From positions 1,900,795-1,964,794 of the forward strand of contig CP130629.1 of assembly GCA_030644725.1 (NCBI GenBank): a stretch of 64,000 bases of DNA, given 5' to 3'. The position numbers were made by a program, and so were the translations under genes. The notes beneath the pieces were generated by a model, which did no database searches, was not told the origin of the DNA, and saw only the letters and a program-made list of their open reading frames with translations. Source of the stretch: Candidatus Electrothrix communis. GTDB taxonomy: Bacteria > Desulfobacterota > Desulfobulbia > Desulfobulbales > Desulfobulbaceae. Every line of letters begins with the position of its first letter. Position 1 is the stretch's first letter. Below, piece by piece: positions 1 to 64,000 of the stretch.

Positions 1-800
1 TCTTCCGCTTTCGCTTTCGCTGCCTCCGTTTTTGCTTCAGCCTCTTTTACCTTCTGCTCGGCACGTTCCTCCCCTTCAGCAAGGGCTGTTTTATAGACAT
101 TCTGCTCAATCCGCTTGGAATCAAGGTACTTCTCGTAGCTCTTCTTTTCAGGCTCCGGCAGATTATCCACCCGCAATTTCTCTTTGGCTTCCCGAAGCCC
201 CTTGGCCTGGAATTCTTCCTTGATTTCGTTATTTTTCAGGAAGTAAATCCACTCATCAAGGCTGTCTTTGGCAAAATTATCAAACTTATTGACCTTGAGC
301 AGGTAATAGGTTGTGAAAATATCAGAAACTTTGGTGATAGGATAGGCTTTTTTCTGCGATGCGTTCAGCTCCAAAACGTCGTGGGTGTGCATCCCGACAA
401 AATTGGTTGAACCGACATAGACGTAATCTTTGCCCAGTCCCAAATCGAAGTAAACGATATTGATGGAGAAAATCTTTTTGATATTTTCATAATCCTCGCC
501 TTCAGCGATATGCTCTGTCAGCAGCTTGGCCTGGCCGAAGTTCATTCGGTGGAAAAAATCCCGTTCCCGCTCGTTCTGTACTTCGATCAGCATCAGGTCA
601 TCCGCAGTGTTTTTGACGAGGATGTCGATCTTGTTAAACTTGCTGTCTTCCCGTTCCTTATTGCTTTCGCTTTCCAGGATTTCGCTGATTTTTATGTCTT
701 CTTTGAGCAGCTCGGAAAGGAAGCCCTCAAGAATGCCGAAATTGGCTTTCTGGCGCAGGAGTCGCTTGATGGCCCAGTCGAATCGGATGTGTTTTTTCAT
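1..800 (-). CDS. Rpn/PDDEXK_2-family nuclease, 3' end outside window
   Basis: The reverse-strand frame opens with ATG at 800 and stays open to the left edge, so about 266 residues are visible and the C-terminus is missing. The N-terminal pattern (KKHIRFDWAIKRLL, then IDILV near residue 59 and IEVQNERERDF near residue 73) is that of the Rpn / PD-(D/E)XK nuclease-transposase family, in which D59 and E73-x-Q75 would be catalytic. Family members are DNA endonucleases that promote RecA-independent recombination. The visible end is a charged Ala/Glu/Lys helix, usual for this family. The start ATG overlaps the stop of the HepT gene by one base (TAATG), so the two are probably translationally coupled. 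The family call is confident; a role together with the toxin-antitoxin pair is inference. Confidence 0.8.
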   Translation of the reverse strand, partial: MKKHIRFDWAIKRLLRQKANFGILEGFLSELLKEDIKISEILESESNKEREDSKFNKIDILVKNTADDLMLIEVQNERERDFFHRMNFGQAKLLTEHIAEGEDYENIKKIFSINIVYFDLGLGKDYVYVGSTNFVGMHTHDVLELNASQKKAYPITKVSDIFTTYYLLKVNKFDNFAKDSLDEWIYFLKNNEIKEEFQAKGLREAKEKLRVDNLPEPEKKSYEKYLDSKRIEQNVYKTALAEGEERAEQKVKEAEAKTEAAKAKAE

Positions 801-1141
801 TACTTTTCTTTTATTGATTTCAGCAAGGAAAGTAGCGCAGGAATTTCATCACAGATGATACTCCACAGGATATCGTTATCAATTCCCAAATACCCATGAA
901 TCACTCGGTTTCGGGTGGCAATAATCATTCGCCAAGGTATTTCCGGATGATCAGCACGAATTTCAGCAGGTATATGCGTCGCCGCTTCTCCGATTAACTC
1001 TATATTGCGTAAGGTCGCATCGTAATTCAATCCACTTTCAACGAAGCTATCCTGGTCCAGCCCATCGGTGTACACAAGAACTTTTTGAGAAAAATCGATC
1101 ATGTCATCAATATAAAAACCGCCATTCACGGTCAGAAGCAT
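800..1141 (-). CDS. hepT: HepT-like ribonuclease toxin (DUF86)
   Basis: This 113-residue protein is all-helical and the usual length for HepT/DUF86. It carries the HEPN catalytic pattern Rx4HxY as R77-NRVI-H82-G-Y84, and the family phrase IELIGEAA at residues 48-55. HEPN toxins cleave RNA and are neutralised by a partner minimal nucleotidyltransferase, which here is the adjacent MntA that AMPylates the Rx4HxY tyrosine in characterised systems. The start codon overlaps the mntA stop by one base, and the stop overlaps the following nuclease gene by one base. All catalytic residues are present, so nothing suggests decay. Confidence 0.88.
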   Translation of the reverse strand: MLLTVNGGFYIDDMIDFSQKVLVYTDGLDQDSFVESGLNYDATLRNIELIGEAATHIPAEIRADHPEIPWRMIIATRNRVIHGYLGIDNDILWSIICDEIPALLSLLKSIKEK

Positions 1142-1431
1142 TAGACATAAACCCCCTCCTTTTCAACATAAGGACGAAGCTCAGGCCTGAGTGCTTTTTC
1201 CGTCACCAAATCCACTGTGCATTCAAGTAAATCTTCCAGATAAAATAAAAGTCCGAAATATCGCTTCGAATTCGTCGGCCCATCAAAAGCGACCAAAATA
1301 TCCACATCACTGGCATCCGTCGCTGTATCACGGACAGTTGAGCCGAACAGCAGCAGCTTGCTCACGCCGAAGCGTTTTCTGAGCTCTTGTTTGCATTGAG
1401 TGAGTAGCTTGATAGCGTGTTGGCGTTTCAT
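1141..1431 (-). CDS. mntA: MntA-type minimal nucleotidyltransferase antitoxin
   Basis: This 96-residue protein has the nucleotidyltransferase signature GSx10DxD, exact here as G30-S31 and D42-V-D44, followed by the usual short alpha/beta tail. In characterised MntA/HepT pairs it transfers AMP to the HepT toxin and inactivates it. It lies directly upstream of hepT with a one-base stop/start overlap and three bases after the 68-residue ORF, so it sits in a tight operon. The gene looks intact. Confidence 0.88.
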   Translation of the reverse strand: MKRQHAIKLLTQCKQELRKRFGVSKLLLFGSTVRDTATDASDVDILVAFDGPTNSKRYFGLLFYLEDLLECTVDLVTEKALRPELRPYVEKEGVYV

Positions 1432-1434
1432 AGT

Positions 1435-1641
1435 TTAGTCGTCTTTTTTCTCTTCACAGCTTTCTATCGCGATATCGAGTGTGTCGTTATTAAAATCCTT
1501 TATGCCGGAAATTGCTATACCGTCATGTGACAGCGTATCAATTATACTGTCTTCCAATCCGCCATCAACGGCCCAAGTATAAAATCGTTGTGCCGCTTCA
1601 TCGGAATTGAATCCTACAAATGTAAGGGTTACTTTCTTCAC
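1435..1641 (-). CDS. Small hypothetical protein opening the MntA/HepT operon
   Basis: This is a 68-residue acidic protein that I do not recognise. It begins with GTG at 1641, preceded by AAGGA in the reverse strand, and stops three bases before mntA, so it is probably the first gene of the operon. The sequence alternates short beta-like stretches (KKVTLTFVGF, GIAISGIKDF, TLDIAIESC) with one helix, compatible with a small alpha/beta fold, and has a charged EEKKDD tail. Whether it takes part in the toxin-antitoxin module or is an unrelated passenger cannot be told from one genome. Confidence 0.6.
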   Translation of the reverse strand: MKKVTLTFVGFNSDEAAQRFYTWAVDGGLEDSIIDTLSHDGIAISGIKDFNNDTLDIAIESCEEKKDD

Positions 1642-1961
1642 AATTTTTTCCTTAATTGAATTTGAGGGGTGCAGGTGAACAGCTACGCGTCAGCGGCTGA
1701 CACTTTATATTTTTGTAAACTCCCGAATAAGTACAACATACTTGTATTCGTCAATTCTGTAAAATATATTATTTCATGGCTACATGAAGATATGAATTTG
1801 GGCAGGATAAACAGGATTCGAACCCGCGACCCCAATCTGTAATCCGCATCACTGCGCGGTTTAATTTTGGGCTGTGATATCGGCAGGGGTACTTTTTTTT
1901 GCGAAACTAAATCAGATATTTTTTATTGGCCCACAAGCTTTTTTCTAATTCTAAATAGATA
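1642..1961. other. Intergenic stretch with a tRNA-like T-arm fragment
   Basis: There is no coding sequence here. On the reverse strand about 1803-1835 reads like the 3' part of a tRNA: a T-stem/loop (GCGGGTTCGAATCCTGT) followed by an acceptor-like strand. No plausible anticodon arm or 5' half can be folded from the bases on the other side. It is best read as a tRNA or tmRNA 3' fragment left by integration or decay, next to an insertion sequence. The rest of the stretch is AT-rich and probably holds the promoter of the leftward toxin-antitoxin operon. Confidence 0.35.
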
Positions 1962-1966
1962 TTAAA

Positions 1967-3334
1967 CAATGGTTCGGTAATTTTTCTCTCAGCTGCGAGG
2001 CAAATGATACTTAGAGCCTCTTAGGGCGAAAAAAGCTTGAATAAAAACCAGCAGTATCTTTATCTTATATCTCCGTTGTCCAGGACAATTTCTTGAAATT
2101 ATTACTGGACATACAGAATGGTGAAGCAAAAAATAAGAAGTGTTTTAAGTGAAATAGAGGGAATCAAAGCTGTCAGAAAAAATGTCCTGATCCATATTTT
2201 TACTCTCTTCATAGCTCTGCCGGGCCGTATCAATTTTCTCGCGATGGCCCGACATGGTAGCTTCTCCGAAAAAACATATCGGAGTCATTTCGAGAAAAAA
2301 TTTGATTTTTTCGAATTTAACAAGCAACTTATAGAGAGGTTTTGTTCTCCTCACAGAATCATTGCTGGAGACTGCTCCTTCATCCCGAAGGCAGGAAAAA
2401 GACTCCTCATGTTGCCAAATTCTGGAGCGGATGTGCATCTAAGTCGCTGCCTGGACTTGAAATAAGCTCTCTTGCGGTTGTCGACCTTAAAGCGAATACA
2501 GCCTTTCATCTTGAATGTGAGCAAACTCCGGCAACTCTCCCTGAGAATGAAAGTCGAATCGATTTTTATATTAATCAAGTAATCAACCGTGCCCCAGAAC
2601 TCGAGGAAATCGCTGACTATTTTGTTTACGACGGTGCTGCGGCAAAGAAAAAGTTTGTCGATGGCATCACTGAAAATACCGGGTTGCATCTTGTCAGTAA
2701 ATTTCCAAAAAATGCGAATATGCGCTATTTGTATACAGGGCCAAGGAAGTCAGGACCGGGTCGACCGAGGCAATATGACGGAAAAATCCGATGGAAAAAA
2801 ATTGAGACGGACCGTTTCGACACCTGTTATGAAGATGATGAAATCATTATATATACTGCTGTCGTCAATAGTGTATTGCTGAAGTGCAATGTTCGTATCG
2901 CCTATATCTACAAAAAATGCTCCGACAGTTATGCTATTCTTTTCTCTACCGATTTGAATCTGGACGGGTTCTTGATTTACAAATATTACAAAGCTCGCTT
3001 TCAGATAGAGTTTCTCTTTCGGGATGCGAAACAATATACCGGCCTCACACATTGTCAGGCACGAAGTGAAAACAAGCTGTATTTTCACTTCAACTCTTCG
3101 CTGACCGCCGTTTCAATCGCTAAAGCCGACTTTTATGGCGATGCCGAAAATCAAGGAGCACCTTTTTCGATGAGGGATATAACAGACTATTATTCCGCAA
3201 AATTATTTCTTGACCGGATTTTATCCAAACTGGATATTGAGCTGGTTTCAGATAAATTCAACTTCGATTATGAAGAACTGTTGAATACAGCGGCTGCACT
3301 TGCATAATCTGAAGCAAAATTTACCGAACCATTG
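1967..3334 (+). mobile_element. IS4-family-like insertion sequence with terminal repeats and target duplication
   Basis: The left end CAATGGTTCGGTAA (1967-1980) is repeated as its perfect reverse complement at 3321-3334, and the match continues inward with one mismatch. The bases just outside are the same on both sides, TTAAA at 1962-1966 and 3335-3339, which fits a 5-bp target duplication. The element is 1368 bp and holds one transposase gene, described separately. Clean ends and an identical target duplication suggest a fairly recent insertion. Confidence 0.85.
2118..3307 (+). pseudogene. IS4-family transposase, interrupted by a -1 frame change
   Basis: Two overlapping frames make up one transposase. 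The first (2118-2465) carries the N-terminus and the first catalytic Asp (IAGDCSFIPK). The second, shifted by -1, carries the rest, including FVYDGAAAKKK for the second Asp and the IS4 signature Y-(2)-R-(3)-E-(6)-K in YKARFQIEFLFRDAK. The frames must join near 2394-2401 at GGAAAAAG. A five-A run could permit slippage, but the zero-frame codons do not form a canonical X-XXY-YYZ site, so an inactivating indel or sequencing error is as likely as programmed frameshifting. The joined product would be about 390 residues. Confidence 0.8.
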
Positions 3335-3604
3335 TTAAAGTGGATTCAATATTATCCATAGATAATATTTTATTGACTTCCTTTTTATATTTTGCTTGCC
3401 TTACAGTTAGAGTAATTATTTTTTGATAGTAAATATAGCTAAATACATATGAGAAATAAATACGCTATCTTTGGATCAACATCAATTCGTTAATATGGTT
3501 TTCTGTGGCAATGGATGATGCTGCATTGCCGAAAAAGCCGTCATCATCTCAATACAAGATTGTCCGGTCATTTTTACATCTGATTAAATTGAGGAGAATA
3601 CGCT

Positions 3605-4306
3605 ATGAAAACATTTACCATCGTGCTTCTAACTTTAATTTTTAGTTTTAGCCTCAGTGCTCAATCACTATTAGCAGATAATTTTATTTTTAAGAAGTCG
3701 AAGCTCCCGAACGGAGAGGACTTCAGCTATTTTGTTAAAAATTCAGAATGGAAATTTAGCGAAGGAGAAAAAAAAGTTATTTATGTCTGTTGGGAGAATC
3801 CTCAAGATAAATTTTCGGGTGAAATGACTCAGGTTAAGCAGTCAATCGAAAATACTTGGCAAAAAGAATCTGCATTATTTTTTAAAGGGTGGCAGAAATG
3901 CCAAACAGAAAATGAAGGAATCAGAATATTAATTGACGACAGCGGCCCGCGAGTTAAGGCATTTGGGGGGAAAATTAATCGTATTGATGATGGGATGATC
4001 CTTAATTTTACATTTAATAACTGGAAACCGGCATTAGATGTTCAACCTAATATAAATAAATATATCATTGCAATTGCAGTACATGAATTTGGTCATGCTC
4101 TAGGCTTTGCTCATGAACAGAATCGTCCAGACACTCCAGATAAATGCGCACAGAGACACGGGCAAGACCAGCCTGATGAAACAGAACTCACATCTTATGA
4201 TCCCGATTCGGTTATGAATTACTGCAATGAAAAATATGCAAATTGGGGAGAACTAAGCGAATTGGATATTAAAGGGTTACACGAAGTATATGGAGCACCA
4301 GAATAA
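3605..4306 (+). CDS. Secreted matrixin/astacin-type zinc metalloprotease
   Basis: This 233-residue protein has an N-terminal signal peptide ending near residue 24 (FSLSAQSLLA). The zinc-binding motif HExxHxxGxxH is complete as H160-EFGHALGF-AH170, followed by EQNRPD as in related proteases, and a Met-turn SVMNY occurs around M204. It is therefore a metzincin endopeptidase acting outside the cytoplasm. GGAG lies 8-12 bases before the ATG. The gene is followed 41 bp later by a secreted trypsin-like protease and then a coiled-coil protein, so the three probably form one operon. The substrate is unknown. Confidence 0.85.
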   Translation: MKTFTIVLLTLIFSFSLSAQSLLADNFIFKKSKLPNGEDFSYFVKNSEWKFSEGEKKVIYVCWENPQDKFSGEMTQVKQSIENTWQKESALFFKGWQKCQTENEGIRILIDDSGPRVKAFGGKINRIDDGMILNFTFNNWKPALDVQPNINKYIIAIAVHEFGHALGFAHEQNRPDTPDKCAQRHGQDQPDETELTSYDPDSVMNYCNEKYANWGELSELDIKGLHEVYGAPE

Positions 4307-4347
4307 CACCTTGATTGAATCATATACAATATTACCTGTGGGATAAT

Positions 4348-5688
4348 ATGAAGCTTTATATTTTAATTCTGTTGTTAATTATCAACACACAGGCATTTGC
4401 TCAATCTCTTGCAAGCAAGTGGTATCCTAATATTTATAAAACAATTATATATATAAACTTTGATGTTACTGATCAAGACAATGGGGCGGTCAACAGCTTA
4501 ATAGGAACAGGGTTTATCATTTCTGAAGATGCCCATATATTAACAGCTAACCATCTTTTCAAAGATTGGTACAAGCAATCATCTGCACAAAAAGAAACAA
4601 ATAGAATTTATGGACGAATTGGCGGGAGATACTCACCAGATAGCTATCCACTTGAATTTATAGGAGACCCTAATGTTATCGGGGATGTTGTTCTTATGAA
4701 GCTTACAGTAAGCCCTCCTCAAAAATTTGAACCATTACCTCTATGTTTCACTTCAAATGTATCAGCAGGAACGGAGATTGTTGCATACGGATTTCCTTTA
4801 GGCCAGGATGTACAATCCACAAATGGATTTATTGGGAACTCAAATGCCTCTGGTGGTCGCTACTCAGTCGAGAGTAGTTTTACCTATGGTATGAGCGGTG
4901 GTCCTGTATTTAATCAGGATGGAGTGATAGGAATAGTTAAAGGCGGGGTAGAGAATGAACCGGCTGTGCGTTGGGTTACCCCTATCGATTTTGCAAAAAA
5001 CTTAGCAAATATATCAGGGTTTCAACAATGTAATCCCACACTCGATCAGGTTGAGAGGGGAGTGTCCGGCTCTTCTGATTTGAGAGCAATAGAAAATCCT
5101 GACCCGAAGACCCTTGCAAGATTGAAAAAAGAATTCCGCATAACAAATTTAAAACGAGAAGTGTCAAACTTAATAATAGATTATGAAAGTATTGATGATC
5201 CTTCTGATGTGTTAGCCGACAAGGTAAGAAAACAGGCGGCGCAGGTAGGGAGAAAATTGCTGATTGCGCCGGAAAAAGGCGTGGGGATTGGCCATAAAAT
5301 TACTAAGTATAAATATGCCGCATACGCTTTTATGATATCTGCCTCCTATGAACCTGATCTTTCTGAATCAAATGAACTTATTGCAAAAGGTATTGATGCA
5401 GGTCGACGTGCCGTTTCCCTTGTAGATGAACTCCGATCTCTTGATAAAGAAGATGATTCTTATTTAGTGTATTTAGATTCATGGGTGCTTGAAGATAAGG
5501 TAGATGAACGGATTAAATATATTCTTGCTATTTTGTATGCAATTAAAGCCAAGAAGAATGATGACCATTCAATATTTCCTGATGTTGAGAATTATCTAGA
5601 CGGAATTAAGGCACCCTATAGGGAGGAGCGTCCTTTTGAAAAGAACTCCTATCTGAAATGGTATCTATCTGAAAAAAACAAACTGTAA
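4348..5688 (+). CDS. Secreted trypsin-like serine protease with C-terminal helical domain
   Basis: I choose the ATG at 4348 (446 residues) because it begins directly with a signal peptide (MKLYILILLLIINTQAFA); an upstream in-frame ATG at 4315 would put charged and polar residues in front. The chymotrypsin-fold triad is visible: H69 in TANH, D113 in GDVVL and S183 in YGMSGGP. Residues after about 215 leave the protease fold and form a helical C-terminal region of about 230 residues without a motif I recognise. No PDZ domain is seen, so this is not a typical DegP. It sits between a metalloprotease gene and a coiled-coil gene, 13 bp before the latter, in a probable protease operon. Confidence 0.82.
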   Translation: MKLYILILLLIINTQAFAQSLASKWYPNIYKTIIYINFDVTDQDNGAVNSLIGTGFIISEDAHILTANHLFKDWYKQSSAQKETNRIYGRIGGRYSPDSYPLEFIGDPNVIGDVVLMKLTVSPPQKFEPLPLCFTSNVSAGTEIVAYGFPLGQDVQSTNGFIGNSNASGGRYSVESSFTYGMSGGPVFNQDGVIGIVKGGVENEPAVRWVTPIDFAKNLANISGFQQCNPTLDQVERGVSGSSDLRAIENPDPKTLARLKKEFRITNLKREVSNLIIDYESIDDPSDVLADKVRKQAAQVGRKLLIAPEKGVGIGHKITKYKYAAYAFMISASYEPDLSESNELIAKGIDAGRRAVSLVDELRSLDKEDDSYLVYLDSWVLEDKVDERIKYILAILYAIKAKKNDDHSIFPDVENYLDGIKAPYREERPFEKNSYLKWYLSEKNKL

Positions 5689-5701
5689 AAGGAGACAACA
5701 C

Positions 5702-6163
5702 ATGAACCGAGAAGAGTTGGTTAAGAAGGTTGTTACAGAAAAAGAAGAGAATGAGAACTTGCTGAATCGAAATGAAAAGTTCGTTTTGGACTTAATACAA
5801 GAAGGAGATTTTAGTGTTCAGGAAGTTGAAAAAATTGCTGGTAGAATTGAGGCAAATGCTAAACAATTAGAATTGGATCTCCAAAAAGCAGGAGCGGTTA
5901 TCCCGGACGGGACTCAGGATGGTAGCCCCGGTAACGGAAATGAAGGGGATATAGATACAGAATATTGCCATAAGCATCCAGATCAAATCATATGCTTGCT
6001 TGCGCAAAGTAATCTCAGGTTGGTTTCCTTCTACAAAAAGTTTATTTCTGAATCGCTTAGAAATGTAGAGCAAGCTGATATCAAAGAATTGGAAAAACAC
6101 CTTGAAAATCTCCAATTTAACAATAACCAGTTGAAATTGGAGAACCAAAGGCTTTCGCGTTAA
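5702..6163 (+). CDS. Coiled-coil protein of the protease operon
   Basis: This 153-residue protein is not recognised. It has a strong ribosome site (AAAGGAGA) before the ATG and lies 13 bp after the serine protease gene. Both halves are predicted coiled coil (residues 1-60 and about 100-153, e.g. LEKHLENLQFNNNQLKLENQ), separated by a Gly/Pro/Asp-rich linker around residues 66-85 and a short segment with two cysteines (YCHKHPDQIICLL). No signal peptide is visible, unlike its two neighbours, so it may be cytoplasmic. A regulatory or inhibitor role toward the proteases is only a guess from position. Confidence 0.65.
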   Translation: MNREELVKKVVTEKEENENLLNRNEKFVLDLIQEGDFSVQEVEKIAGRIEANAKQLELDLQKAGAVIPDGTQDGSPGNGNEGDIDTEYCHKHPDQIICLLAQSNLRLVSFYKKFISESLRNVEQADIKELEKHLENLQFNNNQLKLENQRLSR

Positions 6164-6206
6164 CCATTCTGCTGGTTTGGATTTAATCTGACACGAAGCT
6201 GTTTTC

Positions 6207-6240
6207 TCCGACTTGCTGAGTTTAGATTCAGTTAGTCGGA
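6207..6240. terminator. Hairpin between converging genes
   Basis: TCCGACT at 6207-6213 pairs with AGTCGGA at 6234-6240, and CTGA/TCAG extends the stem inside. It lies between the end of the rightward coiled-coil gene and the end of the leftward nifS gene, so it could serve both. There is no long T tract on either side, which weakens the call. Confidence 0.45.
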
Positions 6241-6290
6241 GTTGCATAATTTAATGTAAAATCCCCTGAACAGCAAGCCCCCCTATCCTC

Positions 6291-7472
6291 TCACCCCTCC
6301 CAAAAAGGCGACATAGCCCGAAGATCAGCAATAATCTTGGGCATCTTCTCCAGAACAAAATCCACTTCTTCCTCTGTATTATATATAGACAGACTAAAAC
6401 GGATCGACCCATGAGCCGCAGTAAAGGGCACGCCCATTGCTCGGAGCACATGGGAGGGTTCCAGCGAACCAGAGGTACAGGCAGACCCCGAGGAAGCGCA
6501 GATACCGTGCTGATTCATGTGCAGGAGAATAGCCTCGCCCTCCACATACTCAAAGCTGATATTGCTGGTATTAGGCAGGCGGTCTTCGGCATGACCGTTG
6601 AGCAGAGACTTAGGGATGGAGTTCATCAACCCCTGTTCCAGCTTATCACGCAAAGCCCGAACCCGAGTGTTTTCCTCTTCCAGCATCTCCCCGGCCAGCT
6701 GACAGGCCCGGCCCAGTCCGACAATAGAGGGCACGTTTTCCGTGCCGCCGCGCCGACCGTGTTCCTGGTGGCCGCCGTGCAGAAAAGGCACAAAGGGGCT
6801 GCCCTTACGCACATAAAGGACCCCGACACCCTTGGGTGCATGGAGCTTATGACCGGACAGGGAAAGAAAATCAATCTGGCTTTCCCGAAGATTGATCGGA
6901 ATCTTGCCCACAGCTTGGACCGCATCTGTGTGGAACAGGATACCCCGCTCCTTGGCCATAGCCGCCATTTCCTCTACGGGAAACAGCACACCGGTCTCAT
7001 TATTGGCCCACATGACCGAAACTATGGCCGTGTCCTCGGTTAAGGCTTCTCGATAGGCGTCTAAATCCAGCGTACCATCCGCCTCAACCATTAATCGGGT
7101 CACCCGATGTTTATGGCCGGTCAGCATATCCAGGGTTTCACAAAGATTCTTGACCGCCGGATGCTCCACTCTGGTGGTGACAATATGCCGGTTTTCCGGC
7201 TGGCTCTGCAAGGCCGACAGAATCGCGGTGGAATCGCTTTCTGTGCCGCAGCTGGTGAACACGATCTCTTCTGGATCTGCTCCGAGCAGATCAGCAATCT
7301 GTCCCCTGGCCTGCTCAACAGCCTGCCCAACCTGCCCGCCAAAGGTATGCATGGACGAGGGATTGCCGTAGCAATCCTGAAGAAAGGGCATCATCACCTC
7401 CAACACCTCAGGAGCAATCCGGGTGGTGGCGTTGTTGTCCATATAAATGACCTTATCGCTGCCGCAATCCAT
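6291..7472 (-). CDS. nifS: Cysteine desulfurase NifS
   Basis: This 393-residue class V PLP enzyme removes sulfur from L-cysteine for iron-sulfur cluster assembly. The N-terminal YMDNNATT, the PLP lysine K209 in SGHKLHAPKG, H104 in RVEHPAV and the persulfide cysteine C332 in SSGSACTSG are all in place. It follows nifU with a one-base stop/start overlap (TAATG), so the two are translated together. NifU/NifS pairs of this kind serve as the general Fe-S machinery in many anaerobes, so the pair does not by itself prove nitrogen fixation. Confidence 0.95.
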   Translation of the reverse strand: MDCGSDKVIYMDNNATTRIAPEVLEVMMPFLQDCYGNPSSMHTFGGQVGQAVEQARGQIADLLGADPEEIVFTSCGTESDSTAILSALQSQPENRHIVTTRVEHPAVKNLCETLDMLTGHKHRVTRLMVEADGTLDLDAYREALTEDTAIVSVMWANNETGVLFPVEEMAAMAKERGILFHTDAVQAVGKIPINLRESQIDFLSLSGHKLHAPKGVGVLYVRKGSPFVPFLHGGHQEHGRRGGTENVPSIVGLGRACQLAGEMLEEENTRVRALRDKLEQGLMNSIPKSLLNGHAEDRLPNTSNISFEYVEGEAILLHMNQHGICASSGSACTSGSLEPSHVLRAMGVPFTAAHGSIRFSLSIYNTEEEVDFVLEKMPKIIADLRAMSPFWEG

Positions 7473-8305
7473 TATTTCTCCTCCTCAACAATCAGGCTAT
7501 CCACCACCTGTTCACGCAGTTTCTTTTCCACGTACTCTTTCAGGGTTGTCCGCGAGGAATGACAACCGGCACAGGCACCCCGCAGGGAAACCGTGACGAA
7601 ATCTCCGTCCACGTCCACCAACTCGATATCACCGCCGTCCTTTTTCAAAGTCGGCCGAATTTCCCGCTCCAAAACCTGCTCGATCTTTTTAATCTTCTGC
7701 AGGGTGGTCATTCGCTTTTCTTTGGCAGGCGTGCTTTTTTCCGCCAGGCCTTCCACGGTCTGCTGAAGGATTTCCCGTAGCCGGTCTTCACATTTGCCGC
7801 AGCCGCCTCCGGCCTTGGTGAAGTTGGTGATCTCCTCAACAGAGCGAAGTCCGGATTCCTGGATTGCCCGAATAACATCAAGGTCGGTGACGCCGAAGCA
7901 TTCGCAGACCACTTCACCTTGCGCCATAGGCAGGATCACACCCCGGTAATCGGCAATGGCAGCCTCCAGGGCCTCGCGCCCCATGACCGAGCAATGCATT
8001 TTTTCTTTAGGCAGCCCGCCCAGGGCCTCGGCAATATCCTCATTGGTAATTTTCGCCGCCTCACTCACGGGCATACCCTTAATGAGCTCTGTCAACACGG
8101 AAGAAGAAGCAATAGCGGAGGCACACCCAAAGGTTTTGAATTTGGCATCAATAATAATGTCATTCTCATCCACCTTGATGGTTAATTTCAAGGCGTCACC
8201 GCAGGCCAGCGATCCCACATCGCCGGTACCGCTGGGGTTCTCCACCTCTCCCACATTTTGCGGCTGCATGAAGTGCTGCTGCACTTTGTCTGTATATTCC
8301 CACAT
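7472..8305 (-). CDS. nifU: Fe-S cluster scaffold NifU (three-domain form)
   Basis: This 277-residue protein has the full NifU architecture. An IscU-like N-terminal scaffold carries cysteines C35, C61 and C105. The central [2Fe-2S] BFD-like domain has C134, C136, C169 and C172. The C-terminal Nfu domain has CAGC at C245/C248. It receives sulfur from NifS, encoded immediately downstream with overlapping stop and start, and passes clusters to apoproteins. Length and all ligand cysteines are normal. Confidence 0.95.
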   Translation of the reverse strand: MWEYTDKVQQHFMQPQNVGEVENPSGTGDVGSLACGDALKLTIKVDENDIIIDAKFKTFGCASAIASSSVLTELIKGMPVSEAAKITNEDIAEALGGLPKEKMHCSVMGREALEAAIADYRGVILPMAQGEVVCECFGVTDLDVIRAIQESGLRSVEEITNFTKAGGGCGKCEDRLREILQQTVEGLAEKSTPAKEKRMTTLQKIKKIEQVLEREIRPTLKKDGGDIELVDVDGDFVTVSLRGACAGCHSSRTTLKEYVEKKLREQVVDSLIVEEEK

Positions 8306-8458
8306 AATAGTCTATCTATGAACGAAGATTTATGGTATTAAGGCCTACTTGACCGTTCCCCACAGCCAAGGGCCCGTAGTTGTTTCCGCAAGGAAGAAAT
8401 CCTTGAGAAATATCGAGGCAAGATTACCTTAAAATGACAGGGCCTGCACGGGTTAAGG

Positions 8459-8484
8459 TTGACAATAGAGAAAAATTTTATAAT
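8459..8484 (+). promoter_or_regulatory. Possible sigma-70-type promoter of ppsA
   Basis: TTGACA at 8459-8464 and TATAAT at 8479-8484 are both perfect consensus hexamers, but the spacer is only 14 bases instead of about 17, so they may not act as a pair. They lie 115-140 bases upstream of the ppsA start, in the gap between divergently transcribed nifU and ppsA. Confidence 0.35.
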
Positions 8485-8491
8485 AGTTTTT

Positions 8492-8545
8492 CTTATACAC
8501 TGCGGTCGACAATCTTGTACTGCGGGATACATTGCTTATACACTG
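8492..8545 (+). repeat. Direct repeat CTTATACACTG upstream of ppsA
   Basis: The 11-mer CTTATACACTG occurs at 8492-8502 and again at 8535-8545. The 43-base spacing is close to four helical turns and lies between the candidate promoter and the ppsA start. This is the geometry of a two-site protein-binding region, but two copies alone cannot prove it. Confidence 0.35.
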
Positions 8546-8599
8546 TTCAGTTAATCAGTTATTTTATAAAAAGACATGTGGTCTGGGAGAAGAAAAGAC

Positions 8600-11044
8600 A
8601 TGGGACAAGCACACGATGAAAAACTGATTCTTTGGTTTGAAGAGATCGGTATAGATGATGTACCGCTAGTGGGAGGTAAAAACGCCTCGCTGGGTGAGAT
8701 GTATCAGCATCTGACCAGCAAAGGTGTTGCCGTACCGCATGGATTCGCAATTACAGCCTATGCCTACCGCTTTCTGCTCAAAGAAGCCGGTATTGAAGAC
8801 GAAATACGACAGGTACTGTCCGATTTGGACACCGAAGACATGGCCAATCTGGCCGAGCGCGGTGAAAAATGTCGGGACATCATCCGCAACGCGCCTTTCC
8901 CTGACACCCTGCGGGATGCCATCATTGAGGCCTATCAGAAGATGGAGGCCGAGTACGGTGAGAATTGCGACGTGGCTGTCCGCTCTTCCGCTACTGCCGA
9001 GGATCTGCCGGATGCCTCCTTTGCCGGTCAGCAGGAGACCTACCTGAACATTCACGGCTACGACAATATCATCCAAAATTGCAGGAAATGTTTTGCCTCC
9101 CTGTTCACCAACCGGGCCATTTCCTACCGTAAGCATCAGGGCTTTGGTCAGTTTGATGTGTACCTGTCCATCACTGTTCAGAAAATGGTGCGCTCCGACT
9201 CTGCCTCTTCCGGTGTTCTGTTCTCCATTGATACAGAGTCCGGTTTTGAGGATGCCTGTTTCATCACCGGTGCCTGGGGTCTGGGTGAAAACGTGGTTCA
9301 GGGTGCAGTCAACCCCGATGAATACTACGTGTACAAGCCAAAACTCAAGGAAGGCAAGCGCCCCATTGTCGGGAAGAAGATTGGATCCAAGGCCATCAAA
9401 ATGGTCTATGATAATGATCCGTCCACCGAAGAGCCGGTCAAAAATATCGACACCACCGAGGAAGAGCGGAACGCCTATGTCATCTCTGATGACGAAATCC
9501 TCCAGCTGACAAAGTGGGCCTGTATTATTGAGGATCATTACGGCAAGGGTATGGATATTGAGTGGGCCAAGGACGGTGACGGCAAGGAAGTGGGCACCGG
9601 TGACCTGTTCATCGTTCAGGCCCGTCCTGAGACCGTCCATTCCCAGGCCAACAAAAGCGTCATGGAGACCTATAAGCTGTTGGAGAAAGGAAATGTCCTG
9701 TCTGAAGGACTAGCTGTGGGTACCAAGATCGGACAGGGTGTGGCCCATTGCATTGACGATGTGAAAGACATCGGCACCTTTAAGAAAGGCGAAGTGCTGG
9801 TTACCGACATGACCGACCCGGATTGGGAACCGATCATGAAGATTGCCGGGGCCATTGTTACCAATCGTGGCGGCCGGACCTGCCATGCCGCGATTATTTC
9901 TCGTGAGCTGGGTATCCCCTGCGTTATCGGCACAGGCGATGCCACCGACAATATCAAAACCGGTCAGGAGATCACAGCGTCTTCTGCTGAAGGCGAGACC
10001 GGCTATGTCTATGAAGGTCTGCTCAAGTACGAGATTGAGACCACTGATCTGGCCAATATGCCCGCCACCAAGACCAAGATCATGATGAACTTGGCCATTC
10101 CAGAAAAAGCCTTTACGGAATGCCAAATCCCCAATGATGGCGTCGGGTTGGCCCGTGAGGAGTTTATTATCAACTCCCATATCGGCCTCCATCCGCTGGC
10201 TCTGTACAACTACGAAGAGCTTAAGGCATCTAACGATCCTGAGAAGCAGGAAATCGTCAAGCGTATCGACGAAAAGACTGCTGCCTATTCTGATAAAAGA
10301 CAATTCTTTATCGATAAGGTTGCTGAGGGCGTAGGCCGCATTGCTGCTGGTTTCTACCCCAATGATGTTATTGTCCGCCTGTCCGACTTTAAATCCAACG
10401 AGTATGCCAACTTAGTCGGCGGTACACTCTATGAGCCGGAAGAAGAAAACCCGATGATCGGCTGGCGCGGTGCTTCCCGCTACTACGATCCCAAATATCG
10501 TCCGGCCTTTGAGCTGGAGTGCCAAGGTCTGCTCAAGGCGCGTAACGATATGGGCCTGGATAACATCAAGCTGATGGTGCCCTTCTGCCGTACCCCGGAA
10601 GAGGGTAAAAAGGTCATCGAGGTTATGCGGGACTGCGGTCTGGTTCAGGGTGAGAACGGCCTGGAGCTGTACGTGATGTGCGAGATCCCCAGCAACGTGA
10701 TCTGCGCTGATGCCTTTGCTGATATCTTTGACGGCTTCTCCATCGGGTCCAACGACCTGACCCAGCTCACCTACGGCCTTGACCGTGACTCTGGTATTGT
10801 CACAGGTATCGCTGATGAGCGTGACGATGCGGTAAAAGAGATGATCAAAATGGTGATCAAAACCGCCAAACGACGGGGCAAAAAGATCGGCATCTGCGGT
10901 CAGGGACCGTCCGACTTTCCTGAGTTTGCCACCTTCCTGGTTGAGCAGGGCATCGACTCAATGTCTTTGATTCCGGATACAGCCGTCAAAACACGACTGG
11001 CGGTGCATGAGAAGGAAAAAGAGATGGGGATTGCTCCTGAGTAA
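8600..11044 (+). CDS. ppsA: Phosphoenolpyruvate synthase
   Basis: This 814-residue enzyme makes PEP from pyruvate, ATP and water for gluconeogenesis. I start at ATG 8600 (MGQAHDEKLILWFEEIG), as in known PpsA, rather than at the in-frame ATG at 8576; GGGAG lies upstream of it. The ATP-grasp domain (VGGKNASLGEM, SSATAEDLPDASFAGQQETY) comes first. The swivelling domain follows with the phosphohistidine H429 in GGRTCHAAI. The C-terminal PEP/pyruvate barrel has SIGSNDLTQLTYG and GICGQGPSD. Length fits PpsA rather than the longer pyruvate phosphate dikinase. It is monocistronic and followed by a good terminator. Confidence 0.95.
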   Translation: MGQAHDEKLILWFEEIGIDDVPLVGGKNASLGEMYQHLTSKGVAVPHGFAITAYAYRFLLKEAGIEDEIRQVLSDLDTEDMANLAERGEKCRDIIRNAPFPDTLRDAIIEAYQKMEAEYGENCDVAVRSSATAEDLPDASFAGQQETYLNIHGYDNIIQNCRKCFASLFTNRAISYRKHQGFGQFDVYLSITVQKMVRSDSASSGVLFSIDTESGFEDACFITGAWGLGENVVQGAVNPDEYYVYKPKLKEGKRPIVGKKIGSKAIKMVYDNDPSTEEPVKNIDTTEEERNAYVISDDEILQLTKWACIIEDHYGKGMDIEWAKDGDGKEVGTGDLFIVQARPETVHSQANKSVMETYKLLEKGNVLSEGLAVGTKIGQGVAHCIDDVKDIGTFKKGEVLVTDMTDPDWEPIMKIAGAIVTNRGGRTCHAAIISRELGIPCVIGTGDATDNIKTGQEITASSAEGETGYVYEGLLKYEIETTDLANMPATKTKIMMNLAIPEKAFTECQIPNDGVGLAREEFIINSHIGLHPLALYNYEELKASNDPEKQEIVKRIDEKTAAYSDKRQFFIDKVAEGVGRIAAGFYPNDVIVRLSDFKSNEYANLVGGTLYEPEEENPMIGWRGASRYYDPKYRPAFELECQGLLKARNDMGLDNIKLMVPFCRTPEEGKKVIEVMRDCGLVQGENGLELYVMCEIPSNVICADAFADIFDGFSIGSNDLTQLTYGLDRDSGIVTGIADERDDAVKEMIKMVIKTAKRRGKKIGICGQGPSDFPEFATFLVEQGIDSMSLIPDTAVKTRLAVHEKEKEMGIAPE

Positions 11045-11071
11045 GCTGAGGCTGTAAACAAGGAAGAATGA

Positions 11072-11106
11072 AAAAGGGCGGGCTGCGTAGCAGGTTCCGC
11101 CCTTTT
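11072..11106 (+). terminator. Rho-independent terminator after ppsA
   Basis: AAAAGGGCGG pairs with CCGCCCTTTT around a loop of about 15 bases, with the T run forming the end of the stem, 28 bases after the ppsA stop. Confidence 0.8.
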
Positions 11107-11441
11107 GCTGTTTGAGGTCAATGTTACAAAAGCACCGAGCAAGACCATATGAAAATAACAATAAAAAATCTTGGCGCATTGAAACAGGCAGAGTTCACGC
11201 TTGGCGAAATGACCATTATATGTGGTTGTAATAATACAGGAAAAACCTACGCTACCTATGCGCTTTATGGCTTCCTATCCAGTTGGCGTGAAGGCTTACC
11301 AATTGATATCCCATCAAAGAACGTAAGCGAGCTGAAGAGTGAAGGAGTCACGCATATAGATATCAACAATTATATTAAAAATTATGAGCGCATACTTTCT
11401 GATGGGTGTGCAGGATATACAAAATTTTTGCCGACAATTTT

Positions 11442-13079
11442 CGACCTGTGCGGTTAGATTAATTTTCACTACCCTCACGCGTGACATGCGATTAATATTA
11501 TAGAAGGATAGACTGATATTTCATGTGGAGGGATCAGAATGACTGGGTATAAAGTCAAAGTAAGCGTTGAACTTGTAGAGTGTAACGAATCTATTAGCGA
11601 TAGCCCGACGAAGCAGCAAGATGGCAGTTTCAATATGGTTATCAGTGAGAAAGATGCTGTAAGTATAGACAAGTGCGAAAAAACCATTTTACAAACCGCA
11701 TATCCGACAATACGGTCTGCTTTATCCGAGCACCTTACCGGGGTGTCTCAAAAAAAAAGCTGGTGAGATGAGTGAAGCCGGAGAACAAGTAATTCAAAAT
11801 AGTTGTCCATATAAAGTTGATGGGGAAGCCGGACGATTTGCATTCTTTACTCATAGTATCCTGAAGGGTGCCGACGTGCGATACAACACCGGTCAAGATG
11901 TTTTTTCGTGCCTGCATGGGAAAGAGTATTACCGAACCACAGGTTTCAAAGAAATAGCTTTGATTTACGGTGATACGGAAGAATCATACAGAAAAACAAC
12001 ACGATTAATCAATCGCATCCGGTACCAGGAAAAAGACGGCACCCCATCCCGTACACTTCATGAAGCTACAGAGCGGGAAGGAACTGCCCTGCTTGAGCAT
12101 ATAACAAAAAATCCGAACAAATATTATCCCGGCATGGCTTTGAAGAGACCGGGATATATCAAGAAGAGAATCCAGAGTATACTCAATCAGTCCCTTTTTT
12201 CTGGATCAGGAGAAGATTGACGACGCAGTCTCTCTTTGTACAGAAGTATGTGGCTTTTCTGATGGTTACATAGATAATCCGATAGGCTACGAGGATCCTT
12301 CTGAAACAATCAACATAGCGGTGGATGATGTTAATGTAAAAAGACAGGAAGATAACAGAATTCCGGGGCAGAAAAGAACCGCGCATACAAGGAAATACGC
12401 ACATAACACAATCGCTCGTCTTTCTCACAACGGGACAAAATATGTCTTAAACGGAGCGTCCATAACCTCTCTTCTTCCTATTATAATGTCTTTTTACTTG
12501 CTAACGGTCTTTCCGGGAAACGATTCCAGTTTTTTACTGATGGTCATACAGTCCTGAATACAGCAATTATAAATTTTTATTCCTGGAAAGAAAATATGGG
12601 AATAATATTGGACTGGTACCACCTTGGTAAGAAGTGCGGGGAGTTGCTGAGTCAAACAATGAACGGTCGGAAATTACGCAATGAAGTTCTCAATAAACTC
12701 AAGCCGTTGCTTTGGTACGGTCTCACAGATAAAGCAATTGAGTTTTTGCGTGAGATCCCGGAGAAGGATATAAAGAACGTTCAATCATTAGAGAAACTCA
12801 TTGCCTACCTGGAAAGGAACCGACCTTATATCCCCTGCTATGCTGCCCGAAAAGAACTCGGACTTTGTAATTCGAGTGCTGTCGGTGAAAAGGCGAATGA
12901 TCTGATTGTGTCAGAACGACAAAAACATAATGGGATGAGCTGGACCAAAAAGGGAACAGTGGCCTTGGCTACGATTACTGCCCTTAAGCAAAATAATGAA
13001 TACAGAAAGTGGTTTGAGGAAAAGGATATTGATTTTAAACTGGCTGCTTAGACTAAAAAATGGCTAACCGCACAGGTTG
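11442..13079 (+). mobile_element. Insertion sequence inside the AAA ATPase gene
   Basis: The left end CGACCTGTGCGGTTAG (11442-11457) and the right end CTAACCGCACAGGTTG (13064-13079) are inverted repeats matching at 15 of 16 bases. ACAATTTT directly flanks both ends (11434-11441 and 13080-13087) as an 8-bp target duplication. The element is 1638 bp. Its transposase resembles the ISKra4/ISLre2 group in my judgement, but the exact family is uncertain. Confidence 0.88.
11539..13051 (+). pseudogene. Transposase of the ISKra4/ISLre2-like element, frameshifted
   Basis: One transposase is spread over several frames: 11539-11766, 11768-12220, about 12200-12495 and about 12495-13051. The changes fall at an A9 run (11750-11758), a T6 run (12195-12200) and a T5 run (12491-12495). 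The last part has the recognisable phrases ILDWYHLGKKC, LERNRPYIPCYAARKELGL and ERQKHNGMSW of DDE-type transposases of this group. The A9 run could be a genuine slippage site used to regulate transposase, as known for several IS families; the two T-run shifts look like decay or sequence error. Confidence 0.7.
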
Positions 13080-14382
13080 ACAATTTTTGCCGCTCCAAAG
13101 GACAGATTTAAAGACAGTTCATTCGCTGTAACCGTTGTACAAGAGCATGTAAATACTCTTGGAAAATTTGAACGCCGCATGAAGGCCGCATGAAGGCCGC
13201 AAACAAGGAACTGTTCTTTATTATAAAGGAAGAGACAAGCTGCGATATGGTTGTCACTCTGCTTGCAGAGAAAGGAGAGGTTAAAATTCCGCAGGAAGTG
13301 ATCAAAAAAGTTATTGGAGATGCACTTAAAGAAATAATCTTTGGGCAGGTATTTCCAAATCCGTTCATTGCCAGCGCGGAGAGGACAGGTGCGGCCATCT
13401 TTCGCAAGGATTTGAATTTTGCCCGCAATCGTCTTCTCGAAGAGATGACGAAAACAGATCAATCGGTCAATCCGGTTGACCTCCTGTTTAAGACATATCA
13501 AGACTATGCGCTACCGGTAAAGGATAATGTCGATTTTACTCGGCAGATTGAAACCCTAGCTAAAAAAAGCAGCTTTATCGATGAACAGCACCAGGATGTA
13601 CTGGAAAATTTTTCTGATATTATCGGCGGAAAATACCAAGTTACAAAGAATGATGAGCTGTATTACATCCCGAAAGGTAAAAGAGTCAAATTAACGATGG
13701 ATGAAAGCTCCAGCGCGGTGCGTTCCTTACTGGATATCGGTTTCTATTTAAAACACATGGCGCAGCCTGGCGATCTGCTGATGGTGGACGAGCCGGAACT
13801 TAACTTGCACCCGGAAAATCAGCGACGAGTAGCCCGGCTGTTCGCAAGATTAATAAACCTTGGCATAAAAGTCTTCATCACTACCCACAGCGATTATTTT
13901 ATCAAAGAGCTGAACACGCTGATCATGCTGAATCATGATAAACAACATGTCAAAAATATTGCTGAACGGGAAGGATATTGCAGAGCTGAACTTATATCTT
14001 CAGATCAGATCAAGGTGTATATCGCTGAAGAATCTATGGTAAAATTAGACGGAGGAAAGCGTAGAACCCGCTGTCAAACATTAGTGCCTGCCGATATAGA
14101 TTCTGAACTGGGCATCCAGGCACGTAGTTTCGACACAACCATTGAATCTATCAATAGAATTCAGGAAGAGATAGTCTGGGGAGAAGAGTAAGGCATGGAT
14201 GCTGAAAATCGATTGGCCGAACAGTCGTATTGAGTTCAATCGGTTAGCCGGGAAAAGCTGACAGAGGAATAATAGACGGATCAATACTCAGCGATTTCCC
14301 CTCTCCTGCGGAGGACAGGTTGGCCTTTTAGCGAATTGGTCTTTTCGTCAGCAGCGAGTGCTGACCTGTCCAGCACACTGTT

Positions 14383-14853
14383 TCAAGCCAGCAAATAAAA
14401 CCCCAGCTCTTTTTCGTCGTAAAAGTCCACATCGACAAACTTGCATCCGATATACCCCTCATCAACCGTGCAGACTCGCACCTTCTGAACGATCTTTGTT
14501 TTTTTCCGTCCATCCAAGTGGAACTCCACCAACAAGATCTGTTTTTCTTTCAGCTGATGCTGCCCGCTCACCCTGAATCCAAGTCCTCCTCGGGAGAGAT
14601 TATTGACCCGCATATCCTGCCAACCATGGACAGCAGAACTGGCCTTTTTCCAGAGCCCGGGGAGATCTGTTTCCTTTCTATAATAATGTCTGAAATCAAG
14701 ATGAACTGTAAACTTGGTATTGCAGCTGCAACGGGCAGTCAGAGAGTGAGATGTTTTACGATATTTTTTAACAGAAATGCGCCGTACCCTACTACAGGAG
14801 GGACAGGTAATGCTTGTCGTATCGTCCGGCAGAACATATGCTATAACAGTATT
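14383..14853 (-). CDS. PilZ-domain protein with N-terminal zinc-ribbon-like cysteines
   Basis: I start at ATG 14853 (156 residues), which has GGGGAG at a proper distance, although the frame could begin 14 codons earlier. Residues about 16-48 hold CPSC and, after a basic stretch, CSC, resembling a small zinc ribbon. The C-terminal half has the PilZ c-di-GMP pattern: an Arg-rich RHYYRK turn (near residue 57) and NLSRGGLGF (near residue 86). PilZ domains bind cyclic di-GMP and control motility, polysaccharide or adhesion. It follows pyrF on the same strand with a gap of about 70 bp. Confidence 0.75.
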   Translation of the reverse strand, partial: NTVIAYVLPDDTTSITCPSCSRVRRISVKKYRKTSHSLTARCSCNTKFTVHLDFRHYYRKETDLPGLWKKASSAVHGWQDMRVNNLSRGGLGFRVSGQHQLKEKQILLVEFHLDGRKKTKIVQKVRVCTVDEGYIGCKFVDVDFYDEKELGFYLLA

Positions 14854-14921
14854 CATCAGTCTCCCCTCTCCAAAATTTTCTCGAAAAAAGAGCATCCCGA
14901 TTCACATATCGCACAGCGGTA

Positions 14922-15671
14922 TCAGACAGCTGCTCTGTCAGCAACAGCCCCCTTCTTAGCCAAGCCCTCTGCAATTTCCTTATGCAGATCCCGGATCAGG
15001 GCAATGGGATCCTTGCTGTCGCGGATCGGTCTGCCGATGACCACATGATCGGCACCGTTGATGATGGCCTGCTTTGCCGTGGCGATCCGCCTCTGATCAT
15101 CCGAGCCGTCATCCACATTGGCTCCCGGTCTGATCCCCGGCGTGACGACCAGGAAATTCGGCCCCAGGTCATTACGGAGCGGTTCAGCTTCCAAGGCGGA
15201 GGAAACCACCCCGTCACAGCCGATCTCTAAGGCCTTACGCGCCCGGAGCAGCACCAAATCCCGCACTGAACCGGTCATGCCCATAGCCCGCATGTCCTCT
15301 TCATCAAAACTGGTCAGCACGGTGACGGCTAGAATCTTCATCTCACTGTCCTTGTCCTGCACAGCCGCCCGTAAAATGGGATCATTACCATGCACGGTGG
15401 CAAAGCTGACACCCCGGTTTTTCAGCTGATCCACAGCCAGCTTGACCGTCTCTGGAATATCAAAAAACTTGAGATCTACCATCACCTTATTGCCGCGTGC
15501 AATAATAGCATCAATGGTGTGAAACCAGCCTGCTAAGAAAAGCTGAAGCCCAACCTTGAAAAACTTGATCTCGCTGTCCAGCTTTTCTACCAAGGCCATA
15601 GCCTCATCAGGTGAGGTGACATCAAGGGCAAAGATAATTCGTTCGTTCAGGGGGATGTTTTTTTCTGTCAT
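14922..15671 (-). CDS. pyrF: Orotidine 5'-phosphate decarboxylase
   Basis: This 249-residue TIM-barrel enzyme makes UMP from OMP in pyrimidine synthesis. The catalytic array is present in MVDLKFFDIPETV (D-x-K-xx-D), with FALDVTSPDEA at the N-terminus, VVTPGIRPG near residue 177 and HVVIGRPI near residue 213 binding phosphate. Length is normal for the bacterial family. Confidence 0.95.
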   Translation of the reverse strand: MTEKNIPLNERIIFALDVTSPDEAMALVEKLDSEIKFFKVGLQLFLAGWFHTIDAIIARGNKVMVDLKFFDIPETVKLAVDQLKNRGVSFATVHGNDPILRAAVQDKDSEMKILAVTVLTSFDEEDMRAMGMTGSVRDLVLLRARKALEIGCDGVVSSALEAEPLRNDLGPNFLVVTPGIRPGANVDDGSDDQRRIATAKQAIINGADHVVIGRPIRDSKDPIALIRDLHKEIAEGLAKKGAVADRAAV

Positions 15672-15707
15672 AATTTTTTAGATGTTATCAAGTAAACGTA
15701 TAAAAAC

Positions 15708-16370
15708 TCACTCGTCAATTTCGTCACAATACGTATGAGCATAGCCTGCGGCTGATTGAAGGGGGGCATGGCCTGCTTTCAGCCTGACCTCTCCGGTTTC
15801 AGGATCCACAGTTGAACGGGGAATACAGGGGAACTCAACCTGCTCCACACGAACGGGAGTCTGTTGCAACGCAGTGGGCTTCTTTTTTACAGCAGGCCGA
15901 GCCCAGTGTCGTGCGGCGATAGCTTGGGCCGTTGCCTCTGTTTCCTCCAGTTTAAACAAGAATTTTGGTAAATCGACGAGTACCAGCTCTACAATAAAAA
16001 AGGGAGCACCAGTAATGGCACTTCCCAACCAGGTACAACCAAGTGCTGGTACCAGGGCTGTGTTTATAGCAAACTGATTCTCCTTATCAAATGGAAGCCC
16101 GACACCGTAACCAATAATATATCCTGCACCTCCGACAACCGCGCCAGGCACAGCGCCAATCCATGCCCCAATCTGAGCAGGCAATTTGGTAAATTCACTG
16201 CTTGACTGATACAGGGGAAAAACTATTAACTCGTCTCCACCAAGGTCATGAGCAACTCCCTCCGAGCTAACTCCTAAGATCAGCACTAACGAAACAACCA
16301 CAGCTTTCCATAGTTCATAACTTGCCTCCCTCTCAGGGTGAATGAAAGAACAGGGACGTATATCAACCAA
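15708..16370 (-). CDS. Hypothetical Gly-rich membrane or secreted protein
   Basis: This frame of up to 220 residues is not recognised. A hydrophobic segment near residues 22-41 ([21 protein letters not shown]) looks like a signal peptide or anchor, so the true start may be a later GTG around residue 25; the annotated ATG overlaps the uvrB stop by eight bases. A Gly/Ala/Val-rich region (about 68-90, [20 protein letters not shown]) may insert in a membrane. The C-terminal third is Pro-rich and polar. It lies between uvrB and pyrF on the same strand. Confidence 0.55.
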
Positions 16371-18390
16371 GCTCCAACTCCAACATCTTCAAATCCTTAA
16401 TCTGATCCCGTAGGGCTGCGGCCTCCTCAAAGGCCAAATTATCAGCTGCCTCTTGCATCCGCTTCTCCAGCACCTCTATATCCTTATGGATATCAGCAGC
16501 AGAACGATACACCATTTCCGGCTCTGCCGCCCTGAGTATCCCGGCATCGTCTGCAACGGCCCCATCGCCCTCCCAGCCTGAAGCCCGGAGATGCTCGGTC
16601 ATGGAGTTCTTAATCTCGGAGATAATCGTCTGCGGGACGATACCATGTTTTCGGTTAAATTCCTCCTGGATTTTCCTGCGCCGATTGGTCTCATCAATGG
16701 TGTACTGCATGGATTTGGTGATCTTATCCGCATAAAGAATCACCGTACCCTGAGCATTACGGGCTGCCCGGCCACAGGTCTGGACCAAAGAACGCTCTGA
16801 ACGGAGAAACCCCTCCTTATCCGCATCCAAAATCGCCACCAGCGCAACCTCCGGGATATCCAGGCCCTCACGCAGGAGGTTAATGCCCACCAGTACGTTG
16901 TACTCGCCCCGGCGCAGATCACGGATCAGCTCCACCCGCTCCAGGGTTTTGATATCGGAATGGAGATAGCGCACCTTGACCCCGACATTTTGATAATACT
17001 CAGTCAGATCCTCAGACATGCGCTTGGTCAGCGTGGTGACCAAGACGGCCTCGTCCCGCTCCGTACATCGGCGAATCTCCTCCAGCAAATCATCCACCTG
17101 AGTGCCTGCCGGACGCACCTCAATACGGGGATCCAGAAGACCGGTGGGACGAATCAGCTGCTCCACGATCCGACCTTCGCATTTTTCCAGCTCATAGGGT
17201 CCGGGCGTGGCGGAGACATAGACGGTCTGATGCACCCGCTGCTCAAATTCATCAAAACGCAGGGGCCGGTTATCCAAGGCCGAGGGCAGACGAAAACCGA
17301 AATTGACCAGAGTGGTCTTTCTGGCCCGATCACCGTTATACATCCCCCCGACCTGGGGTATCCCGATGTGGGATTCATCAATAATGGTGATGTAGTTATC
17401 CGGGAAATAGTCGAGCAGATTGGGCGGCGGTGCGCCGATCGGTTTACCGGTCAGGTGGCGACTGTAATTTTCGATGCCGTTGCAATAGCCCAGCTCGGCA
17501 ATCATCTCCAGATCAAACTGGGTACGCTGCTCCAGGCGTTGGGCCTCGACCAGGCGATTTTCCGCATACAACTCGTCCAGGCGTTCACGCAGCTCATCCT
17601 TGATGGTGTGCATGGCCCGTTGCAGATTGTCCTGACCCGTGACAAAATGACTGGACGGGAACAGGGTCAGCTCGTCCACATCTTCCAGCACCACCCCGCG
17701 CAGGGGATCAATGATGGAGATCGCATCAATGGTATCACCGAAGAACTCCACCCGCACGGCCCGATCTTCTTCGTAAACCGGGAAGATGTCAATGACATCG
17801 CCGCGTACCCGGAAGGTGCCTCGGTGAAAGGACATTTCGTTGCGCTCGTAGAGCATAAAAACCAAGCGCCGCTGAACCTCCTCCATCGGATACTCCGCAT
17901 CCCGCTGGAGAAAAAGGTGCATATTCTTGTACTCGTCCGGCGATCCCAGACCGTAGATGCAGGAGACCGAGGCCACGATGAGCACGTCGTCACGGGTGAG
18001 CAGGGCACGGGTGGCGGAGTGGCGCATCTTGTCGATGGCATCGTTTATGGCCGAATCCTTTTCGATATAGGTGTCTGAGGCCGGGATATATGCTTCGGGC
18101 TGATAGTAATCGTAGTAGGAGACAAAATACTCCACCGCGTTCTGCGGGAAAAGTTCCCTGAACTCGCCAAAGAGCTGGGCTGCCAGGGTTTTGTTGGGGG
18201 CCAGGACCAGGGCGGGCCGGTTGACTTTGGCAATAACCTGTGCCATAGTAAAGGTCTTGCCCGAGCCGGTCACGCCGAGGAGTACTTGATGCCGTGCCCC
18301 GTCATTCAGCCCTTGGACAATTTTTTCTATCGCCTTGGGCTGGTCGCCGGAGGGGGTGAAGGGGGAGGTGAGTTGAAAATTTGTGGACAT
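16363..18390 (-). CDS. uvrB: Excinuclease ABC subunit B
   Basis: This 675-residue DNA damage-recognition helicase acts in nucleotide excision repair together with UvrA and UvrC. It shows Walker A GVTGSGKT (near residue 40), the beta-hairpin region [12 protein letters not shown] (near 93), DESH in motif II, the C-terminal helicase motifs QTCGRAARN, and a UVR coiled-coil motif at the very end ([18 protein letters not shown]) that binds UvrC. Length is typical. No clear LexA operator is visible upstream. Confidence 0.97.
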
Positions 18391-18557
18391 AAAATTAGCT
18401 ACTATAGAATGAACGGCTACCGTATCTTATCCAGCTCATATTCAAAACCTTACAAGCTATTTTTTACCAACCCGTTTTTATTGCGAATAACCAGAAAAAT
18501 CCTTTTACATTCATCTATATCTGCTCCAACAAGCAGTGAAGATACATCTCCCTCTTT

Positions 18558-18591
18558 TGTTGGAATTTATCTTGATCGGTTGATTCCAACA
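18558..18591. repeat. Inverted repeat between uvrB and the 225-residue gene
   Basis: TGTTGGAAT (18558-18566) is repeated as ATTCCAACA (18583-18591) with a 16-base spacer. It lies about 50 bases past the stop of the 225-residue gene and 170 bases before uvrB, so it could be a terminator stem for the first or an operator for the second. No T tract follows. Confidence 0.4.
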
Positions 18592-18641
18592 GGATGCATC
18601 ATTTACCTCTTCATGGCTTTCTCGAACACCACTATTACAAC

Positions 18642-19319
18642 TCAATAAGTAACAGGCCCTAACATATCGTCTGGTGAGTATGAAATATAATCTATCAGCC
18701 ATTTGTCCTTTTCTTTAAACAGATCAAAAAAGTATTGTGCCTTTACCGTCATATAATCTCTAGGCATATCACAAGTCAGCCTAATTCTTCCGGGAGCTAC
18801 CCTTGACGCAACAATGTTTCTTTCTTCAATATAGTGAAAACCACTGGATTCACGCCAATAATACTTTGGTGTCACCTCTCTTACCATTCTTTGTGTGCAG
18901 TGTTGCTTAACAATATCAAGGAATTCCTTTTCCAGCTCACCTAATGACTTATTTCCGGCCATCTTCCTATCGTTTTCAGCAGTAAATTCATAACCTTTTA
19001 TTACTCGCTTTCTATAATAGTGCCTTGTATTCCAGTCAATAATTTTACTTATCAATGACAAAAGAACTATTTTGCATTCTTCTGTATCCGTTTCTATAGG
19101 CAGATTCTTAATATCCCTATTCATATTCAACTCCTCCAACGTCCTTCTCGACTCCTCATCCAACAATTCAGGATGCTCTTCAACTCGCTTACATATCTCC
19201 TGCAACCTCGCCTTATCAAGGATCTTCATCTCTGACGCATCCCAGAGCGGCTTGCCGAGAAATTCAGCCAAGGTCTTCGCGTCTTCCCGAACCCTATTTT
19301 TATCACCATGATCCACCAT
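18642..19319 (-). CDS. Hypothetical protein, 225 residues
   Basis: Not recognised. The protein is soluble, charged and mostly helical in the first half (KARLQEICKRVEEHPELLDEE), then alpha/beta. The C-terminal 70 residues (YYWRESSGFHYIEERNIVASR to KDKWLIDYISYSPDD) look like a SnoaL/NTF2-like or ketosteroid-isomerase-like beta sheet (the phrase DKWLIDYISY is suggestive), but this is a weak impression. It lies alone on the reverse strand. Confidence 0.6.
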   Translation of the reverse strand: MVDHGDKNRVREDAKTLAEFLGKPLWDASEMKILDKARLQEICKRVEEHPELLDEESRRTLEELNMNRDIKNLPIETDTEECKIVLLSLISKIIDWNTRHYYRKRVIKGYEFTAENDRKMAGNKSLGELEKEFLDIVKQHCTQRMVREVTPKYYWRESSGFHYIEERNIVASRVAPGRIRLTCDMPRDYMTVKAQYFFDLFKEKDKWLIDYISYSPDDMLGPVTY

Positions 19320-19568
19320 ATTGATGCGAGAGATAACCCTCTCGCAAAAATAAAAAAATCAACGCTGTGCTGCTGCCTCGTTTCTCCTTTCCGGCACCCC
19401 CCTTCAGGGCAACAGGTTAATTCGCTGAATAGAAAGAAAATACCAGGAGATAAAACGCATTACCTGACTATATTAAACAGCAATCACCCCCTTTGCAATT
19501 TAAAAAACCCTGAGCAGCGTATCAACTCGACTGGTCCACAGAAATAAATACCTCAAGCCAGGAATAAA

Positions 19569-19881
19569 AATTTTATCGCCTGCCATCTGCTTAAGGCTGT
19601 GCAATGGTGGACCGATACCGGCCTCGGCAGCTATCAGCTTTATTTTATCGGGGATAAAGAAAAACGGGAGGTTGATTTTATGGTCACCCGGGATGCTTGT
19701 GGAGGTAAAGACTTCAGGCAAGGCAAACTTAAGTCCGCATCTTTCGGTGTTTCAGAAAAAAACAGGTGCCAAGCACGCCTTGCAGGTTGCTATGGATGCT
19801 GATTACGTGGATGCCGACTGTTTTACAGTACAAAGACCGGTCATCGTGCCTGCAAAAACTTTTCTGTCTCAGCTTGTTTAA
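19569..19881 (+). pseudogene. C-terminal fragment of an AAA_14/DUF4143-type ATPase
   Basis: The text NFIACHLLKAVQWWTDTG..REVDFMVTRD, continuing after a frame change near 19692-19700 as MLVEVKTSGKANLSPHL..FQKKTGAKHALQV, matches the C-terminal nuclease-like half of DUF4143 ATPases (EVDF and EVK are its PD-(D/E)XK-type residues). There is no N-terminal ATPase part, start or ribosome site. The 250 bases to its left (19320-19568) hold nothing I can identify. Confidence 0.7.
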
Positions 19882-19919
19882 GGCGGGAGGGCCAAGCTCC
19901 TATCGAGTGACGCCTTATT

Positions 19920-20732
19920 TCATTCTACCGACAGCGATATAACAGAACCGTTCCGACCAGTTCCCCCCGGCTTCCCCCGAAGATCTTCCGTTTTACTCGC
20001 CCTGCGGTAGGAAAAAAAATCCTCATTACACATAGTGCAGATCCCTATCACCTCAATATTTTCATTGCGCACCCCAGCTTCCCTCAGCTGCCAACGACTG
20101 ATCGCCCAAAAATCAAAATAATTTGCTGTCACCTGCCATTGGTGAAAGGGCAGGGGGAGTTCTTTTTCATAATGAACAAACTCTGCGCAGCAGGGACCTA
20201 AGGAAGGACTGATCACCGCCCGAAGATCTTCAGGTGAGGTACCGAAGTTTTCCTGCATTGCCCTGACTGTTTTGGCAATAATATTGGCGACACTGCCTTT
20301 CCAGCCGCTATGCACTGCGCCGATAACCTTGCGCTGCGGATCATGAAGCAGCACTGCCTGGCAATCAGCCTGCTGAATAAGCAAGCCCACCCCCTTTTGC
20401 CCGGTAATAAGGGCATCGCTCCCTTTATATTCTCGATCGCAGGTAATATCTTTAACAATAGTCACATGATCACCATGCACCTGCATTGCGGAGGCCAGGT
20501 ACTGCACCTTCAGCTGTTTCTTCACTTTTTCTCTGTTATCAAGGACATCAGCAGGGTCGTCACCGACTAAAAAGCTGAGATTCAGACCGGTAAAAGGCGA
20601 GGCACTGACTCCTCCCTGGCGACTGAACATGGCATGCGGGACGGTAATGAGTGGGGACGTGGAGAACAGCAGGTCAGGCTGCAATTCAGCCTGCACTGGT
20701 GATGAAATGTCCTGCAAGGATCGGTTTTCCAT
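19920..20732 (-). CDS. pgeF: Laccase-domain (YfiH/PgeF) purine nucleoside phosphorylase
   Basis: This 270-residue protein belongs to the YfiH/PgeF family, once called polyphenol oxidase. Members act on adenosine and inosine or edit peptidoglycan precursors. The family's Cys/His site is visible as QQADCQAVLLHD (near residue 118), GAVHSGWKG (near 137) and SPSLGPCCAEFV (near 171), with FSRQGGVSASPFTGLNLS at the N-terminus. Intact and typical in length. It follows the DUF3373 porin on the same strand. Confidence 0.88.
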   Translation of the reverse strand: MENRSLQDISSPVQAELQPDLLFSTSPLITVPHAMFSRQGGVSASPFTGLNLSFLVGDDPADVLDNREKVKKQLKVQYLASAMQVHGDHVTIVKDITCDREYKGSDALITGQKGVGLLIQQADCQAVLLHDPQRKVIGAVHSGWKGSVANIIAKTVRAMQENFGTSPEDLRAVISPSLGPCCAEFVHYEKELPLPFHQWQVTANYFDFWAISRWQLREAGVRNENIEVIGICTMCNEDFFSYRRASKTEDLRGKPGGTGRNGSVISLSVE

Positions 20733-20758
20733 TTTTTTACTTAGCGTCTCTAGGCAAA

Positions 20759-20847
20759 GAAAAAGAGGAGAGCCTCGCGACTTTCCCCCTTAAAAAAAAT
20801 CCTCTTTTCGGTACAGTACCGGAGGGGCACGGCGCGCCGTCCCCCTA
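20759..20847 (-). terminator. Cluster of hairpins after the DUF3373 porin
   Basis: Reading leftward past the porin stop come a GC-rich stem (AGGGG-C-ACGGCG with its complement, ending near 20847), the palindrome CGGTACAGTACCG (20809-20821), and a stem AAAAGAGGA/TCCTCTTTT (20760-20808) containing eight A on the top strand, hence a T8 in the transcript. Together they look like a strong terminator for the porin mRNA. Confidence 0.55.
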
Positions 20848-20863
20848 CCGCAAAGTAATCGTT

Positions 20864-22516
20864 CTAAAAAAAGACATCCAGAGTGACGTATACCTGATCA
20901 GCACTGTCCACCGGTACCACGGAACCGGACTCTGTAGCCATGCCCAGGGAAGCCGTCATCATGGCAGCGTCATCTGTGTCATAGGGTTTGGTATTCCAGT
21001 CATTGCCAGTGTAATCGTATTCATAATGCTGATACCCCAAGCGGACAAAGGTCTTGGCGTATTTGGAAATCGCCTCTCCAGAAGGAAGATCGTAAATCAT
21101 ATACAGTTCCGCAACCTGACCTCGGGTTGCTAACTTGGCCAGATAGAGATCGTCATGTCCGGGATTGAAGGCAATCCAGTATTGAGAACCGTAGTTATAC
21201 TCAGCGCCGATTTTTAACCCGATATTAGAGAGATCATATCGAAGACCAGCATAGAGAGAAAATCCGGTCTCGCTGTCCGTGTTTGTTCGCCAATTTGGAT
21301 TAGGGGCCATACTGCCGTCAGCCTGAATGACCATAGAGGTGGCATAATCGTTAAACATGCCATGACCGCCTGGGTTGGTCTTGCTCCAGCCACCTGAGAA
21401 GAAATAGGTGAAGTCACCTGTCGTTGCCTGATAAACAGCAGAGGTATGGTAGAGATTTCCCTCTGTATAGTTGGTTGCCTGTTGATCCATTATGGCATGA
21501 AAATCATCATCCAGAAAATTCGGACGCATAAACATGTTCATTGCAATAAAGGATTGGAAATAAAGGAGACGATCTTCTGATTCCATGATATCCCAACTGA
21601 TGCCAGCAAAGTCGGTGTCATCCAGAGGAAAAATATCCGTGGAACCATGATAGGTCGCGGCATCCCACTGAACGCCGTTTTCAAATCCTCGACCATAGCA
21701 GAAACGCATACGCCCGCTGCCCATGGAATCGTTGCCCCAATCATAGGCATAACCGAGGGTAGCGCCGTCAAAGGCATATTCCATCTGAGCCGAAGCCGTT
21801 GCCATGCGTTTATCAGCACCAAGGCGAATCTGAGCAGGCACTCCGTCCGTGGTTGGTCGTCGCCCGATGGAGAACCAGACAGGGGCACCGCCGATATTGG
21901 TCCAGTTAACATAGGCCCGATCGACCCGCAGGGCATTATCCGCAGGGGTACGGGTTGAATTACCGTCAAACTGAGGCCACCAGGTATTCATATCGTTCCT
22001 GGTGTAGCTTTCCATGCCCCAAGTTTTGTACATGGCCAACCGCCCCTTGAACTTCATATTTTCAGTGGCCTTGACCTCCATATTTAAGCGAAATCTGTTG
22101 GTCAGTAAGGTGTCGCTGCTGTACTCGCGCCCGTTTTCCAGAGCACCGGTTGCAGGATTGAAGTAATCAGCACCTGTTGCACTGTAGTAATCCATTCGAG
22201 AACGAAAATCACCGGTCAAGAGGAATCGTGACGCAAGATCCCAGGCCTCGGATCGCTCTTCAAGGAGTTCGTTCATGTCCTCCAATTTGCTTTCCATATC
22301 TTCAAGATTTTCATTCATGGCCTGCAATTTTTCATCATTTTCAGTAACGATCTCATTTTTTCGGGCAAGTTCCTCCTGTAGCTGATCGACCTGTTGCGCT
22401 AACTCTTCAACTTTTCCGTCAGAGATATCTGCCGGTGCTTTTACTCCTCCTGCCATTGCAGCGGCAGGCAGAGCTATCATTCCGGCAAGTGTCAGGATTG
22501 AAAATGCTTTTTTCAT
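20864..22516 (-). CDS. DUF3373-family outer membrane porin with coiled-coil stalk
   Basis: I start at ATG 22516 (550 residues), directly at a signal peptide (MKKAFSILTLAGMIALPAAAMA). A coiled coil follows (about residues 35-85, VEELAQQVDQLQEELARKNE), as in stalk-anchored porins. The remainder is a beta-barrel rich in aromatic and Gly/Asn/Asp strands and ends in VYVTLDVFF with the C-terminal Phe used for barrel assembly. This matches DUF3373 porins of sulfate- and sulfur-metabolising bacteria. The transported solute is unknown. Confidence 0.8.
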   Translation of the reverse strand: MKKAFSILTLAGMIALPAAAMAGGVKAPADISDGKVEELAQQVDQLQEELARKNEIVTENDEKLQAMNENLEDMESKLEDMNELLEERSEAWDLASRFLLTGDFRSRMDYYSATGADYFNPATGALENGREYSSDTLLTNRFRLNMEVKATENMKFKGRLAMYKTWGMESYTRNDMNTWWPQFDGNSTRTPADNALRVDRAYVNWTNIGGAPVWFSIGRRPTTDGVPAQIRLGADKRMATASAQMEYAFDGATLGYAYDWGNDSMGSGRMRFCYGRGFENGVQWDAATYHGSTDIFPLDDTDFAGISWDIMESEDRLLYFQSFIAMNMFMRPNFLDDDFHAIMDQQATNYTEGNLYHTSAVYQATTGDFTYFFSGGWSKTNPGGHGMFNDYATSMVIQADGSMAPNPNWRTNTDSETGFSLYAGLRYDLSNIGLKIGAEYNYGSQYWIAFNPGHDDLYLAKLATRGQVAELYMIYDLPSGEAISKYAKTFVRLGYQHYEYDYTGNDWNTKPYDTDDAAMMTASLGMATESGSVVPVDSADQVYVTLDVFF

Positions 22517-22763
22517 GTTGTCCCCGAGTTGTTTTTTTATAAGCATGCAGCCTGCATCATACTTTGATCAGGCTCCTATATATAGGAGTATAAGTCATTG
22601 GTACGAGCAGCTACAAAAAAATAATTTAATTTCTTGAATTTTTCTGTCATCTCCGCTCTACAACACAACAATCCAATAAAGCAGTTGACCCCTGCGGATA
22701 AGGAGAATATACTAAAATTTTCTTTAGCGGTAATATAATAGCTACCTAGCTTGTTTTGATATA

Positions 22764-22846
22764 AACACCCATCTCTTCCCCTCTGGGGAGGGATAACAAA
22801 GCATGAAAGTTGATCGGACGACTCCAATAAATCGTCGGTACTTTCA
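22764..22846 (+). promoter_or_regulatory. Structured leader, copy A, upstream of ahbD
   Basis: This block is repeated almost word for word upstream of hemE (23947-24030). It has a short CCC/GGG helix followed by GGATAAC, then a hairpin in which GAAAGT pairs with ACTTTC and GACGA with TCGTC around a variable loop. The GACGA/TCGTC pair has a compatible G-U change in the other copy. It ends 24 bases before the gene. It has no match to a riboswitch class I know, and its position suggests post-transcriptional control of heme synthesis. Confidence 0.6.
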
Positions 22847-22871
22847 TATAAATAAAAAGAGTGCCGGATAA
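22803..22871 (+). CDS. Leader peptide ORF coupled to ahbD
   Basis: The ORF of 22 codons starts inside the structured leader (ATG AAA GTT GAT CGG ACG) and its TAA overlaps the ATG of the radical SAM gene by one base (TAATG). GGGGAGG lies about 11 bases upstream. The hemE copy starts identically in protein (MKVDRT, with a synonymous GAT/GAC change) but stops after 12 codons. It may be a regulatory leader peptide; a ribosome on it would disrupt the hairpin. Confidence 0.45.
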
Positions 22872-23923
22872 TGAATTTTGAACCGAAATGGATCGCCTGG
22901 GAGATTACCCGTCGTTGCAACCTCAACTGTGTGCATTGCCGGTCTTCTTCTGAACTCAAAATTGCAGATCATCCTGATTGTTCTCTTGAAGAGGCAAAAC
23001 GCATGCTGGATGATATCAAATCCTATGCGGATCCGGTCATGGTCCTCTCGGGCGGGGAGCCCCTTTTACGCCCTGATGTTTTTGATATCGCATCCTATGG
23101 AACTGATCTCGGTATGCGGATGTGTCTGGCAACCAACGGTACCTTGGTAACCGAAGAAATATGCCGCAATATCAAAGAATCCGGCATTAAAATGGTTTCC
23201 CTGAGCCTGGATGGTTCCACTGCTGAAGTACATGATAATTTTCGTAACCAATCCGGAGCCTTTGAAGGGACCATGAATGCTATTCGGCTCTTTAACGAAC
23301 ACGGGATTCAATTTCTTGTTAACTCTTCCTTCACCAAAAGGAACAAGACCGAAGCACCGAAAATTTATGAGTTGGTCAAGAAACTAGGTGCCACGGCTTG
23401 GTACCTCTTCATGATTGTTCCCACCGGGCGCGGTGAGGATATCATGGAAGAGTTGATTCCAGAATCGGAATACGAGGATATCCTGAACTGGCATTATGAT
23501 ATGGAAAAAGAAGAAGACGCGATGCTTGTGCGCCCGACTTGTGCGCCCCAGTATTACAGGATCGTGCTTCAGCGTTCTAAGGCCGAGGGCGAAAAATTCA
23601 AACGTCGCTCCTTAAAGTTTTCCACTGGCGGCTCCAAGGGATGTCTGGCAGGTCAGCTGATCTGTCTTGTCGATGTTGACGGCAATGTGCTGCCGTGCAG
23701 TTATTTCCCAAAGTCTGGCGGTAATATTCGCGAGCAGTCTTTTCAGAATATTTGGGAAAACTCAAAGCTTTTTCTGGAACTCCGCAATTTTAAAGGGTAT
23801 AAAGATAACTGCGGACGTTGCGAGTACGTCAATGTCTGCGGCGGCTGTCGGGCTCGGTCCTATGCTATGACCGGTGATTATCTGGCCCAGGAACCCTTTT
23901 GTACCTACCAGCCCCGATGCTGA
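22871..23923 (+). CDS. ahbD: Radical SAM heme synthase, AhbD-like (AhbD/NirJ family)
   Basis: This 350-residue radical SAM protein has the CxxxCxxC cluster (C16, C20, C23), the SAM-binding SGGEPLLRP, and a C-terminal auxiliary cluster region with [22 protein letters not shown], typical of AhbD. AhbD decarboxylates Fe-coproporphyrin III to heme b in the alternative heme pathway of anaerobes. NirJ (heme d1) and AhbC are relatives, but the extra C-terminal cysteines and the hemE neighbour favour AhbD. It shares a structured leader with hemE, 129 bases downstream. A RiPP-modifying SPASM enzyme is a less likely alternative. Confidence 0.8.
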
Positions 23924-23946
23924 ATTGATTTTTTAAACCTGAATAG

Positions 23947-24030
23947 AACACCCATTCCGGCCTAGCAGACTGGGATAACTAACATGAAAGTTGACCGGAC
24001 GATTCCACGGAGTCGTTGGTAGTACTTTCT
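23947..24030 (+). promoter_or_regulatory. Structured leader, copy B, upstream of hemE
   Basis: This is the second copy of the leader seen before ahbD. AACACCCAT, GGGATAAC, CATGAAAGTTGA and CGGACGA are conserved, and GAAAGT/ACTTTC and GACGA/TCGTT can pair. Relative to copy A it has three extra bases (TAG) just before TACTTTC, so the embedded ORF (23984-24022, beginning MKVDRT) ends after 12 codons. The hemE start lies 23 bases downstream and shows no Shine-Dalgarno sequence of its own, which makes leader-dependent initiation plausible. Confidence 0.6.
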
Positions 24031-24052
24031 ATAAAAAAACGTAAAAACAAAC

Positions 24053-25075
24053 ATGAACGATACCTTTCTGAAGGCCTGTCGCGGCGAAAAAACCGAATAT
24101 ACCCCGGTCTGGTTCATGCGCCAGGCAGGACGCTATCTCCCCGAATACCAGGCTGTTCGCAGTAAACTGACTTTTCTGGAACTGTGTAAAAGGCCGGAGA
24201 TCTGCACCGAGGTCACCCTCCAGCCTATTGATATTTTCGGCTTTGATGCAGCAATTCTGTTTTCCGACATCCTTATTGCTATGGAGGCGATGGGTCTGGA
24301 GTTGGAATTCCATGAGGGACGAGGACCGGTCTTTCCAAACCCGGTTCGTTCCCAAGCTGCTGTGGACCGTCTGATCGTTCCTGACCCGGATGAGACCATG
24401 CCCTTTGTCATGGAGACCATCAAGCTGCTGCGCAACGACCTGAAAGTGCCGTTGATCGGTTTTTCTGGAGCGCCCTTTACTCTGGCAACCTATCTGATTG
24501 AGGGTGGATCATCCAAGGTCTTTCTGGAAACAAAAAAGATGGCTTTCCAGGAACCAGAAATGTATCATGCCCTGCTGCAAAAGATCACTGAATGTACCAG
24601 CCTCTATCTCCAGGCTCAGGCCAGGGCCGGTGCCCAAGCGCTGCAAATTTTTGATTCCTGGGCAGGGATCTGGGCCCCGCATGATTATGCACGCTTTGCT
24701 CTGCCCTATGTGCAGTCCATTATTGCTGATTTGCGTAAGATGACGGATGTTCCTATCATCTATTTTGCCAATAACGGCTCCACCCTGATTAACCACACCA
24801 AAACCGCTGGCGCTGATGTGCTCGGCTTGGATTGGCGCATTAATATCGGTGAGGCCGCCAAAATGGTAGGCGACCATGCCCTGCAGGGGAACCTTGATCC
24901 GGTGGCTCTCTTTCTTCCGCAAAAGGAACTGGAACAGCAGATCAAAACAATCCTTGACGATGCCAAGGATGCCAAGGGGCATATATTTAACTTAGGGCAC
25001 GGCATTCTTCCGCAAACTGAACCGGACAAAGCTAGGATCGCTGTTGAGGCCATCCATCGTTTCAGTGCGCGATAA
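24053..25075 (+). CDS. hemE: Uroporphyrinogen decarboxylase
   Basis: This 340-residue enzyme converts uroporphyrinogen III to coproporphyrinogen III. The diagnostic N-terminal PVWFMRQAGRYLPEY (residues 22-36), FDAAILFSDIL (near 64), GFSGAPFTLATYLIEG (near 144) and GHGILPQT (near 319) are all present. It follows the AhbD-like gene and precedes an HD-domain gene by 30 bp. HemE plus AhbD would need coproporphyrin iron insertion in between; no ferrochelatase is in the window. Confidence 0.96.
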   Translation: MNDTFLKACRGEKTEYTPVWFMRQAGRYLPEYQAVRSKLTFLELCKRPEICTEVTLQPIDIFGFDAAILFSDILIAMEAMGLELEFHEGRGPVFPNPVRSQAAVDRLIVPDPDETMPFVMETIKLLRNDLKVPLIGFSGAPFTLATYLIEGGSSKVFLETKKMAFQEPEMYHALLQKITECTSLYLQAQARAGAQALQIFDSWAGIWAPHDYARFALPYVQSIIADLRKMTDVPIIYFANNGSTLINHTKTAGADVLGLDWRINIGEAAKMVGDHALQGNLDPVALFLPQKELEQQIKTILDDAKDAKGHIFNLGHGILPQTEPDKARIAVEAIHRFSAR

Positions 25076-25105
25076 TTCCTAGGTCCAGCAAGGAGCGTTC
25101 TTGTT

Positions 25106-25750
25106 ATGCAGCTTTCGGGTATTCCGGGGATTGACACCTGCATTGCCCTGATGGATAAGTATGCGATGCTGCCGAATATCCGTCGCCACTCTTTGCTTGT
25201 CGCCCGGATTGCCGAGCTGCTTGCGCAGCGTCTCCATGAGGGGGTACCGGCAGGGCAGGCACCTGATCAAAATTTCTGCGTGAACGGGGCCTTGTTGCAT
25301 GATATTGCCAAAACGCCCTGCCTGAAGGACGGCTGCGATCATGCTGCGACCGGTGCTGATATCTGCCGACGACATGAATACCCTGAGATAGCCGAGATTG
25401 TAGCCGGTCATGTGATTCTCCAGGATTTTTCTCCGGAAAAATATCAGCAAGGATTTTTTCAGGCCCAAGATATCGTCTACTATGCCGATAAACGGGTTCG
25501 ACATGATGCCATTGTTAGCTTGGGTGAACGGCTGGAGTATATTCTGGAGAATTACGGTGGAAACGATGAACGTGTCCAGGAGGGTATACGGAAAAACTTC
25601 AGTAAGTGCGAGCAATTGGAAGGTTTCCTGTTTCATTTTTTTGATTTTACTCCTGAACAATTATGCAGCAAGGTCGAACAATATGCCAGCCAAAGCTCCT
25701 TGACCGGACTATCTCTTGATGCCTCCTCGCCCGGACAGCAAGGAGACTGA
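25106..25750 (+). CDS. HD-domain phosphohydrolase-like protein
   Basis: This 214-residue protein has the metal-binding pattern of HD hydrolases: H at IRRHSLLV (residue 29), HD in NGALLHDIAKT (near 67), a further H in AATGADICRRHEY and the final D in YYADKRV (near 130). Family members hydrolyse phosphate esters, often nucleotides or cyclic dinucleotides. It follows hemE by 30 bp and may be cotranscribed, but I see no functional link to heme. The 278 bases after it contain no convincing gene. Confidence 0.75.
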   Translation: MQLSGIPGIDTCIALMDKYAMLPNIRRHSLLVARIAELLAQRLHEGVPAGQAPDQNFCVNGALLHDIAKTPCLKDGCDHAATGADICRRHEYPEIAEIVAGHVILQDFSPEKYQQGFFQAQDIVYYADKRVRHDAIVSLGERLEYILENYGGNDERVQEGIRKNFSKCEQLEGFLFHFFDFTPEQLCSKVEQYASQSSLTGLSLDASSPGQQGD

Positions 25751-26028
25751 GGCGGAAGATGGAGGAGGTGGAAAGTCAGGGGCTGTCCGACAGAAGATTC
25801 TGCCGCAGGAGTGTGCCTGATCAAAATGGATTTTCTGAGCAATACCTGGGAAATTTCTTTGAAACCGGCTTGCTTCCCCTTGAAAAAATACGTATATTGA
25901 AAAGAGTAGGAAAAATACTCCTGTACCTTCCCATGATTTCGTGACAAAGCTCTCGGTAAATGCGTCAATACCATATATCATAATGCCTCGCCAAAATTAA
26001 CGAGCAGATAATAACGGAGTAATCAACT

Positions 26029-26778
26029 GTGGAAATATTTTTTCTCGGTGTCGGAGAGACCTGTGACACAGCGCATGGCAACAGCTCTTCTATATTGACA
26101 ACAAGTAACGGTACCAAGATTTTACTGGATTGTGGTTTCACGGTACCGCACCAATATTTTCGTATTGTTGAAGATCCGACCCGTCTGGATTATGTCTGGA
26201 TCTCTCATTTTCACGGAGATCATTATCTCGGCCTTCCTCTGTTGTTTCTGCGTCTCTGGCAAATGGGCCGCACCAAACCTCTTTCCATTGTCGGCCAAAA
26301 AGGCATTGAAGAACAGGTTATGAATTTGCTGGAAATGGCCTACCCTACCTTCAGTAAAAAAATTGGTTTCTCCTTTGATTTTCATGTCATTTCTCCAAGG
26401 GCAACTGCTCATATAGCCGGGATGGAATGGTCGACCGCATTAACCCAGCATACTCAGTACAATCTTGGTCTGCTGCTCAAAGACGGGAATAAAAAACTCT
26501 ATTACAGCGGTGACGGACGGGCTAACACCCGGGTGCGAAGGTTAATTCCAGGCTGTGATTTTGTTATCCACGAATCATTTAATATGGTTGATACCTATCC
26601 CTATCATGGTTCTATCACCAGTACCTTGAAATTGGCCGATGAGATGGATATCGGACAGGTCGCCTTAGTTCATCTGGAACATAGTCTGCGAAGAAACGAG
26701 ATTGACACCATAAAACGAATTGTGCAGGACAGGCCCAATACCCTGCTGCCGGTCGCTGGTGACCGCCTGAGTTTCTAG
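26029..26778 (+). CDS. MBL-fold (RNase Z-like) hydrolase
   Basis: This 249-residue protein begins with GTG, supported by ACGGAG nine bases upstream. The metallo-beta-lactamase signature HFHGDH (residues 62-67) is complete, with further ligands in LTQHTQYNLG (near 139), YSGDGR (near 160), HESF (near 182) and LVHLEH (near 217). The layout resembles RNase Z / arylsulfatase-type beta-lactamase-fold proteins, but the tRNase Z exosite is absent, so a specific substrate cannot be given. Confidence 0.8.
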   Translation: MEIFFLGVGETCDTAHGNSSSILTTSNGTKILLDCGFTVPHQYFRIVEDPTRLDYVWISHFHGDHYLGLPLLFLRLWQMGRTKPLSIVGQKGIEEQVMNLLEMAYPTFSKKIGFSFDFHVISPRATAHIAGMEWSTALTQHTQYNLGLLLKDGNKKLYYSGDGRANTRVRRLIPGCDFVIHESFNMVDTYPYHGSITSTLKLADEMDIGQVALVHLEHSLRRNEIDTIKRIVQDRPNTLLPVAGDRLSF

Positions 26779-26844
26779 TTCGCCTCCCGTCCGGCTCAGC
26801 GGCCTCTTTCTTTTCAGTAAAATTCGGCACAGGAATATATAACT

Positions 26845-27954
26845 ATGACATCCAGAAGCATACAGGCAGTAACAGTACTCCTTTTCTCTTTGATTATCCT
26901 CTCAATGCTCCCGCTAGCGGCGACAGCTGGAGGCCGAAAGCCGCAACGAAAAATAAAGCCTGTTCTCCGATTCGATGCAAAGGTTGAAGCGCCACCCAAG
27001 TACATCAGGATGGCAGACAACTTTTTTGTTTTTTATGATCCTTCCACAGCCATGACGGTGCCTTATAAGAATACCGGCATGACCCGATTGGAGATGTCTC
27101 AGCAAATCCTGCTCAAGAGTAATGCTGCCATGCCGGACCTGCGCTGGCAAACCGGTCTTTATCCTCATTGGAAGAATGTGATGTGGCTTCCAGCCTCGCC
27201 AGGCAGTTTTCAGCCCTACTATGCCTTACAGAATTATGATAAGCAAAAATTTGCCGTCGCACTGGGTGAACTGCCGGTGATCAGTTCCGGCCCACCTATG
27301 CTGCAAATGTCCCTGATGAAGCTGGAGTACCTCTTGGGGCTTCCTGGTCGTACGGAAGTTTTTCTTTTTACCAATGGCGAGGATGCCCGTTTTCAAGGCA
27401 TTGATGAACCGTCCCCCTTGGTCCAGGCTGAAATGCTGGCCCGGAATTACGATGTTTGCTTCACCGTCATCAGTAGTGCAACCACTCCGGAGGCGGACAA
27501 ACGGCTTCATAAAATCGCCGAGGTCAACGACTGCTCCCAGGTGGTTGATTTTGATACGGTTGTTGCGCACCCGGAATATCTCTTCGGACGTTTGTACATG
27601 ACACCGGACGGACTTTTTGAAAACCTTCTGTTCGCCTTTGACAAGACGCATATCCGCAAAAAATATCGGAAGACCCTGGATAGATTGGGGAATTATCTCC
27701 TGGAAAACCCAACGCATTATGCTGTGCTCTCTGGTTTTTGTGATATTATCGGGCCAGAAAATTACAATATGCGTTTATCCCAGCGGAGGGCAGAGAGTGC
27801 GCAGAAATACCTGCTGAATCATTTCCCGGCTCTTACCAAGGAACGCATTCTCCTTTATTGGTACGGATATGGGCATCCGGTAGCCTCCAATAAGACCGCA
27901 GCCGGTCGGCGGTTGAATCGTCGGACCACCATTATGATCCGTAAGGGTTTCTGA
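26845..27954 (+). CDS. OmpA-family outer membrane/periplasmic protein
   Basis: This 369-residue protein has a signal peptide (residues 1-29, LIILSMLPLAATAGG). A central domain of about 200 residues holds a putative von Willebrand-like or hydrolase fold (LLGLPGRTEVFLFTNGEDAR). The C-terminal OmpA peptidoglycan-binding domain has NMRLSQRRAESAQKYLL and AAGRRLNRRTTI. The central segment resembles the N-terminal part of other OmpA proteins of deltaproteobacteria. It probably ties the outer membrane to the cell wall. Confidence 0.78.
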   Translation: MTSRSIQAVTVLLFSLIILSMLPLAATAGGRKPQRKIKPVLRFDAKVEAPPKYIRMADNFFVFYDPSTAMTVPYKNTGMTRLEMSQQILLKSNAAMPDLRWQTGLYPHWKNVMWLPASPGSFQPYYALQNYDKQKFAVALGELPVISSGPPMLQMSLMKLEYLLGLPGRTEVFLFTNGEDARFQGIDEPSPLVQAEMLARNYDVCFTVISSATTPEADKRLHKIAEVNDCSQVVDFDTVVAHPEYLFGRLYMTPDGLFENLLFAFDKTHIRKKYRKTLDRLGNYLLENPTHYAVLSGFCDIIGPENYNMRLSQRRAESAQKYLLNHFPALTKERILLYWYGYGHPVASNKTAAGRRLNRRTTIMIRKGF

Positions 27955-27985
27955 ACGAGGCTTCTGAGCAAGAGCCTAACCGATT

Positions 27986-29314
27986 ATGAAAGCTGATTTT
28001 CTCCTCACCGACATCTGTCTGCCTAACCCATCTGAGGGTGCCGGGAACGTCATTGATGTGCCGCTCAAAGTCAACTGCTGTATAGCTGTTCAGGGAGAAA
28101 ATATTTGCAAAATTGGACCGGTAAGCGAGTTTAAAGATATTGAGGCAAAAACGGTCATCAACGGCCACGGTCAACTGGCCCTGCCCGGTCTGATTAACGG
28201 CCATTGTCATGCAGCCATGACCCTCTTTCGCGGATTGGCTGATGACCTCAGCCTTGCGGATTGGCTCAATAATCACATATTCCCTGCCGAGGCCAAGCAC
28301 GTAACACCGGATATGCTCTATTGGTGCAGCAAACTGGCTGCCGCCGAGATGATCCTGTCCGGGACCACGACGGTGGCAGACGGCTATTTCCACGAACATC
28401 ATGCTGCCAAAGCCTTTGCCGATGTAGGCTTGCGGGCAGTTGCAGCCCAAGGGGTCATTGATTTCCCTGCTCCCGGTGTTCCTGATCCTCAAGAAAAGAT
28501 TAACCATGCCGCTGAATTCCTTTCTCAGTGGCGGGATCACCCCCTTGTCTCCCCGGCGGTCTTTGCCCATTCTCCCTACACCTGCTCCTCAGAAACCTTG
28601 GTAGCGGCAAAAGAACTTGCCCGCTCGGAAAAAACGCTGTTCTTTATCCATGTAGCTGAGACTGAACAAGAAGCTGATATGATACAGGGTAATCCGGGGG
28701 ATTCACCTGTTCGTCATCTCCATAAATTAGGTGTCCTTGACTCCGAGACCGTTTGTATTCATGCTATCTGGCTTGACGAGCAGGATCTGGACATTTTGGC
28801 AGAAACCGGGGCAGCTATTGTGGTTTGCCCTCAGAGTAATCTCAAGCTGGCCTCTGGAACAGCGCCGCTTCAGGGGATGCTTGCACGCGGTATTCGAGTG
28901 GGCATTGGCACAGACGGAGCTGCAAGCAATAATAGCCTGGATCTGGTTCGAGAAATGGATGTCTGTGCCAAGCTGCATAAACTGCGGGACCTTGATCCTG
29001 TGGCGGTTCCGGCAAGCAAGGTTATCAGTATGGCGACCAGGGACGGTGCTTCCGTGCTTGGTCTACAAGAAAACGTTGGTCAACTGGAGGTGGGGAAAAA
29101 GGCGGATATCATTCTCGTTAATCTCGATGTACCTCATCTTCAACCTATGCATGGCTCGGATCTCCTGGTTTATGCCGCCCAAGGGTCGGACGTCCAAACG
29201 GTGTTGATTAACGGGGCATTGGTGATGCAGGATCGCAAAATCCTCAGCTTTGATCTGCAAGAAACCCTGGAGCAGATCCGTCGATTGGCTGATCAGGTAA
29301 AGAAAAATTTGTGA
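27986..29314 (+). CDS. mtaD: 5-methylthioadenosine/S-adenosylhomocysteine deaminase
   Basis: This 442-residue amidohydrolase deaminates methylthioadenosine and S-adenosylhomocysteine. The metal ligands are in NGHCHAAMTLFRGLADD (near residue 71), FIHVAETEQE (near 218), CIHAIWLDEQD (near 254) and GIGTDGAASNNSLD (near 310), the last being the family hallmark. It lies 31 bp after the OmpA gene. The window also holds mtnA, a later enzyme of methylthioadenosine recycling, about 10 kb away. Confidence 0.92.
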   Translation: MKADFLLTDICLPNPSEGAGNVIDVPLKVNCCIAVQGENICKIGPVSEFKDIEAKTVINGHGQLALPGLINGHCHAAMTLFRGLADDLSLADWLNNHIFPAEAKHVTPDMLYWCSKLAAAEMILSGTTTVADGYFHEHHAAKAFADVGLRAVAAQGVIDFPAPGVPDPQEKINHAAEFLSQWRDHPLVSPAVFAHSPYTCSSETLVAAKELARSEKTLFFIHVAETEQEADMIQGNPGDSPVRHLHKLGVLDSETVCIHAIWLDEQDLDILAETGAAIVVCPQSNLKLASGTAPLQGMLARGIRVGIGTDGAASNNSLDLVREMDVCAKLHKLRDLDPVAVPASKVISMATRDGASVLGLQENVGQLEVGKKADIILVNLDVPHLQPMHGSDLLVYAAQGSDVQTVLINGALVMQDRKILSFDLQETLEQIRRLADQVKKNL

Positions 29315-29396
29315 TCGTGGATTTTATTTTAAGCGCTCTTGACTTCTTTTGCGTATTTGGTTACTATTACCAGTAAGGGTTCTTGATTATTTTTTT

Positions 29397-29434
29397 AGCC
29401 GGGTCCGTGCTCTGCATGTGGCCCGGTTTTTTTT
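29397..29434 (+). terminator. Rho-independent terminator after mtaD
   Basis: CCGGGTC (29399-29405) pairs with GGCCCGG (29420-29426), one pair being G-U, followed directly by eight T. It lies about 85 bases after the mtaD stop. From here to 29622 there is no gene I can support. Confidence 0.85.
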
Positions 29435-29622
29435 GCCTTCCTCTCGGTATTCGAAGCCGCGACTCGCTATCTATCCCCGTCATTCTGAACTTTTTTCCTG
29501 TAATACATTTACGTGGAGACCGGCCACTAAAAAAGGACTTATACCATTTCTATAAAATATTGGTCTGTTTGTCTGGCTTATGTCACTTCTTCGATATTTT
29601 TTTCATCCTTCATTACACAAAC

Positions 29623-29920
29623 ATGCCGTAGCGCCACGACTTGACACCAGAAAGCCCCCCCTGAATTACCGCAAAAATTCAAGCTCTTACCGTGCCACCC
29701 CACCATCTCAAGCCAGTTATAATATTCAGTGTAACTTCTGCAACTGCAAGTACGATTGCGTCAACGAATCACGTCCCGGTGTCACCAGCACCATCCTGAT
29801 CCCCGGCATTAATGATCATCATGCCATTGAAATTCCAAGGCAATGAAGGAACTGGGCGCAGACCTGTTTAACGGTATGGCCATGCTGCCCAATGCGGACA
29901 CGGTCTTTGAAAAACGGTAA
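29623..29920 (+). pseudogene. nifB: nifB remnant with internal deletion and frameshift
   Basis: The stretch around 29714-29790 encodes [20 protein letters not shown], the radical SAM cluster motif of NifB, which builds the core of the nitrogenase cofactor. It jumps directly to a distant NifB region, [12 protein letters not shown], and after a frame change to KELGADLFNGMAMLPNADTVFEK. About a hundred residues between the two blocks are missing, as are the start and the C-terminal half. It is a clear relic of a nitrogen-fixation gene. Confidence 0.82.
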
Positions 29921-30048
29921 AAATAATGCCGTTATCATCCCTGAATCTTAAGTTTTCCTTTACAGATTTTTTTTTCCATACTATGCGTTATGTTTTTATC
30001 TCATAACGACAAGGCAATGAAAATTCATAGCAAAAAGGTTCAGGAATA

Positions 30049-31428
30049 ATGAAATCAGCGCAGGAAAACAGCCTGAAGAACAATCTTTACCGACCATTCT
30101 GCTACCCTGCGGCCACGTTTGTTCTGCTCAGCTTCACAGCAGCCGGGGCAACAGAACAAGGGGATGCCAAGCACACAACAAATGTCTTCCTTGAAGTTCG
30201 GGAACGGATCAAACATCAGGAGAACTTTAACGACAAGTTCTACGGCACCGATCCGAAGCTCGGTGATGCTGCGGATACCTACCTGCTTAGCCGGATACGT
30301 CTGGGCCTGACCCACCAGTTTACAGAACAATCTTCGGGAAAAATCAGTTTACAGGATAGTCGAGCCATTGATTGGGCCTTTGATGATGCTGATTGGAGAA
30401 ACAGCGGATTCGGCGGGATCGTCAATAACCCGCAGAATGATCCGCTGGAACTGGGTGAAACCTGGCTGCACTATCAAACCAACGGCTTGACGGTCCGCGC
30501 AGGCCGCCAACTTATTGGATATGGCAATGGCAGGGTCTTTGCTGCAACCAACTGGAAGAACTCCGGCAAATGGGTCTGGGATGCTGTCCGGGCAGGATAC
30601 AAGACTGGTGAGCACTGGATTGATGCCTTTTATGGAGAATCCATGCTCCACGATCCAGATGCTTTCAGCCTGGACCATCGACATGGTTATAGCGGGGGCG
30701 GCGTGTACGGGCATCTACAGGCGATAGATTTTCTCGTTGTAGAGCCCATGTTGGGAAGCAAAAAAAACGACAGCAGCGATAATTACCAAGAAAAAAATTT
30801 CCTGTACTACGGCGCACGAATGGTGCTGGAGCTCAACGGGTTCAGTGCTGACACCACCTATGTGCAGCAGACTGGAGGAATCACGGCAAACAACGGAAAG
30901 CAAGCAGATGCCGATGCCTATGGGTATAACCTTGACCTGCAATACCGATTTAACCCGCAATGGGCAGTCGGCACCACCTACAGCTATGCCACCGGAGACG
31001 ATGCCTCCACCCCGGATAACGAACGCTTTGATGTAGTCTACGGTGCATCAGTCAAGTCTTACGGCCTGATCAATCTCATGACCTGGTCCAACCTGGTGGC
31101 TTACCGATCCTTGGTTAATTTCCGACCGAAAAAAAATATTGAAATACAGATCGAATATCACCAGTTTTATGCTGATGAGATTGATGATAAATGGCGTTCG
31201 TACAAAAACGGTTTAGATGCAAAGAGCGACCATTACGGTAACGAGATTGACCTGGTGGCAAAATGGAAACTGAATCCCAGTTGGAAATTCAGGGCTGGGG
31301 CCTCTGTCTTTCTGCCGGGCGATGCCATCAAAGAAGCTGTAGACCGTGAGCAGGCATTCCTGACTGATGACACTGCCTATTTAGCAATCTTTCAGGTAAC
31401 GTATACGTTCAGCAAGGGACTGCAATGA
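30049..31428 (+). CDS. Alginate-export-type outer membrane porin
   Basis: This 459-residue beta-barrel protein of the alginate_exp superfamily has a signal sequence within residues 1-34 and strands such as TYLLSRIRLGLTHQF, GLTVRAGRQLIGYGNGRVF and FLYYGARMVLELNGF. Barrels of this group end in an aromatic residue; here YTF is followed by SKGLQ, a tail that reads into the broken molbindin sequence behind it, so the original stop was probably lost when the two were joined. It lies between a nifB relic and modA, where such porins may admit molybdate or another anion; the substrate is not shown. Confidence 0.75.
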   Translation: MKSAQENSLKNNLYRPFCYPAATFVLLSFTAAGATEQGDAKHTTNVFLEVRERIKHQENFNDKFYGTDPKLGDAADTYLLSRIRLGLTHQFTEQSSGKISLQDSRAIDWAFDDADWRNSGFGGIVNNPQNDPLELGETWLHYQTNGLTVRAGRQLIGYGNGRVFAATNWKNSGKWVWDAVRAGYKTGEHWIDAFYGESMLHDPDAFSLDHRHGYSGGGVYGHLQAIDFLVVEPMLGSKKNDSSDNYQEKNFLYYGARMVLELNGFSADTTYVQQTGGITANNGKQADADAYGYNLDLQYRFNPQWAVGTTYSYATGDDASTPDNERFDVVYGASVKSYGLINLMTWSNLVAYRSLVNFRPKKNIEIQIEYHQFYADEIDDKWRSYKNGLDAKSDHYGNEIDLVAKWKLNPSWKFRAGASVFLPGDAIKEAVDREQAFLTDDTAYLAIFQVTYTFSKGLQ

Positions 31429-31602
31429 TATCATCGATATCATCCCCGGTGCAGTCAACGATGAGGTCACCATAGAACTCTCCGGCGGCAACACCGTCAC
31501 CTCGATTATCACCTCGGCCAGCGTCAAACAACTGGGCTTGACCGTTGGCGAACCTGTTTCGGCAATCATCAAGGCCTCAGATGTGCTGCTGGCTGTACCC
31601 TG
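31400..31602 (+). pseudogene. Molbindin (Mop/TOBE domain) remnant fused to the porin end
   Basis: In the frame starting near 31400 the translation SARDCNDIIDIIPGAVNDEV, then IITSASVKQLGLTVGE and AIIKASDVLLAVP, matches a Mop molybdate-binding domain to its natural end. There is no start codon: a stop lies just upstream at 31397-31399 and the first residues coincide with the last codons of the porin. A deletion has evidently joined the porin 3' end to the mop gene. Confidence 0.75.
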
Positions 31603-31641
31603 AATCGTGAAAAACGTTCTCTCACAACAAAAAAAACAATC

Positions 31642-32391
31642 ATGAAACTAAACGCTCTTCTTATTGTTCTTGTTTTGCATTTTTTTACGGTTGCCGCTTC
31701 AGCAGAGACCGTTTATCTTGCTGCTGCCGCCAGCATGACCGATGCCCTGAAGGAGATTATCACCGGGTTTGCTGCGAGCCATCCTGCTGCACAGGTCCAG
31801 CCCAATTTTGCCTCTTCCGGCAGCCTGGCAAAACAGATTGAGCAGGGAGCGCCGGGCGATCTCTATATTTCCGCCAATCCCAAATGGATGCGCTATCTGG
31901 TGGAGCAGCAACTCATTGCTCCGGGCACAGACCGCATTTTCGCCTATAATAAGCTGGTCTTTGCTGGCGAAAAACGCTCGGCACCCCTGACCCTAAACAA
32001 ACTTGCCGGACTTGAGCGCATTGCCCTGGGTAGCCCCCGAAGCGTCCCGGCGGGTCAATACGCCAAACAGGCCTTGGAGCATGCCGGGGTGTATGCTTTG
32101 CTGGCGCAACAAAGGAAGCTGGTCATGGCCAAGGATGTGCGTCAGGCACTCCTCTATGCGGATCGGGGCGAAGTAGGCGGGGCCTTTGTCTATCAGACCG
32201 ATGCCCTGCTGGCCCGCAATGCGGAGATTCTGTTCACAGTGCCGGATGATTTGTATGATCGGGTGGCCTATCCCCTGGGCCTGACCCTTGCCGGAGCAAA
32301 AAACACCTCAGCCAAGGCCTTGTATGAGTATATGAGCAGCCCCGAGGCCAAGGCCGTCTTAAAGAAATACGGATTTGAGGTGGAAAAATAG
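31642..32391 (+). CDS. modA: Molybdate ABC transporter substrate-binding protein
   Basis: This 249-residue periplasmic protein has a signal peptide (MKLNALLIVLVLHFFTVAASA). The ModA signatures are AAASMTDALKEI, NFASSGSLAKQIEQGAPGDLYISAN and the C-terminal YEYMSSPEAKAVLKKYGF. It binds molybdate or tungstate for the ModBC transporter. In an ordinary operon modB would follow at once; here modB and modC come 2.9 kb later, after unrelated genes. Confidence 0.93.
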   Translation: MKLNALLIVLVLHFFTVAASAETVYLAAAASMTDALKEIITGFAASHPAAQVQPNFASSGSLAKQIEQGAPGDLYISANPKWMRYLVEQQLIAPGTDRIFAYNKLVFAGEKRSAPLTLNKLAGLERIALGSPRSVPAGQYAKQALEHAGVYALLAQQRKLVMAKDVRQALLYADRGEVGGAFVYQTDALLARNAEILFTVPDDLYDRVAYPLGLTLAGAKNTSAKALYEYMSSPEAKAVLKKYGFEVEK

Positions 32392-32437
32392 CCAATCAGG
32401 CGTAAATTTGGAGCAATAGAAGGTTGCATAACAACAT

Positions 32438-32641
32438 ATGGACAAGGTAATTATTTCAGAACTTCATAGGGCACTTATTCTGCTTGGTGCTGATAGCACC
32501 CTGCTCGGAACAGTTAATTCTTGGAAAACGTCGTTGCCGGATGACATGGTCTTGAGCGGTATTCGGCACTGGAACGAGATCTCTGCTGAAAAGCTTCAAC
32601 AGCGTCTTGAGGATTATCAAACGGAACCGAATGAGGGGTGA
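32438..32641 (+). CDS. Small hypothetical protein
   Basis: This is a 67-residue soluble helical ORF (MDKVIISELHRALILLGADS) starting 46 bp after modA. No family is recognised, and no strong ribosome site is visible before the ATG (CATAACAACAT). It stands in the segment that separates modA from modBC. Reality as a gene is moderately likely. Confidence 0.4.
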   Translation: MDKVIISELHRALILLGADSTLLGTVNSWKTSLPDDMVLSGIRHWNEISAEKLQQRLEDYQTEPNEG

Positions 32642-32804
32642 AGATGGCAGGGGGTTATTTCGTCCCCCATGAGTCATGGAGATCGCATCCTTGCATAAGC
32701 TGTCACGTTAAGCTGAGAAGCTCAGTAACTCATCACCAGCAATAATGAAAACCGTCCTGAGCGTAGAGCATCTCTAAGCAATCCTGCTCCTGAGGAGGAC
32801 CATC

Positions 32805-34265
32805 ATGAAGATCATCCCGCGCTGCATGAGCACCCAGCATCCCGACAATGCCTCAATCCCATTCTTTGCTTCGGGATCAGCACTGGTCGGCGAAGACGAA
32901 ATCCGCGAAGCCTACTACGCCTTCTCGCATCTCGGCTGTGACGAGCAGATGTGGGATGTGGAGGGCAAGGAAATTGACACCTACGTGGTCAAGAAGCTGC
33001 TCTCACACTATCCCGAGTACTTCCGCGAAAATGTCCTCGGTGAAGACCTGCGCCTCACCCTCCGTGTGCCCAATCCGACCGTGGAGAAAACAGAGGGTAA
33101 AATCCTCCTGGAGACCCTGGAAAGCATCCCGCGCTCCTACGATGCTGCCCGACTCTTCTACGAACGGGACGTACCGCCAATCTTCGAGGTCATCCTTCCC
33201 ATGGCGACCTCGGCCTGCTGCATCGACCGCATCTACCGCTACTACGCAGACCATATCATCAGTCGGCAGCAGGAGCGCTTCAGCTGCGACGACATCACCA
33301 TCGCCGAGTGGATCGGCGAATTCGCCCCTTCCCGAATCCAGGTTATTCCCCTGTTCGAGGATGTGGAAACCATGCTCAAGGCTGCTGATATTGTTGCCGA
33401 CTACCTTGCCGACAAGGACGTGGAGGATCAGCGGGTCTTCTTGGCTCGTTCGGACACGGCCATGAATTACGGACTCGTCTCGGCCGCATTAACCAATAAA
33501 ATTGCCCTGGAGCGCCTGGACGAGCTTTCCCAGCATAGCGGGGTGCGCATTCATCCTATTCTCGGTATGGGATCAGCACCGTTTCGGGGTGGGCTTTCCC
33601 CTCGCACTGTCGAACGGGTGGGCCGCGAGTACCCCAGTGTACCCACCTTTTCCATCCAATCGGCCTTCAAATTCGATTATCCCATCGACGAGGTCCGGGC
33701 CGCATGTAAGCATCTCAGGGAACGCACCATAGGACGGGCTGCTCCCATAGATGTCGAACGCGCTGAGTCGATCATCTGGCGCTACAGCAAGGCCTATCGA
33801 CAGCGTCTTGTTGAGCTTGCGCCCCATATCAACCGGATGGCCAAGTACATTCCGGCCCGCCGCGCACGCAAGCTGCATGTGGGTCTGTTCGGATACGCAC
33901 GGGAGGTCGGCGGGATGACCCTGCCGCGTGCAATTTCCTTCACCTGTGCCTTGTATTCGCTAGGATTCCCTCCTGAACTCATCGCCTTTGAGGAACTGAG
34001 CAAGGATGACCTTGCCTTCATGCTGGAGGTGTATCCGTCCTTTGGCGAAAAACTCCAGGATGCCCTCTGCTTTGCCGACCTGGATAGCCCATTCATAACA
34101 GACTCTCTGCGCTCCGCCCTGGACAGATCCGGCCTGCAATGGACGACCAACGAGGAGCATCTTGCCATTGTCCAGCGGATGCGCAGCGATCTTCAACGAG
34201 GGGATTCGGCGCACATTACGGATATGCTGGTGCGGGCTGCGCTTGTTCGGCGGTTTCTAGGGTAG
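32805..34265 (+). CDS. ppcA: Archaeal-type phosphoenolpyruvate carboxylase
   Basis: This 486-residue protein matches the short PpcA form, not the 900-residue bacterial Ppc. It begins IIPRCMSTQHPDNAS and carries DEQMWDVEGKEIDTYV, IRVIPLFE-like IQVIPLFEDVETM, and GMGSAPFRGGLSP. It forms oxaloacetate from PEP and bicarbonate. The ribosome site GAGGAGG precedes the ATG. Codon third positions are visibly richer in C and G than in neighbouring genes, and the gene sits inside a split mod operon, so lateral acquisition is plausible. It supplies oxaloacetate for anaplerosis and would benefit from bicarbonate supply. Confidence 0.92.
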   Translation: MKIIPRCMSTQHPDNASIPFFASGSALVGEDEIREAYYAFSHLGCDEQMWDVEGKEIDTYVVKKLLSHYPEYFRENVLGEDLRLTLRVPNPTVEKTEGKILLETLESIPRSYDAARLFYERDVPPIFEVILPMATSACCIDRIYRYYADHIISRQQERFSCDDITIAEWIGEFAPSRIQVIPLFEDVETMLKAADIVADYLADKDVEDQRVFLARSDTAMNYGLVSAALTNKIALERLDELSQHSGVRIHPILGMGSAPFRGGLSPRTVERVGREYPSVPTFSIQSAFKFDYPIDEVRAACKHLRERTIGRAAPIDVERAESIIWRYSKAYRQRLVELAPHINRMAKYIPARRARKLHVGLFGYAREVGGMTLPRAISFTCALYSLGFPPELIAFEELSKDDLAFMLEVYPSFGEKLQDALCFADLDSPFITDSLRSALDRSGLQWTTNEEHLAIVQRMRSDLQRGDSAHITDMLVRAALVRRFLG

Positions 34266-34275
34266 ACGTTTTGAT

Positions 34276-34374
34276 ATGATGTGTTATAAAAATGAGGCGG
34301 TTGATGATTATCTGGTCCTCTGCACCGAAGAAGGCTTAGAGCCAGAGCATGCTTTCAAGGGGAAGCTTAAATGA
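34276..34374 (+). pseudogene. HicB-like antitoxin fragment
   Basis: This frame of 32 codons reads NEAVDDYLVLCTEEGLEPEHAF, which is the middle of HicB-family antitoxins (compare SVDDYLxFCxxxGxxPExxF). The N-terminal beta strands and the DNA-binding tail are missing, and no hicA is nearby. Its stop overlaps the next start (ATGA), so the fragment may still be translated and coupled to the following gene. Confidence 0.5.
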
Positions 34375-35225
34375 GCAGCAGACCAATCGCACTCCTTCTA
34401 TGTCTCTTCTGGGCGATACCTGTTTTTTCAGCTGACCGAACCGTAGAGAATTCTTCTAATGAGTTCTCAAAACACATTGACGTTACCAAACTCGATGCAT
34501 CGCTCCCCTCCGAGTCATTGTATGACTGGTTCAACGGCCTTGCAAAGGAGACTGAACGGGTCGAGTGGGAATTTAATGATTGCGGAGAACAAACAGGTAC
34601 AGTAGCAGATAGAGGACGCGATTTTCCGAAATGCCTTGAGGGCTCGATAGTATCCTCAACAACCTATGCGAGAATACTGGCGATACAGGTGCATGTGGGA
34701 ACATGGCAAAGGGGAATTGTCGGTAAACCGTTACTTGGCTGGATCTATTACACCAAACCAGATCAATCAGCTGTGGATATCCAGAGCCTCTCTGCCCTCA
34801 AAAAGGCGGTCTCCAGTGCCAAAGCAGAGATCCTGATTCCCTTTTTACGGGAAGGCGACATCTGGATGACTGCTAAAAACGCACAAGAGACTCAGCTCAC
34901 AACCACCGCTGGAAAGATTGATAAGCTGGAGCTATCTCCGTCTGGACGATATGCAGCAGCCAATAAGATCATCGATTATTACGAACAGGAGAATGACATT
35001 GAGAACCCTACAAGTTATACTCTGGTGCCCATATATTCCGTGCTCATCATTGATCTGCACACGCGCAAAGTCATCGCAGACCTCAAGGTTCCCAAAGCAA
35101 TGACGCATCCTCTCGGCTGGCAGGCGAATGATACATACCAATTCGGACAAGGAACCGACTTGGAGATCTACGCTGAATACCAATATAACCCGGTGACAGG
35201 GCAGATCAAAAAACTGTATAAATAA
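34371..35225 (+). CDS. Secreted hypothetical protein, 284 residues
   Basis: Not recognised. It has a clear signal peptide (LLLCLFWAIPVFSADRT, cleavage near residue 21) and then a soluble domain with alternating strands; two cysteines near residues 66 and 83 could form a disulfide. The C-terminal half contains LELSPSGRYAAANK and YSVLIIDLHTRKVIADLKV, reminiscent of one or two beta-propeller blades. It lies between ppcA and modB, in the segment that splits the mod operon. Confidence 0.65.
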   Translation: MSSRPIALLLCLFWAIPVFSADRTVENSSNEFSKHIDVTKLDASLPSESLYDWFNGLAKETERVEWEFNDCGEQTGTVADRGRDFPKCLEGSIVSSTTYARILAIQVHVGTWQRGIVGKPLLGWIYYTKPDQSAVDIQSLSALKKAVSSAKAEILIPFLREGDIWMTAKNAQETQLTTTAGKIDKLELSPSGRYAAANKIIDYYEQENDIENPTSYTLVPIYSVLIIDLHTRKVIADLKVPKAMTHPLGWQANDTYQFGQGTDLEIYAEYQYNPVTGQIKKLYK

Positions 35226-35265
35226 TACTGCGACTAGCTCCAAGTAACGCTACGAAATACCCCTC

Positions 35266-35946
35266 ATGCTCACCCTGTCCCCCGACGACATCCAAGCCAT
35301 AAAACTCTCCCTGCAAGTGGCGATCACCGCGACCGTCATCGCCCTGCCGCCCGGTTTTGCCGTGGCCTACTTGCTAGCCCTGAGCAATATGCGCGGCAAG
35401 GCCCTGCTGGAGGGGCTGGTCAACCTGCCCCTGGTTCTGCCGCCGGTGGTGACCGGCTACCTGCTCCTCCTGCTCTTCGGGCGCAAAGGCTGGATCGGCG
35501 AACTGCTGGAAAAGTTCGATATTCGCATCATCTTCACCCTGCGGGGAGCGGTCATCGCCTCAGCCGTGGTCGGCTTTCCCCTGCTGGTTCGCTCCATCCG
35601 CATCGGCATGGAAGGCATAGATCGCCAATATCTCCAGGCCTCCAGGACCCTGGGCGCAAAGTGGTGGGACACCCTGTTCACCATCACCGTGCCCCTGTGC
35701 AGCCGAGCCATCCTCGCTGGCATGACCCTGATGTTTGCCCGCAGCCTGGGTGAGTTCGGAGCCACTATCGTGCTGGCCGGGAACATCCCCGGTATCACCC
35801 AGACCATCCCGCTGGCTATCTATGAGTACACCAGCACGCCCGGCGGCGACAGCATGGCCCTGTCCCTCTGCCTGATCTCCATCCTGCTCTCCTTTGCCGT
35901 GCTCCTGATCGGCGAGGCAGCCAACCGCAGCTTGGCAAGGAGGTAG
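35266..35946 (+). CDS. modB: Molybdate ABC transporter permease
   Basis: This 226-residue inner membrane permease has five to six membrane segments and the ABC-permease loop (ASRTLGAKWWDTLFTITVPLC) that docks on the ATPase, then FARSLGEFGATIVLAGNIPG, typical of ModB. It is followed three bases later by modC. Its partner modA lies 2.9 kb upstream. Confidence 0.93.
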   Translation: MLTLSPDDIQAIKLSLQVAITATVIALPPGFAVAYLLALSNMRGKALLEGLVNLPLVLPPVVTGYLLLLLFGRKGWIGELLEKFDIRIIFTLRGAVIASAVVGFPLLVRSIRIGMEGIDRQYLQASRTLGAKWWDTLFTITVPLCSRAILAGMTLMFARSLGEFGATIVLAGNIPGITQTIPLAIYEYTSTPGGDSMALSLCLISILLSFAVLLIGEAANRSLARR

Positions 35947-35949
35947 GCA

Positions 35950-37023
35950 ATGCTGCTCGAAATTGATGTGACCAAGAATTTTCCCGGCTTCACCTGTCAT
36001 GCCGCCTTTACGCTGGAGAGCAAACAATGCGGGGTGTTCGGACCATCAGGCAGCGGCAAATCCACCCTCATGCACATGCTGGCCGGACTGCTGGAGCCGG
36101 ACAAGGGCTTTATCCGCCTGAACGGGCGCACCCTTTTTGACCGGGAACAAAAGATCAGCCTGCCGCCGGATCAACGCCGGATCGGTGTGGTCTTTCAGCA
36201 TGCCCACCTCTTCCCGCACATGAGCGTGCAACGTAACCTGTTCTACGGCATGAACCGCCTGCCAAAGGAGGAGCGCAGCATTGATCCGGCTCACCTTATC
36301 GAGGTTCTTCAGATCGACAAGCTGCTGGCCCGCAACGTGACCAAGCTCTCCGGCGGTGAACGACAACGGGTGGCCCTGGGCCGCACCATCCTGGCCTGTC
36401 CACAGCTCATCCTGTTGGACGAGCCGCTCTCCGGTCTGGACGGTACCCTGAAATATCAGATCATCCCTCAACTCCAACAGGTCTTTGCCGAGTTCTCCAT
36501 CCCCCTGCTCTTTATCAGTCACAGCCTTCAGGAGCTGCGCATGATGACCGAGGAGGTGCTCGTTATGCAAAAGGGGCAACTCGCCCAGCAGCTCGCCACC
36601 GAAGAACTTGCCCGGACCAGCTTCGGCACTGGCGGACAGGGATATGCCAACCTGCTCCATCTTGACGAGATGGAGGATCTGGGACAGCTGCTCCGCTGCC
36701 GCTGGGGTCAGATTCCCATAATGCTGGTCAAGGCTCTGGATCAGCGTCCGGGTCAATTTGCCCTCAACGGTCGGGATATCCTCCTGTTTAAGAAGCATCC
36801 CGAGGCTTCCAGTGCCCGCAACATGCTGGCCTGCACCGTGCGCAGGATGTATCAAACGGATTGGTTGGTGGGGGTTGAGCTGGAATGTCAGGGCGGCCAG
36901 GGCGACCAAAACAATACCCTGATTGCCGAGATTGTGCCGCAGTCTGTTGATGAGTTGGATATCCGACCAGGGAGTGAGGTAGTGGCTGTATTTAAGGCTT
37001 CCGCCTTTCGGAGGTTATACTGA
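35950..37023 (+). CDS. modC: Molybdate ABC transporter ATPase
   Basis: This 357-residue protein has Walker A GPSGSGKST, the ABC signature LSGGERQRVALGR, Walker B LILLDEPLSGLDG and the H-switch FISHSLQE. A C-terminal TOBE/Mop domain (about 290-357) senses molybdate. It overlaps the next gene region by a TGATG junction. A damaged second copy of its last 30 codons follows about 570 bp downstream. Confidence 0.94.
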   Translation: MLLEIDVTKNFPGFTCHAAFTLESKQCGVFGPSGSGKSTLMHMLAGLLEPDKGFIRLNGRTLFDREQKISLPPDQRRIGVVFQHAHLFPHMSVQRNLFYGMNRLPKEERSIDPAHLIEVLQIDKLLARNVTKLSGGERQRVALGRTILACPQLILLDEPLSGLDGTLKYQIIPQLQQVFAEFSIPLLFISHSLQELRMMTEEVLVMQKGQLAQQLATEELARTSFGTGGQGYANLLHLDEMEDLGQLLRCRWGQIPIMLVKALDQRPGQFALNGRDILLFKKHPEASSARNMLACTVRRMYQTDWLVGVELECQGGQGDQNNTLIAEIVPQSVDELDIRPGSEVVAVFKASAFRRLY

Positions 37024-37046
37024 TGAAAGACAATTGGAGAGGAAAG

Positions 37047-37592
37047 ATGCGCTTATTTTCAAAAAAAACAACGACACCAGTAGTGGCCATCCTAGCAGCT
37101 CTTTTATTCTTCGGTTGCAGCTCGCAAGATGAGGAGGCACCGCCGCCAGCCCCCTCAGAAGAAGAAACTGTCTTTATCCATGATATTACCATCACAACCG
37201 GCCAGACCATCTTTGTTCCGGCCTACTCCGAAGTGCATTATGCCGGTAAAGATTTAACCATGAAACTGGCTGTGACCTTGACCATCCATAATACGGATTT
37301 CACGCACCCTATTATTGTCACATCAGTTCGTTATTATAATACAAAAGGAAAGATGGTGAAGGAATACCTGCCCAAACCGCAACGCTTAGGCCCGATGGCC
37401 TCGACGGATTTCTTTGTCGGCAGCGGTGAACAGACCGGCGGAGTCGGAACAAACTTCATTGTCGAATGGGTGGCTGAGCAGCCTGTTTACGAGCCGGTTG
37501 TTGAAACCTTAATGCTGAGCAATTCAGGTACGCAGGGGCTTTCCTTTACCAGCTCGGGACGGGTGATCAAGCATATTGAAACCAGCCACTGA
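37047..37592 (+). CDS. DUF3124 lipoprotein
   Basis: I start at ATG 37047 (181 residues) because GGAGAGG precedes it and a lipoprotein signal follows at once (AILAALLFFGC, lipidated Cys near residue 24); a start at 37023 overlapping the modC stop is also possible. The rest is a beta-rich domain with EVHYAGKDLTMKLAVTL and IIVTSVRYYNTKGK, which I recognise as DUF3124. Function is unknown. It sits between modC and a duplicated modC tail. Confidence 0.75.
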   Translation: MRLFSKKTTTPVVAILAALLFFGCSSQDEEAPPPAPSEEETVFIHDITITTGQTIFVPAYSEVHYAGKDLTMKLAVTLTIHNTDFTHPIIVTSVRYYNTKGKMVKEYLPKPQRLGPMASTDFFVGSGEQTGGVGTNFIVEWVAEQPVYEPVVETLMLSNSGTQGLSFTSSGRVIKHIETSH

Positions 37593-37706
37593 GATTGTGT
37601 CGCAGTCGGTGCAAGAGTTGGATATTGGATAGCTTGAATATCCGACCGGGCAGTGAGGCGGCGGTTGATGTTCAAGGCTTCGGCCTTGCGAAGATTGTAT
37701 TAAGGA
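37592..37706 (+). pseudogene. Duplicated 3' tail of modC
   Basis: GAGATTGTGTCGCAGTCGG, then GAGTTGGATAT, and after a short insertion ATATCCGACC.GG.AGTGAGG repeat the end of modC (36928-37021) with small changes. The copy begins exactly at the DUF3124 stop. The reading frame is broken. It records a segmental duplication of modC-DUF3124 followed by loss of most of one copy. Confidence 0.7.
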
Positions 37707-37744
37707 AAAGGGAAATGTTGTCAATGCCTCAGCTTCAGGAGAAA

Positions 37745-39058
37745 TTAGGTAAGGTCTTCCGCAAGTTCTCCGGCCTGTTTTTTCGCTCCTTTAACCAGGA
37801 CGTTGACAAAAGAAGATTTAATCGACTCCGATGCCATTGCGGCTCTGAAAGGGGCTGACTGCTCAATCAGCTTGACTACTCTCCCTAATGCCCGATGGCT
37901 GAGTTTCTCTGGATTATCAAAAAGAAGTTCGGCCAGCCTGCCTCTCTCTACAGCCATGGCAATCTGCTGATCGAAAACTGTCTCCGGGGCAATGATCCGT
38001 TTGGCACGGGGCTGCATAACGGCACCGCCGCTTCTGCAAACTTTGCTGCAGACCCCACAGCCCAGGCAAACTTCTACGTTGCGTACGGCCCATCTCTTCT
38101 TTCGCCCTCTGTCTTCACTTTCGTCAATCCGTATTGCATCAACAGGGCAGACTTTGGCGCATTTGCCACATCCTGTGCATTTTGAAAGTTCAACTTCCAT
38201 AATCCAGTTCGACGAAACAACGCCATCGTTTATCTCATAATTCCGGACACCTCTGAGCAGGGTACAACAGCATGAGCAGCAGTTGCAGATAAAACTTACT
38301 CTACGTTGAACATTATCTCCGATCTGAATCAAATTATGTTCCTTGCACCTGCTGAGTATGTCCATTGCTTCTTTTTTTGATATAGCTCGTGCATGACCAT
38401 TTTTTGATAACCCTTCTGCTATATAATTAAAGGTCAGACACACCTCTTCAGGTTTATCGCAAGCTGTGCCGTGATGCTGCGCTTTATGATGGCATTGACA
38501 CATACTGACAGATATTGCCGTTGCAGTGGATATAACATGCGTTGCTTTTTCCCAATCTAAGACTTCTGCGTGATCGATCTGCTGTGGTATTGTTTCCTCC
38601 ATAACAAAGGTTCGTGTGAGCTGGGTCTGTCCCTGCCAGAATGACCGGGCAAGAGCTCCGTTTTCTTCAGTGAAATATGTCTCAAAAAGATGAGCCAATT
38701 CTTTCATGGGGAGATCTGGACGGGCCCGCATAAAAACAAACTCAAAAAAACCGATGACCACCGGAGGCAGCATTACATAGCGACGCCCCTTGTGTACCAA
38801 ATCGAACACGACTCCCCGCTTGGCCATTTCTGTTAATTTATCAGAAACATACTGTTCCGACAGGCCAAGTTTTTTTGATAATACATCAATTGGCGTGAGA
38901 CTATGTGGAAGTTTACTCGCAAGTGCGGCATCTTCAGGGGAAAATAATATTCCCAGAATTTTCATCAATGTCTCTGACTCACGGTTCCCCTGCACTTTCT
39001 GAGATATACGATGCTGCAGCAAGTGATATTCGTCACCTGAATTTGTAATATGTCCCAT
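37745..39058 (-). CDS. Winged-helix protein with C-terminal 4Fe-4S clusters
   Basis: This 437-residue protein's N-terminal third has a winged-helix look (LTPIDVLSKKLGLSEQYVSDKL, then a wing with KRGVVFDLVHKGRRYVML). The middle has unusual cysteine clusters, CQCHHKAQHHGTAC and CNCCSCCC. The end has a two-cluster ferredoxin, CTGCGKCAKVCPVDAI and CLGCGVCSKVC. Such proteins occur in sulfate reducers as putative redox-sensing regulators or oxidoreductase partners. An inverted repeat stands just upstream of its start. It is transcribed divergently from mtnA. Confidence 0.75.
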   Translation of the reverse strand: MGHITNSGDEYHLLQHRISQKVQGNRESETLMKILGILFSPEDAALASKLPHSLTPIDVLSKKLGLSEQYVSDKLTEMAKRGVVFDLVHKGRRYVMLPPVVIGFFEFVFMRARPDLPMKELAHLFETYFTEENGALARSFWQGQTQLTRTFVMEETIPQQIDHAEVLDWEKATHVISTATAISVSMCQCHHKAQHHGTACDKPEEVCLTFNYIAEGLSKNGHARAISKKEAMDILSRCKEHNLIQIGDNVQRRVSFICNCCSCCCTLLRGVRNYEINDGVVSSNWIMEVELSKCTGCGKCAKVCPVDAIRIDESEDRGRKKRWAVRNVEVCLGCGVCSKVCRSGGAVMQPRAKRIIAPETVFDQQIAMAVERGRLAELLFDNPEKLSHRALGRVVKLIEQSAPFRAAMASESIKSSFVNVLVKGAKKQAGELAEDLT

Positions 39059-39368
39059 TTTTTTTGGTTCCTCTACATTTTATGTGGATTTAACTGTCGC
39101 GTCCCGTGTGACAAATCCACCTAACCATCTTCTTATATTTTGAAATAATGAAATGCTGCCCATGCTATCTTAGTCAATTCCACATGGTTTATCGAAGTTT
39201 TTTTTCCCTTTTCCTCTGTACACCATTACTCATTCCCTTCCACCACAATCCTCATACGCACAGAATTTCAGGTTGAATTCCTCTCTAAAATTTGTTCTGA
39301 TCAAACAGTCGGGAAACTTTTTCAAGGTATTATTCTCACCGAGCCTCAACCTTACCCCCTGATTCATC
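39059..39368. promoter_or_regulatory. Divergent intergenic region with an inverted repeat
   Basis: No gene is seen here. GTGGATTT (39084-39091) is matched by AAATCCAC (39113-39120), 21 bases apart, beginning 26 bases upstream of the leftward Fe-S protein. The spacing suits an operator for a dimeric regulator, perhaps autoregulation by the winged-helix protein. The rest is AT-rich and must hold the mtnA promoter. Confidence 0.4.
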
Positions 39369-40466
39369 ATGCAAGTAAACGGAACCCCTTATCGCTGTAT
39401 CTGGCCCGAAGCTGACGGGCGCTCCATCGGTATCATTGATCAAACTAAACTGCCCCATCGTTTTGAGACCGTCAGCCTGCGCACCCTGAATGATGCAGTT
39501 CTCGCTATTAGCGATATGCTGGTACGTGGTGCCCCCCTGATCGGTGCCACCGCTGCCTACGGTGTCTGCCTGGGCCTAGCTGAGAAAACCAAAGACTGTT
39601 CAGACACCCGCCTGGATACTGTTTGTGCCGCCTTGATTGCTGCTAGACCCACAGCGGTGAATCTGCGTTGGGCCGTGGAACGGATGCGCTCCCTGCTGAG
39701 CCCCCTGCCGCCGGAAAAACGGCTGAAGGCGGCTTATAAGGAGGCTGCTGACATCTGCGATGAAGACGCCCAGGTCAATGAGGCCCTTGGCGAGCACGGC
39801 CTGGAGCTTATCAAAGAGAAGCGCGCAGAAAAGGGCGACATCGTTAATATCCTCACCCATTGCAATGCCGGGTGGTTGGCAACCGTGGACTGGGGCACAG
39901 CCCTATCGCCGATCTTCAAGGCTCACGCCGCCGGGATTCCAGTGCATGTCTGGGTTGATGAAACACGACCGCGTAATCAGGGTGCCCATCTCACAGCTTG
40001 GGAACTGGCCGCCGCAGGTATTGACCATCACCTGATCGTGGATAACAGCGGCGGCCATCTCATGCAGCAGGGTCAGGTTGATCTCTGTATCGTTGGCACG
40101 GATCGGACAACCTGTACCGGCGATGTCTGTAATAAAATCGGCACCTACCTGAAGGCCTTGGCAGCCGCTGACAACGGTGTTCCTTTTTACGTGGCCCTGC
40201 CCTCTTCCACCATTGACTGGACCTTGGAGGACGGAGCGGCAATTCCTATTGAAGAACGGGACCAGGAAGAGGTTCTCCTCGTTTCCGGTTTATCGGAAGA
40301 CGGCCAAGTGCGGCAGGTACGGATTGCCCCAGAACAGACCAAAGCAGCCAATCCGGCCTTTGATGTCACCCCGGCCCGCTTAGTCACCGGCCTGATCACA
40401 GAACGAGGGGTCTGTGAGGCAAACAAGGACGCTTTGCTCGCTCTCTTCCCTGAATATACGAGCTAA
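39369..40466 (+). CDS. mtnA: Methylthioribose-1-phosphate isomerase
   Basis: This 365-residue enzyme of the eIF2B-alpha fold converts methylthioribose-1-phosphate to methylthioribulose-1-phosphate in methionine salvage. The family residues are in [36 protein letters not shown] (catalytic Cys), ETRPRNQGA, and IVGTDRTT (catalytic Asp). Intact, and the usual length. The downstream enzymes of the pathway are not in the window. Confidence 0.94.
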
Positions 40467-40606
40467 CAATTTATCCAAGGAGAATAAGCCAGCGGGTTGA
40501 TCTTTTTCACAAATCCGTACAAACAAGCAGTAACATCCTACGGCGGCCCTGTAAACATCAGGCTCTGCAAAAGCCTATTTTCATTCTTAGAGAGGATACA
40601 GACATA

Positions 40607-41494
40607 ATGACCGAGCATAAAACACGACTGATGGGAGAGGCTAAAATTATCGCCCTTGCCACAGACGGATCTTCGTACACAGACGGAGCAGTGCAGGAAA
40701 CGATTTTCTTGGCTCAGGGATGCGGAGCAAAAATTATTATTCTGAATGTGATCTCAGTTGATTCAGAATCGACAACCGGCCTCCTTGCCTCCCCCATGAC
40801 CGTAAGCCAAGAAGTGACCGATTATCTTGATAACATCAAAAAAATGGCCGATGACAGCGGCATTGAGTGCGAAATTATTGTCGAAGAATCGTACTATCGA
40901 CCAGATAAAACAATTGTCGACTTGGCCTACAAACACAAGGCGGACGTCTTGGTCATGGGCCGTCACGGCAAAAGGGGCCTGCTGAAGCTGCTGGTGGGCA
41001 GCATGACCTCCAAAGTAATCGGACACGGCTTCCCCCAGGTTCTAGTTGTTCCTAATGGTTTTTCCATCAGAGGAGAAAAAATCCTGTTAGCGACAGACGG
41101 CTCAGATGCCGCTGAAACAGCGGCTGAAACAGCCATCAGTATGGGCAAGAACTGCTCCGATCTGAAACAGGTACATGTCCTTTCCGTGACAAGTTCCGAG
41201 AGCGAGCTTGAACAGGCTCAAGCCTTGGCCCAAGCGGTCTGTACCCAAGGACGGGAACAGGCACCGTCAGTCAATTTTCATCCCCTCGCCTTAGTCGGCA
41301 AGCCTTCCGCTGATGTCATCGCGAAAACAGCCGAAGAAAAGCAGGCGGACATGATCCTCATCGGAGGACACGGCAAGGGGCTGACCAAACTGCTCATGGG
41401 GCATGTCACCGAAAAAGTCATTGGTCGGGCCCACTGCGCTGTATTGGTGATTGAAAAAAAGAAAAATAAGGAGAACACTGCGAAAAACAGCTAA
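40607..41494 (+). CDS. Double-domain universal stress protein 1
   Basis: This 295-residue protein has two UspA domains in tandem. The first carries the ATP-binding Gly pattern GRHGKRGLLKLLVGS (G-2x-G-9x-G-S) and the second GGHGKGLTKLLMGH, where the final Ser is replaced by His. The paralogue at 44014 is very similar throughout, and the two flank the SulP gene. UspA proteins bind ATP or AMP and modulate stress responses; those next to transporters may regulate them. Confidence 0.9.
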   Translation: MTEHKTRLMGEAKIIALATDGSSYTDGAVQETIFLAQGCGAKIIILNVISVDSESTTGLLASPMTVSQEVTDYLDNIKKMADDSGIECEIIVEESYYRPDKTIVDLAYKHKADVLVMGRHGKRGLLKLLVGSMTSKVIGHGFPQVLVVPNGFSIRGEKILLATDGSDAAETAAETAISMGKNCSDLKQVHVLSVTSSESELEQAQALAQAVCTQGREQAPSVNFHPLALVGKPSADVIAKTAEEKQADMILIGGHGKGLTKLLMGHVTEKVIGRAHCAVLVIEKKKNKENTAKNS

Positions 41495-41776
41495 AGCAGC
41501 GAATAAAACATGATCGCCCAGGAAGCCACCGGAGAGATCCCGCTCGCTGTGCTTTAGCAGCGGGACCAACATCAGAATCAATATCGGAAGCTCAGCCAAT
41601 ATTTGACGCAATATTTCTGACTTCTTCGGGACGAACAAAAATATCACCCCATACAAGATGGATTCGCAAAAAGTCCAAATTTGGGCGAAATCGCTTCGCA
41701 ACACTCTGAGTTATCGTTAGTGATTTGGCATCTTTCGACTTTTTGCCAGACTGTCATACAAGGAGAAAAACAAACT

Positions 41777-43938
41777 ATGCTTTTTAAAATCTTTCCGTTC
41801 CTCCTCTGGTTTAAAGGATATAAAACGGAAATGTTCTGGAAACAAGATCTGGTCGCCGGTGTAACGGTCGCCCTAGTCCTCATCCCGCAATCTATGGCCT
41901 ATGCTCAACTGGCCGGGCTTCCAGCCTACTACGGCCTCTATGCGGCCTTTCTTCCTCCTATGGTGGCAGCCCTGTTCGGTTCCAGCCGCCAATTAGGCAC
42001 CGGGCCGGTCGCGGTTGTCTCTCTGATGTCGGCAGCTTCCCTGGAGCCCCTTGCCACAGCCGGTTCACAGGAATTCATTACCTACTCCATCATGCTGGCC
42101 TTAGTGGTTGGACTCTTTCAGTTCTCCCTCGGTGTCCTGCGTCTCGGCATGGTGGTCAACTTTCTTTCCCATCCGGTTATCAACGGCTTCACCAATGCTG
42201 CGGCCATCATTATCGCTTCGTCGCAATTTTCTAAATTTTTGGGGTATACGTGGACAAGGCCCCGCATCATTACGAGACCATGATCCGGGTCGTGCAGGCG
42301 GCCTGTGATTACACCCATTGGCCGACCTTGCTCTATGGTATCGGTGCGGTGGTAATCATGGTTATTCTGAAAAGAATCAATCCCAAAATTCCAGCGGTCC
42401 TTGTTGCGGTTGCGGTCACCACCCTGCTCTCATGGGCTACCGGGTTCAACAGAGATGCGCAGGTTACACTCTCTGCTGTTCATGTTCCAGGAATAGAAAA
42501 GAAAATAAAGGATTTTAATGAGGCTGTAACCATGATCAACCATCATGGGCAAGAACGGGCTGACTTAGGCAAGGCTGCTGAAGATCTTCACAACGCGGAA
42601 CTGGATGTGCATGGAGCCCCGCCGCCGATTGAAATCCTGGAAATGGAAGGAAAGCTGGCAATTTTAACCGGCCAAATGGATCATGCAAAACATGAGGCTC
42701 ACCTGCTCCGCACTGAACTCAGACGCATGAAATTCAAAGGTATGCAGGAAGGAGAAAAGTATACATTCTATGCCAAAGGCGATATTCCGTCCGGGGTAGA
42801 AACCGACGGACGGACATGGCGCCTCAAGGTAGGGAACAAGCCGCTTGACCTGGAAAACCTGCTCCTGACCGGCGGCGGTGCAATTGTCGGAAAAGTCCCT
42901 GAAGGTCTGCCCAGCTTCACCATGCCGGACATTACCACGAAGAGCTTTTTCAAGCTGCTGCCCACTGCAATTATTATCTCCCTGCTCGGTTTCATGGAGG
43001 CCATTGCCATTGCCAAGGCTATGGCGGCCAAGACCGGTCAGAAGATTGATGCCAATCAGGAGCTGATCGGCCAGGGGCTGGCTAACATCCTCGGTTCCTG
43101 CGGCTCCAGTTACGCCTCTTCCGGCTCTTTCTCCCGCTCAGCCGTCAACCTTCAGGCTGGTGCAGTGACCGGTATTTCCTCCGTGGTGACCTCCCTCATG
43201 GTTGTACTGACCCTGCTGTTTTTCACCCCCATGCTCTATCATTTACCCCAAGCCACACTGGCTGCGGTTATCATGATGGCGGTTATCGGGCTGATCAACA
43301 CCAGCGGTTTTGTTCACGCCTGGAAGGCTCAACGCTATGACGGCATCATCTCGGCGATCACTTTTGCCGTGACCCTGTACTTTGCACCTCACCTTGATAA
43401 AGGCATCATGGTCGGCTTTGCTCTGTCTATGGGTGTTTTTCTGTACAAATCCATGCGCCCGGTGGTGGCCGAGCTGTCCATGAACGAAGAAAACGTCCTC
43501 AAGAGTGCGGAACATTACCGCCTCAAGGGCTGCAACCATATCTCAGTGGTCCGCTTTGACGGTGCTCTGTTCTTTGCCAATGCCAGCTATCTTGATGAGC
43601 AGGTTGCTCGATTCCGGACTGAGCATCCAGATCTGCGCTTCATCCTCCTTGACGCCAAAGGAATCAACGACATGGACGCCTCAGGCGAGGAGGCCCTGGC
43701 CATGATCGTCGAACGTCTACGAGCAGCCAACCTTGGCTTTGCCATGAGCGGCGTCAAGGGACAGGTCATGGCGGTGATGGAACGAACGCATCTGTTTGAC
43801 AAGATCGGACGGGAGAACTTCTATCCCAACACCAAGACCGCTGTTGCCGCCCTAACAAGCAAAGTACATCAAGACAGTGACATACCAGAGGGTGGCTGCA
43901 AAAACTGCCCCCTGACCCATTACATCCCGGCGTCCTGA
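41777..43938 (+). pseudogene. SulP-family anion transporter with STAS domain, frameshifted in this sequence
   Basis: The protein starts at ATG 41777 behind AGGAGA. The first part has the SulP signature QSMAYAQLAGLPAYYGLYAAF and ends near 42245; the second frame, -1, continues FLGVYVDKAPHHYET to 43938. It includes GSCGSSYASSGSFSRSAVN and a C-terminal cytoplasmic STAS domain. The frame change lies at TTTTTGGGG (42236-42244). Between membrane segments is an extra hydrophilic block of about 150 residues (42450-42900) with coiled-coil character, absent from ordinary SulP. The family carries sulfate, bicarbonate or other anions. A missing G, a sequencing error, or programmed slippage would each explain the break. 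Confidence 0.82.
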
Positions 43939-43960
43939 TTGTTTCTCCACAAACACCATC

Positions 43961-43994
43961 AGCGGGTTCACTGATTAAGGAGCCCGCTTTTTTT
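43961..43994 (+). terminator. Rho-independent terminator after sulP
   Basis: AGCGGG (43961-43966) pairs with CCCGCT (43983-43988), followed by a run of seven T, about 25 bases after the SulP stop and just before the second universal stress protein gene. Confidence 0.8.
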
Positions 43995-44013
43995 ATTCAT
44001 CAAGAGGATCACC

Positions 44014-44865
44014 ATGAACAGTACACGAGTGATAAACAAGTCCGAAGTTATCGCCCTTGCCACAGACGGCTCTTCCTACAACGACGGGGCCGTGCAGGAG
44101 GCCATCTTTCTGGCCCAGGCATGCGGAGCAAAGATTGTGGTTCTCAATGTTATCCCTATTGATTCGGGATCAGCAACTGCAATTCATTCCTCAGCCGCAG
44201 CCATACGTCAGGAGACCAAGGACTACATGGACAACATCGGGAAGCTTGCCGATGATAACGGGATCACCTGCGAAATCATTATTGAGGAATCCTACCAGCC
44301 TGACAAAACCATTGTCGAACTGGCCTATAAACATAAGGCGGATCTCCTGATTATGGGGCGACACGGAAAACAAGGCTTACTCAAACTGCTGGTCGGCAGT
44401 ATGACATCAAAGGTTATCGGGCACGGCTTTCCCAAGGTATTGGTTGTGCCGAAGGATTTCACCATCAGCGGGGATAGAGTACTCCTTGCTGTGGACGGCT
44501 CTGAAGCCAGCGAGGCTGCGGCAGACGAAATCATCGGTATGGGGCTCCATTGCACCAACCTAAAAGAGGTCTATGCCCTGTCAGTCACTCATTCCGAGAG
44601 CGGGCTGGGGGAGGCCAAGGCGCTTGCGGAAGCCGCATGCAAAAGAGGACAGGAAAAAGCGCCGAGAGTGATCTTTCATCCCATGGCCCTGGTCGGTAAA
44701 CCTGCCGCTGATGTCATTGCAAAAGCAGCAGAGGAAAAGGAAGTGGATATGATCCTTATCGGAGGACACGGCAAAGGACTCAGCAAACTCCTCATGGGCC
44801 ATGTGACCGAGAAGGTGATCGGCAAGGCCCATTGTGCTGTGCTGGTGATTGAAAAAGAGAGATAA
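44014..44865 (+). CDS. Double-domain universal stress protein 2
   Basis: This 283-residue paralogue of the protein at 40607 has the same opening (VIALATDGSSYNDGAVQEAIF) and both ATP-binding loops, GRHGKQGLLKLLVGS and GGHGKGLSKLLMGH, with the same Ser-to-His change in the second. It follows the SulP gene and its terminator, so it probably has its own promoter. The close similarity implies a local duplication placing one copy on each side of the transporter. Confidence 0.9.
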   Translation: MNSTRVINKSEVIALATDGSSYNDGAVQEAIFLAQACGAKIVVLNVIPIDSGSATAIHSSAAAIRQETKDYMDNIGKLADDNGITCEIIIEESYQPDKTIVELAYKHKADLLIMGRHGKQGLLKLLVGSMTSKVIGHGFPKVLVVPKDFTISGDRVLLAVDGSEASEAAADEIIGMGLHCTNLKEVYALSVTHSESGLGEAKALAEAACKRGQEKAPRVIFHPMALVGKPAADVIAKAAEEKEVDMILIGGHGKGLSKLLMGHVTEKVIGKAHCAVLVIEKER

Positions 44866-45258
44866 GGAGAACATCCCGGAAAAAAGCGAAAATCTTCTGC
44901 TCATCAGAAAACATTATACGATCCCGCCGTTGAATACGGTGGGATCAAACTCCTCACCGAGAAATAGCGAGAAATAGGGGTCAGACCCTATTCCGACCCC
45001 ATTTGTTTCCTGTGTATTTCCCCCGGCATATCGAAAAGAAATGCAGTCCCGCCACTGCCGCCGCGTCACCCGGCAGCAGAAACAGATTAACGATATACAC
45101 AGACCAAGGATATTGTCTACAAAATGAGTTGATAAAGATCATAATAGGGTTTATCTTTTTCGCATGATAAGTTACAGCAAAAATGCCACCCCGTAGTCTT
45201 TCGGTGTACGCACTATCCTTCTCGCTCTTTTTTTCTTCTCATTTACCGTAGAGTCAAC
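44866..45258. other. Intergenic region with a REP-like palindrome
   Basis: No gene is found here. AATAGGGGTCAGACCCTATT (44973-44992) is a near-perfect palindrome of the kind I have seen scattered in genomes with REP-associated (Y1) transposases. GATAAA/TTTATC (about 45132-45155) is a second small inverted repeat in the presumed promoter area of the next operon. Confidence 0.45.
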
Positions 45259-46440
45259 ATGCCGCATACCTATATCCAGTCGAAAATTATTCGCAGCCTT
45301 GCTCCCTTTAAAGTGGATCATCTTGCTATTTCCTATGCCGAGTTTGTGCCCAAACTGTACAATCTCTGCATGACCCTCGGATTCCGCAAGGGTATGATCA
45401 TGCCGTCCAGAGCCTTCTGCTCCGATGAAAACCAAGGTTGGCCCATTATCCTACTGACAAAGCATTTCGGCACCTTCCCCTTTAATCACGGCAGAGTGGG
45501 CGGCATTGTCGCCATTGACCGACACGGCCCCCATGCCCATCACGGCGAAGACTCGGTGATCGTACAGGCAAGCCATGTGGGCTATGATCCCAAGACCGGG
45601 AACTACGGCACCTGCACTCGGCCCAAGATGGAAGGCACTTGTATCTCGCCTTCCTGCGGAAAAATAACCCATGTAATCAGCCCCTATCTTGAGCAATATC
45701 AATTTGCCAAGGAAAGAATTTTCCTACATCGGGACGACCGGGGTCGCCACCTGATCACGGCAAAAAACTCCTTTATTGATTTTGCCTCCCACCCGGTCAA
45801 GGACGGACTGGTCCTGCATCTGGAACGAATTGTCGCACCTAATGAGAACGGGAATATCCATCCAATCAGCGCGGTCAGCACCAGCCAGACCTACGAGGTC
45901 TCAGAAAATTTCCGCAAACGGATAGAGCAGACCGGCTATACCTGGAAAAGCGGGTCCGGCGAGAGCATCGGTGATTACCTGACCGAGGATCTCTTTTATT
46001 TTCGAGAAGAGTTCCATGAAACCGATGAGTCTATCCTGCTGGAACGAAACCTGATTGAATTCATGCCCATCATTGTTACCTCGAAGAACCCTCCGCTGCG
46101 GGCAGCCAAGATCAATATTCAGCTGGAGTTCGCCAGGACCGTGGAATCCATCCGTCGGGGCAGTGAGTATAATGGAAAGAATCTTCTTTATATCGCAGGA
46201 TTGAACATAGACATTTCCGAATACAAGGACTACCCAGCCACCACCTATTTTGTTCCCTGGGCCGCTCATATCCAACTCAAAGACGGCACCCCGGAGGAAT
46301 ACATTCATCCTATAGAACAGGAACGCCTTTGTGCGTTAATCGCCGAACAGGACAGCGTTAACCCTGAACAAGCGGACCTGAAAGAACAGATAGGCCGGAT
46401 GCTGAAAGCACCGAGGTTTGACATCAAATCGCCGAAATAA
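45259..46440 (+). CDS. Putative LCIB-like carbonic anhydrase family protein, first gene of the hyf-like operon
   Basis: This is a 393-residue soluble protein without a signal peptide. Residues 44-140 show a pattern resembling the LCIB (limiting-CO2-inducible B) carbonic anhydrases: FCSDEN with C54 and D56, HGRVGG with R79, then HGPHAHHGED leading to ASHVGYD with H106, and SPSCGK with C133. Cys, Asp-Arg, His, Cys in this order is the zinc site of beta-class enzymes. The C-terminal 200 residues are unlike any domain I recognise. It precedes the hyfB-like gene by 92 bases on the same strand. The family call is by motif only and may be wrong; if right, it would interconvert CO2 and bicarbonate at a membrane complex. 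Confidence 0.5.
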   Translation: MPHTYIQSKIIRSLAPFKVDHLAISYAEFVPKLYNLCMTLGFRKGMIMPSRAFCSDENQGWPIILLTKHFGTFPFNHGRVGGIVAIDRHGPHAHHGEDSVIVQASHVGYDPKTGNYGTCTRPKMEGTCISPSCGKITHVISPYLEQYQFAKERIFLHRDDRGRHLITAKNSFIDFASHPVKDGLVLHLERIVAPNENGNIHPISAVSTSQTYEVSENFRKRIEQTGYTWKSGSGESIGDYLTEDLFYFREEFHETDESILLERNLIEFMPIIVTSKNPPLRAAKINIQLEFARTVESIRRGSEYNGKNLLYIAGLNIDISEYKDYPATTYFVPWAAHIQLKDGTPEEYIHPIEQERLCALIAEQDSVNPEQADLKEQIGRMLKAPRFDIKSPK

Positions 46441-46532
46441 TCACTGATCTCGCCTCGCCCATGAAAGGTCGAGCCCGGATCAAATACATTCATGAACTGA
46501 AGAATGAACTGAACCATCAACGGAGGATGTAC

Positions 46533-48494
46533 ATGGACACGATATTTGTGTCGATTTTTATCATACTGGCAGGAGGGACAGCCGCGCTTTTCCTCTCCCG
46601 CCGGTTTATCCTGATGCAGCGTGTCGTCATCGGGACCACAGCACTGGGCTGTGCCGCCGGTTTATGTTACGCGCTCACCCGCCTTTTCGGCAACACAGCG
46701 GTTGCAACGGCGACATGGGCTTGGCTGCATATTTTTGAGCTCTCCTTTACAGTGGACAGTGTCTCCCTGTTTTTCCTGATTCCGGTCTTCCTTATTCCGC
46801 CGCTGGTCCTGGTCTACAGCCTGGACTATCTGACAGAGGGAAAGAAAAACCTGCGCATTGCCATTAATTATTTCCTCACCACCCTGTTGGTGGTTTCAAT
46901 GGTCATGGTGGTTACTGCCGCAAACATGATTACCTTTGCCTTGGCCTGGGAAATCATGTCCATTGCCTCCTTCTTTCTGGTGATTTTCGATTATCAGGAT
47001 AAGGAGAAACGAAAGGCTGGCTACCTGTACCTGATTTTTGTGCAGGGCGGAGCCATGTTCCTCTTTGCTGCATTCGCAATCATCTACCAGCACACGGGCA
47101 GCTTTGATTTTGCCGCTGTATCCACCATGCCGGATAACCAAAAACTGCTGGTCTTTATTCTCGCCCTGATCGCCTTTGGATCCAAAGCCGGGCTTTTTCC
47201 GCTCCACATCTGGATGTCAGGCAGCTATTCCTCCGCACCAGGGCATCTGCCAGCTCTCATGTCCGGGGTCATGTCCAAAATGGGCATCTACGGCATTCTG
47301 CGCATCTATCTCTTGCTTGATCAACCATCGCCGATATTTGCCAATATCGTCCTGATCTGCGGAATACTCACCGGCCTTACCGGAGTTGTTTACGCGTTGG
47401 TCCGCCAGAATATCAAAAAACTGCTGGCCTACAGCTCAATGGAAAACATCGGCATCATCCTCATCGGTCTGGGCATAGGTATGCTCGGCGCTGGCGAAAA
47501 TAATCAGGCTATGGCGTTCTTCGGCTTTGCCGGAGCCCTGCTCCATGTGTTCAACCATTCCGTGTTCAAATCGCTGCTCTTTATGGGAGCGGCTGCTGTC
47601 GAGCAACAAACAGGTACCAACAGCATAGAAAATTTAGGCGGATTATTGAAAAAAATGCCCATCACCGGAAAAACCTTTCTGGTCGGCTCAACGGCTATTT
47701 CCGGTCTGCCTCCCTTTGCTGGCTTTGTCAGTGAGTTTCTGATTTATTACGGCGCATTTCAAGGTGTCGACACCCATCGCCTTTCTTTTATCCTGGCGAT
47801 TTTCGCCATCATCTCCCTGGCCCTCATCGGTGGTCTGGCAGCTGCCGTGTTCACTAAAGTGGCTGGTCTGGCCTTTCTCGGCGCAGCCCGCACCGACAAG
47901 GTGGAACAGGCTCAAGAGGTCGGCTTTTCCATGAAGCTGGTAATGATTCTGCTGGCCGGGGCCTGTCTTTTTATCGGCTTAGTACCTGCGCCCTTTATCC
48001 GAACCGCCTTTGCCGGTATTCGAGATATTACCTTTATTGCCGGTTATGACAGTCAGGCTTTTCTCGCAACAGCCACCCAACTTTCACAAACCACCCTGCT
48101 CTTTGTTTGCATAGTCCTGCTTGTAGCCCTGCTGCGCCAGTTCCTGTACTTGAACAAACGTATCAGGCAGGCCGGGACCTGGGGCTGCGGTTTCACCAAA
48201 CCCACCGTTCGTATTCAGTACACCGGGGCCTCCTATGCTGATGAGATGGTCGGTTTCTTCAGCTGGCTGACTCCTGTCACCCGGCTCTATTCCGGTATCA
48301 CCCGAATTTTTCCGCGCAGAGCAACCTGGCATATGCAATCTGAGGATGTCGCGTTGATGAATTATGAACGGGTACTCGTCAGGCCGCTGTACAATCTGGT
48401 CTATAAATTACGCTGGATTCAACACGGAAACATTCAGCTCTATATCGCCTACATTATCGCGGCGATGATTGTCCTGCTGGTGTTTGTTCTCTGA
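46533..48494 (+). CDS. hyfB: HyfB/NuoL-like proton-translocating membrane subunit
   Basis: I start at ATG 46533 (653 residues), six bases after GGAGG; in-frame ATGs further upstream lack a site. It is an antiporter-like subunit with about 15 membrane segments. It contains the Mrp/NuoL core (LAWEIMSIASFFLVIF, SKAGLFPLHIWMSGSYSSAPGHLPALMSGVMSKMGIYG in two parts, YSSMENIGII, and LHVFNHSVFKSLLFMG), including the Lys and His residues of the proton path. It is the first of six complex-I-like genes after the LCIB-like protein. Confidence 0.9.
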   Translation: MDTIFVSIFIILAGGTAALFLSRRFILMQRVVIGTTALGCAAGLCYALTRLFGNTAVATATWAWLHIFELSFTVDSVSLFFLIPVFLIPPLVLVYSLDYLTEGKKNLRIAINYFLTTLLVVSMVMVVTAANMITFALAWEIMSIASFFLVIFDYQDKEKRKAGYLYLIFVQGGAMFLFAAFAIIYQHTGSFDFAAVSTMPDNQKLLVFILALIAFGSKAGLFPLHIWMSGSYSSAPGHLPALMSGVMSKMGIYGILRIYLLLDQPSPIFANIVLICGILTGLTGVVYALVRQNIKKLLAYSSMENIGIILIGLGIGMLGAGENNQAMAFFGFAGALLHVFNHSVFKSLLFMGAAAVEQQTGTNSIENLGGLLKKMPITGKTFLVGSTAISGLPPFAGFVSEFLIYYGAFQGVDTHRLSFILAIFAIISLALIGGLAAAVFTKVAGLAFLGAARTDKVEQAQEVGFSMKLVMILLAGACLFIGLVPAPFIRTAFAGIRDITFIAGYDSQAFLATATQLSQTTLLFVCIVLLVALLRQFLYLNKRIRQAGTWGCGFTKPTVRIQYTGASYADEMVGFFSWLTPVTRLYSGITRIFPRRATWHMQSEDVALMNYERVLVRPLYNLVYKLRWIQHGNIQLYIAYIIAAMIVLLVFVL

Positions 48495-48592
48495 TAACAC
48501 TGCTACATACCCACATAAACAACGCGGGCCTTTGCTTTCTGCTCGTGCAAACATATTACGTTATTACGTTTTAAGGTAACCTGAGGTAATCC

Positions 48593-49510
48593 ATGGATTC
48601 TGTACTCTCATTCTGTTGCGCCCTGCTGATCGCGCCCCTGTTCCCGGCAGTGATCCAGAAGGTCAAGGCCTGGTTCGGCGGCAAACAGGGGCCGCCCCTG
48701 CTGATCAATTATTACACCCTGTTGAAGCTGCTGCAAAAGGGTTCTGTTTACAGCACCAGCACCAGCTTTGTCTTTCGACTCGGGCCGATCATCAGCGCGG
48801 CAACCGGGTTGATGCTGCTGCTCTTTTTTCCTTTTGCCGGAGCAACCCCCCTCTTTTCTTTTCACGGCGATGTCATCATCTTGTTTTACCTGATGGGGCT
48901 CGGTCGCTTCTTTACCATTCTCGCCGCCCTGGACACAGCCTCGCCTTTTGAGGGTATGGGCGCGGCCCGTGAGGCTTTTTTCTCCAGCCTTGCTGAACCC
49001 ACGGTCTTCACCATCCTCTTTCTCTTTTTTAAGATCAGCGGCAGCCTCAGTTTTGCCGGTTTCTTTTCCAGCCCAACACCGGTTGCTCTGACAGGAGGCT
49101 ACGGAGCAGCTGTTCTGCTTGCTGCTGCGGCCCTATACATTGTTATGCTGACTGAAAACTCCAGGGTACCGGTGGATGACCCGGCCACCCATCTGGAGCT
49201 GACCATGATCCATGAAGTCATGATTCTTGACCACAGCGGTCCGGATCTGGCCCTGATTGAGACCGGAGCCTGGTGCAAGCTTCTTTTCTACACCTCCTTT
49301 CTCGCCTCCATCATCTGGTTTCCCCGGTTCGACAGTTGCCTAGTCAATGCCGTCCTGTTTTATGGTGTTGTTGCGCTTATCGCTGTTTCCATCGGGGTTG
49401 TCGAATCCATCACAGCCAGATACAAAATGAACCTGGTGCCAAAATTCATTATGAATGCCTTTGCACTGGTGTTCTTTGTCATTATCCTCACTATGGAGTT
49501 TGCCCAATGA
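48593..49510 (+). CDS. hyfC: HyfC/NuoH-like membrane subunit
   Basis: This 305-residue protein with eight membrane segments is homologous to the NuoH/HycD anchor that connects the soluble arm to the membrane arm. Conserved family text includes GKQGPPLLINYYTLLKLLQKG, ASPFEGMGAAREAFFS and ENSRVPVDDPATHLELTMIHE, the last holding the acidic residues of the cavity. GAGG precedes the ATG. Its stop overlaps the following start by four bases (ATGA). Confidence 0.92.
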   Translation: MDSVLSFCCALLIAPLFPAVIQKVKAWFGGKQGPPLLINYYTLLKLLQKGSVYSTSTSFVFRLGPIISAATGLMLLLFFPFAGATPLFSFHGDVIILFYLMGLGRFFTILAALDTASPFEGMGAAREAFFSSLAEPTVFTILFLFFKISGSLSFAGFFSSPTPVALTGGYGAAVLLAAAALYIVMLTENSRVPVDDPATHLELTMIHEVMILDHSGPDLALIETGAWCKLLFYTSFLASIIWFPRFDSCLVNAVLFYGVVALIAVSIGVVESITARYKMNLVPKFIMNAFALVFFVIILTMEFAQ

Positions 49511-50208
49511 TACAGCTGACCAATATCCTTCTTGGCCTGACGCTGCTGTCCGTGCTGCTATCTCTTGGGTCTAACCGACTTGTTTCGTTGGTGAAAATCA
49601 TAACCTTTCAGGGAATCATTGTTTCTCTGATCCCTTTTACCCTGCTCTTTCAGGAACATCACGGTGAGATAGGAGCAGGCAATATCTTGATTTTTCAGGC
49701 TATGATCATTATCAAGGGAATTCTGATCCCCTGGTTCCTGTTTACGGCCTTAAAAAAGGTGAAGATGCGGCGGGAAATTGAGCCGATCATCGGCTATCAG
49801 GCTTCTATCTTTGCCGGACTCTTTTTCATTCTGCTGTCCGCCTATATTGCCGACAGTTTCCATATTGAGCTGCACGATAAAGAGGTTTTGCTCCTGATTA
49901 CAGCTATGACCACCTTAGCAGCAGGGCTTTTTCTCCTGATGAGTCGAAAAAAAGCCATCACCCAGGTCATCGGCTATTTAATAATGGAAAACGGTATTTA
50001 TTTGATGGGTAGCGCCCTTGCTAAACAAACCCACACCCAATATGTGGTTGAGTTCGGGGTACTGCTGGACATCCTGGTCGCTATCATGATTATGGGCATT
50101 GTCCTCCATAACATCAACTCCACCTATGACGGGATGGATACCGGCAAACTGGACAGCCTCCATGATCTTGACAAGGACCGTTCTCTTTTTCACCGTTTCA
50201 AAGGCTGA
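49507..50208 (+). CDS. hyfE: HyfE-like membrane subunit (NuoK-related)
   Basis: I start at ATG 49507, overlapping the hyfC stop, giving 233 residues; an earlier start at 49273 would lie deep inside hyfC. The protein has about six membrane helices. IIIKGILIPWFLFTAL and VIGYLIMENGIYLMG match HyfE, whose helices correspond partly to NuoK with its buried Glu. It is needed for membrane-arm assembly in Hyf and related complexes. Confidence 0.88.
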   Translation: MIQLTNILLGLTLLSVLLSLGSNRLVSLVKIITFQGIIVSLIPFTLLFQEHHGEIGAGNILIFQAMIIIKGILIPWFLFTALKKVKMRREIEPIIGYQASIFAGLFFILLSAYIADSFHIELHDKEVLLLITAMTTLAAGLFLLMSRKKAITQVIGYLIMENGIYLMGSALAKQTHTQYVVEFGVLLDILVAIMIMGIVLHNINSTYDGMDTGKLDSLHDLDKDRSLFHRFKG

Positions 50209-50243
50209 AACAGGCAAGGCATCTCAACGCAAGGAATAAAATA

Positions 50244-51671
50244 ATGTTGGAACTCACCATTCTTATACCGTTACTGGCTGGCGGCGTAATCATGTTCTTC
50301 CCAGTGACACTGGGGCGAAAAATCATGATCGCTACCGGCCTGATTCATCTGCTGCTGACTATTACAGCAGTGGCTGGCAAGGCAACGCCTTGTGCGTCTA
50401 AATATTTCTCCACAACTCCGGAAGGCCTGCTCATTCTGCTGGTTACCTCCTTTGTCTTTTTCTTTATCTCGATCTATGCTTCCTCCTACATGGAAGAAGT
50501 GGAAATTTCCAGTGAGCCTATCTACCTCGGCTGCACGATGTTCTTTCTGGCCAGCATGTCCATGGTCGCCTTAGCAGATCATATCGTGGTACTGTGGATA
50601 GCCATTGAAGCCACAACCCTGATGAGCGCACCGCTGATCTTTCTTCATCGCTCCAAAACTGCTCTGGAAGCGACCTGGAAATACGTGATGATCTGTTCGG
50701 TGGGGATCGCCTTGGCCCTGCTGGGTTGTTTTCTGATTGTTCTGTCTATGGATTTGGGTGGAGTGGATGTGCCGATCACCTTCAGCTCCTTGGCCCAGGT
50801 TGCGGAGCAGCTGGATCCGATCTGGCTCAAAGCAGGTTTTATCTTCTTGATTATCGGTTACGGTACCAAAATGGGTCTGGCTCCCATGCACACCTGGTTG
50901 CCGGATGCGCACAGCGAAGCACCCAGCCCGGCTTCGGCCCTGCTTTCCGGTGCTCTGTTGAACTGTGCCTTTCTTGGGGTGTATCGCGGCCATCAGCTCC
51001 TCTATCAGGCGGGCCTCGGCGAATTTTCAGGCAATATTCTGATCGGTTTCGGGCTGCTCTCCATGCTCATAGCCGCAATATTTATCTTTGATCAGACCGG
51101 TTATAAACGAATGCTGGCCTATTCCAGTATCGAAAATATGGGTATTATCGCCTTTGGTGTAGGTATCGGCGGATTAGCCACCTACGGAGCCATACTCCAC
51201 CTTATCCATCATTCCTTGATCAAGTCTTCCCTATTTCTTTCCGCTGGAAATATTCTGTTGGGATACGGCAGCAAGCTCATTGAAAAGACGGGAAATATGG
51301 CAAAGCTTTTCCCCAAGACCTTCATCGCCTTTTTTGCTGGGTTCGCCGGAATCTCGGGTTTCCCTCCCTTTGGTGTTTTTATCAGCGAATTACTGATCAT
51401 CATGGGAGCTTTTCAACAAGGCCGCTCTTTACCAGCAATTATCTTCATCATTGCCCTGATTTTTATTTTTGCAGGGGCCTCCCGGCTAGTTATGAAAATG
51501 AGCTTTGGAAAACATGAAGGTGAAATACTTGTCGAAGAAAAACTGATAAGGGTACTGCCGTCCTATGCCTTACTCTTCACCTCATTCATACTTTGTGTCT
51601 GGCTGCCGGACAGCCTGTATGAGATCATACTTTCAGCAATAGCCACAGTCGGAGGCGGGATCAATGGATAA
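50244..51671 (+). CDS. hyfF: HyfF/NuoN-like proton-translocating membrane subunit
   Basis: This 475-residue second antiporter-like subunit has about 14 helices: WIAIEATTLMSAPLIF with the channel Glu, KMGLAPMHTWLPDAHSEAPS, YSSIENMGIIAFG, and LIHHSLIKSSLFLSAG. It completes a membrane arm with two pumping modules, as in Hyf. Its end overlaps the start of the large subunit gene by eight bases. Confidence 0.92.
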   Translation: MLELTILIPLLAGGVIMFFPVTLGRKIMIATGLIHLLLTITAVAGKATPCASKYFSTTPEGLLILLVTSFVFFFISIYASSYMEEVEISSEPIYLGCTMFFLASMSMVALADHIVVLWIAIEATTLMSAPLIFLHRSKTALEATWKYVMICSVGIALALLGCFLIVLSMDLGGVDVPITFSSLAQVAEQLDPIWLKAGFIFLIIGYGTKMGLAPMHTWLPDAHSEAPSPASALLSGALLNCAFLGVYRGHQLLYQAGLGEFSGNILIGFGLLSMLIAAIFIFDQTGYKRMLAYSSIENMGIIAFGVGIGGLATYGAILHLIHHSLIKSSLFLSAGNILLGYGSKLIEKTGNMAKLFPKTFIAFFAGFAGISGFPPFGVFISELLIIMGAFQQGRSLPAIIFIIALIFIFAGASRLVMKMSFGKHEGEILVEEKLIRVLPSYALLFTSFILCVWLPDSLYEIILSAIATVGGGING

Positions 51672-53199
51672 ACTCCTGTACATACACAACGGGGAAAGAG
51701 TACACCGCTCTGCCATCCCACATCTTTCATTTCATGAATTCCGCAGCGAATTGCTTGACTTTACTGAAGCGGGTGGCCAGATAGTGCAGTTTTTCGCATA
51801 CGACGAAAACAACAAAGAGAATCAAGGTAAAGGCTCCCTGAAATTGCTTGCCGTGCTGCGCAACGAGAGCAACGATAAACTCTGTGTTACCGGCTGCGAT
51901 GCCCCGGACAGTTTTGATTCACTGACCGCTGTGACAGAAAAATTTCATATGTTCGAGCGGGAGCTCGGGGAGCAGTACGGCCTCAAGGCTGAAAGTCATC
52001 CCTGGTGGAAAATGGTGCGTTACCAGCAAAACTGCACCGGCAAACCCGATGTGTTCGGCAATAATTACAGTGAGAATATTCCAGGCAACTATCCCTATTT
52101 CGCCGTGGAAGGTGAAGGTGTGCATGAAGTGGCTGTGGGGCCTGTGCATGCCGGAATCATTGAGCCGGGCCATTTCCGTTTCCAATGCTTTGGCGAGCGG
52201 GTTTTTCACCTGGAGATCCAACTCGGCTATCAGCATCGCGGGGTGGAACACCTGCTGCAAACGGTGCCTATGAAGCGCTTGCCGATCATCGGCGAAACCA
52301 TTTCCGGGGACACCAGTATCGGCCACGGCCTGTGCATGGCCCAAGGAATCGAGTCCTTAGCCGACCTTGAGGTTGATGAAGGATCCAAGGTCGTGCGGAC
52401 CTTGGCGCTGGAGCTGGAGCGTATTGCTAATCACATCGGTGACCTTGGCGCACTCAGTCTGGACGTGGCCTTTAGCCCGCCAGCAGCCTATTTCGGAAGG
52501 ATCAGAGGAGAATACCTGAATCTCAGCCAGATACTGGGCGGAAATCGATTCGGTCGGGGGCTGATTCGTCCCGGCGGGGTAACCAAGGTCATGGGTGAGG
52601 AGCAACGGCAGCTTATTCAGGAAAAAATGACGGAATTAACCCCGGAGGTCGAGCATGTCAACGATCTTATTTTCTCCACTCCCAGCGTGCGTGGTCGTTT
52701 TGACCATACCGGCACAGTAAGCCGGGAAAATGCGGAAAAAATCGGTTTGGTCGGCTATGCAGGCAGGGCCTGCGGTCTTCCCTACGATGCCAGGGTCAAA
52801 TTCCCCACGGAATGCTATGGAGACCTGCCCGGCAACAGCAACAATAAAACCGACGGCGATGTGGCCTCCAGAGCCGAGGTCCGCCGAGAAGAGATCATGC
52901 ACTCCATTCATCTGGTCAATACGCTGCTTGCCCGCAGCGAAGAGGCGAACAGCTATACGCCCCAAAAAACAGAGCTGGCCCCGGACTCCTTTGTGGTAAC
53001 CGTCAATGAGGCATGGCGCGGTGAGGCCTCCCATTGCATCCTCACTGATGCACAGGGAAAAATACTCAGGTATAAGGTGAAAGACCCGTCGTTTCACAAC
53101 TGGACCGGCTTGGCGCTGTCCCTACGAGAGCAGGGGATTTCCGACTTCCCCCTGTGCAACAAGAGCTTTAACCTTTCTTACTGCGGCTTCGACCTGTAG
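51664..53199 (+). CDS. hyfG: HyfG/NuoCD-like large subunit without NiFe ligands
   Basis: This 511-residue fusion has a NuoC-like N-terminal domain (about 1-150, ERELGEQYGLKAESHPWW) and a NuoD/hydrogenase-large-like domain (LEIQLGYQHRGVEHLL, LELERIANHIGDLGAL). In group 4 NiFe hydrogenases the first motif reads RxCGxC and the last DPCxxC. Here the equivalent places read GETISGDTSIGHGLCMAQ and FPLCNKSFNLSYCGFDL, so the four bridging cysteines are absent. The subunit therefore belongs with the energy-converting hydrogenase-related (Ehr) type complexes and probably does not handle hydrogen. Confidence 0.88.
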   Translation: MDKLLYIHNGERVHRSAIPHLSFHEFRSELLDFTEAGGQIVQFFAYDENNKENQGKGSLKLLAVLRNESNDKLCVTGCDAPDSFDSLTAVTEKFHMFERELGEQYGLKAESHPWWKMVRYQQNCTGKPDVFGNNYSENIPGNYPYFAVEGEGVHEVAVGPVHAGIIEPGHFRFQCFGERVFHLEIQLGYQHRGVEHLLQTVPMKRLPIIGETISGDTSIGHGLCMAQGIESLADLEVDEGSKVVRTLALELERIANHIGDLGALSLDVAFSPPAAYFGRIRGEYLNLSQILGGNRFGRGLIRPGGVTKVMGEEQRQLIQEKMTELTPEVEHVNDLIFSTPSVRGRFDHTGTVSRENAEKIGLVGYAGRACGLPYDARVKFPTECYGDLPGNSNNKTDGDVASRAEVRREEIMHSIHLVNTLLARSEEANSYTPQKTELAPDSFVVTVNEAWRGEASHCILTDAQGKILRYKVKDPSFHNWTGLALSLREQGISDFPLCNKSFNLSYCGFDL

Positions 53200-53228
53200 G
53201 CCGACCTCGAAGAATATAAGGTATTTTT

Positions 53229-53972
53229 ATGTTAAAAGTCATTAAAAACAGATTTGAACAGGGACATCGCACAACGAAATATCCCGAAGAAAAGATCAAC
53301 CTGTATAAACGATTTCGAGGATTGCCGACTGTTGATCCAGACTGCGACCCCGCTGTGGTGCAACAATGTGCCGAGGCCTGCCCTCAAGAGGCGATTGATT
53401 CTGCATCCTGCCGGATTGATCTGGGGAAATGCGTTTTCTGTGGCCTCTGCGAAACCCTGTCTGAGGGCAAATTTGCCTGCTTCAGCCAAAATATTGAGAT
53501 GGGGACTGCTGCCCGCGACGATCTGCTGTTTTCAGGCAGCCTGCCCGAATTAGCTGAGCACTCTAAGACGCATTTTAAAAAACTCTTCGGGCGGTCACTT
53601 CAACTGCGTCAGATCTCGGCAGGGGGCTGCAACGCTTGCGAGGCCGATACCAACGTGCTGAACACCCCCTTCTTTGACCTGTCCCGCTTCGGCATTCAGT
53701 TTGTGGCCTCGCCCCGGCATGCCGACGGTATTCACGTCACCGGGCCGGTCTCAAAAAATATGCGTCAGGCCGTGCTCACCACCTGGGAGGCTGTGCCCGA
53801 CCCCAAAGTTGTGATCGCATCTGGAGCCTGTGCTATCTCGGGCGGACCCTTTTACGGCAGCGATGATATTGTCGGCGACCTGAACAGCCTAATTCCGGTG
53901 GATCTGTATATTCCTGGGTGTCCGCCGCATCCGTTGACCACCCTGCATGCTTTGTTGTCGTTTTTTAAGTAG
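53229..53972 (+). CDS. hyfI: HyfI-like small subunit fused to a ferredoxin domain
   Basis: This 247-residue protein has a ferredoxin-type region in its first 85 residues (CAEACPQEAI, then CRIDLGKCVFCGLCETL). The NuoB/hydrogenase-small-subunit domain follows with ligands GGCNACE, ASGACAISGG and PGCPPHP for the proximal [4Fe-4S] cluster. Electrons could enter from reduced ferredoxin and pass to this cluster. It merges the roles of HyfH and HyfI, which are separate in E. coli, and is the last gene of the operon. Confidence 0.88.
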   Translation: MLKVIKNRFEQGHRTTKYPEEKINLYKRFRGLPTVDPDCDPAVVQQCAEACPQEAIDSASCRIDLGKCVFCGLCETLSEGKFACFSQNIEMGTAARDDLLFSGSLPELAEHSKTHFKKLFGRSLQLRQISAGGCNACEADTNVLNTPFFDLSRFGIQFVASPRHADGIHVTGPVSKNMRQAVLTTWEAVPDPKVVIASGACAISGGPFYGSDDIVGDLNSLIPVDLYIPGCPPHPLTTLHALLSFFK

Positions 53973-54018
53973 CTTATTAAGTAGCCTGTACGTGTTTGAT
54001 GCAAGATGACGCAAAATA

Positions 54019-54079
54019 AAGGCGGTTGATGATTATACGTCCTGATGCTTCTTTTTTGAGGAAGCATCTCAACCGCCTT
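54019..54079 (+). terminator. Long two-part hairpin after the hyf-like operon
   Basis: AAGGCGGTTGA (54019-54029) pairs with TCAACCGCCTT (54069-54079), and inside it GATGCTTC (54044-54051) pairs with GAAGCATC (54061-54068) around a T-rich loop. It lies about 50 bases past the hyfI stop. The structure is strong but lacks a trailing T run, so it may terminate transcription or protect the transcript end. Confidence 0.6.
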
Positions 54080-54093
54080 TCCCTCCATGCCCT

Positions 54094-54297
54094 ATGCAGG
54101 ACAAGCAGCTCACCGCTCCCGGCCCGATTCTCGGCAACCACTACATTTTTATTGACGAAATGGAATATTGCCTAAACATGACAGCTCTTTACGGTCGCTT
54201 CCTCCAAAGAGAAAGAGTTTATGTCGAACGTCCGACAACGAAAGGGGAAAGGATAAACATGATAGGAGCGTTAAGTTTTCAACGTCATGATACATGA
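54094..54297 (+). pseudogene. IS630-type transposase fragment
   Basis: The frame reads YIFIDEMEYCLNMTALYGR and then GERINMIGALSFQ, which is the central DDE domain of IS630/Tc1-like transposases, where the Asp of FIDEM is catalytic. Both the helix-turn-helix part and the last Glu region are missing. It is a relic. Confidence 0.65.
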
Positions 54298-54329
54298 TAA
54301 TATATAGTAATAACCTGTAAAACCAGAAA

Positions 54330-54461
54330 ATGAAGAGAATGCTCATGAATACAACTCATCTTTCAAAAATAAAACAAAATTTAAAAAATCACATTGCTGA
54401 ATGTCATGAAATTTTATCATCATTAGATGAACAAAATTTTACTAATCCTGCATTCGTATAA
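54330..54461 (+). CDS. Short ORF, possibly truncated, before an IS30 relic
   Basis: This 43-codon ORF (several in-frame ATGs, e.g. at 54330 and 54345) encodes a helical, AT-rich peptide (LSKIKQNLKNHIAECHEILS). It ends a hundred bases before the IS30-like transposase start and may be the beginning of a gene cut by that element. Function unknown. Confidence 0.3.
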   Translation: MKRMLMNTTHLSKIKQNLKNHIAECHEILSSLDEQNFTNPAFV

Positions 54462-54567
54462 TAAGTGCATAACCTCCTCAGGTATCTGATACCGGAAACA
54501 TCTTTGAGTAAAGCAAAACTCAAGTGTATTCTGAAAGTAGGTACTGAACCCTTTCTGGAGGTTGCAA

Positions 54568-55130
54568 ATGAACTACAAACAACTGAGTCTTGCCGAAAGA
54601 TACTATATCGACATTGAGCTGAAAAAGAAAGTGCGCATAATCAGATTGCTAAAGCAATAGGGCGCTCCCAAAGCACTGTTTCTCGGAAAATCCGTCGTAA
54701 TTCAGGCCAAAGGGGATACCGAAATAAACAGGCTGATCGTTTCGCCTTGGAACGACATGCCGACAAAGCAAAAGCAGTTAAAATGACAGGAGAAATAAAA
54801 TACATAGTTTCTGTCTGCCTTCAAAACGACTGGAGTCCTGAGCAAATCGCCGGTCGTCTGCGTGAAGAGAGCGTGGTGTGCCTTCATCATGAAACCGTAT
54901 ATCAGTACATTTTGACCGACAAAGCAAACGGAGGACAGCTTTACAGACATTTACGTCATCAGGGGAAAACATACCGGAAACGCTACGGATCAGCTCACAA
55001 CCGTACTGGGATCCCCAATCGTAGAGACATTGACGAGCGTCCTGCCGAAGTCAACGCCAGAAAGCGTATAAGTGACTGGGAAGCCGATACAATTACAGGA
55101 AAAAATCCTAATATACCAGGGCCAAGGGTT
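54568..55130 (+). pseudogene. IS30-family transposase, frameshifted and truncated
   Basis: MNYKQLSLAERYYIDIELKK opens the helix-turn-helix region. After a frame change near 54630 it continues IAKAIGRSQSTVSRKIRRN, WSPEQIAGRL, HHETVYQYI and ISDWEADTITGKN, the first catalytic Asp block. The sequence then departs from the family near 55100, so the second half with the remaining catalytic residues is gone. Confidence 0.82.
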
Positions 55131-55319
55131 TCCTATGACTTTATCCTCGAAAGAAAAAAGGCTCTACGATACCAGAATGGGTATTTTCTATCCAACTGTG
55201 TTAGTTTAATATTTACTTTTTCACCATTGCATGTTTTCTTCCTTTGAAGGAAGCGTTGTTCAGAGCATTTTTTGATAGTGCTTTAAAAAGACAACGTAAA
55301 AAAAATAAAGGAGGAGTAA

Positions 55320-56261
55320 ATGAAACCACGACTAACGTTTTTATTAGTATTTTCAATGAGTTTTATATTCATACTCGCTACTGAAGTATTGGCACAGGAT
55401 TATCTCACTGATACGGGTACTGAACCAGTTTGTGATAGTCTCTTGGATGAAACTCGTGGGTTATTTGGTTTATGTCTAGGATTTTGCGAAGCACTGAACG
55501 GAGAAACGACAATAGCAGTTGAAGAACCAACGACCTACCCAGAAGGAGCTAACAAGTTAATTTTCGAGAAATTTAGCGAAATAGCCGGGGAGAATGGTCC
55601 TGAGATGCCCTGCGTAGAATATATATATGGGGAATGTCCCTATTGGACTGTGTCACCTGGTTTTAAGGATCAACTCACATCAATGATTTCACAGATGGAT
55701 GATATTACGGTAGCGGAGAATCGTGAAAGCGACACCAGATGGAATATCTTCCGAATCACTGGAACAATTAACGGTGAGCCTGAGATAATAGAATTAAAAG
55801 GAGCAAAAGAAGGAAATACATTCCATTTTCCGCTTGTGACATGGGTACACTACCCGCCAAATCGGACAACATACTTCCCTGGACACCATGCAGAAGCATA
55901 TCAATATGAAAAATGTAAATATGACCTGGAACAAATGCTTATTCCATCTGGGGAGTGCCCATATTGGACTGTGTCACCTGCTCTTAAGGATCAACTCGCA
56001 TCAATGATTTCACAGATGGATGATATTACGGTAGAGGAGGATGAAACCGCCACCTACTATTACTTCCGGATCACCGGGACAATTAATGGTGAGCCTGAAA
56101 TAATAGAATTAAAAGGAGAAAAAGAAGAAAATGGGCTTGTTTTTCCGCTTGTAATATGGGTACACTACCCGCCAAATCGGACAACATATTTCCCAGGACA
56201 TAATGCAGATAAATCTCAATATGCAAGGTGCGCATATGATCTGGAACAGGTAGTTTACTAA
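55320..56261 (+). CDS. Secreted protein with an internal tandem duplication
   Basis: This 313-residue protein has a signal peptide (residues 1-25) and a ribosome site GGAGG. Residues 36-98 have the pattern GLCLGFCEA...F....G..PC, which I have seen recur in secreted proteins of deltaproteobacteria and myxobacteria. The rest is two copies of a domain of about 100 residues (106-205 and 213-310), each running from CPYWTVSP through MISQMDDITV, FRITGTINGEPEIIELKG and VHYPPNRTTYFPGH to YDLEQ. Two conserved cysteines per copy suggest a disulfide. Function unknown. Confidence 0.72.
   Translation: MKPRLTFLLVFSMSFIFILATEVLAQDYLTDTGTEPVCDSLLDETRGLFGLCLGFCEALNGETTIAVEEPTTYPEGANKLIFEKFSEIAGENGPEMPCVEYIYGECPYWTVSPGFKDQLTSMISQMDDITVAENRESDTRWNIFRITGTINGEPEIIELKGAKEGNTFHFPLVTWVHYPPNRTTYFPGHHAEAYQYEKCKYDLEQMLIPSGECPYWTVSPALKDQLASMISQMDDITVEEDETATYYYFRITGTINGEPEIIELKGEKEENGLVFPLVIWVHYPPNRTTYFPGHNADKSQYARCAYDLEQVVY
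55635..56249 (+). repeat. Two tandem copies of a ~300-bp coding repeat
   Basis: 55635-55934 and 55956-56249 are strongly similar at the DNA level, including long identical stretches (around ATGATTTCACAGATGGATGA and CTACCCGCCAAATCGGACAA). Differences cluster in the middle of the unit. This is a recent intragenic duplication. Confidence 0.85.
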
Positions 56262-56320
56262 GCCGATAAAAAAAAGCGTTTTATCCTTGATTCTCCACAT
56301 AATGTGTAGAATGGTTGACT

Positions 56321-56352
56321 AACCGGGTGCGTGCGTAGCGCATGACCCGGTT
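56321..56352. terminator. Bidirectional terminator between converging genes
   Basis: AACCGGGT (56321-56328) pairs with ACCCGGTT (56345-56352), extended inward by GCG/CGC. It separates the rightward repeat protein gene from the leftward rlmB gene. Confidence 0.7.
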
Positions 56353-56384
56353 TCGTTTCCCCAGCTTCTCCGCCCTTCCCTTTC

Positions 56385-57215
56385 CTACCCCTCAATAACA
56401 TCCCCCTGCCGAACCACCTCAAACATAATCAAGGCCGCAGCAACCGAGGCATTCAGCGAATCAAAATCCGTAGACATGGGGATGGTGACCAGCTGGTCAC
56501 AGTGCTTCCGCACCAGAGGACGAATCCCCTTGCCTTCGCTGCCGATGACCAAACCAAGCTGGCCGCTGAAATCCGTGCTGTAGATCGACGGTGCTGATGC
56601 CTCAACCACTGAACCGTAAATCCAGAAACCATGCTCTTTGAGCAACTCCAAAGTCGTGACCAGATTCACCACCTGAGCGATACGGAGATGGGAGATTGCC
56701 CCGGCTGAGGTCCGGGCCACAGTTCCAGATAAAGGAGCGCTGCGTTCACGGGTGAGGATAATGCTCCGAAACCCTGCTGCCAGGGCTGAGCGAAGAATCG
56801 AACCAAGATTACGGGGATCCTGGATTGAGTCCAGGATCAAAATCCGATGGGAATCGGCCAAGGCCTGTTCCAGCAGCTCCTCTAAAGGCAAAAGCTCTGC
56901 TTCTGTCTGTCGGGCCACAACCCCCTGATGTCGGCAATTTCGAGGAACTGGCAGGCGCTCTGCTTCAACAAAACGGACTCGCACCTTATGCTCACGAGCA
57001 AGATCAACAATTTCCTGTATCTTTGGCCCAGCCTTCCCCTTTTGAACAAGAAGCTCGCCCAAGCTTCGGGCATTTCTCCGTAAGGCCTCAAGGACTGTAT
57101 TTGTCCCCCACAGCAGATCATCTGTTGCCTCCTCAGCGTGGGACGCATCTTCTTCGAAATTGTTCTTTGTTTTCTTTGTACCGGACCAAGCTGCTTTTTT
57201 GCGCAATGCTACCAT
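56385..57215 (-). CDS. rlmB: 23S rRNA 2'-O-methyltransferase RlmB (SpoU family)
   Basis: This 276-residue protein has an N-terminal SpoU substrate-binding domain (LWGTNTVLEALRRNARS) and the knotted methyltransferase domain with its three motifs: DSIQDPRNLGSILRSA, GLVIGSEGKGI, and IPMSTDFDSLNASVAAAL. RlmB methylates G2251 of 23S rRNA in E. coli; TrmH-type tRNA enzymes are the alternative. It begins 72 bases after the gmk stop. Confidence 0.9.
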   Translation of the reverse strand: MVALRKKAAWSGTKKTKNNFEEDASHAEEATDDLLWGTNTVLEALRRNARSLGELLVQKGKAGPKIQEIVDLAREHKVRVRFVEAERLPVPRNCRHQGVVARQTEAELLPLEELLEQALADSHRILILDSIQDPRNLGSILRSALAAGFRSIILTRERSAPLSGTVARTSAGAISHLRIAQVVNLVTTLELLKEHGFWIYGSVVEASAPSIYSTDFSGQLGLVIGSEGKGIRPLVRKHCDQLVTIPMSTDFDSLNASVAAALIMFEVVRQGDVIEG

Positions 57216-57287
57216 AAGTATTCAACAACCAAACGTGGGAAAGAAAGAGTACGAAAAAAAACAGGATTAAGGAACCGTCCTGTTCAC

Positions 57288-57866
57288 TTAAGCCGTGTTT
57301 CGCCGTTGCTGTTCTGCTGCAATAATGGCCTGCAAGTCGCGAACAGCCTGCTCAAGCTCATCATTGACTATCAGATGGTGGTAGTTATCAGCTGCGGCCA
57401 TCTCCTTCTCAGCATTGGCAAGCCGAACAGCTAGGCTTTCCGGGCTTTCAGTCCCGCGTCCCCGTAAACGCCGTTCCAGCTCAGCCAAGGTCGGAGGGCT
57501 GATAAAGACCGTGACAGGATCAGCGTTAGTCCTGACCTGCTCCGCACCCTGGATATCAATATCCAACACAACATCCTTGCCTACGGCCAATAAGGCCTCT
57601 ACGTCCCGGCGTGAAGTACCATAGAAATTTCCATGGACCTCAGCCCATTCCAAAAAGCCGGAAGGCTGCTGATCGCGCATGGCGATAAAAGCTTCTTTAC
57701 TGACAAAATGATAATCGACTCCGTCCCGCTCGCCAGGCCGTGCTTGGCGCGTCGTGTGCGACACGGAAAACTCCAGCCCCGAGATTTCTGCCATGAGCTT
57801 TTTTAAAATTGTGGTCTTGCCACACCCAGAAGGTGCAGAGACAACCAAAAGAACACCCTCAGCCAT
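57288..57866 (-). CDS. gmk: Guanylate kinase
   Basis: I use ATG 57866 (192 residues) since GGAAGG precedes it and the protein then begins MAEGVLLVVSAPSGCGKTT, where the P-loop sits as usual; it overlaps the end of the remA-like gene by eight bases. SHTTRQARPGERDGVDYHFV binds GMP, and DIDIQGAEQV follows. It phosphorylates GMP to GDP. Confidence 0.95.
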   Translation of the reverse strand: MAEGVLLVVSAPSGCGKTTILKKLMAEISGLEFSVSHTTRQARPGERDGVDYHFVSKEAFIAMRDQQPSGFLEWAEVHGNFYGTSRRDVEALLAVGKDVVLDIDIQGAEQVRTNADPVTVFISPPTLAELERRLRGRGTESPESLAVRLANAEKEMAAADNYHHLIVNDELEQAVRDLQAIIAAEQQRRNTA

Positions 57867-58164
57867 TATCTTTTCCTTCCTCGGCATGCTTTTGCAGAAG
57901 CCCTAAGCCGCTTTGCTCACTATCCAAAGCAGCCAAACGCTGATTAATGGTTTCCGGCTGTACAGAGGACAGCACCAGATGACCGCTATCCATAATAATG
58001 ATCCCCCTGGTACGCCGCCCTTCTGTGACATCAATGAGCCGATGCTCCTGCCGGGCTTCTTCCTTGAGCTTCCTGATCGGTGATGAGCCGGGATTAACCA
58101 CTGCCAGGATACGATTAATTTTTACGGAATTACCGAAACCTACATTAACAAGCCTATTGTCCAT
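57859..58164 (-). CDS. RemA-like protein (DUF370)
   Basis: This 101-residue protein has the DUF370 core NVGFGNSVKINRILAVVNPGSSPIRKL and DVTEGRRTRGIIIMDSGHLVLSSVQPETI. In Bacillus the homologue RemA is a DNA-binding activator of matrix genes. The order yicC - DUF370 - gmk is a conserved housekeeping cluster in many bacteria. It overlaps gmk. Confidence 0.9.
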   Translation of the reverse strand: MDNRLVNVGFGNSVKINRILAVVNPGSSPIRKLKEEARQEHRLIDVTEGRRTRGIIIMDSGHLVLSSVQPETINQRLAALDSEQSGLGLLQKHAEEGKDNG

Positions 58165-58244
58165 TATTGTCCATATAATCCGATATTCATAAAAAAAATT
58201 CCAACAACCAGCAGAAGAAAGAACACGCCATATGACGCATCATG

Positions 58245-59126
58245 CTATTCAATATTCTGGACCTGCTCACGCAGTTTTTCAATCTCGTTTTTCATTTCAA
58301 CGCCGAGATGCGCTATAGCTGAATTGGAGATCTTTGATGCCAACGTGTTAACCTCTCGCAGAAACTCCTGCAAGAGAAAATCAAGGCGCCTTCCAACAGC
58401 TTCATCGCTTTCCATAAAACCGCTAAACTGATCAATATGACTAGCCAACCGCACCACTTCCTCAGTCACATCGGCCTTATCCGCCATGATAGCCGTTTCC
58501 TGAGCTAAACGCATGGGATCAATATCAACCCCTTCAAGCAATTTTGTTATCCGATTCTTCAACTCCTGCTGTCGCTGCTCAAGAACCTCCGGGACCATGC
58601 CTTCAATTTCTCGAACAAGAGCAGCAAAATTATCGAGACGCTGCAAAAGCTCTTCTTTCAGGCTGCCGCCCTCTCGCTCGCGCATAGAGGCGCAGTCAGC
58701 AAGGGCTGCAAGCAATGCCTCCTTCAGCAGGGGCCATTCTTCTTCAACGTCCGGGTTTTGCTCCTGGACAGTGATAATATTGCGCAGAGTAAGCAAATCA
58801 CTGATCTGAACACTGGCCCCGAGCTCCAGTTCGCTGTTCATCTCCTGCAAGCAGGCATGGTACTGGCGAGCCAGGTCCAGATCAAGATGGAGCTGCGATC
58901 CTCCAGAAGTTTCGCCACGAAGGCTTACAGAGATATCAACCCGACCGCGATCCTGCTGCCCAGCAACGGTTTTCTTGATTTGTTCCTCCAAAGCGGCAAA
59001 GGCTGAAGGAAGCACTACCCGTTGATCAAGAAAACGATGGTTGACGGTCCGAATTTCCACAACCCAAGTTCGTTCGGCATTGCCGGATTCACCACGACCG
59101 AAGCCGGTCATACTACGTGGACGCAT
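58245..59126 (-). CDS. yicC: YicC-family endoribonuclease
   Basis: I start at ATG 59126 (293 residues) because the family begins RSMTGFGRGE; 18 upstream codons of the open frame are unlike it. The protein has the YicC N-terminal domain (VVEIRTVNHRFLD) and the C-terminal DUF1732 domain (EEVVRLASHIDQF, RRLDFLLQEFLREVNTLASK). Recent work describes the family as a toroid RNase. It is the first gene of yicC-remA-gmk. Confidence 0.93.
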   Translation of the reverse strand: MRPRSMTGFGRGESGNAERTWVVEIRTVNHRFLDQRVVLPSAFAALEEQIKKTVAGQQDRGRVDISVSLRGETSGGSQLHLDLDLARQYHACLQEMNSELELGASVQISDLLTLRNIITVQEQNPDVEEEWPLLKEALLAALADCASMREREGGSLKEELLQRLDNFAALVREIEGMVPEVLEQRQQELKNRITKLLEGVDIDPMRLAQETAIMADKADVTEEVVRLASHIDQFSGFMESDEAVGRRLDFLLQEFLREVNTLASKISNSAIAHLGVEMKNEIEKLREQVQNIE

Positions 59127-59251
59127 ATATATTTTTCTGTGAAAATTAATGAAGAGTAAAAAAGAAGGATAAAAGAACAACAGGACTCAAAACCAAATCT
59201 CTATCATTCTATGTATATAGAATTGTATATACAAGAGAAAAAAGAGAAGAA

Positions 59252-60241
59252 TCAGGCAAGCGCAGCGAGCAACTCATCACAACTCACCGAGGCCGTCCCG
59301 ATTTTCCCCACGACAATACCGGCCGCATGATTGGCCAGCACAGCGGCTTCGGTCATTGAGCATCCAGCTGCCAGCCCAAGGGCCAAGGTAGCTGCAACCG
59401 TATCCCCGGCTCCGGTAACATCATAGACCTCCTGAGCCATTGTGGGAATCGTCACCAGGGAATCGTCACCTTCCAACAAAGCCATACCAGCCTCACCCCG
59501 GGTGATCAGCACTGCCTCGCAGGAGATCTCTTCCCGAATCTGCCGGGCCGCCGCGAGCAAGGTTTCCTCATCCCTAATATCTATACCGCTGATCCGGGTG
59601 GCCTCAAAATTATTCGGCGTAATGACAGTGGCTCCGACAAAACGATGGAGATTATCCGGTTTCGGATCAACAATCAAAGGAATCGCCCGTCCGCTGGAAT
59701 GACGCAATTCCTTCAGTAACCGATGCAGCTGGGTCATCAGCTCCTCATTAACAACCCCTTTGGCATAATCCGAAACAATAACAGCATCAAAATCGGCAAG
59801 ATGACCCGTCAGGTATTGCAACATGCTTTCCAGGGTCTGTCGGCTCGGGACACCGGCCTTTTCCCGGTCATAACGAACAACCTGCTGTCCTTGAGCTACC
59901 ACCCTGGTTTTTATGGTCGTGGGCCGCTCTCCTTTAATCAGGCCTTCCACCGGAGCCCCGACTTTTTCCATGAGCGCAAGCAGTTCATCTCCCATTGGAT
60001 CATCGCCGATAATACCGCACAGGGCACAGGAACCACCGAGAGAGATAATATTACGCAGGACATTGGCGCTGCCACCAAGCAGTAACTCCTCGCGGGTAAC
60101 ATTGACCACCGGCACGGGGGCCTCCGGAGAAATTCGAGAAACGTTTCCCCAGATAAACTGATCCAAAATAACATCACCGATCACCAGGATACGAGTATCG
60201 GCAAAGCGCTCTACCTGCTTCTGCATATGTACGTCACTCAT
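59252..60241 (-). CDS. hldA: Heptose 7-phosphate kinase (HldE N-terminal domain type, RfaE1)
   Basis: This 329-residue PfkB-family kinase has RILVIGDVILDQFIWGNVSRISPEAPVPV at the N-terminus (given here only as a family landmark), SDYAKGVVNEE, and the GAGDTVAATL catalytic base motif. It phosphorylates heptose 7-phosphate at C1 for lipopolysaccharide core heptose. It lacks the C-terminal nucleotidyltransferase half of E. coli HldE, so a separate HldC is expected elsewhere. Its ATG at 60241 overlaps the upstream stop (TGATG). Confidence 0.9.
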   Translation of the reverse strand: MSDVHMQKQVERFADTRILVIGDVILDQFIWGNVSRISPEAPVPVVNVTREELLLGGSANVLRNIISLGGSCALCGIIGDDPMGDELLALMEKVGAPVEGLIKGERPTTIKTRVVAQGQQVVRYDREKAGVPSRQTLESMLQYLTGHLADFDAVIVSDYAKGVVNEELMTQLHRLLKELRHSSGRAIPLIVDPKPDNLHRFVGATVITPNNFEATRISGIDIRDEETLLAAARQIREEISCEAVLITRGEAGMALLEGDDSLVTIPTMAQEVYDVTGAGDTVAATLALGLAAGCSMTEAAVLANHAAGIVVGKIGTASVSCDELLAALA

Positions 60242-61098
60242 CAACTGTTCAGCTCCCTGTCCAGTTCCAGCAGGCAATCCGCCATCCGCTCGGCAGCAAA
60301 AACCAGGGATTCTAAATCAAGGAAGTCCATTACATTTTGATCAAACAAAATCTTTACTCGGGCTTCAAATCCGTCTTCCATATCCTGATCCCAAAACAAA
60401 ATGTAGAGGGGAACGAACGGAAGCACAGGAAGAACAACGGCAAAATCTGCGCTCTGCCCCTGCTCATCACGACCTCTTTCTCCCCCAACCTTATCGCAAA
60501 GCGGTGCAAGATCTTGTATACGGCCAGCGAATCGCTCTGATAATCTGGCTTCACAATAGGTTGCCAGGGTACGAATCTTGGCAATGGAGTTGGGCAGGCT
60601 TTCCATGCCCACCCAGGTTCCGTTGGGCAGCCTCTCCTCAGCCCCGCCGCTCGCATTACCACCAAAGGCAACATAATTATAGAGCAGGATCTGGTCTCTG
60701 GGGTCAACAAGCTGTTGCCCATCCATCACGACCTCGTCCCGCCCTAACAGAATCGAACGACCGAGATAACTGAACCTGAGCAGATCCGGGGTATCCGCTG
60801 CCCAATCGGCCCCAAGGCGATGACTGAGCTCACGAAAATCAAGCTCCTGCACCTTGGATTTCAGATGAGTAACCAAGGCCATATCCCGCTCATCCTGACC
60901 GCGCTCCACGCCACCCAATCCAGCCTCACCCTTTGCGGCACCGAACTCGGCAGGCAGCATATCTTTCTGCACATAAGGACAAAGCTCAGGAGCAACCCCG
61001 CCCTTGGTTACAGCAACGGCAAAGGCGAGACAGGCTGCATAGCCGCACTCGCCACAGTTTGTTGCCGGGGTATATTTCAAAAATTGATGCGGTGTCAT
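60241..61098 (-). CDS. 4Fe-4S and DUF3786 domain protein
   Basis: This 285-residue protein has an N-terminal cluster C15-GEC18-GYAAC23...C40, like the Fe-S domain found in corrinoid/acetyl-CoA pathway proteins, followed by a DUF3786 domain (FGGNASGGAEERLPNGTWVGMESLPNS in pieces, and a C-terminal FDQNVMDFLDLESL). DUF3786 proteins are common in sulfate reducers and acetogens, with unknown function. It overlaps the kinase gene by one base and follows skp by 14 bp. Confidence 0.8.
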   Translation of the reverse strand: MTPHQFLKYTPATNCGECGYAACLAFAVAVTKGGVAPELCPYVQKDMLPAEFGAAKGEAGLGGVERGQDERDMALVTHLKSKVQELDFRELSHRLGADWAADTPDLLRFSYLGRSILLGRDEVVMDGQQLVDPRDQILLYNYVAFGGNASGGAEERLPNGTWVGMESLPNSIAKIRTLATYCEARLSERFAGRIQDLAPLCDKVGGERGRDEQGQSADFAVVLPVLPFVPLYILFWDQDMEDGFEARVKILFDQNVMDFLDLESLVFAAERMADCLLELDRELNS

Positions 61099-61112
61099 CT
61101 GAGAGGGGAAGC

Positions 61113-61640
61113 TTATTTCGTCTTCTTATTCAGGGCCGCTGTGACGTCATCGGTCATATCCACGCTCTTGTCAAAGTACAGCACTGCTGTATTCGGCATA
61201 ATGACAGATACCCCTTTTTCCTTGGCCACTTCCTGGACAATTGCTTCCAGTTTCTTCATAATCGGGGCGAGATGCTTTTCCTGCAAGTTTCTCATTTCCA
61301 GGTTAGCATCATCCTGCTTCACCCTAAAATCACGCTTTTTCCTTTGCAGTTCAAGTACTTTTCCCTTCTTTGTTTCTTCGTTCCAAACATCAACCTTTTT
61401 CTGCATCTCCTTCTGAAGAGCCAAGACAGCCTCTTTTTCCTTATCAAGAGAGGCCTTGAACTCTTTCATCTTTGCTTCCATCTTGTTCTTTGCTGCTACC
61501 CCGACGCTGGATTTATCCAGGACATGCTGTAGGTTGACCACACCGACACTGGGAGCAGCACTCGCCGAAACAACAGTAAAAACAGTAAGGAAGAAAAAAA
61601 CAGATGATAAAACCAGCACACTCGTTCGTTTCACAGCCAA
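61113..61640 (-). CDS. OmpH/Skp-like periplasmic chaperone
   Basis: This 175-residue protein has a signal peptide (about 1-28), then GVVNLQHVLDKSSVG and a long coiled coil (about 50-130) rich in Lys/Glu, the tentacle structure of Skp. The end VIMPNTAVLYFDKSVDMTDDV is the OmpH family C-terminus. It carries unfolded outer membrane proteins through the periplasm. It appears to head the small operon ending in the heptose kinase. Confidence 0.88.
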   Translation of the reverse strand: MAVKRTSVLVLSSVFFFLTVFTVVSASAAPSVGVVNLQHVLDKSSVGVAAKNKMEAKMKEFKASLDKEKEAVLALQKEMQKKVDVWNEETKKGKVLELQRKKRDFRVKQDDANLEMRNLQEKHLAPIMKKLEAIVQEVAKEKGVSVIMPNTAVLYFDKSVDMTDDVTAALNKKTK

Positions 61641-62166
61641 GCTCCTTTTTTTAAAACGTTATCAGCATCAATGCCGCTAAAATAAAATTGCCGTATTTTT
61701 TACTTATCAGACACGGAAAAACTACCCTGCAAGCCCTGTCTCTCAGTGGCGAAGAAAACACCGCTCAACGGGTTCAGCGCTCGTATTCCGCCTCTGCTAT
61801 CCTAACCGACCGGAGGAGGAATTCAAGATCTTTTTTCGGACCTTCCATCCTGCTCTAGCCTAACATTTCTCAACCACGTTCCCTGAAAAACTCACCATTC
61901 TCCCTTTGGAGGATTCTCTCATTCATTCTGGGCAGTACAGACTTAAACACTTAGCCCTATCACTTTTCATGCAACGACGTAACTCCTATTTTTCTTGAAA
62001 ATAGAAATTCACTTGCAAAACAACACCAGCCCATCTACTTTAACAGTGTTTATGTTGCAGAGATATCTCAGGTGCCGCTCCCGGAACGGAAGCGAAAAAA
62101 CTTCAAAAATGCCTATTAACTTAAAGCAAAAGGCAAATTCATTTAACGAGGCATCCAGAACCAGAC
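61641..62166. other. Intergenic region before the glucan phosphorylase
   Basis: There are 526 bases between divergent genes. The small open frame at 61995-62177 has no ribosome site or family resemblance and I do not accept it. I see no tRNA, riboswitch or clear promoter; GGAGGAGG at about 61812 stands without a start codon. Confidence 0.5.
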
Positions 62167-64000
62167 GTGACCAATAAAAAACCGATCAACATCAACTCTG
62201 TCGAAGAATTAACCTGTAAGAATAAGTTCGGTACGTTTTTCGGGGTTCCCCAGTCTGTTTTTGATCAGGTCTGGCAGGAACTCAGCAGTCCGAAAAAAAA
62301 CTCCGTTGCCTATGTTTCTATGGAGATCGGCGCGGATCCGGATATTTTTCATCCTGTGCAGGATTTTCTCAAAGAAGAAAAATATACGAAAAGTGCTGAT
62401 CCGAATATCCAGAAACTGCTGGATAAATATCTTCAGGGGCCACGAAAAATCCCTAATTACAGCGGTGGATTAGGCGTACTTGCCGGAGACACCCTTAAGA
62501 GCTTCGCAGACACCCATATACCGGTCATGGCCGTTTCTCTGCTGTATAGAGAAGGCTATTTTTCCCAACTTGTTGATTCCCGAGTCGGTCAGATTGATCA
62601 AGCTACAACTTGGTCCCCGGAAACAACACCGACCCTCTTTCAATTGCAAGATCCTGAACAGCCGGGACAGCCGTTGGAAATCACGGTTCCTTTTTTCAAT
62701 GAATACGATCATCCCACCGAGGCCAAGGCCCATGTCTGGATGAAAATGGAAGTCAGCGAGGAACTGGATTATTTTGTGCCGGAATTCCTTCTAGATTACT
62801 CCATCCCCTCTTCTCCGCCTTGGGTCCGTGAAGCAGGTCTACGCTTATATAATGCCAAATCGGCCATTATGAAGGCGAATCAGCGCCGTATGCTCGGCTC
62901 AGGTATTCTACCGTTGACCGAGGCTCTCGGGCTGACTCCCAACACCATCCATCTGAACGAACAGCATGGGGTTACCGTGACCCTCCATCTGATACTCCGC
63001 CAGCTGGAAAAAACACTGGGCAAAGATTTTGGAACGGCTATGCGGGATGAAGATATCATGGCTGCCGCCCGAGAGGTTGAACAGCATATCGTCTACACCA
63101 TCCATACGCCGGTCAAAGCCGGACACGACCGATTCGCTCGCTCCCTCTACACCGGCATCAGCCACGAAACCTGTCATCATATTCTCAACCTGCTAGCCAG
63201 TGATGCAGACTCTCCCCATGAGTATAATTTTACCGCCTTTGCCATGCGGGTCAACCGGACTATCAACAGTGTCAGTCGGTTGCATCGTGATGTTACCAGA
63301 AAACAATTTCCGGACGTGGCTGACAAGATCAAGGCGATTACCAACGGTGTCCATCATCTCTCTTGGATCAGCGAAACAAGAGCCAAGCTCTTTGACGATA
63401 TCGAAGAGCTGGCAGGCTGGCGTGATGATCCCGGTGTTTTTGCCCATATGGAACTGCGTGACGAGCAATCTTTTCGAAAGCAGTTACAACAGGCCTGGTA
63501 CCAGGACAATCAAAGACTGATAGAGTATATCAATACAATGCTCTCGGACCACCGTACCCAGATGGATACCACCTGGATTGATCCGCCCAACTACCTCTCT
63601 CATCAGCTCCCGGAAGACTCCCGTCTGCTTCCCGGCGTATTTACTGTGGGATTTGCGCGACGATTCTCCACCTATAAGCGTGCGGATCTTATTTTTGATG
63701 ACATTCCCGCCTTAGCTGATATCCTGGTGAAAAATAATTGGCGCATTAATTTCCTTTTTGCTGGCAAGGCCCATCCCCAGGACGAACCAGGCAAGTCCGT
63801 ACTGAAACTCATTCTGGATAATCAAGAAGAGCTGTATACCCGGAGTAACGGCTTGGCCCAGCTTATTTTCATTCCCGGCTATGACATGCGGATTGCCAAG
63901 ATGATGGTTTCCGGTGTACATACTTGGCTCAACAGCCCCAAACGCCCCTTGGAGGCATCCGGAACCAGCGGTATGAAAGCAGCCATGAACGGCGTCCCCA
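62167..64000 (+). CDS. glgP: Alpha-glucan phosphorylase, 3' end outside window
   Basis: About 611 residues are visible; the frame is open at the right edge. I take GTG 62167 as start because no in-frame ATG precedes the conserved text. The protein belongs to the short-type alpha-glucan phosphorylase family (AYVSMEIGADP, NYSGGLGVLAGDTLKSFAD, TNGVHHLSW, GFARRFSTYKRADLI, GTSGMKAAMNG near the edge). The PLP lysine region lies just past the visible end. It releases glucose-1-phosphate from glycogen or maltodextrin. Confidence 0.93.
   Translation, partial: MTNKKPININSVEELTCKNKFGTFFGVPQSVFDQVWQELSSPKKNSVAYVSMEIGADPDIFHPVQDFLKEEKYTKSADPNIQKLLDKYLQGPRKIPNYSGGLGVLAGDTLKSFADTHIPVMAVSLLYREGYFSQLVDSRVGQIDQATTWSPETTPTLFQLQDPEQPGQPLEITVPFFNEYDHPTEAKAHVWMKMEVSEELDYFVPEFLLDYSIPSSPPWVREAGLRLYNAKSAIMKANQRRMLGSGILPLTEALGLTPNTIHLNEQHGVTVTLHLILRQLEKTLGKDFGTAMRDEDIMAAAREVEQHIVYTIHTPVKAGHDRFARSLYTGISHETCHHILNLLASDADSPHEYNFTAFAMRVNRTINSVSRLHRDVTRKQFPDVADKIKAITNGVHHLSWISETRAKLFDDIEELAGWRDDPGVFAHMELRDEQSFRKQLQQAWYQDNQRLIEYINTMLSDHRTQMDTTWIDPPNYLSHQLPEDSRLLPGVFTVGFARRFSTYKRADLIFDDIPALADILVKNNWRINFLFAGKAHPQDEPGKSVLKLILDNQEELYTRSNGLAQLIFIPGYDMRIAKMMVSGVHTWLNSPKRPLEASGTSGMKAAMNGVP

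Follow-up and report, generated by a model that had tools for sequence, protein, structure and literature searches.

Cable bacteria, among them Candidatus Electrothrix communis, and many related bacteria have a gene for a carbonic anhydrase fold of the algal type beside the genes of a proton-pump-like complex whose hydrogenase centre is lost. In the window (the whole 64,000-nucleotide stretch analysed here), an LCIB-like gene is followed by six hyfBCEFGI-like genes, an arrangement that suggests a machine tying CO2 chemistry to ion pumping. We regard the case as evenly balanced that the LCIB-fold enzyme and an Ehr-like, ion-translocating complex handle CO2/bicarbonate together, through a catalysis, docking and coupling that we infer. 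The genes concerned are as follows.

41681-43938, + strand: SulP-family anion transporter in two overlapping frames (ORFs 41681-42283 and 42250-43938).
44014-44865, + strand: ORF between the SulP and LCIB-like genes, which we take to encode a UspA-type stress protein; a neighbour only.
45259-46440, + strand: predicted LCIB-fold (beta-carbonic-anhydrase-like) protein of 393 aa, long subfamily (PF18599, AlphaFold2 model, residues).
46461-48494, + strand: hyfB-like antiporter-type subunit; the longest ORF encodes 677 aa (PF00361, E 1.5e-55).
48593-49510, + strand: hyfC-like (NuoH-type) membrane subunit (PF00146, E 1.6e-26).
49510-50208, + strand: hyfE-like membrane subunit (PF00420, E 2.1e-6, computed on the longer ORF 49273-50208).
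50244-51671, + strand: hyfF-like antiporter-type subunit (PF00361, E 2e-47).
51664-53199, + strand: hyfG-like fused NuoC/NuoD-type large subunit without [NiFe] ligands (PF00346, E 1.4e-31).
53229-53972, + strand: hyfI-like NuoB-type subunit fused to a ferredoxin-like domain (PF01058, E 4.4e-27).

The ORF at 45259-46440 is open along its whole length, and its product (P0001) has PF18599 (LCIB_C_CA) as its sole Pfam match at E <= 1. The match (E 5.8e-5, 22.9 bits) lies just below the curated cut-off of 25, so we name the protein an LCIB-fold relative, or long subfamily, rather than a curated member. In single scans, 51 of the 56 aligned family members, P0001 among them, match PF18599 at E <= 0.01, the best at 1.1e-6. 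The AlphaFold2 model (pLDDT 86.3) finds entries of the LCIB family (to which PtLCIB4, 5b5y, and LCIB, 5k5w, belong) as its top six PDB matches (Z 16.5-20.5); the next entry reaches 5.1. The modelled fold is LCIB-type, in line with the LCIB-like protein proposed in an earlier note on this DNA; the PF18599 search that it proposed gave a match, but one under the cut-off. The matched LCIB chains are shorter (221-248 aa) and share 12-16% identity with P0001 in structural alignments, and a sequence search of the PDB with P0001 or the 56-row profile found no chain. The fold supports joint action with the complex; the score under the PF18599 cut-off and the missing PDB chain count against it.

The residues of the putative zinc site are strictly kept. 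Specifically, C54, D56, H106 and C133 are present in 56/56 aligned rows and in 77/77 of a wider homologue set. Because the locus search used the peptides SRAFCSDE and PIILLTKH as patterns, the conservation of C54 and D56 is partly a matter of choice; H106 and C133 lie outside both patterns, and all four residues are invariant in the ten rows from a whole-protein search. Judged by eye, they face the CxDE, PH and CG motifs of classical LCIB in the PDB alignments, the Cys-x-Asp, His and Cys positions being common to the LCIB/LCIC family, and the serine between C54 and D56 matches S47 of PtLCIB4 (numbers from PDB titles, offset 8). The predicted Cys, His and Cys ligands and the nearby Asp therefore appear to occupy places homologous to those of the LCIB family. 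Outside one zinc-less lineage, described below, their invariance points to selection for catalysis or for binding of a metal, and it supports the joint reading. Of the residues listed in the earlier note, these four stood, but R79 did not: it is Arg in 44/56 and 65/77 rows, which makes it an improbable partner for D56. All rows have R88, and all but one have H89.

The six ORFs 3' of the LCIB-like gene fall into the Pfam families Proton_antipo_M, NADHdh, Oxidored_q2, Proton_antipo_M, 30+49 kDa and 20 kDa. In NCBIfam, the first, third and fourth best match hydrogenase-4 subunits, each under its cut-off: subunit B for hyfB, the membrane subunit for hyfE (E 4.7e-25, again on the longer ORF) and subunit F for hyfF (E 1e-96). 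The true start of hyfB is probably near 46533, because many homologues are 651-653 aa long and their alignments begin at about residue 25. HyfG also matches PF00329 under the cut-off (E 0.00045). In its alignment with HycE, MbhL and Nqo4, residue 214 is A or S and residue 217 is T in 51/51 proteins, at the positions facing the N-terminal [NiFe] cysteines (CxxC) of HycE and MbhL; a group 4 [NiFe] hydrogenase or formate hydrogenlyase requires two Ni-Fe-binding CxxC motifs, which HyfG does not have. Gly215, likewise in 51/51, aligns with the tyrosine of the sequence PRMDY in chain 4 of 2fug, and Tyr87 of T. thermophilus Nqo4 is presumably the quinone-site tyrosine of the 49-kDa subunit; since respiratory complex I requires this tyrosine, that identity was rejected as well. 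HyfI has C134, C137, C201 and C231 together with C51, C68, C71 and C74 in 46/46 proteins, and by sequence keeps the ligands for two [4Fe-4S] clusters. These Pfam families and the replaced residues at 214 and 217 agree with the six HyfBCEFGI-like genes and the ligand-free large subunit of the earlier note. Ehr complexes are defined in PMC6349859 as relatives of group 4 hydrogenases with antiporter-like subunits and no Ni-Fe ligands. The hyf-like complex, with its group-4-type subunit set, antiporter-type subunits and large subunit devoid of Ni-Fe ligands, would accordingly be an Ehr complex; the description in PMC6349859 mentions no LCIB-fold partner, whereas here an LCIB-fold gene lies within the gene cluster.

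The pairing is not confined to one genome, so the adjacency put forward earlier was confirmed. The sextet adjoins the LCIB gene in 37 of 67 loci of the closer kind (33 before hyfB, 4 after hyfI). Among Desulfobulbales genomes with both genes, the two stand side by side in 34/48, across several families of the order, and on separate contigs in the other 14. Additionally, of 257 genomes, 48 have both genes, 13 LCIB only, 44 hyf only and 152 neither (Fisher p 3e-15, kinship ignored), and CdhC of CODH/ACS occurs in 57/61 LCIB genomes versus 134/196 others (kinship ignored). Pairing, co-occurrence and CdhC all support the joint reading. An obligate partnership is argued against by the 37 of 92 hyf-sextet genomes in which no LCIB, strong or zinc-less, was found (21 of them with CdhC), by two genomes of the same genus (G003, G004) with LCIB and no HyfG match, and by two ordinary beta-CAs in the Candidatus Electrothrix communis genome, one without an evident signal peptide. 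These observations, and the 13 hyf-free loci mentioned next, also weigh against the joint reading itself. The ordinary beta-CAs would dissipate a bicarbonate pool built by a one-way enzyme. The LCIB-like enzyme might instead be an ordinary diffusing carbonic anhydrase, merely co-regulated with the Ehr-like complex (for example for Wood-Ljungdahl CO2 supply or pH buffering), with no docking and no energy coupling. Each gene indeed occurs without the other, hyf being absent within the fetched flanks from all 13 loci of a more distant, mostly gammaproteobacterial LCIB type; in some loci LCIB follows hyfI rather than preceding hyfB, and Pro_CA genes neighbour hyf too. We nevertheless hold this explanation to be somewhat unlikely, as the genome already has a cytoplasmic-looking beta-CA, and a zinc-less LCIB-fold protein directly before hyfB in one genus would have no catalytic reason to be there.

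In that zinc-less lineage, C54, D56 and C133 are absent from 12/12 distinct sequences, the LCIB fold is retained (Z 13.6), and the gene keeps its slot before hyfB on the hyfG contig in 7 genomes, plus G160 as read in locus L196. Retention there without a metal site speaks for a binding role; it also indicates that the complex can manage without carbonic anhydrase activity at that slot, which counts against the joint reading. One could take the lineage to reveal the core role: the LCIB-fold protein would then be a subunit whose main task in the Ehr-like complex is structural or sensing (as a bicarbonate/CO2 sensor or gate), with catalysis secondary. The sigma-54 activator and sensor-kinase clusters found in 21/80 loci each (representatives named by Pfam) would suit such a subunit. 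The invariant zinc-site residues of the other lineages (77/77) would not, and we consider it quite unlikely. The natural zinc-less form lets docking be separated from catalysis.

The surrounding genes bear on the substrate. The SulP gene is a neighbour of the LCIB-like gene, with operon membership not certain; its homologue beside LCIB in L017 is a single 721-aa frame, and a relative of the UspA-type protein flanks SulP-LCIB in L079 and L087. With an archaeal-type PEP carboxylase at 32805-34265 (PF14010, E 1.7e-182), both further carbon genes named earlier for the window are present, SulP being split over two frames. Transporters of the SulP or DASS family adjoin LCIB or hyf in other loci, and a classical LCIB lies directly 3' of a DASS gene in L181 (Pfam) and, by resemblance, in L180. 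In L203, L041 and L033, a Pro_CA gene lies 3' of hyfI, so that LCIB, the hyf sextet and Pro_CA follow one another, and in L100 a DabA operon is followed by an LCIB gene of the same kind. This inorganic-carbon company supports the joint reading. Against it stand the sulfate transporters that the SulP and DASS families also comprise, and the plant sulfate transporter that is the best solved match of the SulP relative in L017. Hydrolysis of COS or CS2 is known in other beta-CA-fold enzymes, and the LCIB-fold protein could act on such a same-shaped sulfur compound or in sulfate handling, next to transporters that carry sulfate and in hosts that, to go by their names, are sulfur-cycling bacteria. 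This is very unlikely in our view: the DabA and Pro_CA neighbours and the LCIB fold indicate CO2, and DASS adjoins classical LCIB too.

In the joint reading, the long-subfamily LCIB-type beta-carbonic anhydrase would probably interconvert CO2 and bicarbonate at a predicted zinc site of C54, H106 and C133, with D56 close by, and in Desulfobulbales would act jointly with the adjacent Ehr machine. The latter, with neither NiFe centre nor complex I quinone-site tyrosine, would take electrons from a ferredoxin-type donor via two Fe-S clusters and translocate ions via its two antiporter-type subunits. The likeliest layout has the enzyme as a peripheral partner on the cytoplasmic side, where ion translocation or membrane potential may power the hydration of CO2, or its supply, for carbon fixation by the Wood-Ljungdahl pathway; CO2 fixation by this pathway is published for cable bacteria (PMC11247825).

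Two evolutionarily distinct energy-coupled CO2 hydration complexes, the cyanobacterial NADH dehydrogenase-associated one and DAC/DAB, are described in PMC10880623, a 2024 review. Cyanobacterial NDH-1MS is a complex-I-like ion pump with the CO2-hydrating partner CupA/CupS (PMC6981117), coupled to ferredoxin oxidation (PMC13144422); DAB/DAC (DabA-DabB) joins a beta-CA-like zinc protein to a NuoL-like antiporter subunit (PMC13144422). Unlike the system here, with its LCIB-type fold and putative docking, CupA is of another, helical fold and attaches to the terminal NdhF3, and HyfG differs from NDH-1MS in the replaced quinone-site tyrosine. The pairing of a beta-CA-like protein with a NuoL-like antiporter-type subunit recalls DAB/DAC, but DabA belongs to a separate family (PF10070), and DAB identity requires DabA beside the antiporter-type subunit; at E <= 1e-20, PF10070 has no match in the Candidatus Electrothrix communis genome and occurs in 1/257 genomes of the order. 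DAB is not known to have an Fe-S arm. Within the LCIB/LCIC family, P0001 differs in that its gene sits in an operon with a hyf-like complex.

It is possible, if doubtful, that these genes encode an energy-coupled carbonic anhydrase of a third class that was built independently. In it, an LCIB-type zinc enzyme would dock on a ferredoxin-fed ion pump of hydrogenase origin and serve Wood-Ljungdahl autotrophs, cable bacteria among them, and in a side lineage the enzyme subunit would have become zinc-less and structural or sensing. If true, a hydrogenase-like chassis would be combined with an algal-type carbonic anhydrase fold, bicarbonate economy would extend to sulfate reducers, sulfur disproportionators and cable bacteria, and one branch of the Ehr complexes would gain a function.

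The pairing of carbonic anhydrase and hydrogenase-type genes was partly known before: according to PMC10880623, organisms with the Wood-Ljungdahl pathway, Desulfocapsa sulfexigens being named, have CA genes adjoining those for formate hydrogenlyase or formate dehydrogenase. The position beside formate hydrogenlyase genes is judged hard to understand there, and the third class proposed above would explain it. The neighbourhood is probably the same as in the LCIB-hyf-Pro_CA rows above, although the missing NiFe ligands make the complex here something other than the formate hydrogenlyase of that label; LCIB is not mentioned in the review's main text. New are the zinc-less LCIB lineage before hyfB, the LCIB gene behind a DabA operon, and the Pro_CA, SulP or DASS neighbours. 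The loci include the named strains Desulfoprunum benzoelyticum DSM 28570 and Desulfofustis glycolicus DSM 9705, which make the proposed third class testable.

The pairing of an LCIB-type gene with a hyf-like gene set is real, conserved and little noticed. In the window, which sits in a 4.85 Mb single-contig genome, the gene of the 393-aa LCIB-like protein P0001 (45259-46440, + strand) lies directly before hyfB and the other hyfBCEFGI-like genes (46461-53972, + strand). The locus set comes from a search seeded by two peptide patterns, one of them spanning C54 and D56; of the 310 related stretches found, the best 80 were kept, comprising 67 loci of the window's closer kind (L022-L088) and 13 more distant ones, mostly of gammaproteobacterial type (L089-L101). 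Among these best 80 of 310, LCIB lies directly before hyfB in 33 of the 67 closer-kind loci and directly after hyfI in 4; 56 of the 67 have at least 1.5 kb after LCIB, of which 35 are adjacent, and hyf is within the flanks in 0 of the 13 more distant loci. The LCIB frames of L025 and L055, missed by greedy ORF picking, were recovered with tblastn, while L044 and L064, with hyfI in the locus and outside the distance rule, were counted as not adjacent. Across 257 genomes of the order, 61 carry a strong LCIB, 92 a HyfG of at least 54% identity and 48 both, co-occurrence statistics that ignore kinship; of 69 genomes with a match, G095, whose match is a 53-residue fragment, and seven that carry only zinc-less copies were set aside to give the 61. 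LCIB and hyf are side by side in 34 of the 48 genomes with both, and on different contigs in the other 14; among these 14, LCIB and hyfB of G001 are adjacent on one contig, and the hyf cluster of G162 carries a zinc-less LCIB copy. The question raised in the earlier note, whether the gene adjoins the complex in other genomes too, is thus answered positively by 37 of 67 loci (best 80 of 310) and 34 of 48 genomes. Against an obligate partnership, no LCIB was found in 37 of the 92 hyf genomes; 21 of these 37 have the CODH/ACS marker CdhC.

On a quick tree built from 51 HyfG proteins, linkage has to switch four times between the linked and the unlinked state, and the downstream cases, four in number, make up a single clade; rows below 430 aa were left out, zinc-less cases were scored unlinked and L064 as 'other', and hand labels were used for L025 and for these downstream cases. 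Distance matrices over 27 loci gave r 0.913 for LCIB against HyfG and 0.906 for HyfC against HyfG. The two pairs correlate about equally well, which is what common descent by itself would produce.

P0001 has one Pfam match, LCIB_C_CA (PF18599, the profile proposed for checking in the earlier note), at E 5.8e-5 and 2.1 bits below the cut-off, and 51 of the 56 aligned sequences, P0001 among them, match the same profile at E <= 0.01. The structural model, derived from 56 window and locus sequences, has a mean pLDDT of 86.3, with values below 50 at residues 1-7 and 76-84. In Foldseek against the PDB, rows 1-7 are all LCIB-family entries (E 1.9e-7 to 3.5e-4) and row 8 is HMG-CoA synthase (E 1.7e-2); VIA-align places six LCIB entries at Z 20.5 to 16.5 and the next entry at 5.1, which bears out the LCIB-type fold expected in the earlier note. 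PDB sequence searches with P0001 and with the 56-row profile gave no match, and plasmid records gave none either.

C54, D56, H106 and C133 are conserved in 56 of 56 alignment rows and in 77 of 77 sequences of a wider set, where the conservation of C54 and D56 is partly by choice, since the locus search was seeded with SRAFCSDE and PIILLTKH; all four are kept in ten rows from a whole-protein search. These residues of the previously described pattern therefore stand and R79 does not: position 79 is R in only 44 of 56 rows (Q in 5, V/L/I/M/S in 7) and 65 of 77 in the wider set, which makes it an unlikely partner of D56, and it was rejected in that role. Additionally, R88 is invariant, and H89 occurs in all rows but one. 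The CxDE, PH and CG motifs are common to classical LCIB in PDB alignments and to P0001, mapped on the latter by eye. An offset of 8 residues at the alignment start would place S55 of P0001 on S47 of the LCIB-family protein PtLCIB4, and counting in the 6kfs alignment would place H89 on H88; both PtLCIB4 residues are mutated in PDB entries, as judged from PDB titles and alignment offsets. Zinc binding by P0001 is likely, because its conserved residues and motifs match those of classical LCIB. A more distant copy that is not by hyf (L202, 35% identical) keeps C54, D56, H106 and C133.

The six genes after LCIB match antiporter-type, NuoH, NuoK-like, antiporter-type, fused NuoC/D and NuoB families in Pfam; for three of them the best NCBIfam names are hydrogenase 4 subunits, all below cut-offs. 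Across the 51 HyfG proteins compared, A/S214 and T217 stand where NiFe cysteines would be, confirming a large subunit without NiFe ligands, and G215 aligns with the quinone-site tyrosine of complex I. The NuoB-type subunit HyfI keeps four proximal-cluster cysteines and one full ferredoxin-type set (our assignment) in 46 of 46 sequences. Given these retained cluster cysteines and the replaced positions in HyfG, electron transfer through the complex is probable, whereas a hydrogenase site and a canonical quinone site are both absent. Formate hydrogenlyase and hydrogenase 4 were ruled out as its identity, since the NiFe ligands are lost; a complex of this kind fits Ehr as defined in PMC6349859. 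Other cysteines are frequent in HyfG (window 51664-53199), a subunit that lacks a NiFe site: C175 and C507 are in 51 of 51, C224 and C458 in 49 each, and C498 in 47.

Genus g45 carries, ahead of hyfB, a gene for an LCIB relative 337-383 aa long, and the first three such proteins examined are 27-32% identical to P0001. C54, D56 and C133 are absent in all 13 aligned zinc-less sequences (12 distinct, L201 repeating L172), most of the C54-H69 stretch is missing, and H106 is H in two. Zinc-less copies occur in nine genomes, in seven of them before hyfB on the hyfG contig; L196 is an eighth genome with a copy by hyfB, and three second copies are located elsewhere (L198-L200). For the zinc-less model (pLDDT 76.3), LCIB entries remain the best matches (Z 13.6), against Z 7.5 for a fungal beta-CA. 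That the LCIB fold persists before hyfB although the metal site is gone suggests a role in binding. This lineage is the strongest hint that LCIB is a subunit of the complex, and equally a sign that carbonic anhydrase (CA) activity is not always needed at that place; whether P0001 is a physical partner of the Ehr-like complex is, in our judgment, evenly balanced.

Neighbouring features in the window and in related loci
window 32805-34265: archaeal-type PEP carboxylase (PF14010, E 1.7e-182)
window 41681-43938: SulP gene in two frames overlapping near 42250; its L017 relative is one 721-aa frame
window 54747-55247: 166-aa ORF behind hyfI, HTH_32 match in Pfam below cut-off
L025 9715-9960, L084 9703-9930, L160 8409-8654, L171 9518-9745, L203 5816-6067: ~80-aa conserved protein

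The archaeal-type PEP carboxylase reported earlier is indeed present. The SulP gene is also there, though split, either because it is truly broken or because a run of G was misassembled. For the L017 relative, the best solved relative is a plant sulfate transporter (E 6.8e-93), and the match to 6ki1, deposited as a low affinity sulfate transporter, has 3e-25; we take 6ki1 to be BicA. SulP and DASS neighbours were rejected as proof of bicarbonate, as both families also carry sulfate. Among the best 80 of 310 stretches, SulP lies within 13 of 67 closer-kind and 2 of 13 distant-type loci, a Pro_CA relative within 3 of 67 closer-kind loci, and DabA within 1 of 13 distant-type loci. The LCIB gene of L100 (Thiotrichales) lies downstream of, and co-oriented with, a DabA gene (PF10070, E 5e-231) and four antiporter-type genes. 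L018 has LCIB between a preceding DASS-type transporter gene and a following CitMHS-type gene, which we took for NhaD; the classical LCIB of L181 comes directly after a DASS-type transporter gene, and the L180 arrangement looks the same. A sample of 148 genomes of the phylum included 7 with short classical LCIB genes above the Pfam cut-off (L180-L186). In other hyf sextets LCIB's place directly before hyfB is taken by SulP (L167 2566-4728, L168 8109-10268) or by the ~80-aa protein (GPF...W...WYGFT), which precedes LCIB or hyfB and also occurs in LCIB-less hyf clusters. Its L025 member has no Pfam match, and the window holds no convincing match (best E 0.019). Promoter-like sites numbered 14 against 9.6 in shuffles and terminator-like sites 20 against 11.2; these counts were not used as evidence.

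P0001 is probably a CO2/bicarbonate enzyme. Counting against its partnership with the complex, its own genome has two Pro_CA genes, one with an evident signal-like start and one without (by eye); human CA in the Synechococcus cytoplasm breaks growth at low CO2, according to PMC10880623. DAB was ruled out for this genome, which has no match, and was found in 1 of 257 genomes of the order, which would leave room there for another energy-coupled CA in DabA's place. True energy coupling of P0001 and the complex is possible but rather doubtful. Wood-Ljungdahl autotrophy is stated for cable bacteria in PMC11247825, whose main text lacks 'hyf' and 'ehr'. PMC10880623 also reports that, in Wood-Ljungdahl organisms, CA genes adjoin those of formate hydrogenlyase or formate dehydrogenase; it names Desulfocapsa sulfexigens for this arrangement and calls it hard to explain. 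In the two-contig genome of L203, the small protein, LCIB, the hyf sextet and a Pro_CA relative stand in a row, and we think that the CA cluster described in PMC10880623 is an LCIB-hyf-Pro_CA cluster of this kind. Among the papers listed, preprints and subscription journals aside, no title or abstract opening connects LCIB with any Ehr or Hyf complex.

The ORF behind hyfI, presumably an IS30-type transposase fragment, may mark how the cluster reached its present site. The same genome holds an LCIB remnant of 43 residues, 86% identical (L021 7514-7642; C1 near 719507), flanked by kdtA/comEC on one side and M18 peptidase on the other, where G002, a genome of the same genus, has its LCIB-hyf. Because only this remnant lies at the G002-type site, the window's intact cluster sits at a different one. 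Also against the partnership are two genomes of the genus with LCIB at the G002-type site, on the kdtA/comEC side in G004 and on the M18-peptidase side in G003; neither has a HyfG match, from which we infer that hyf was lost in both.
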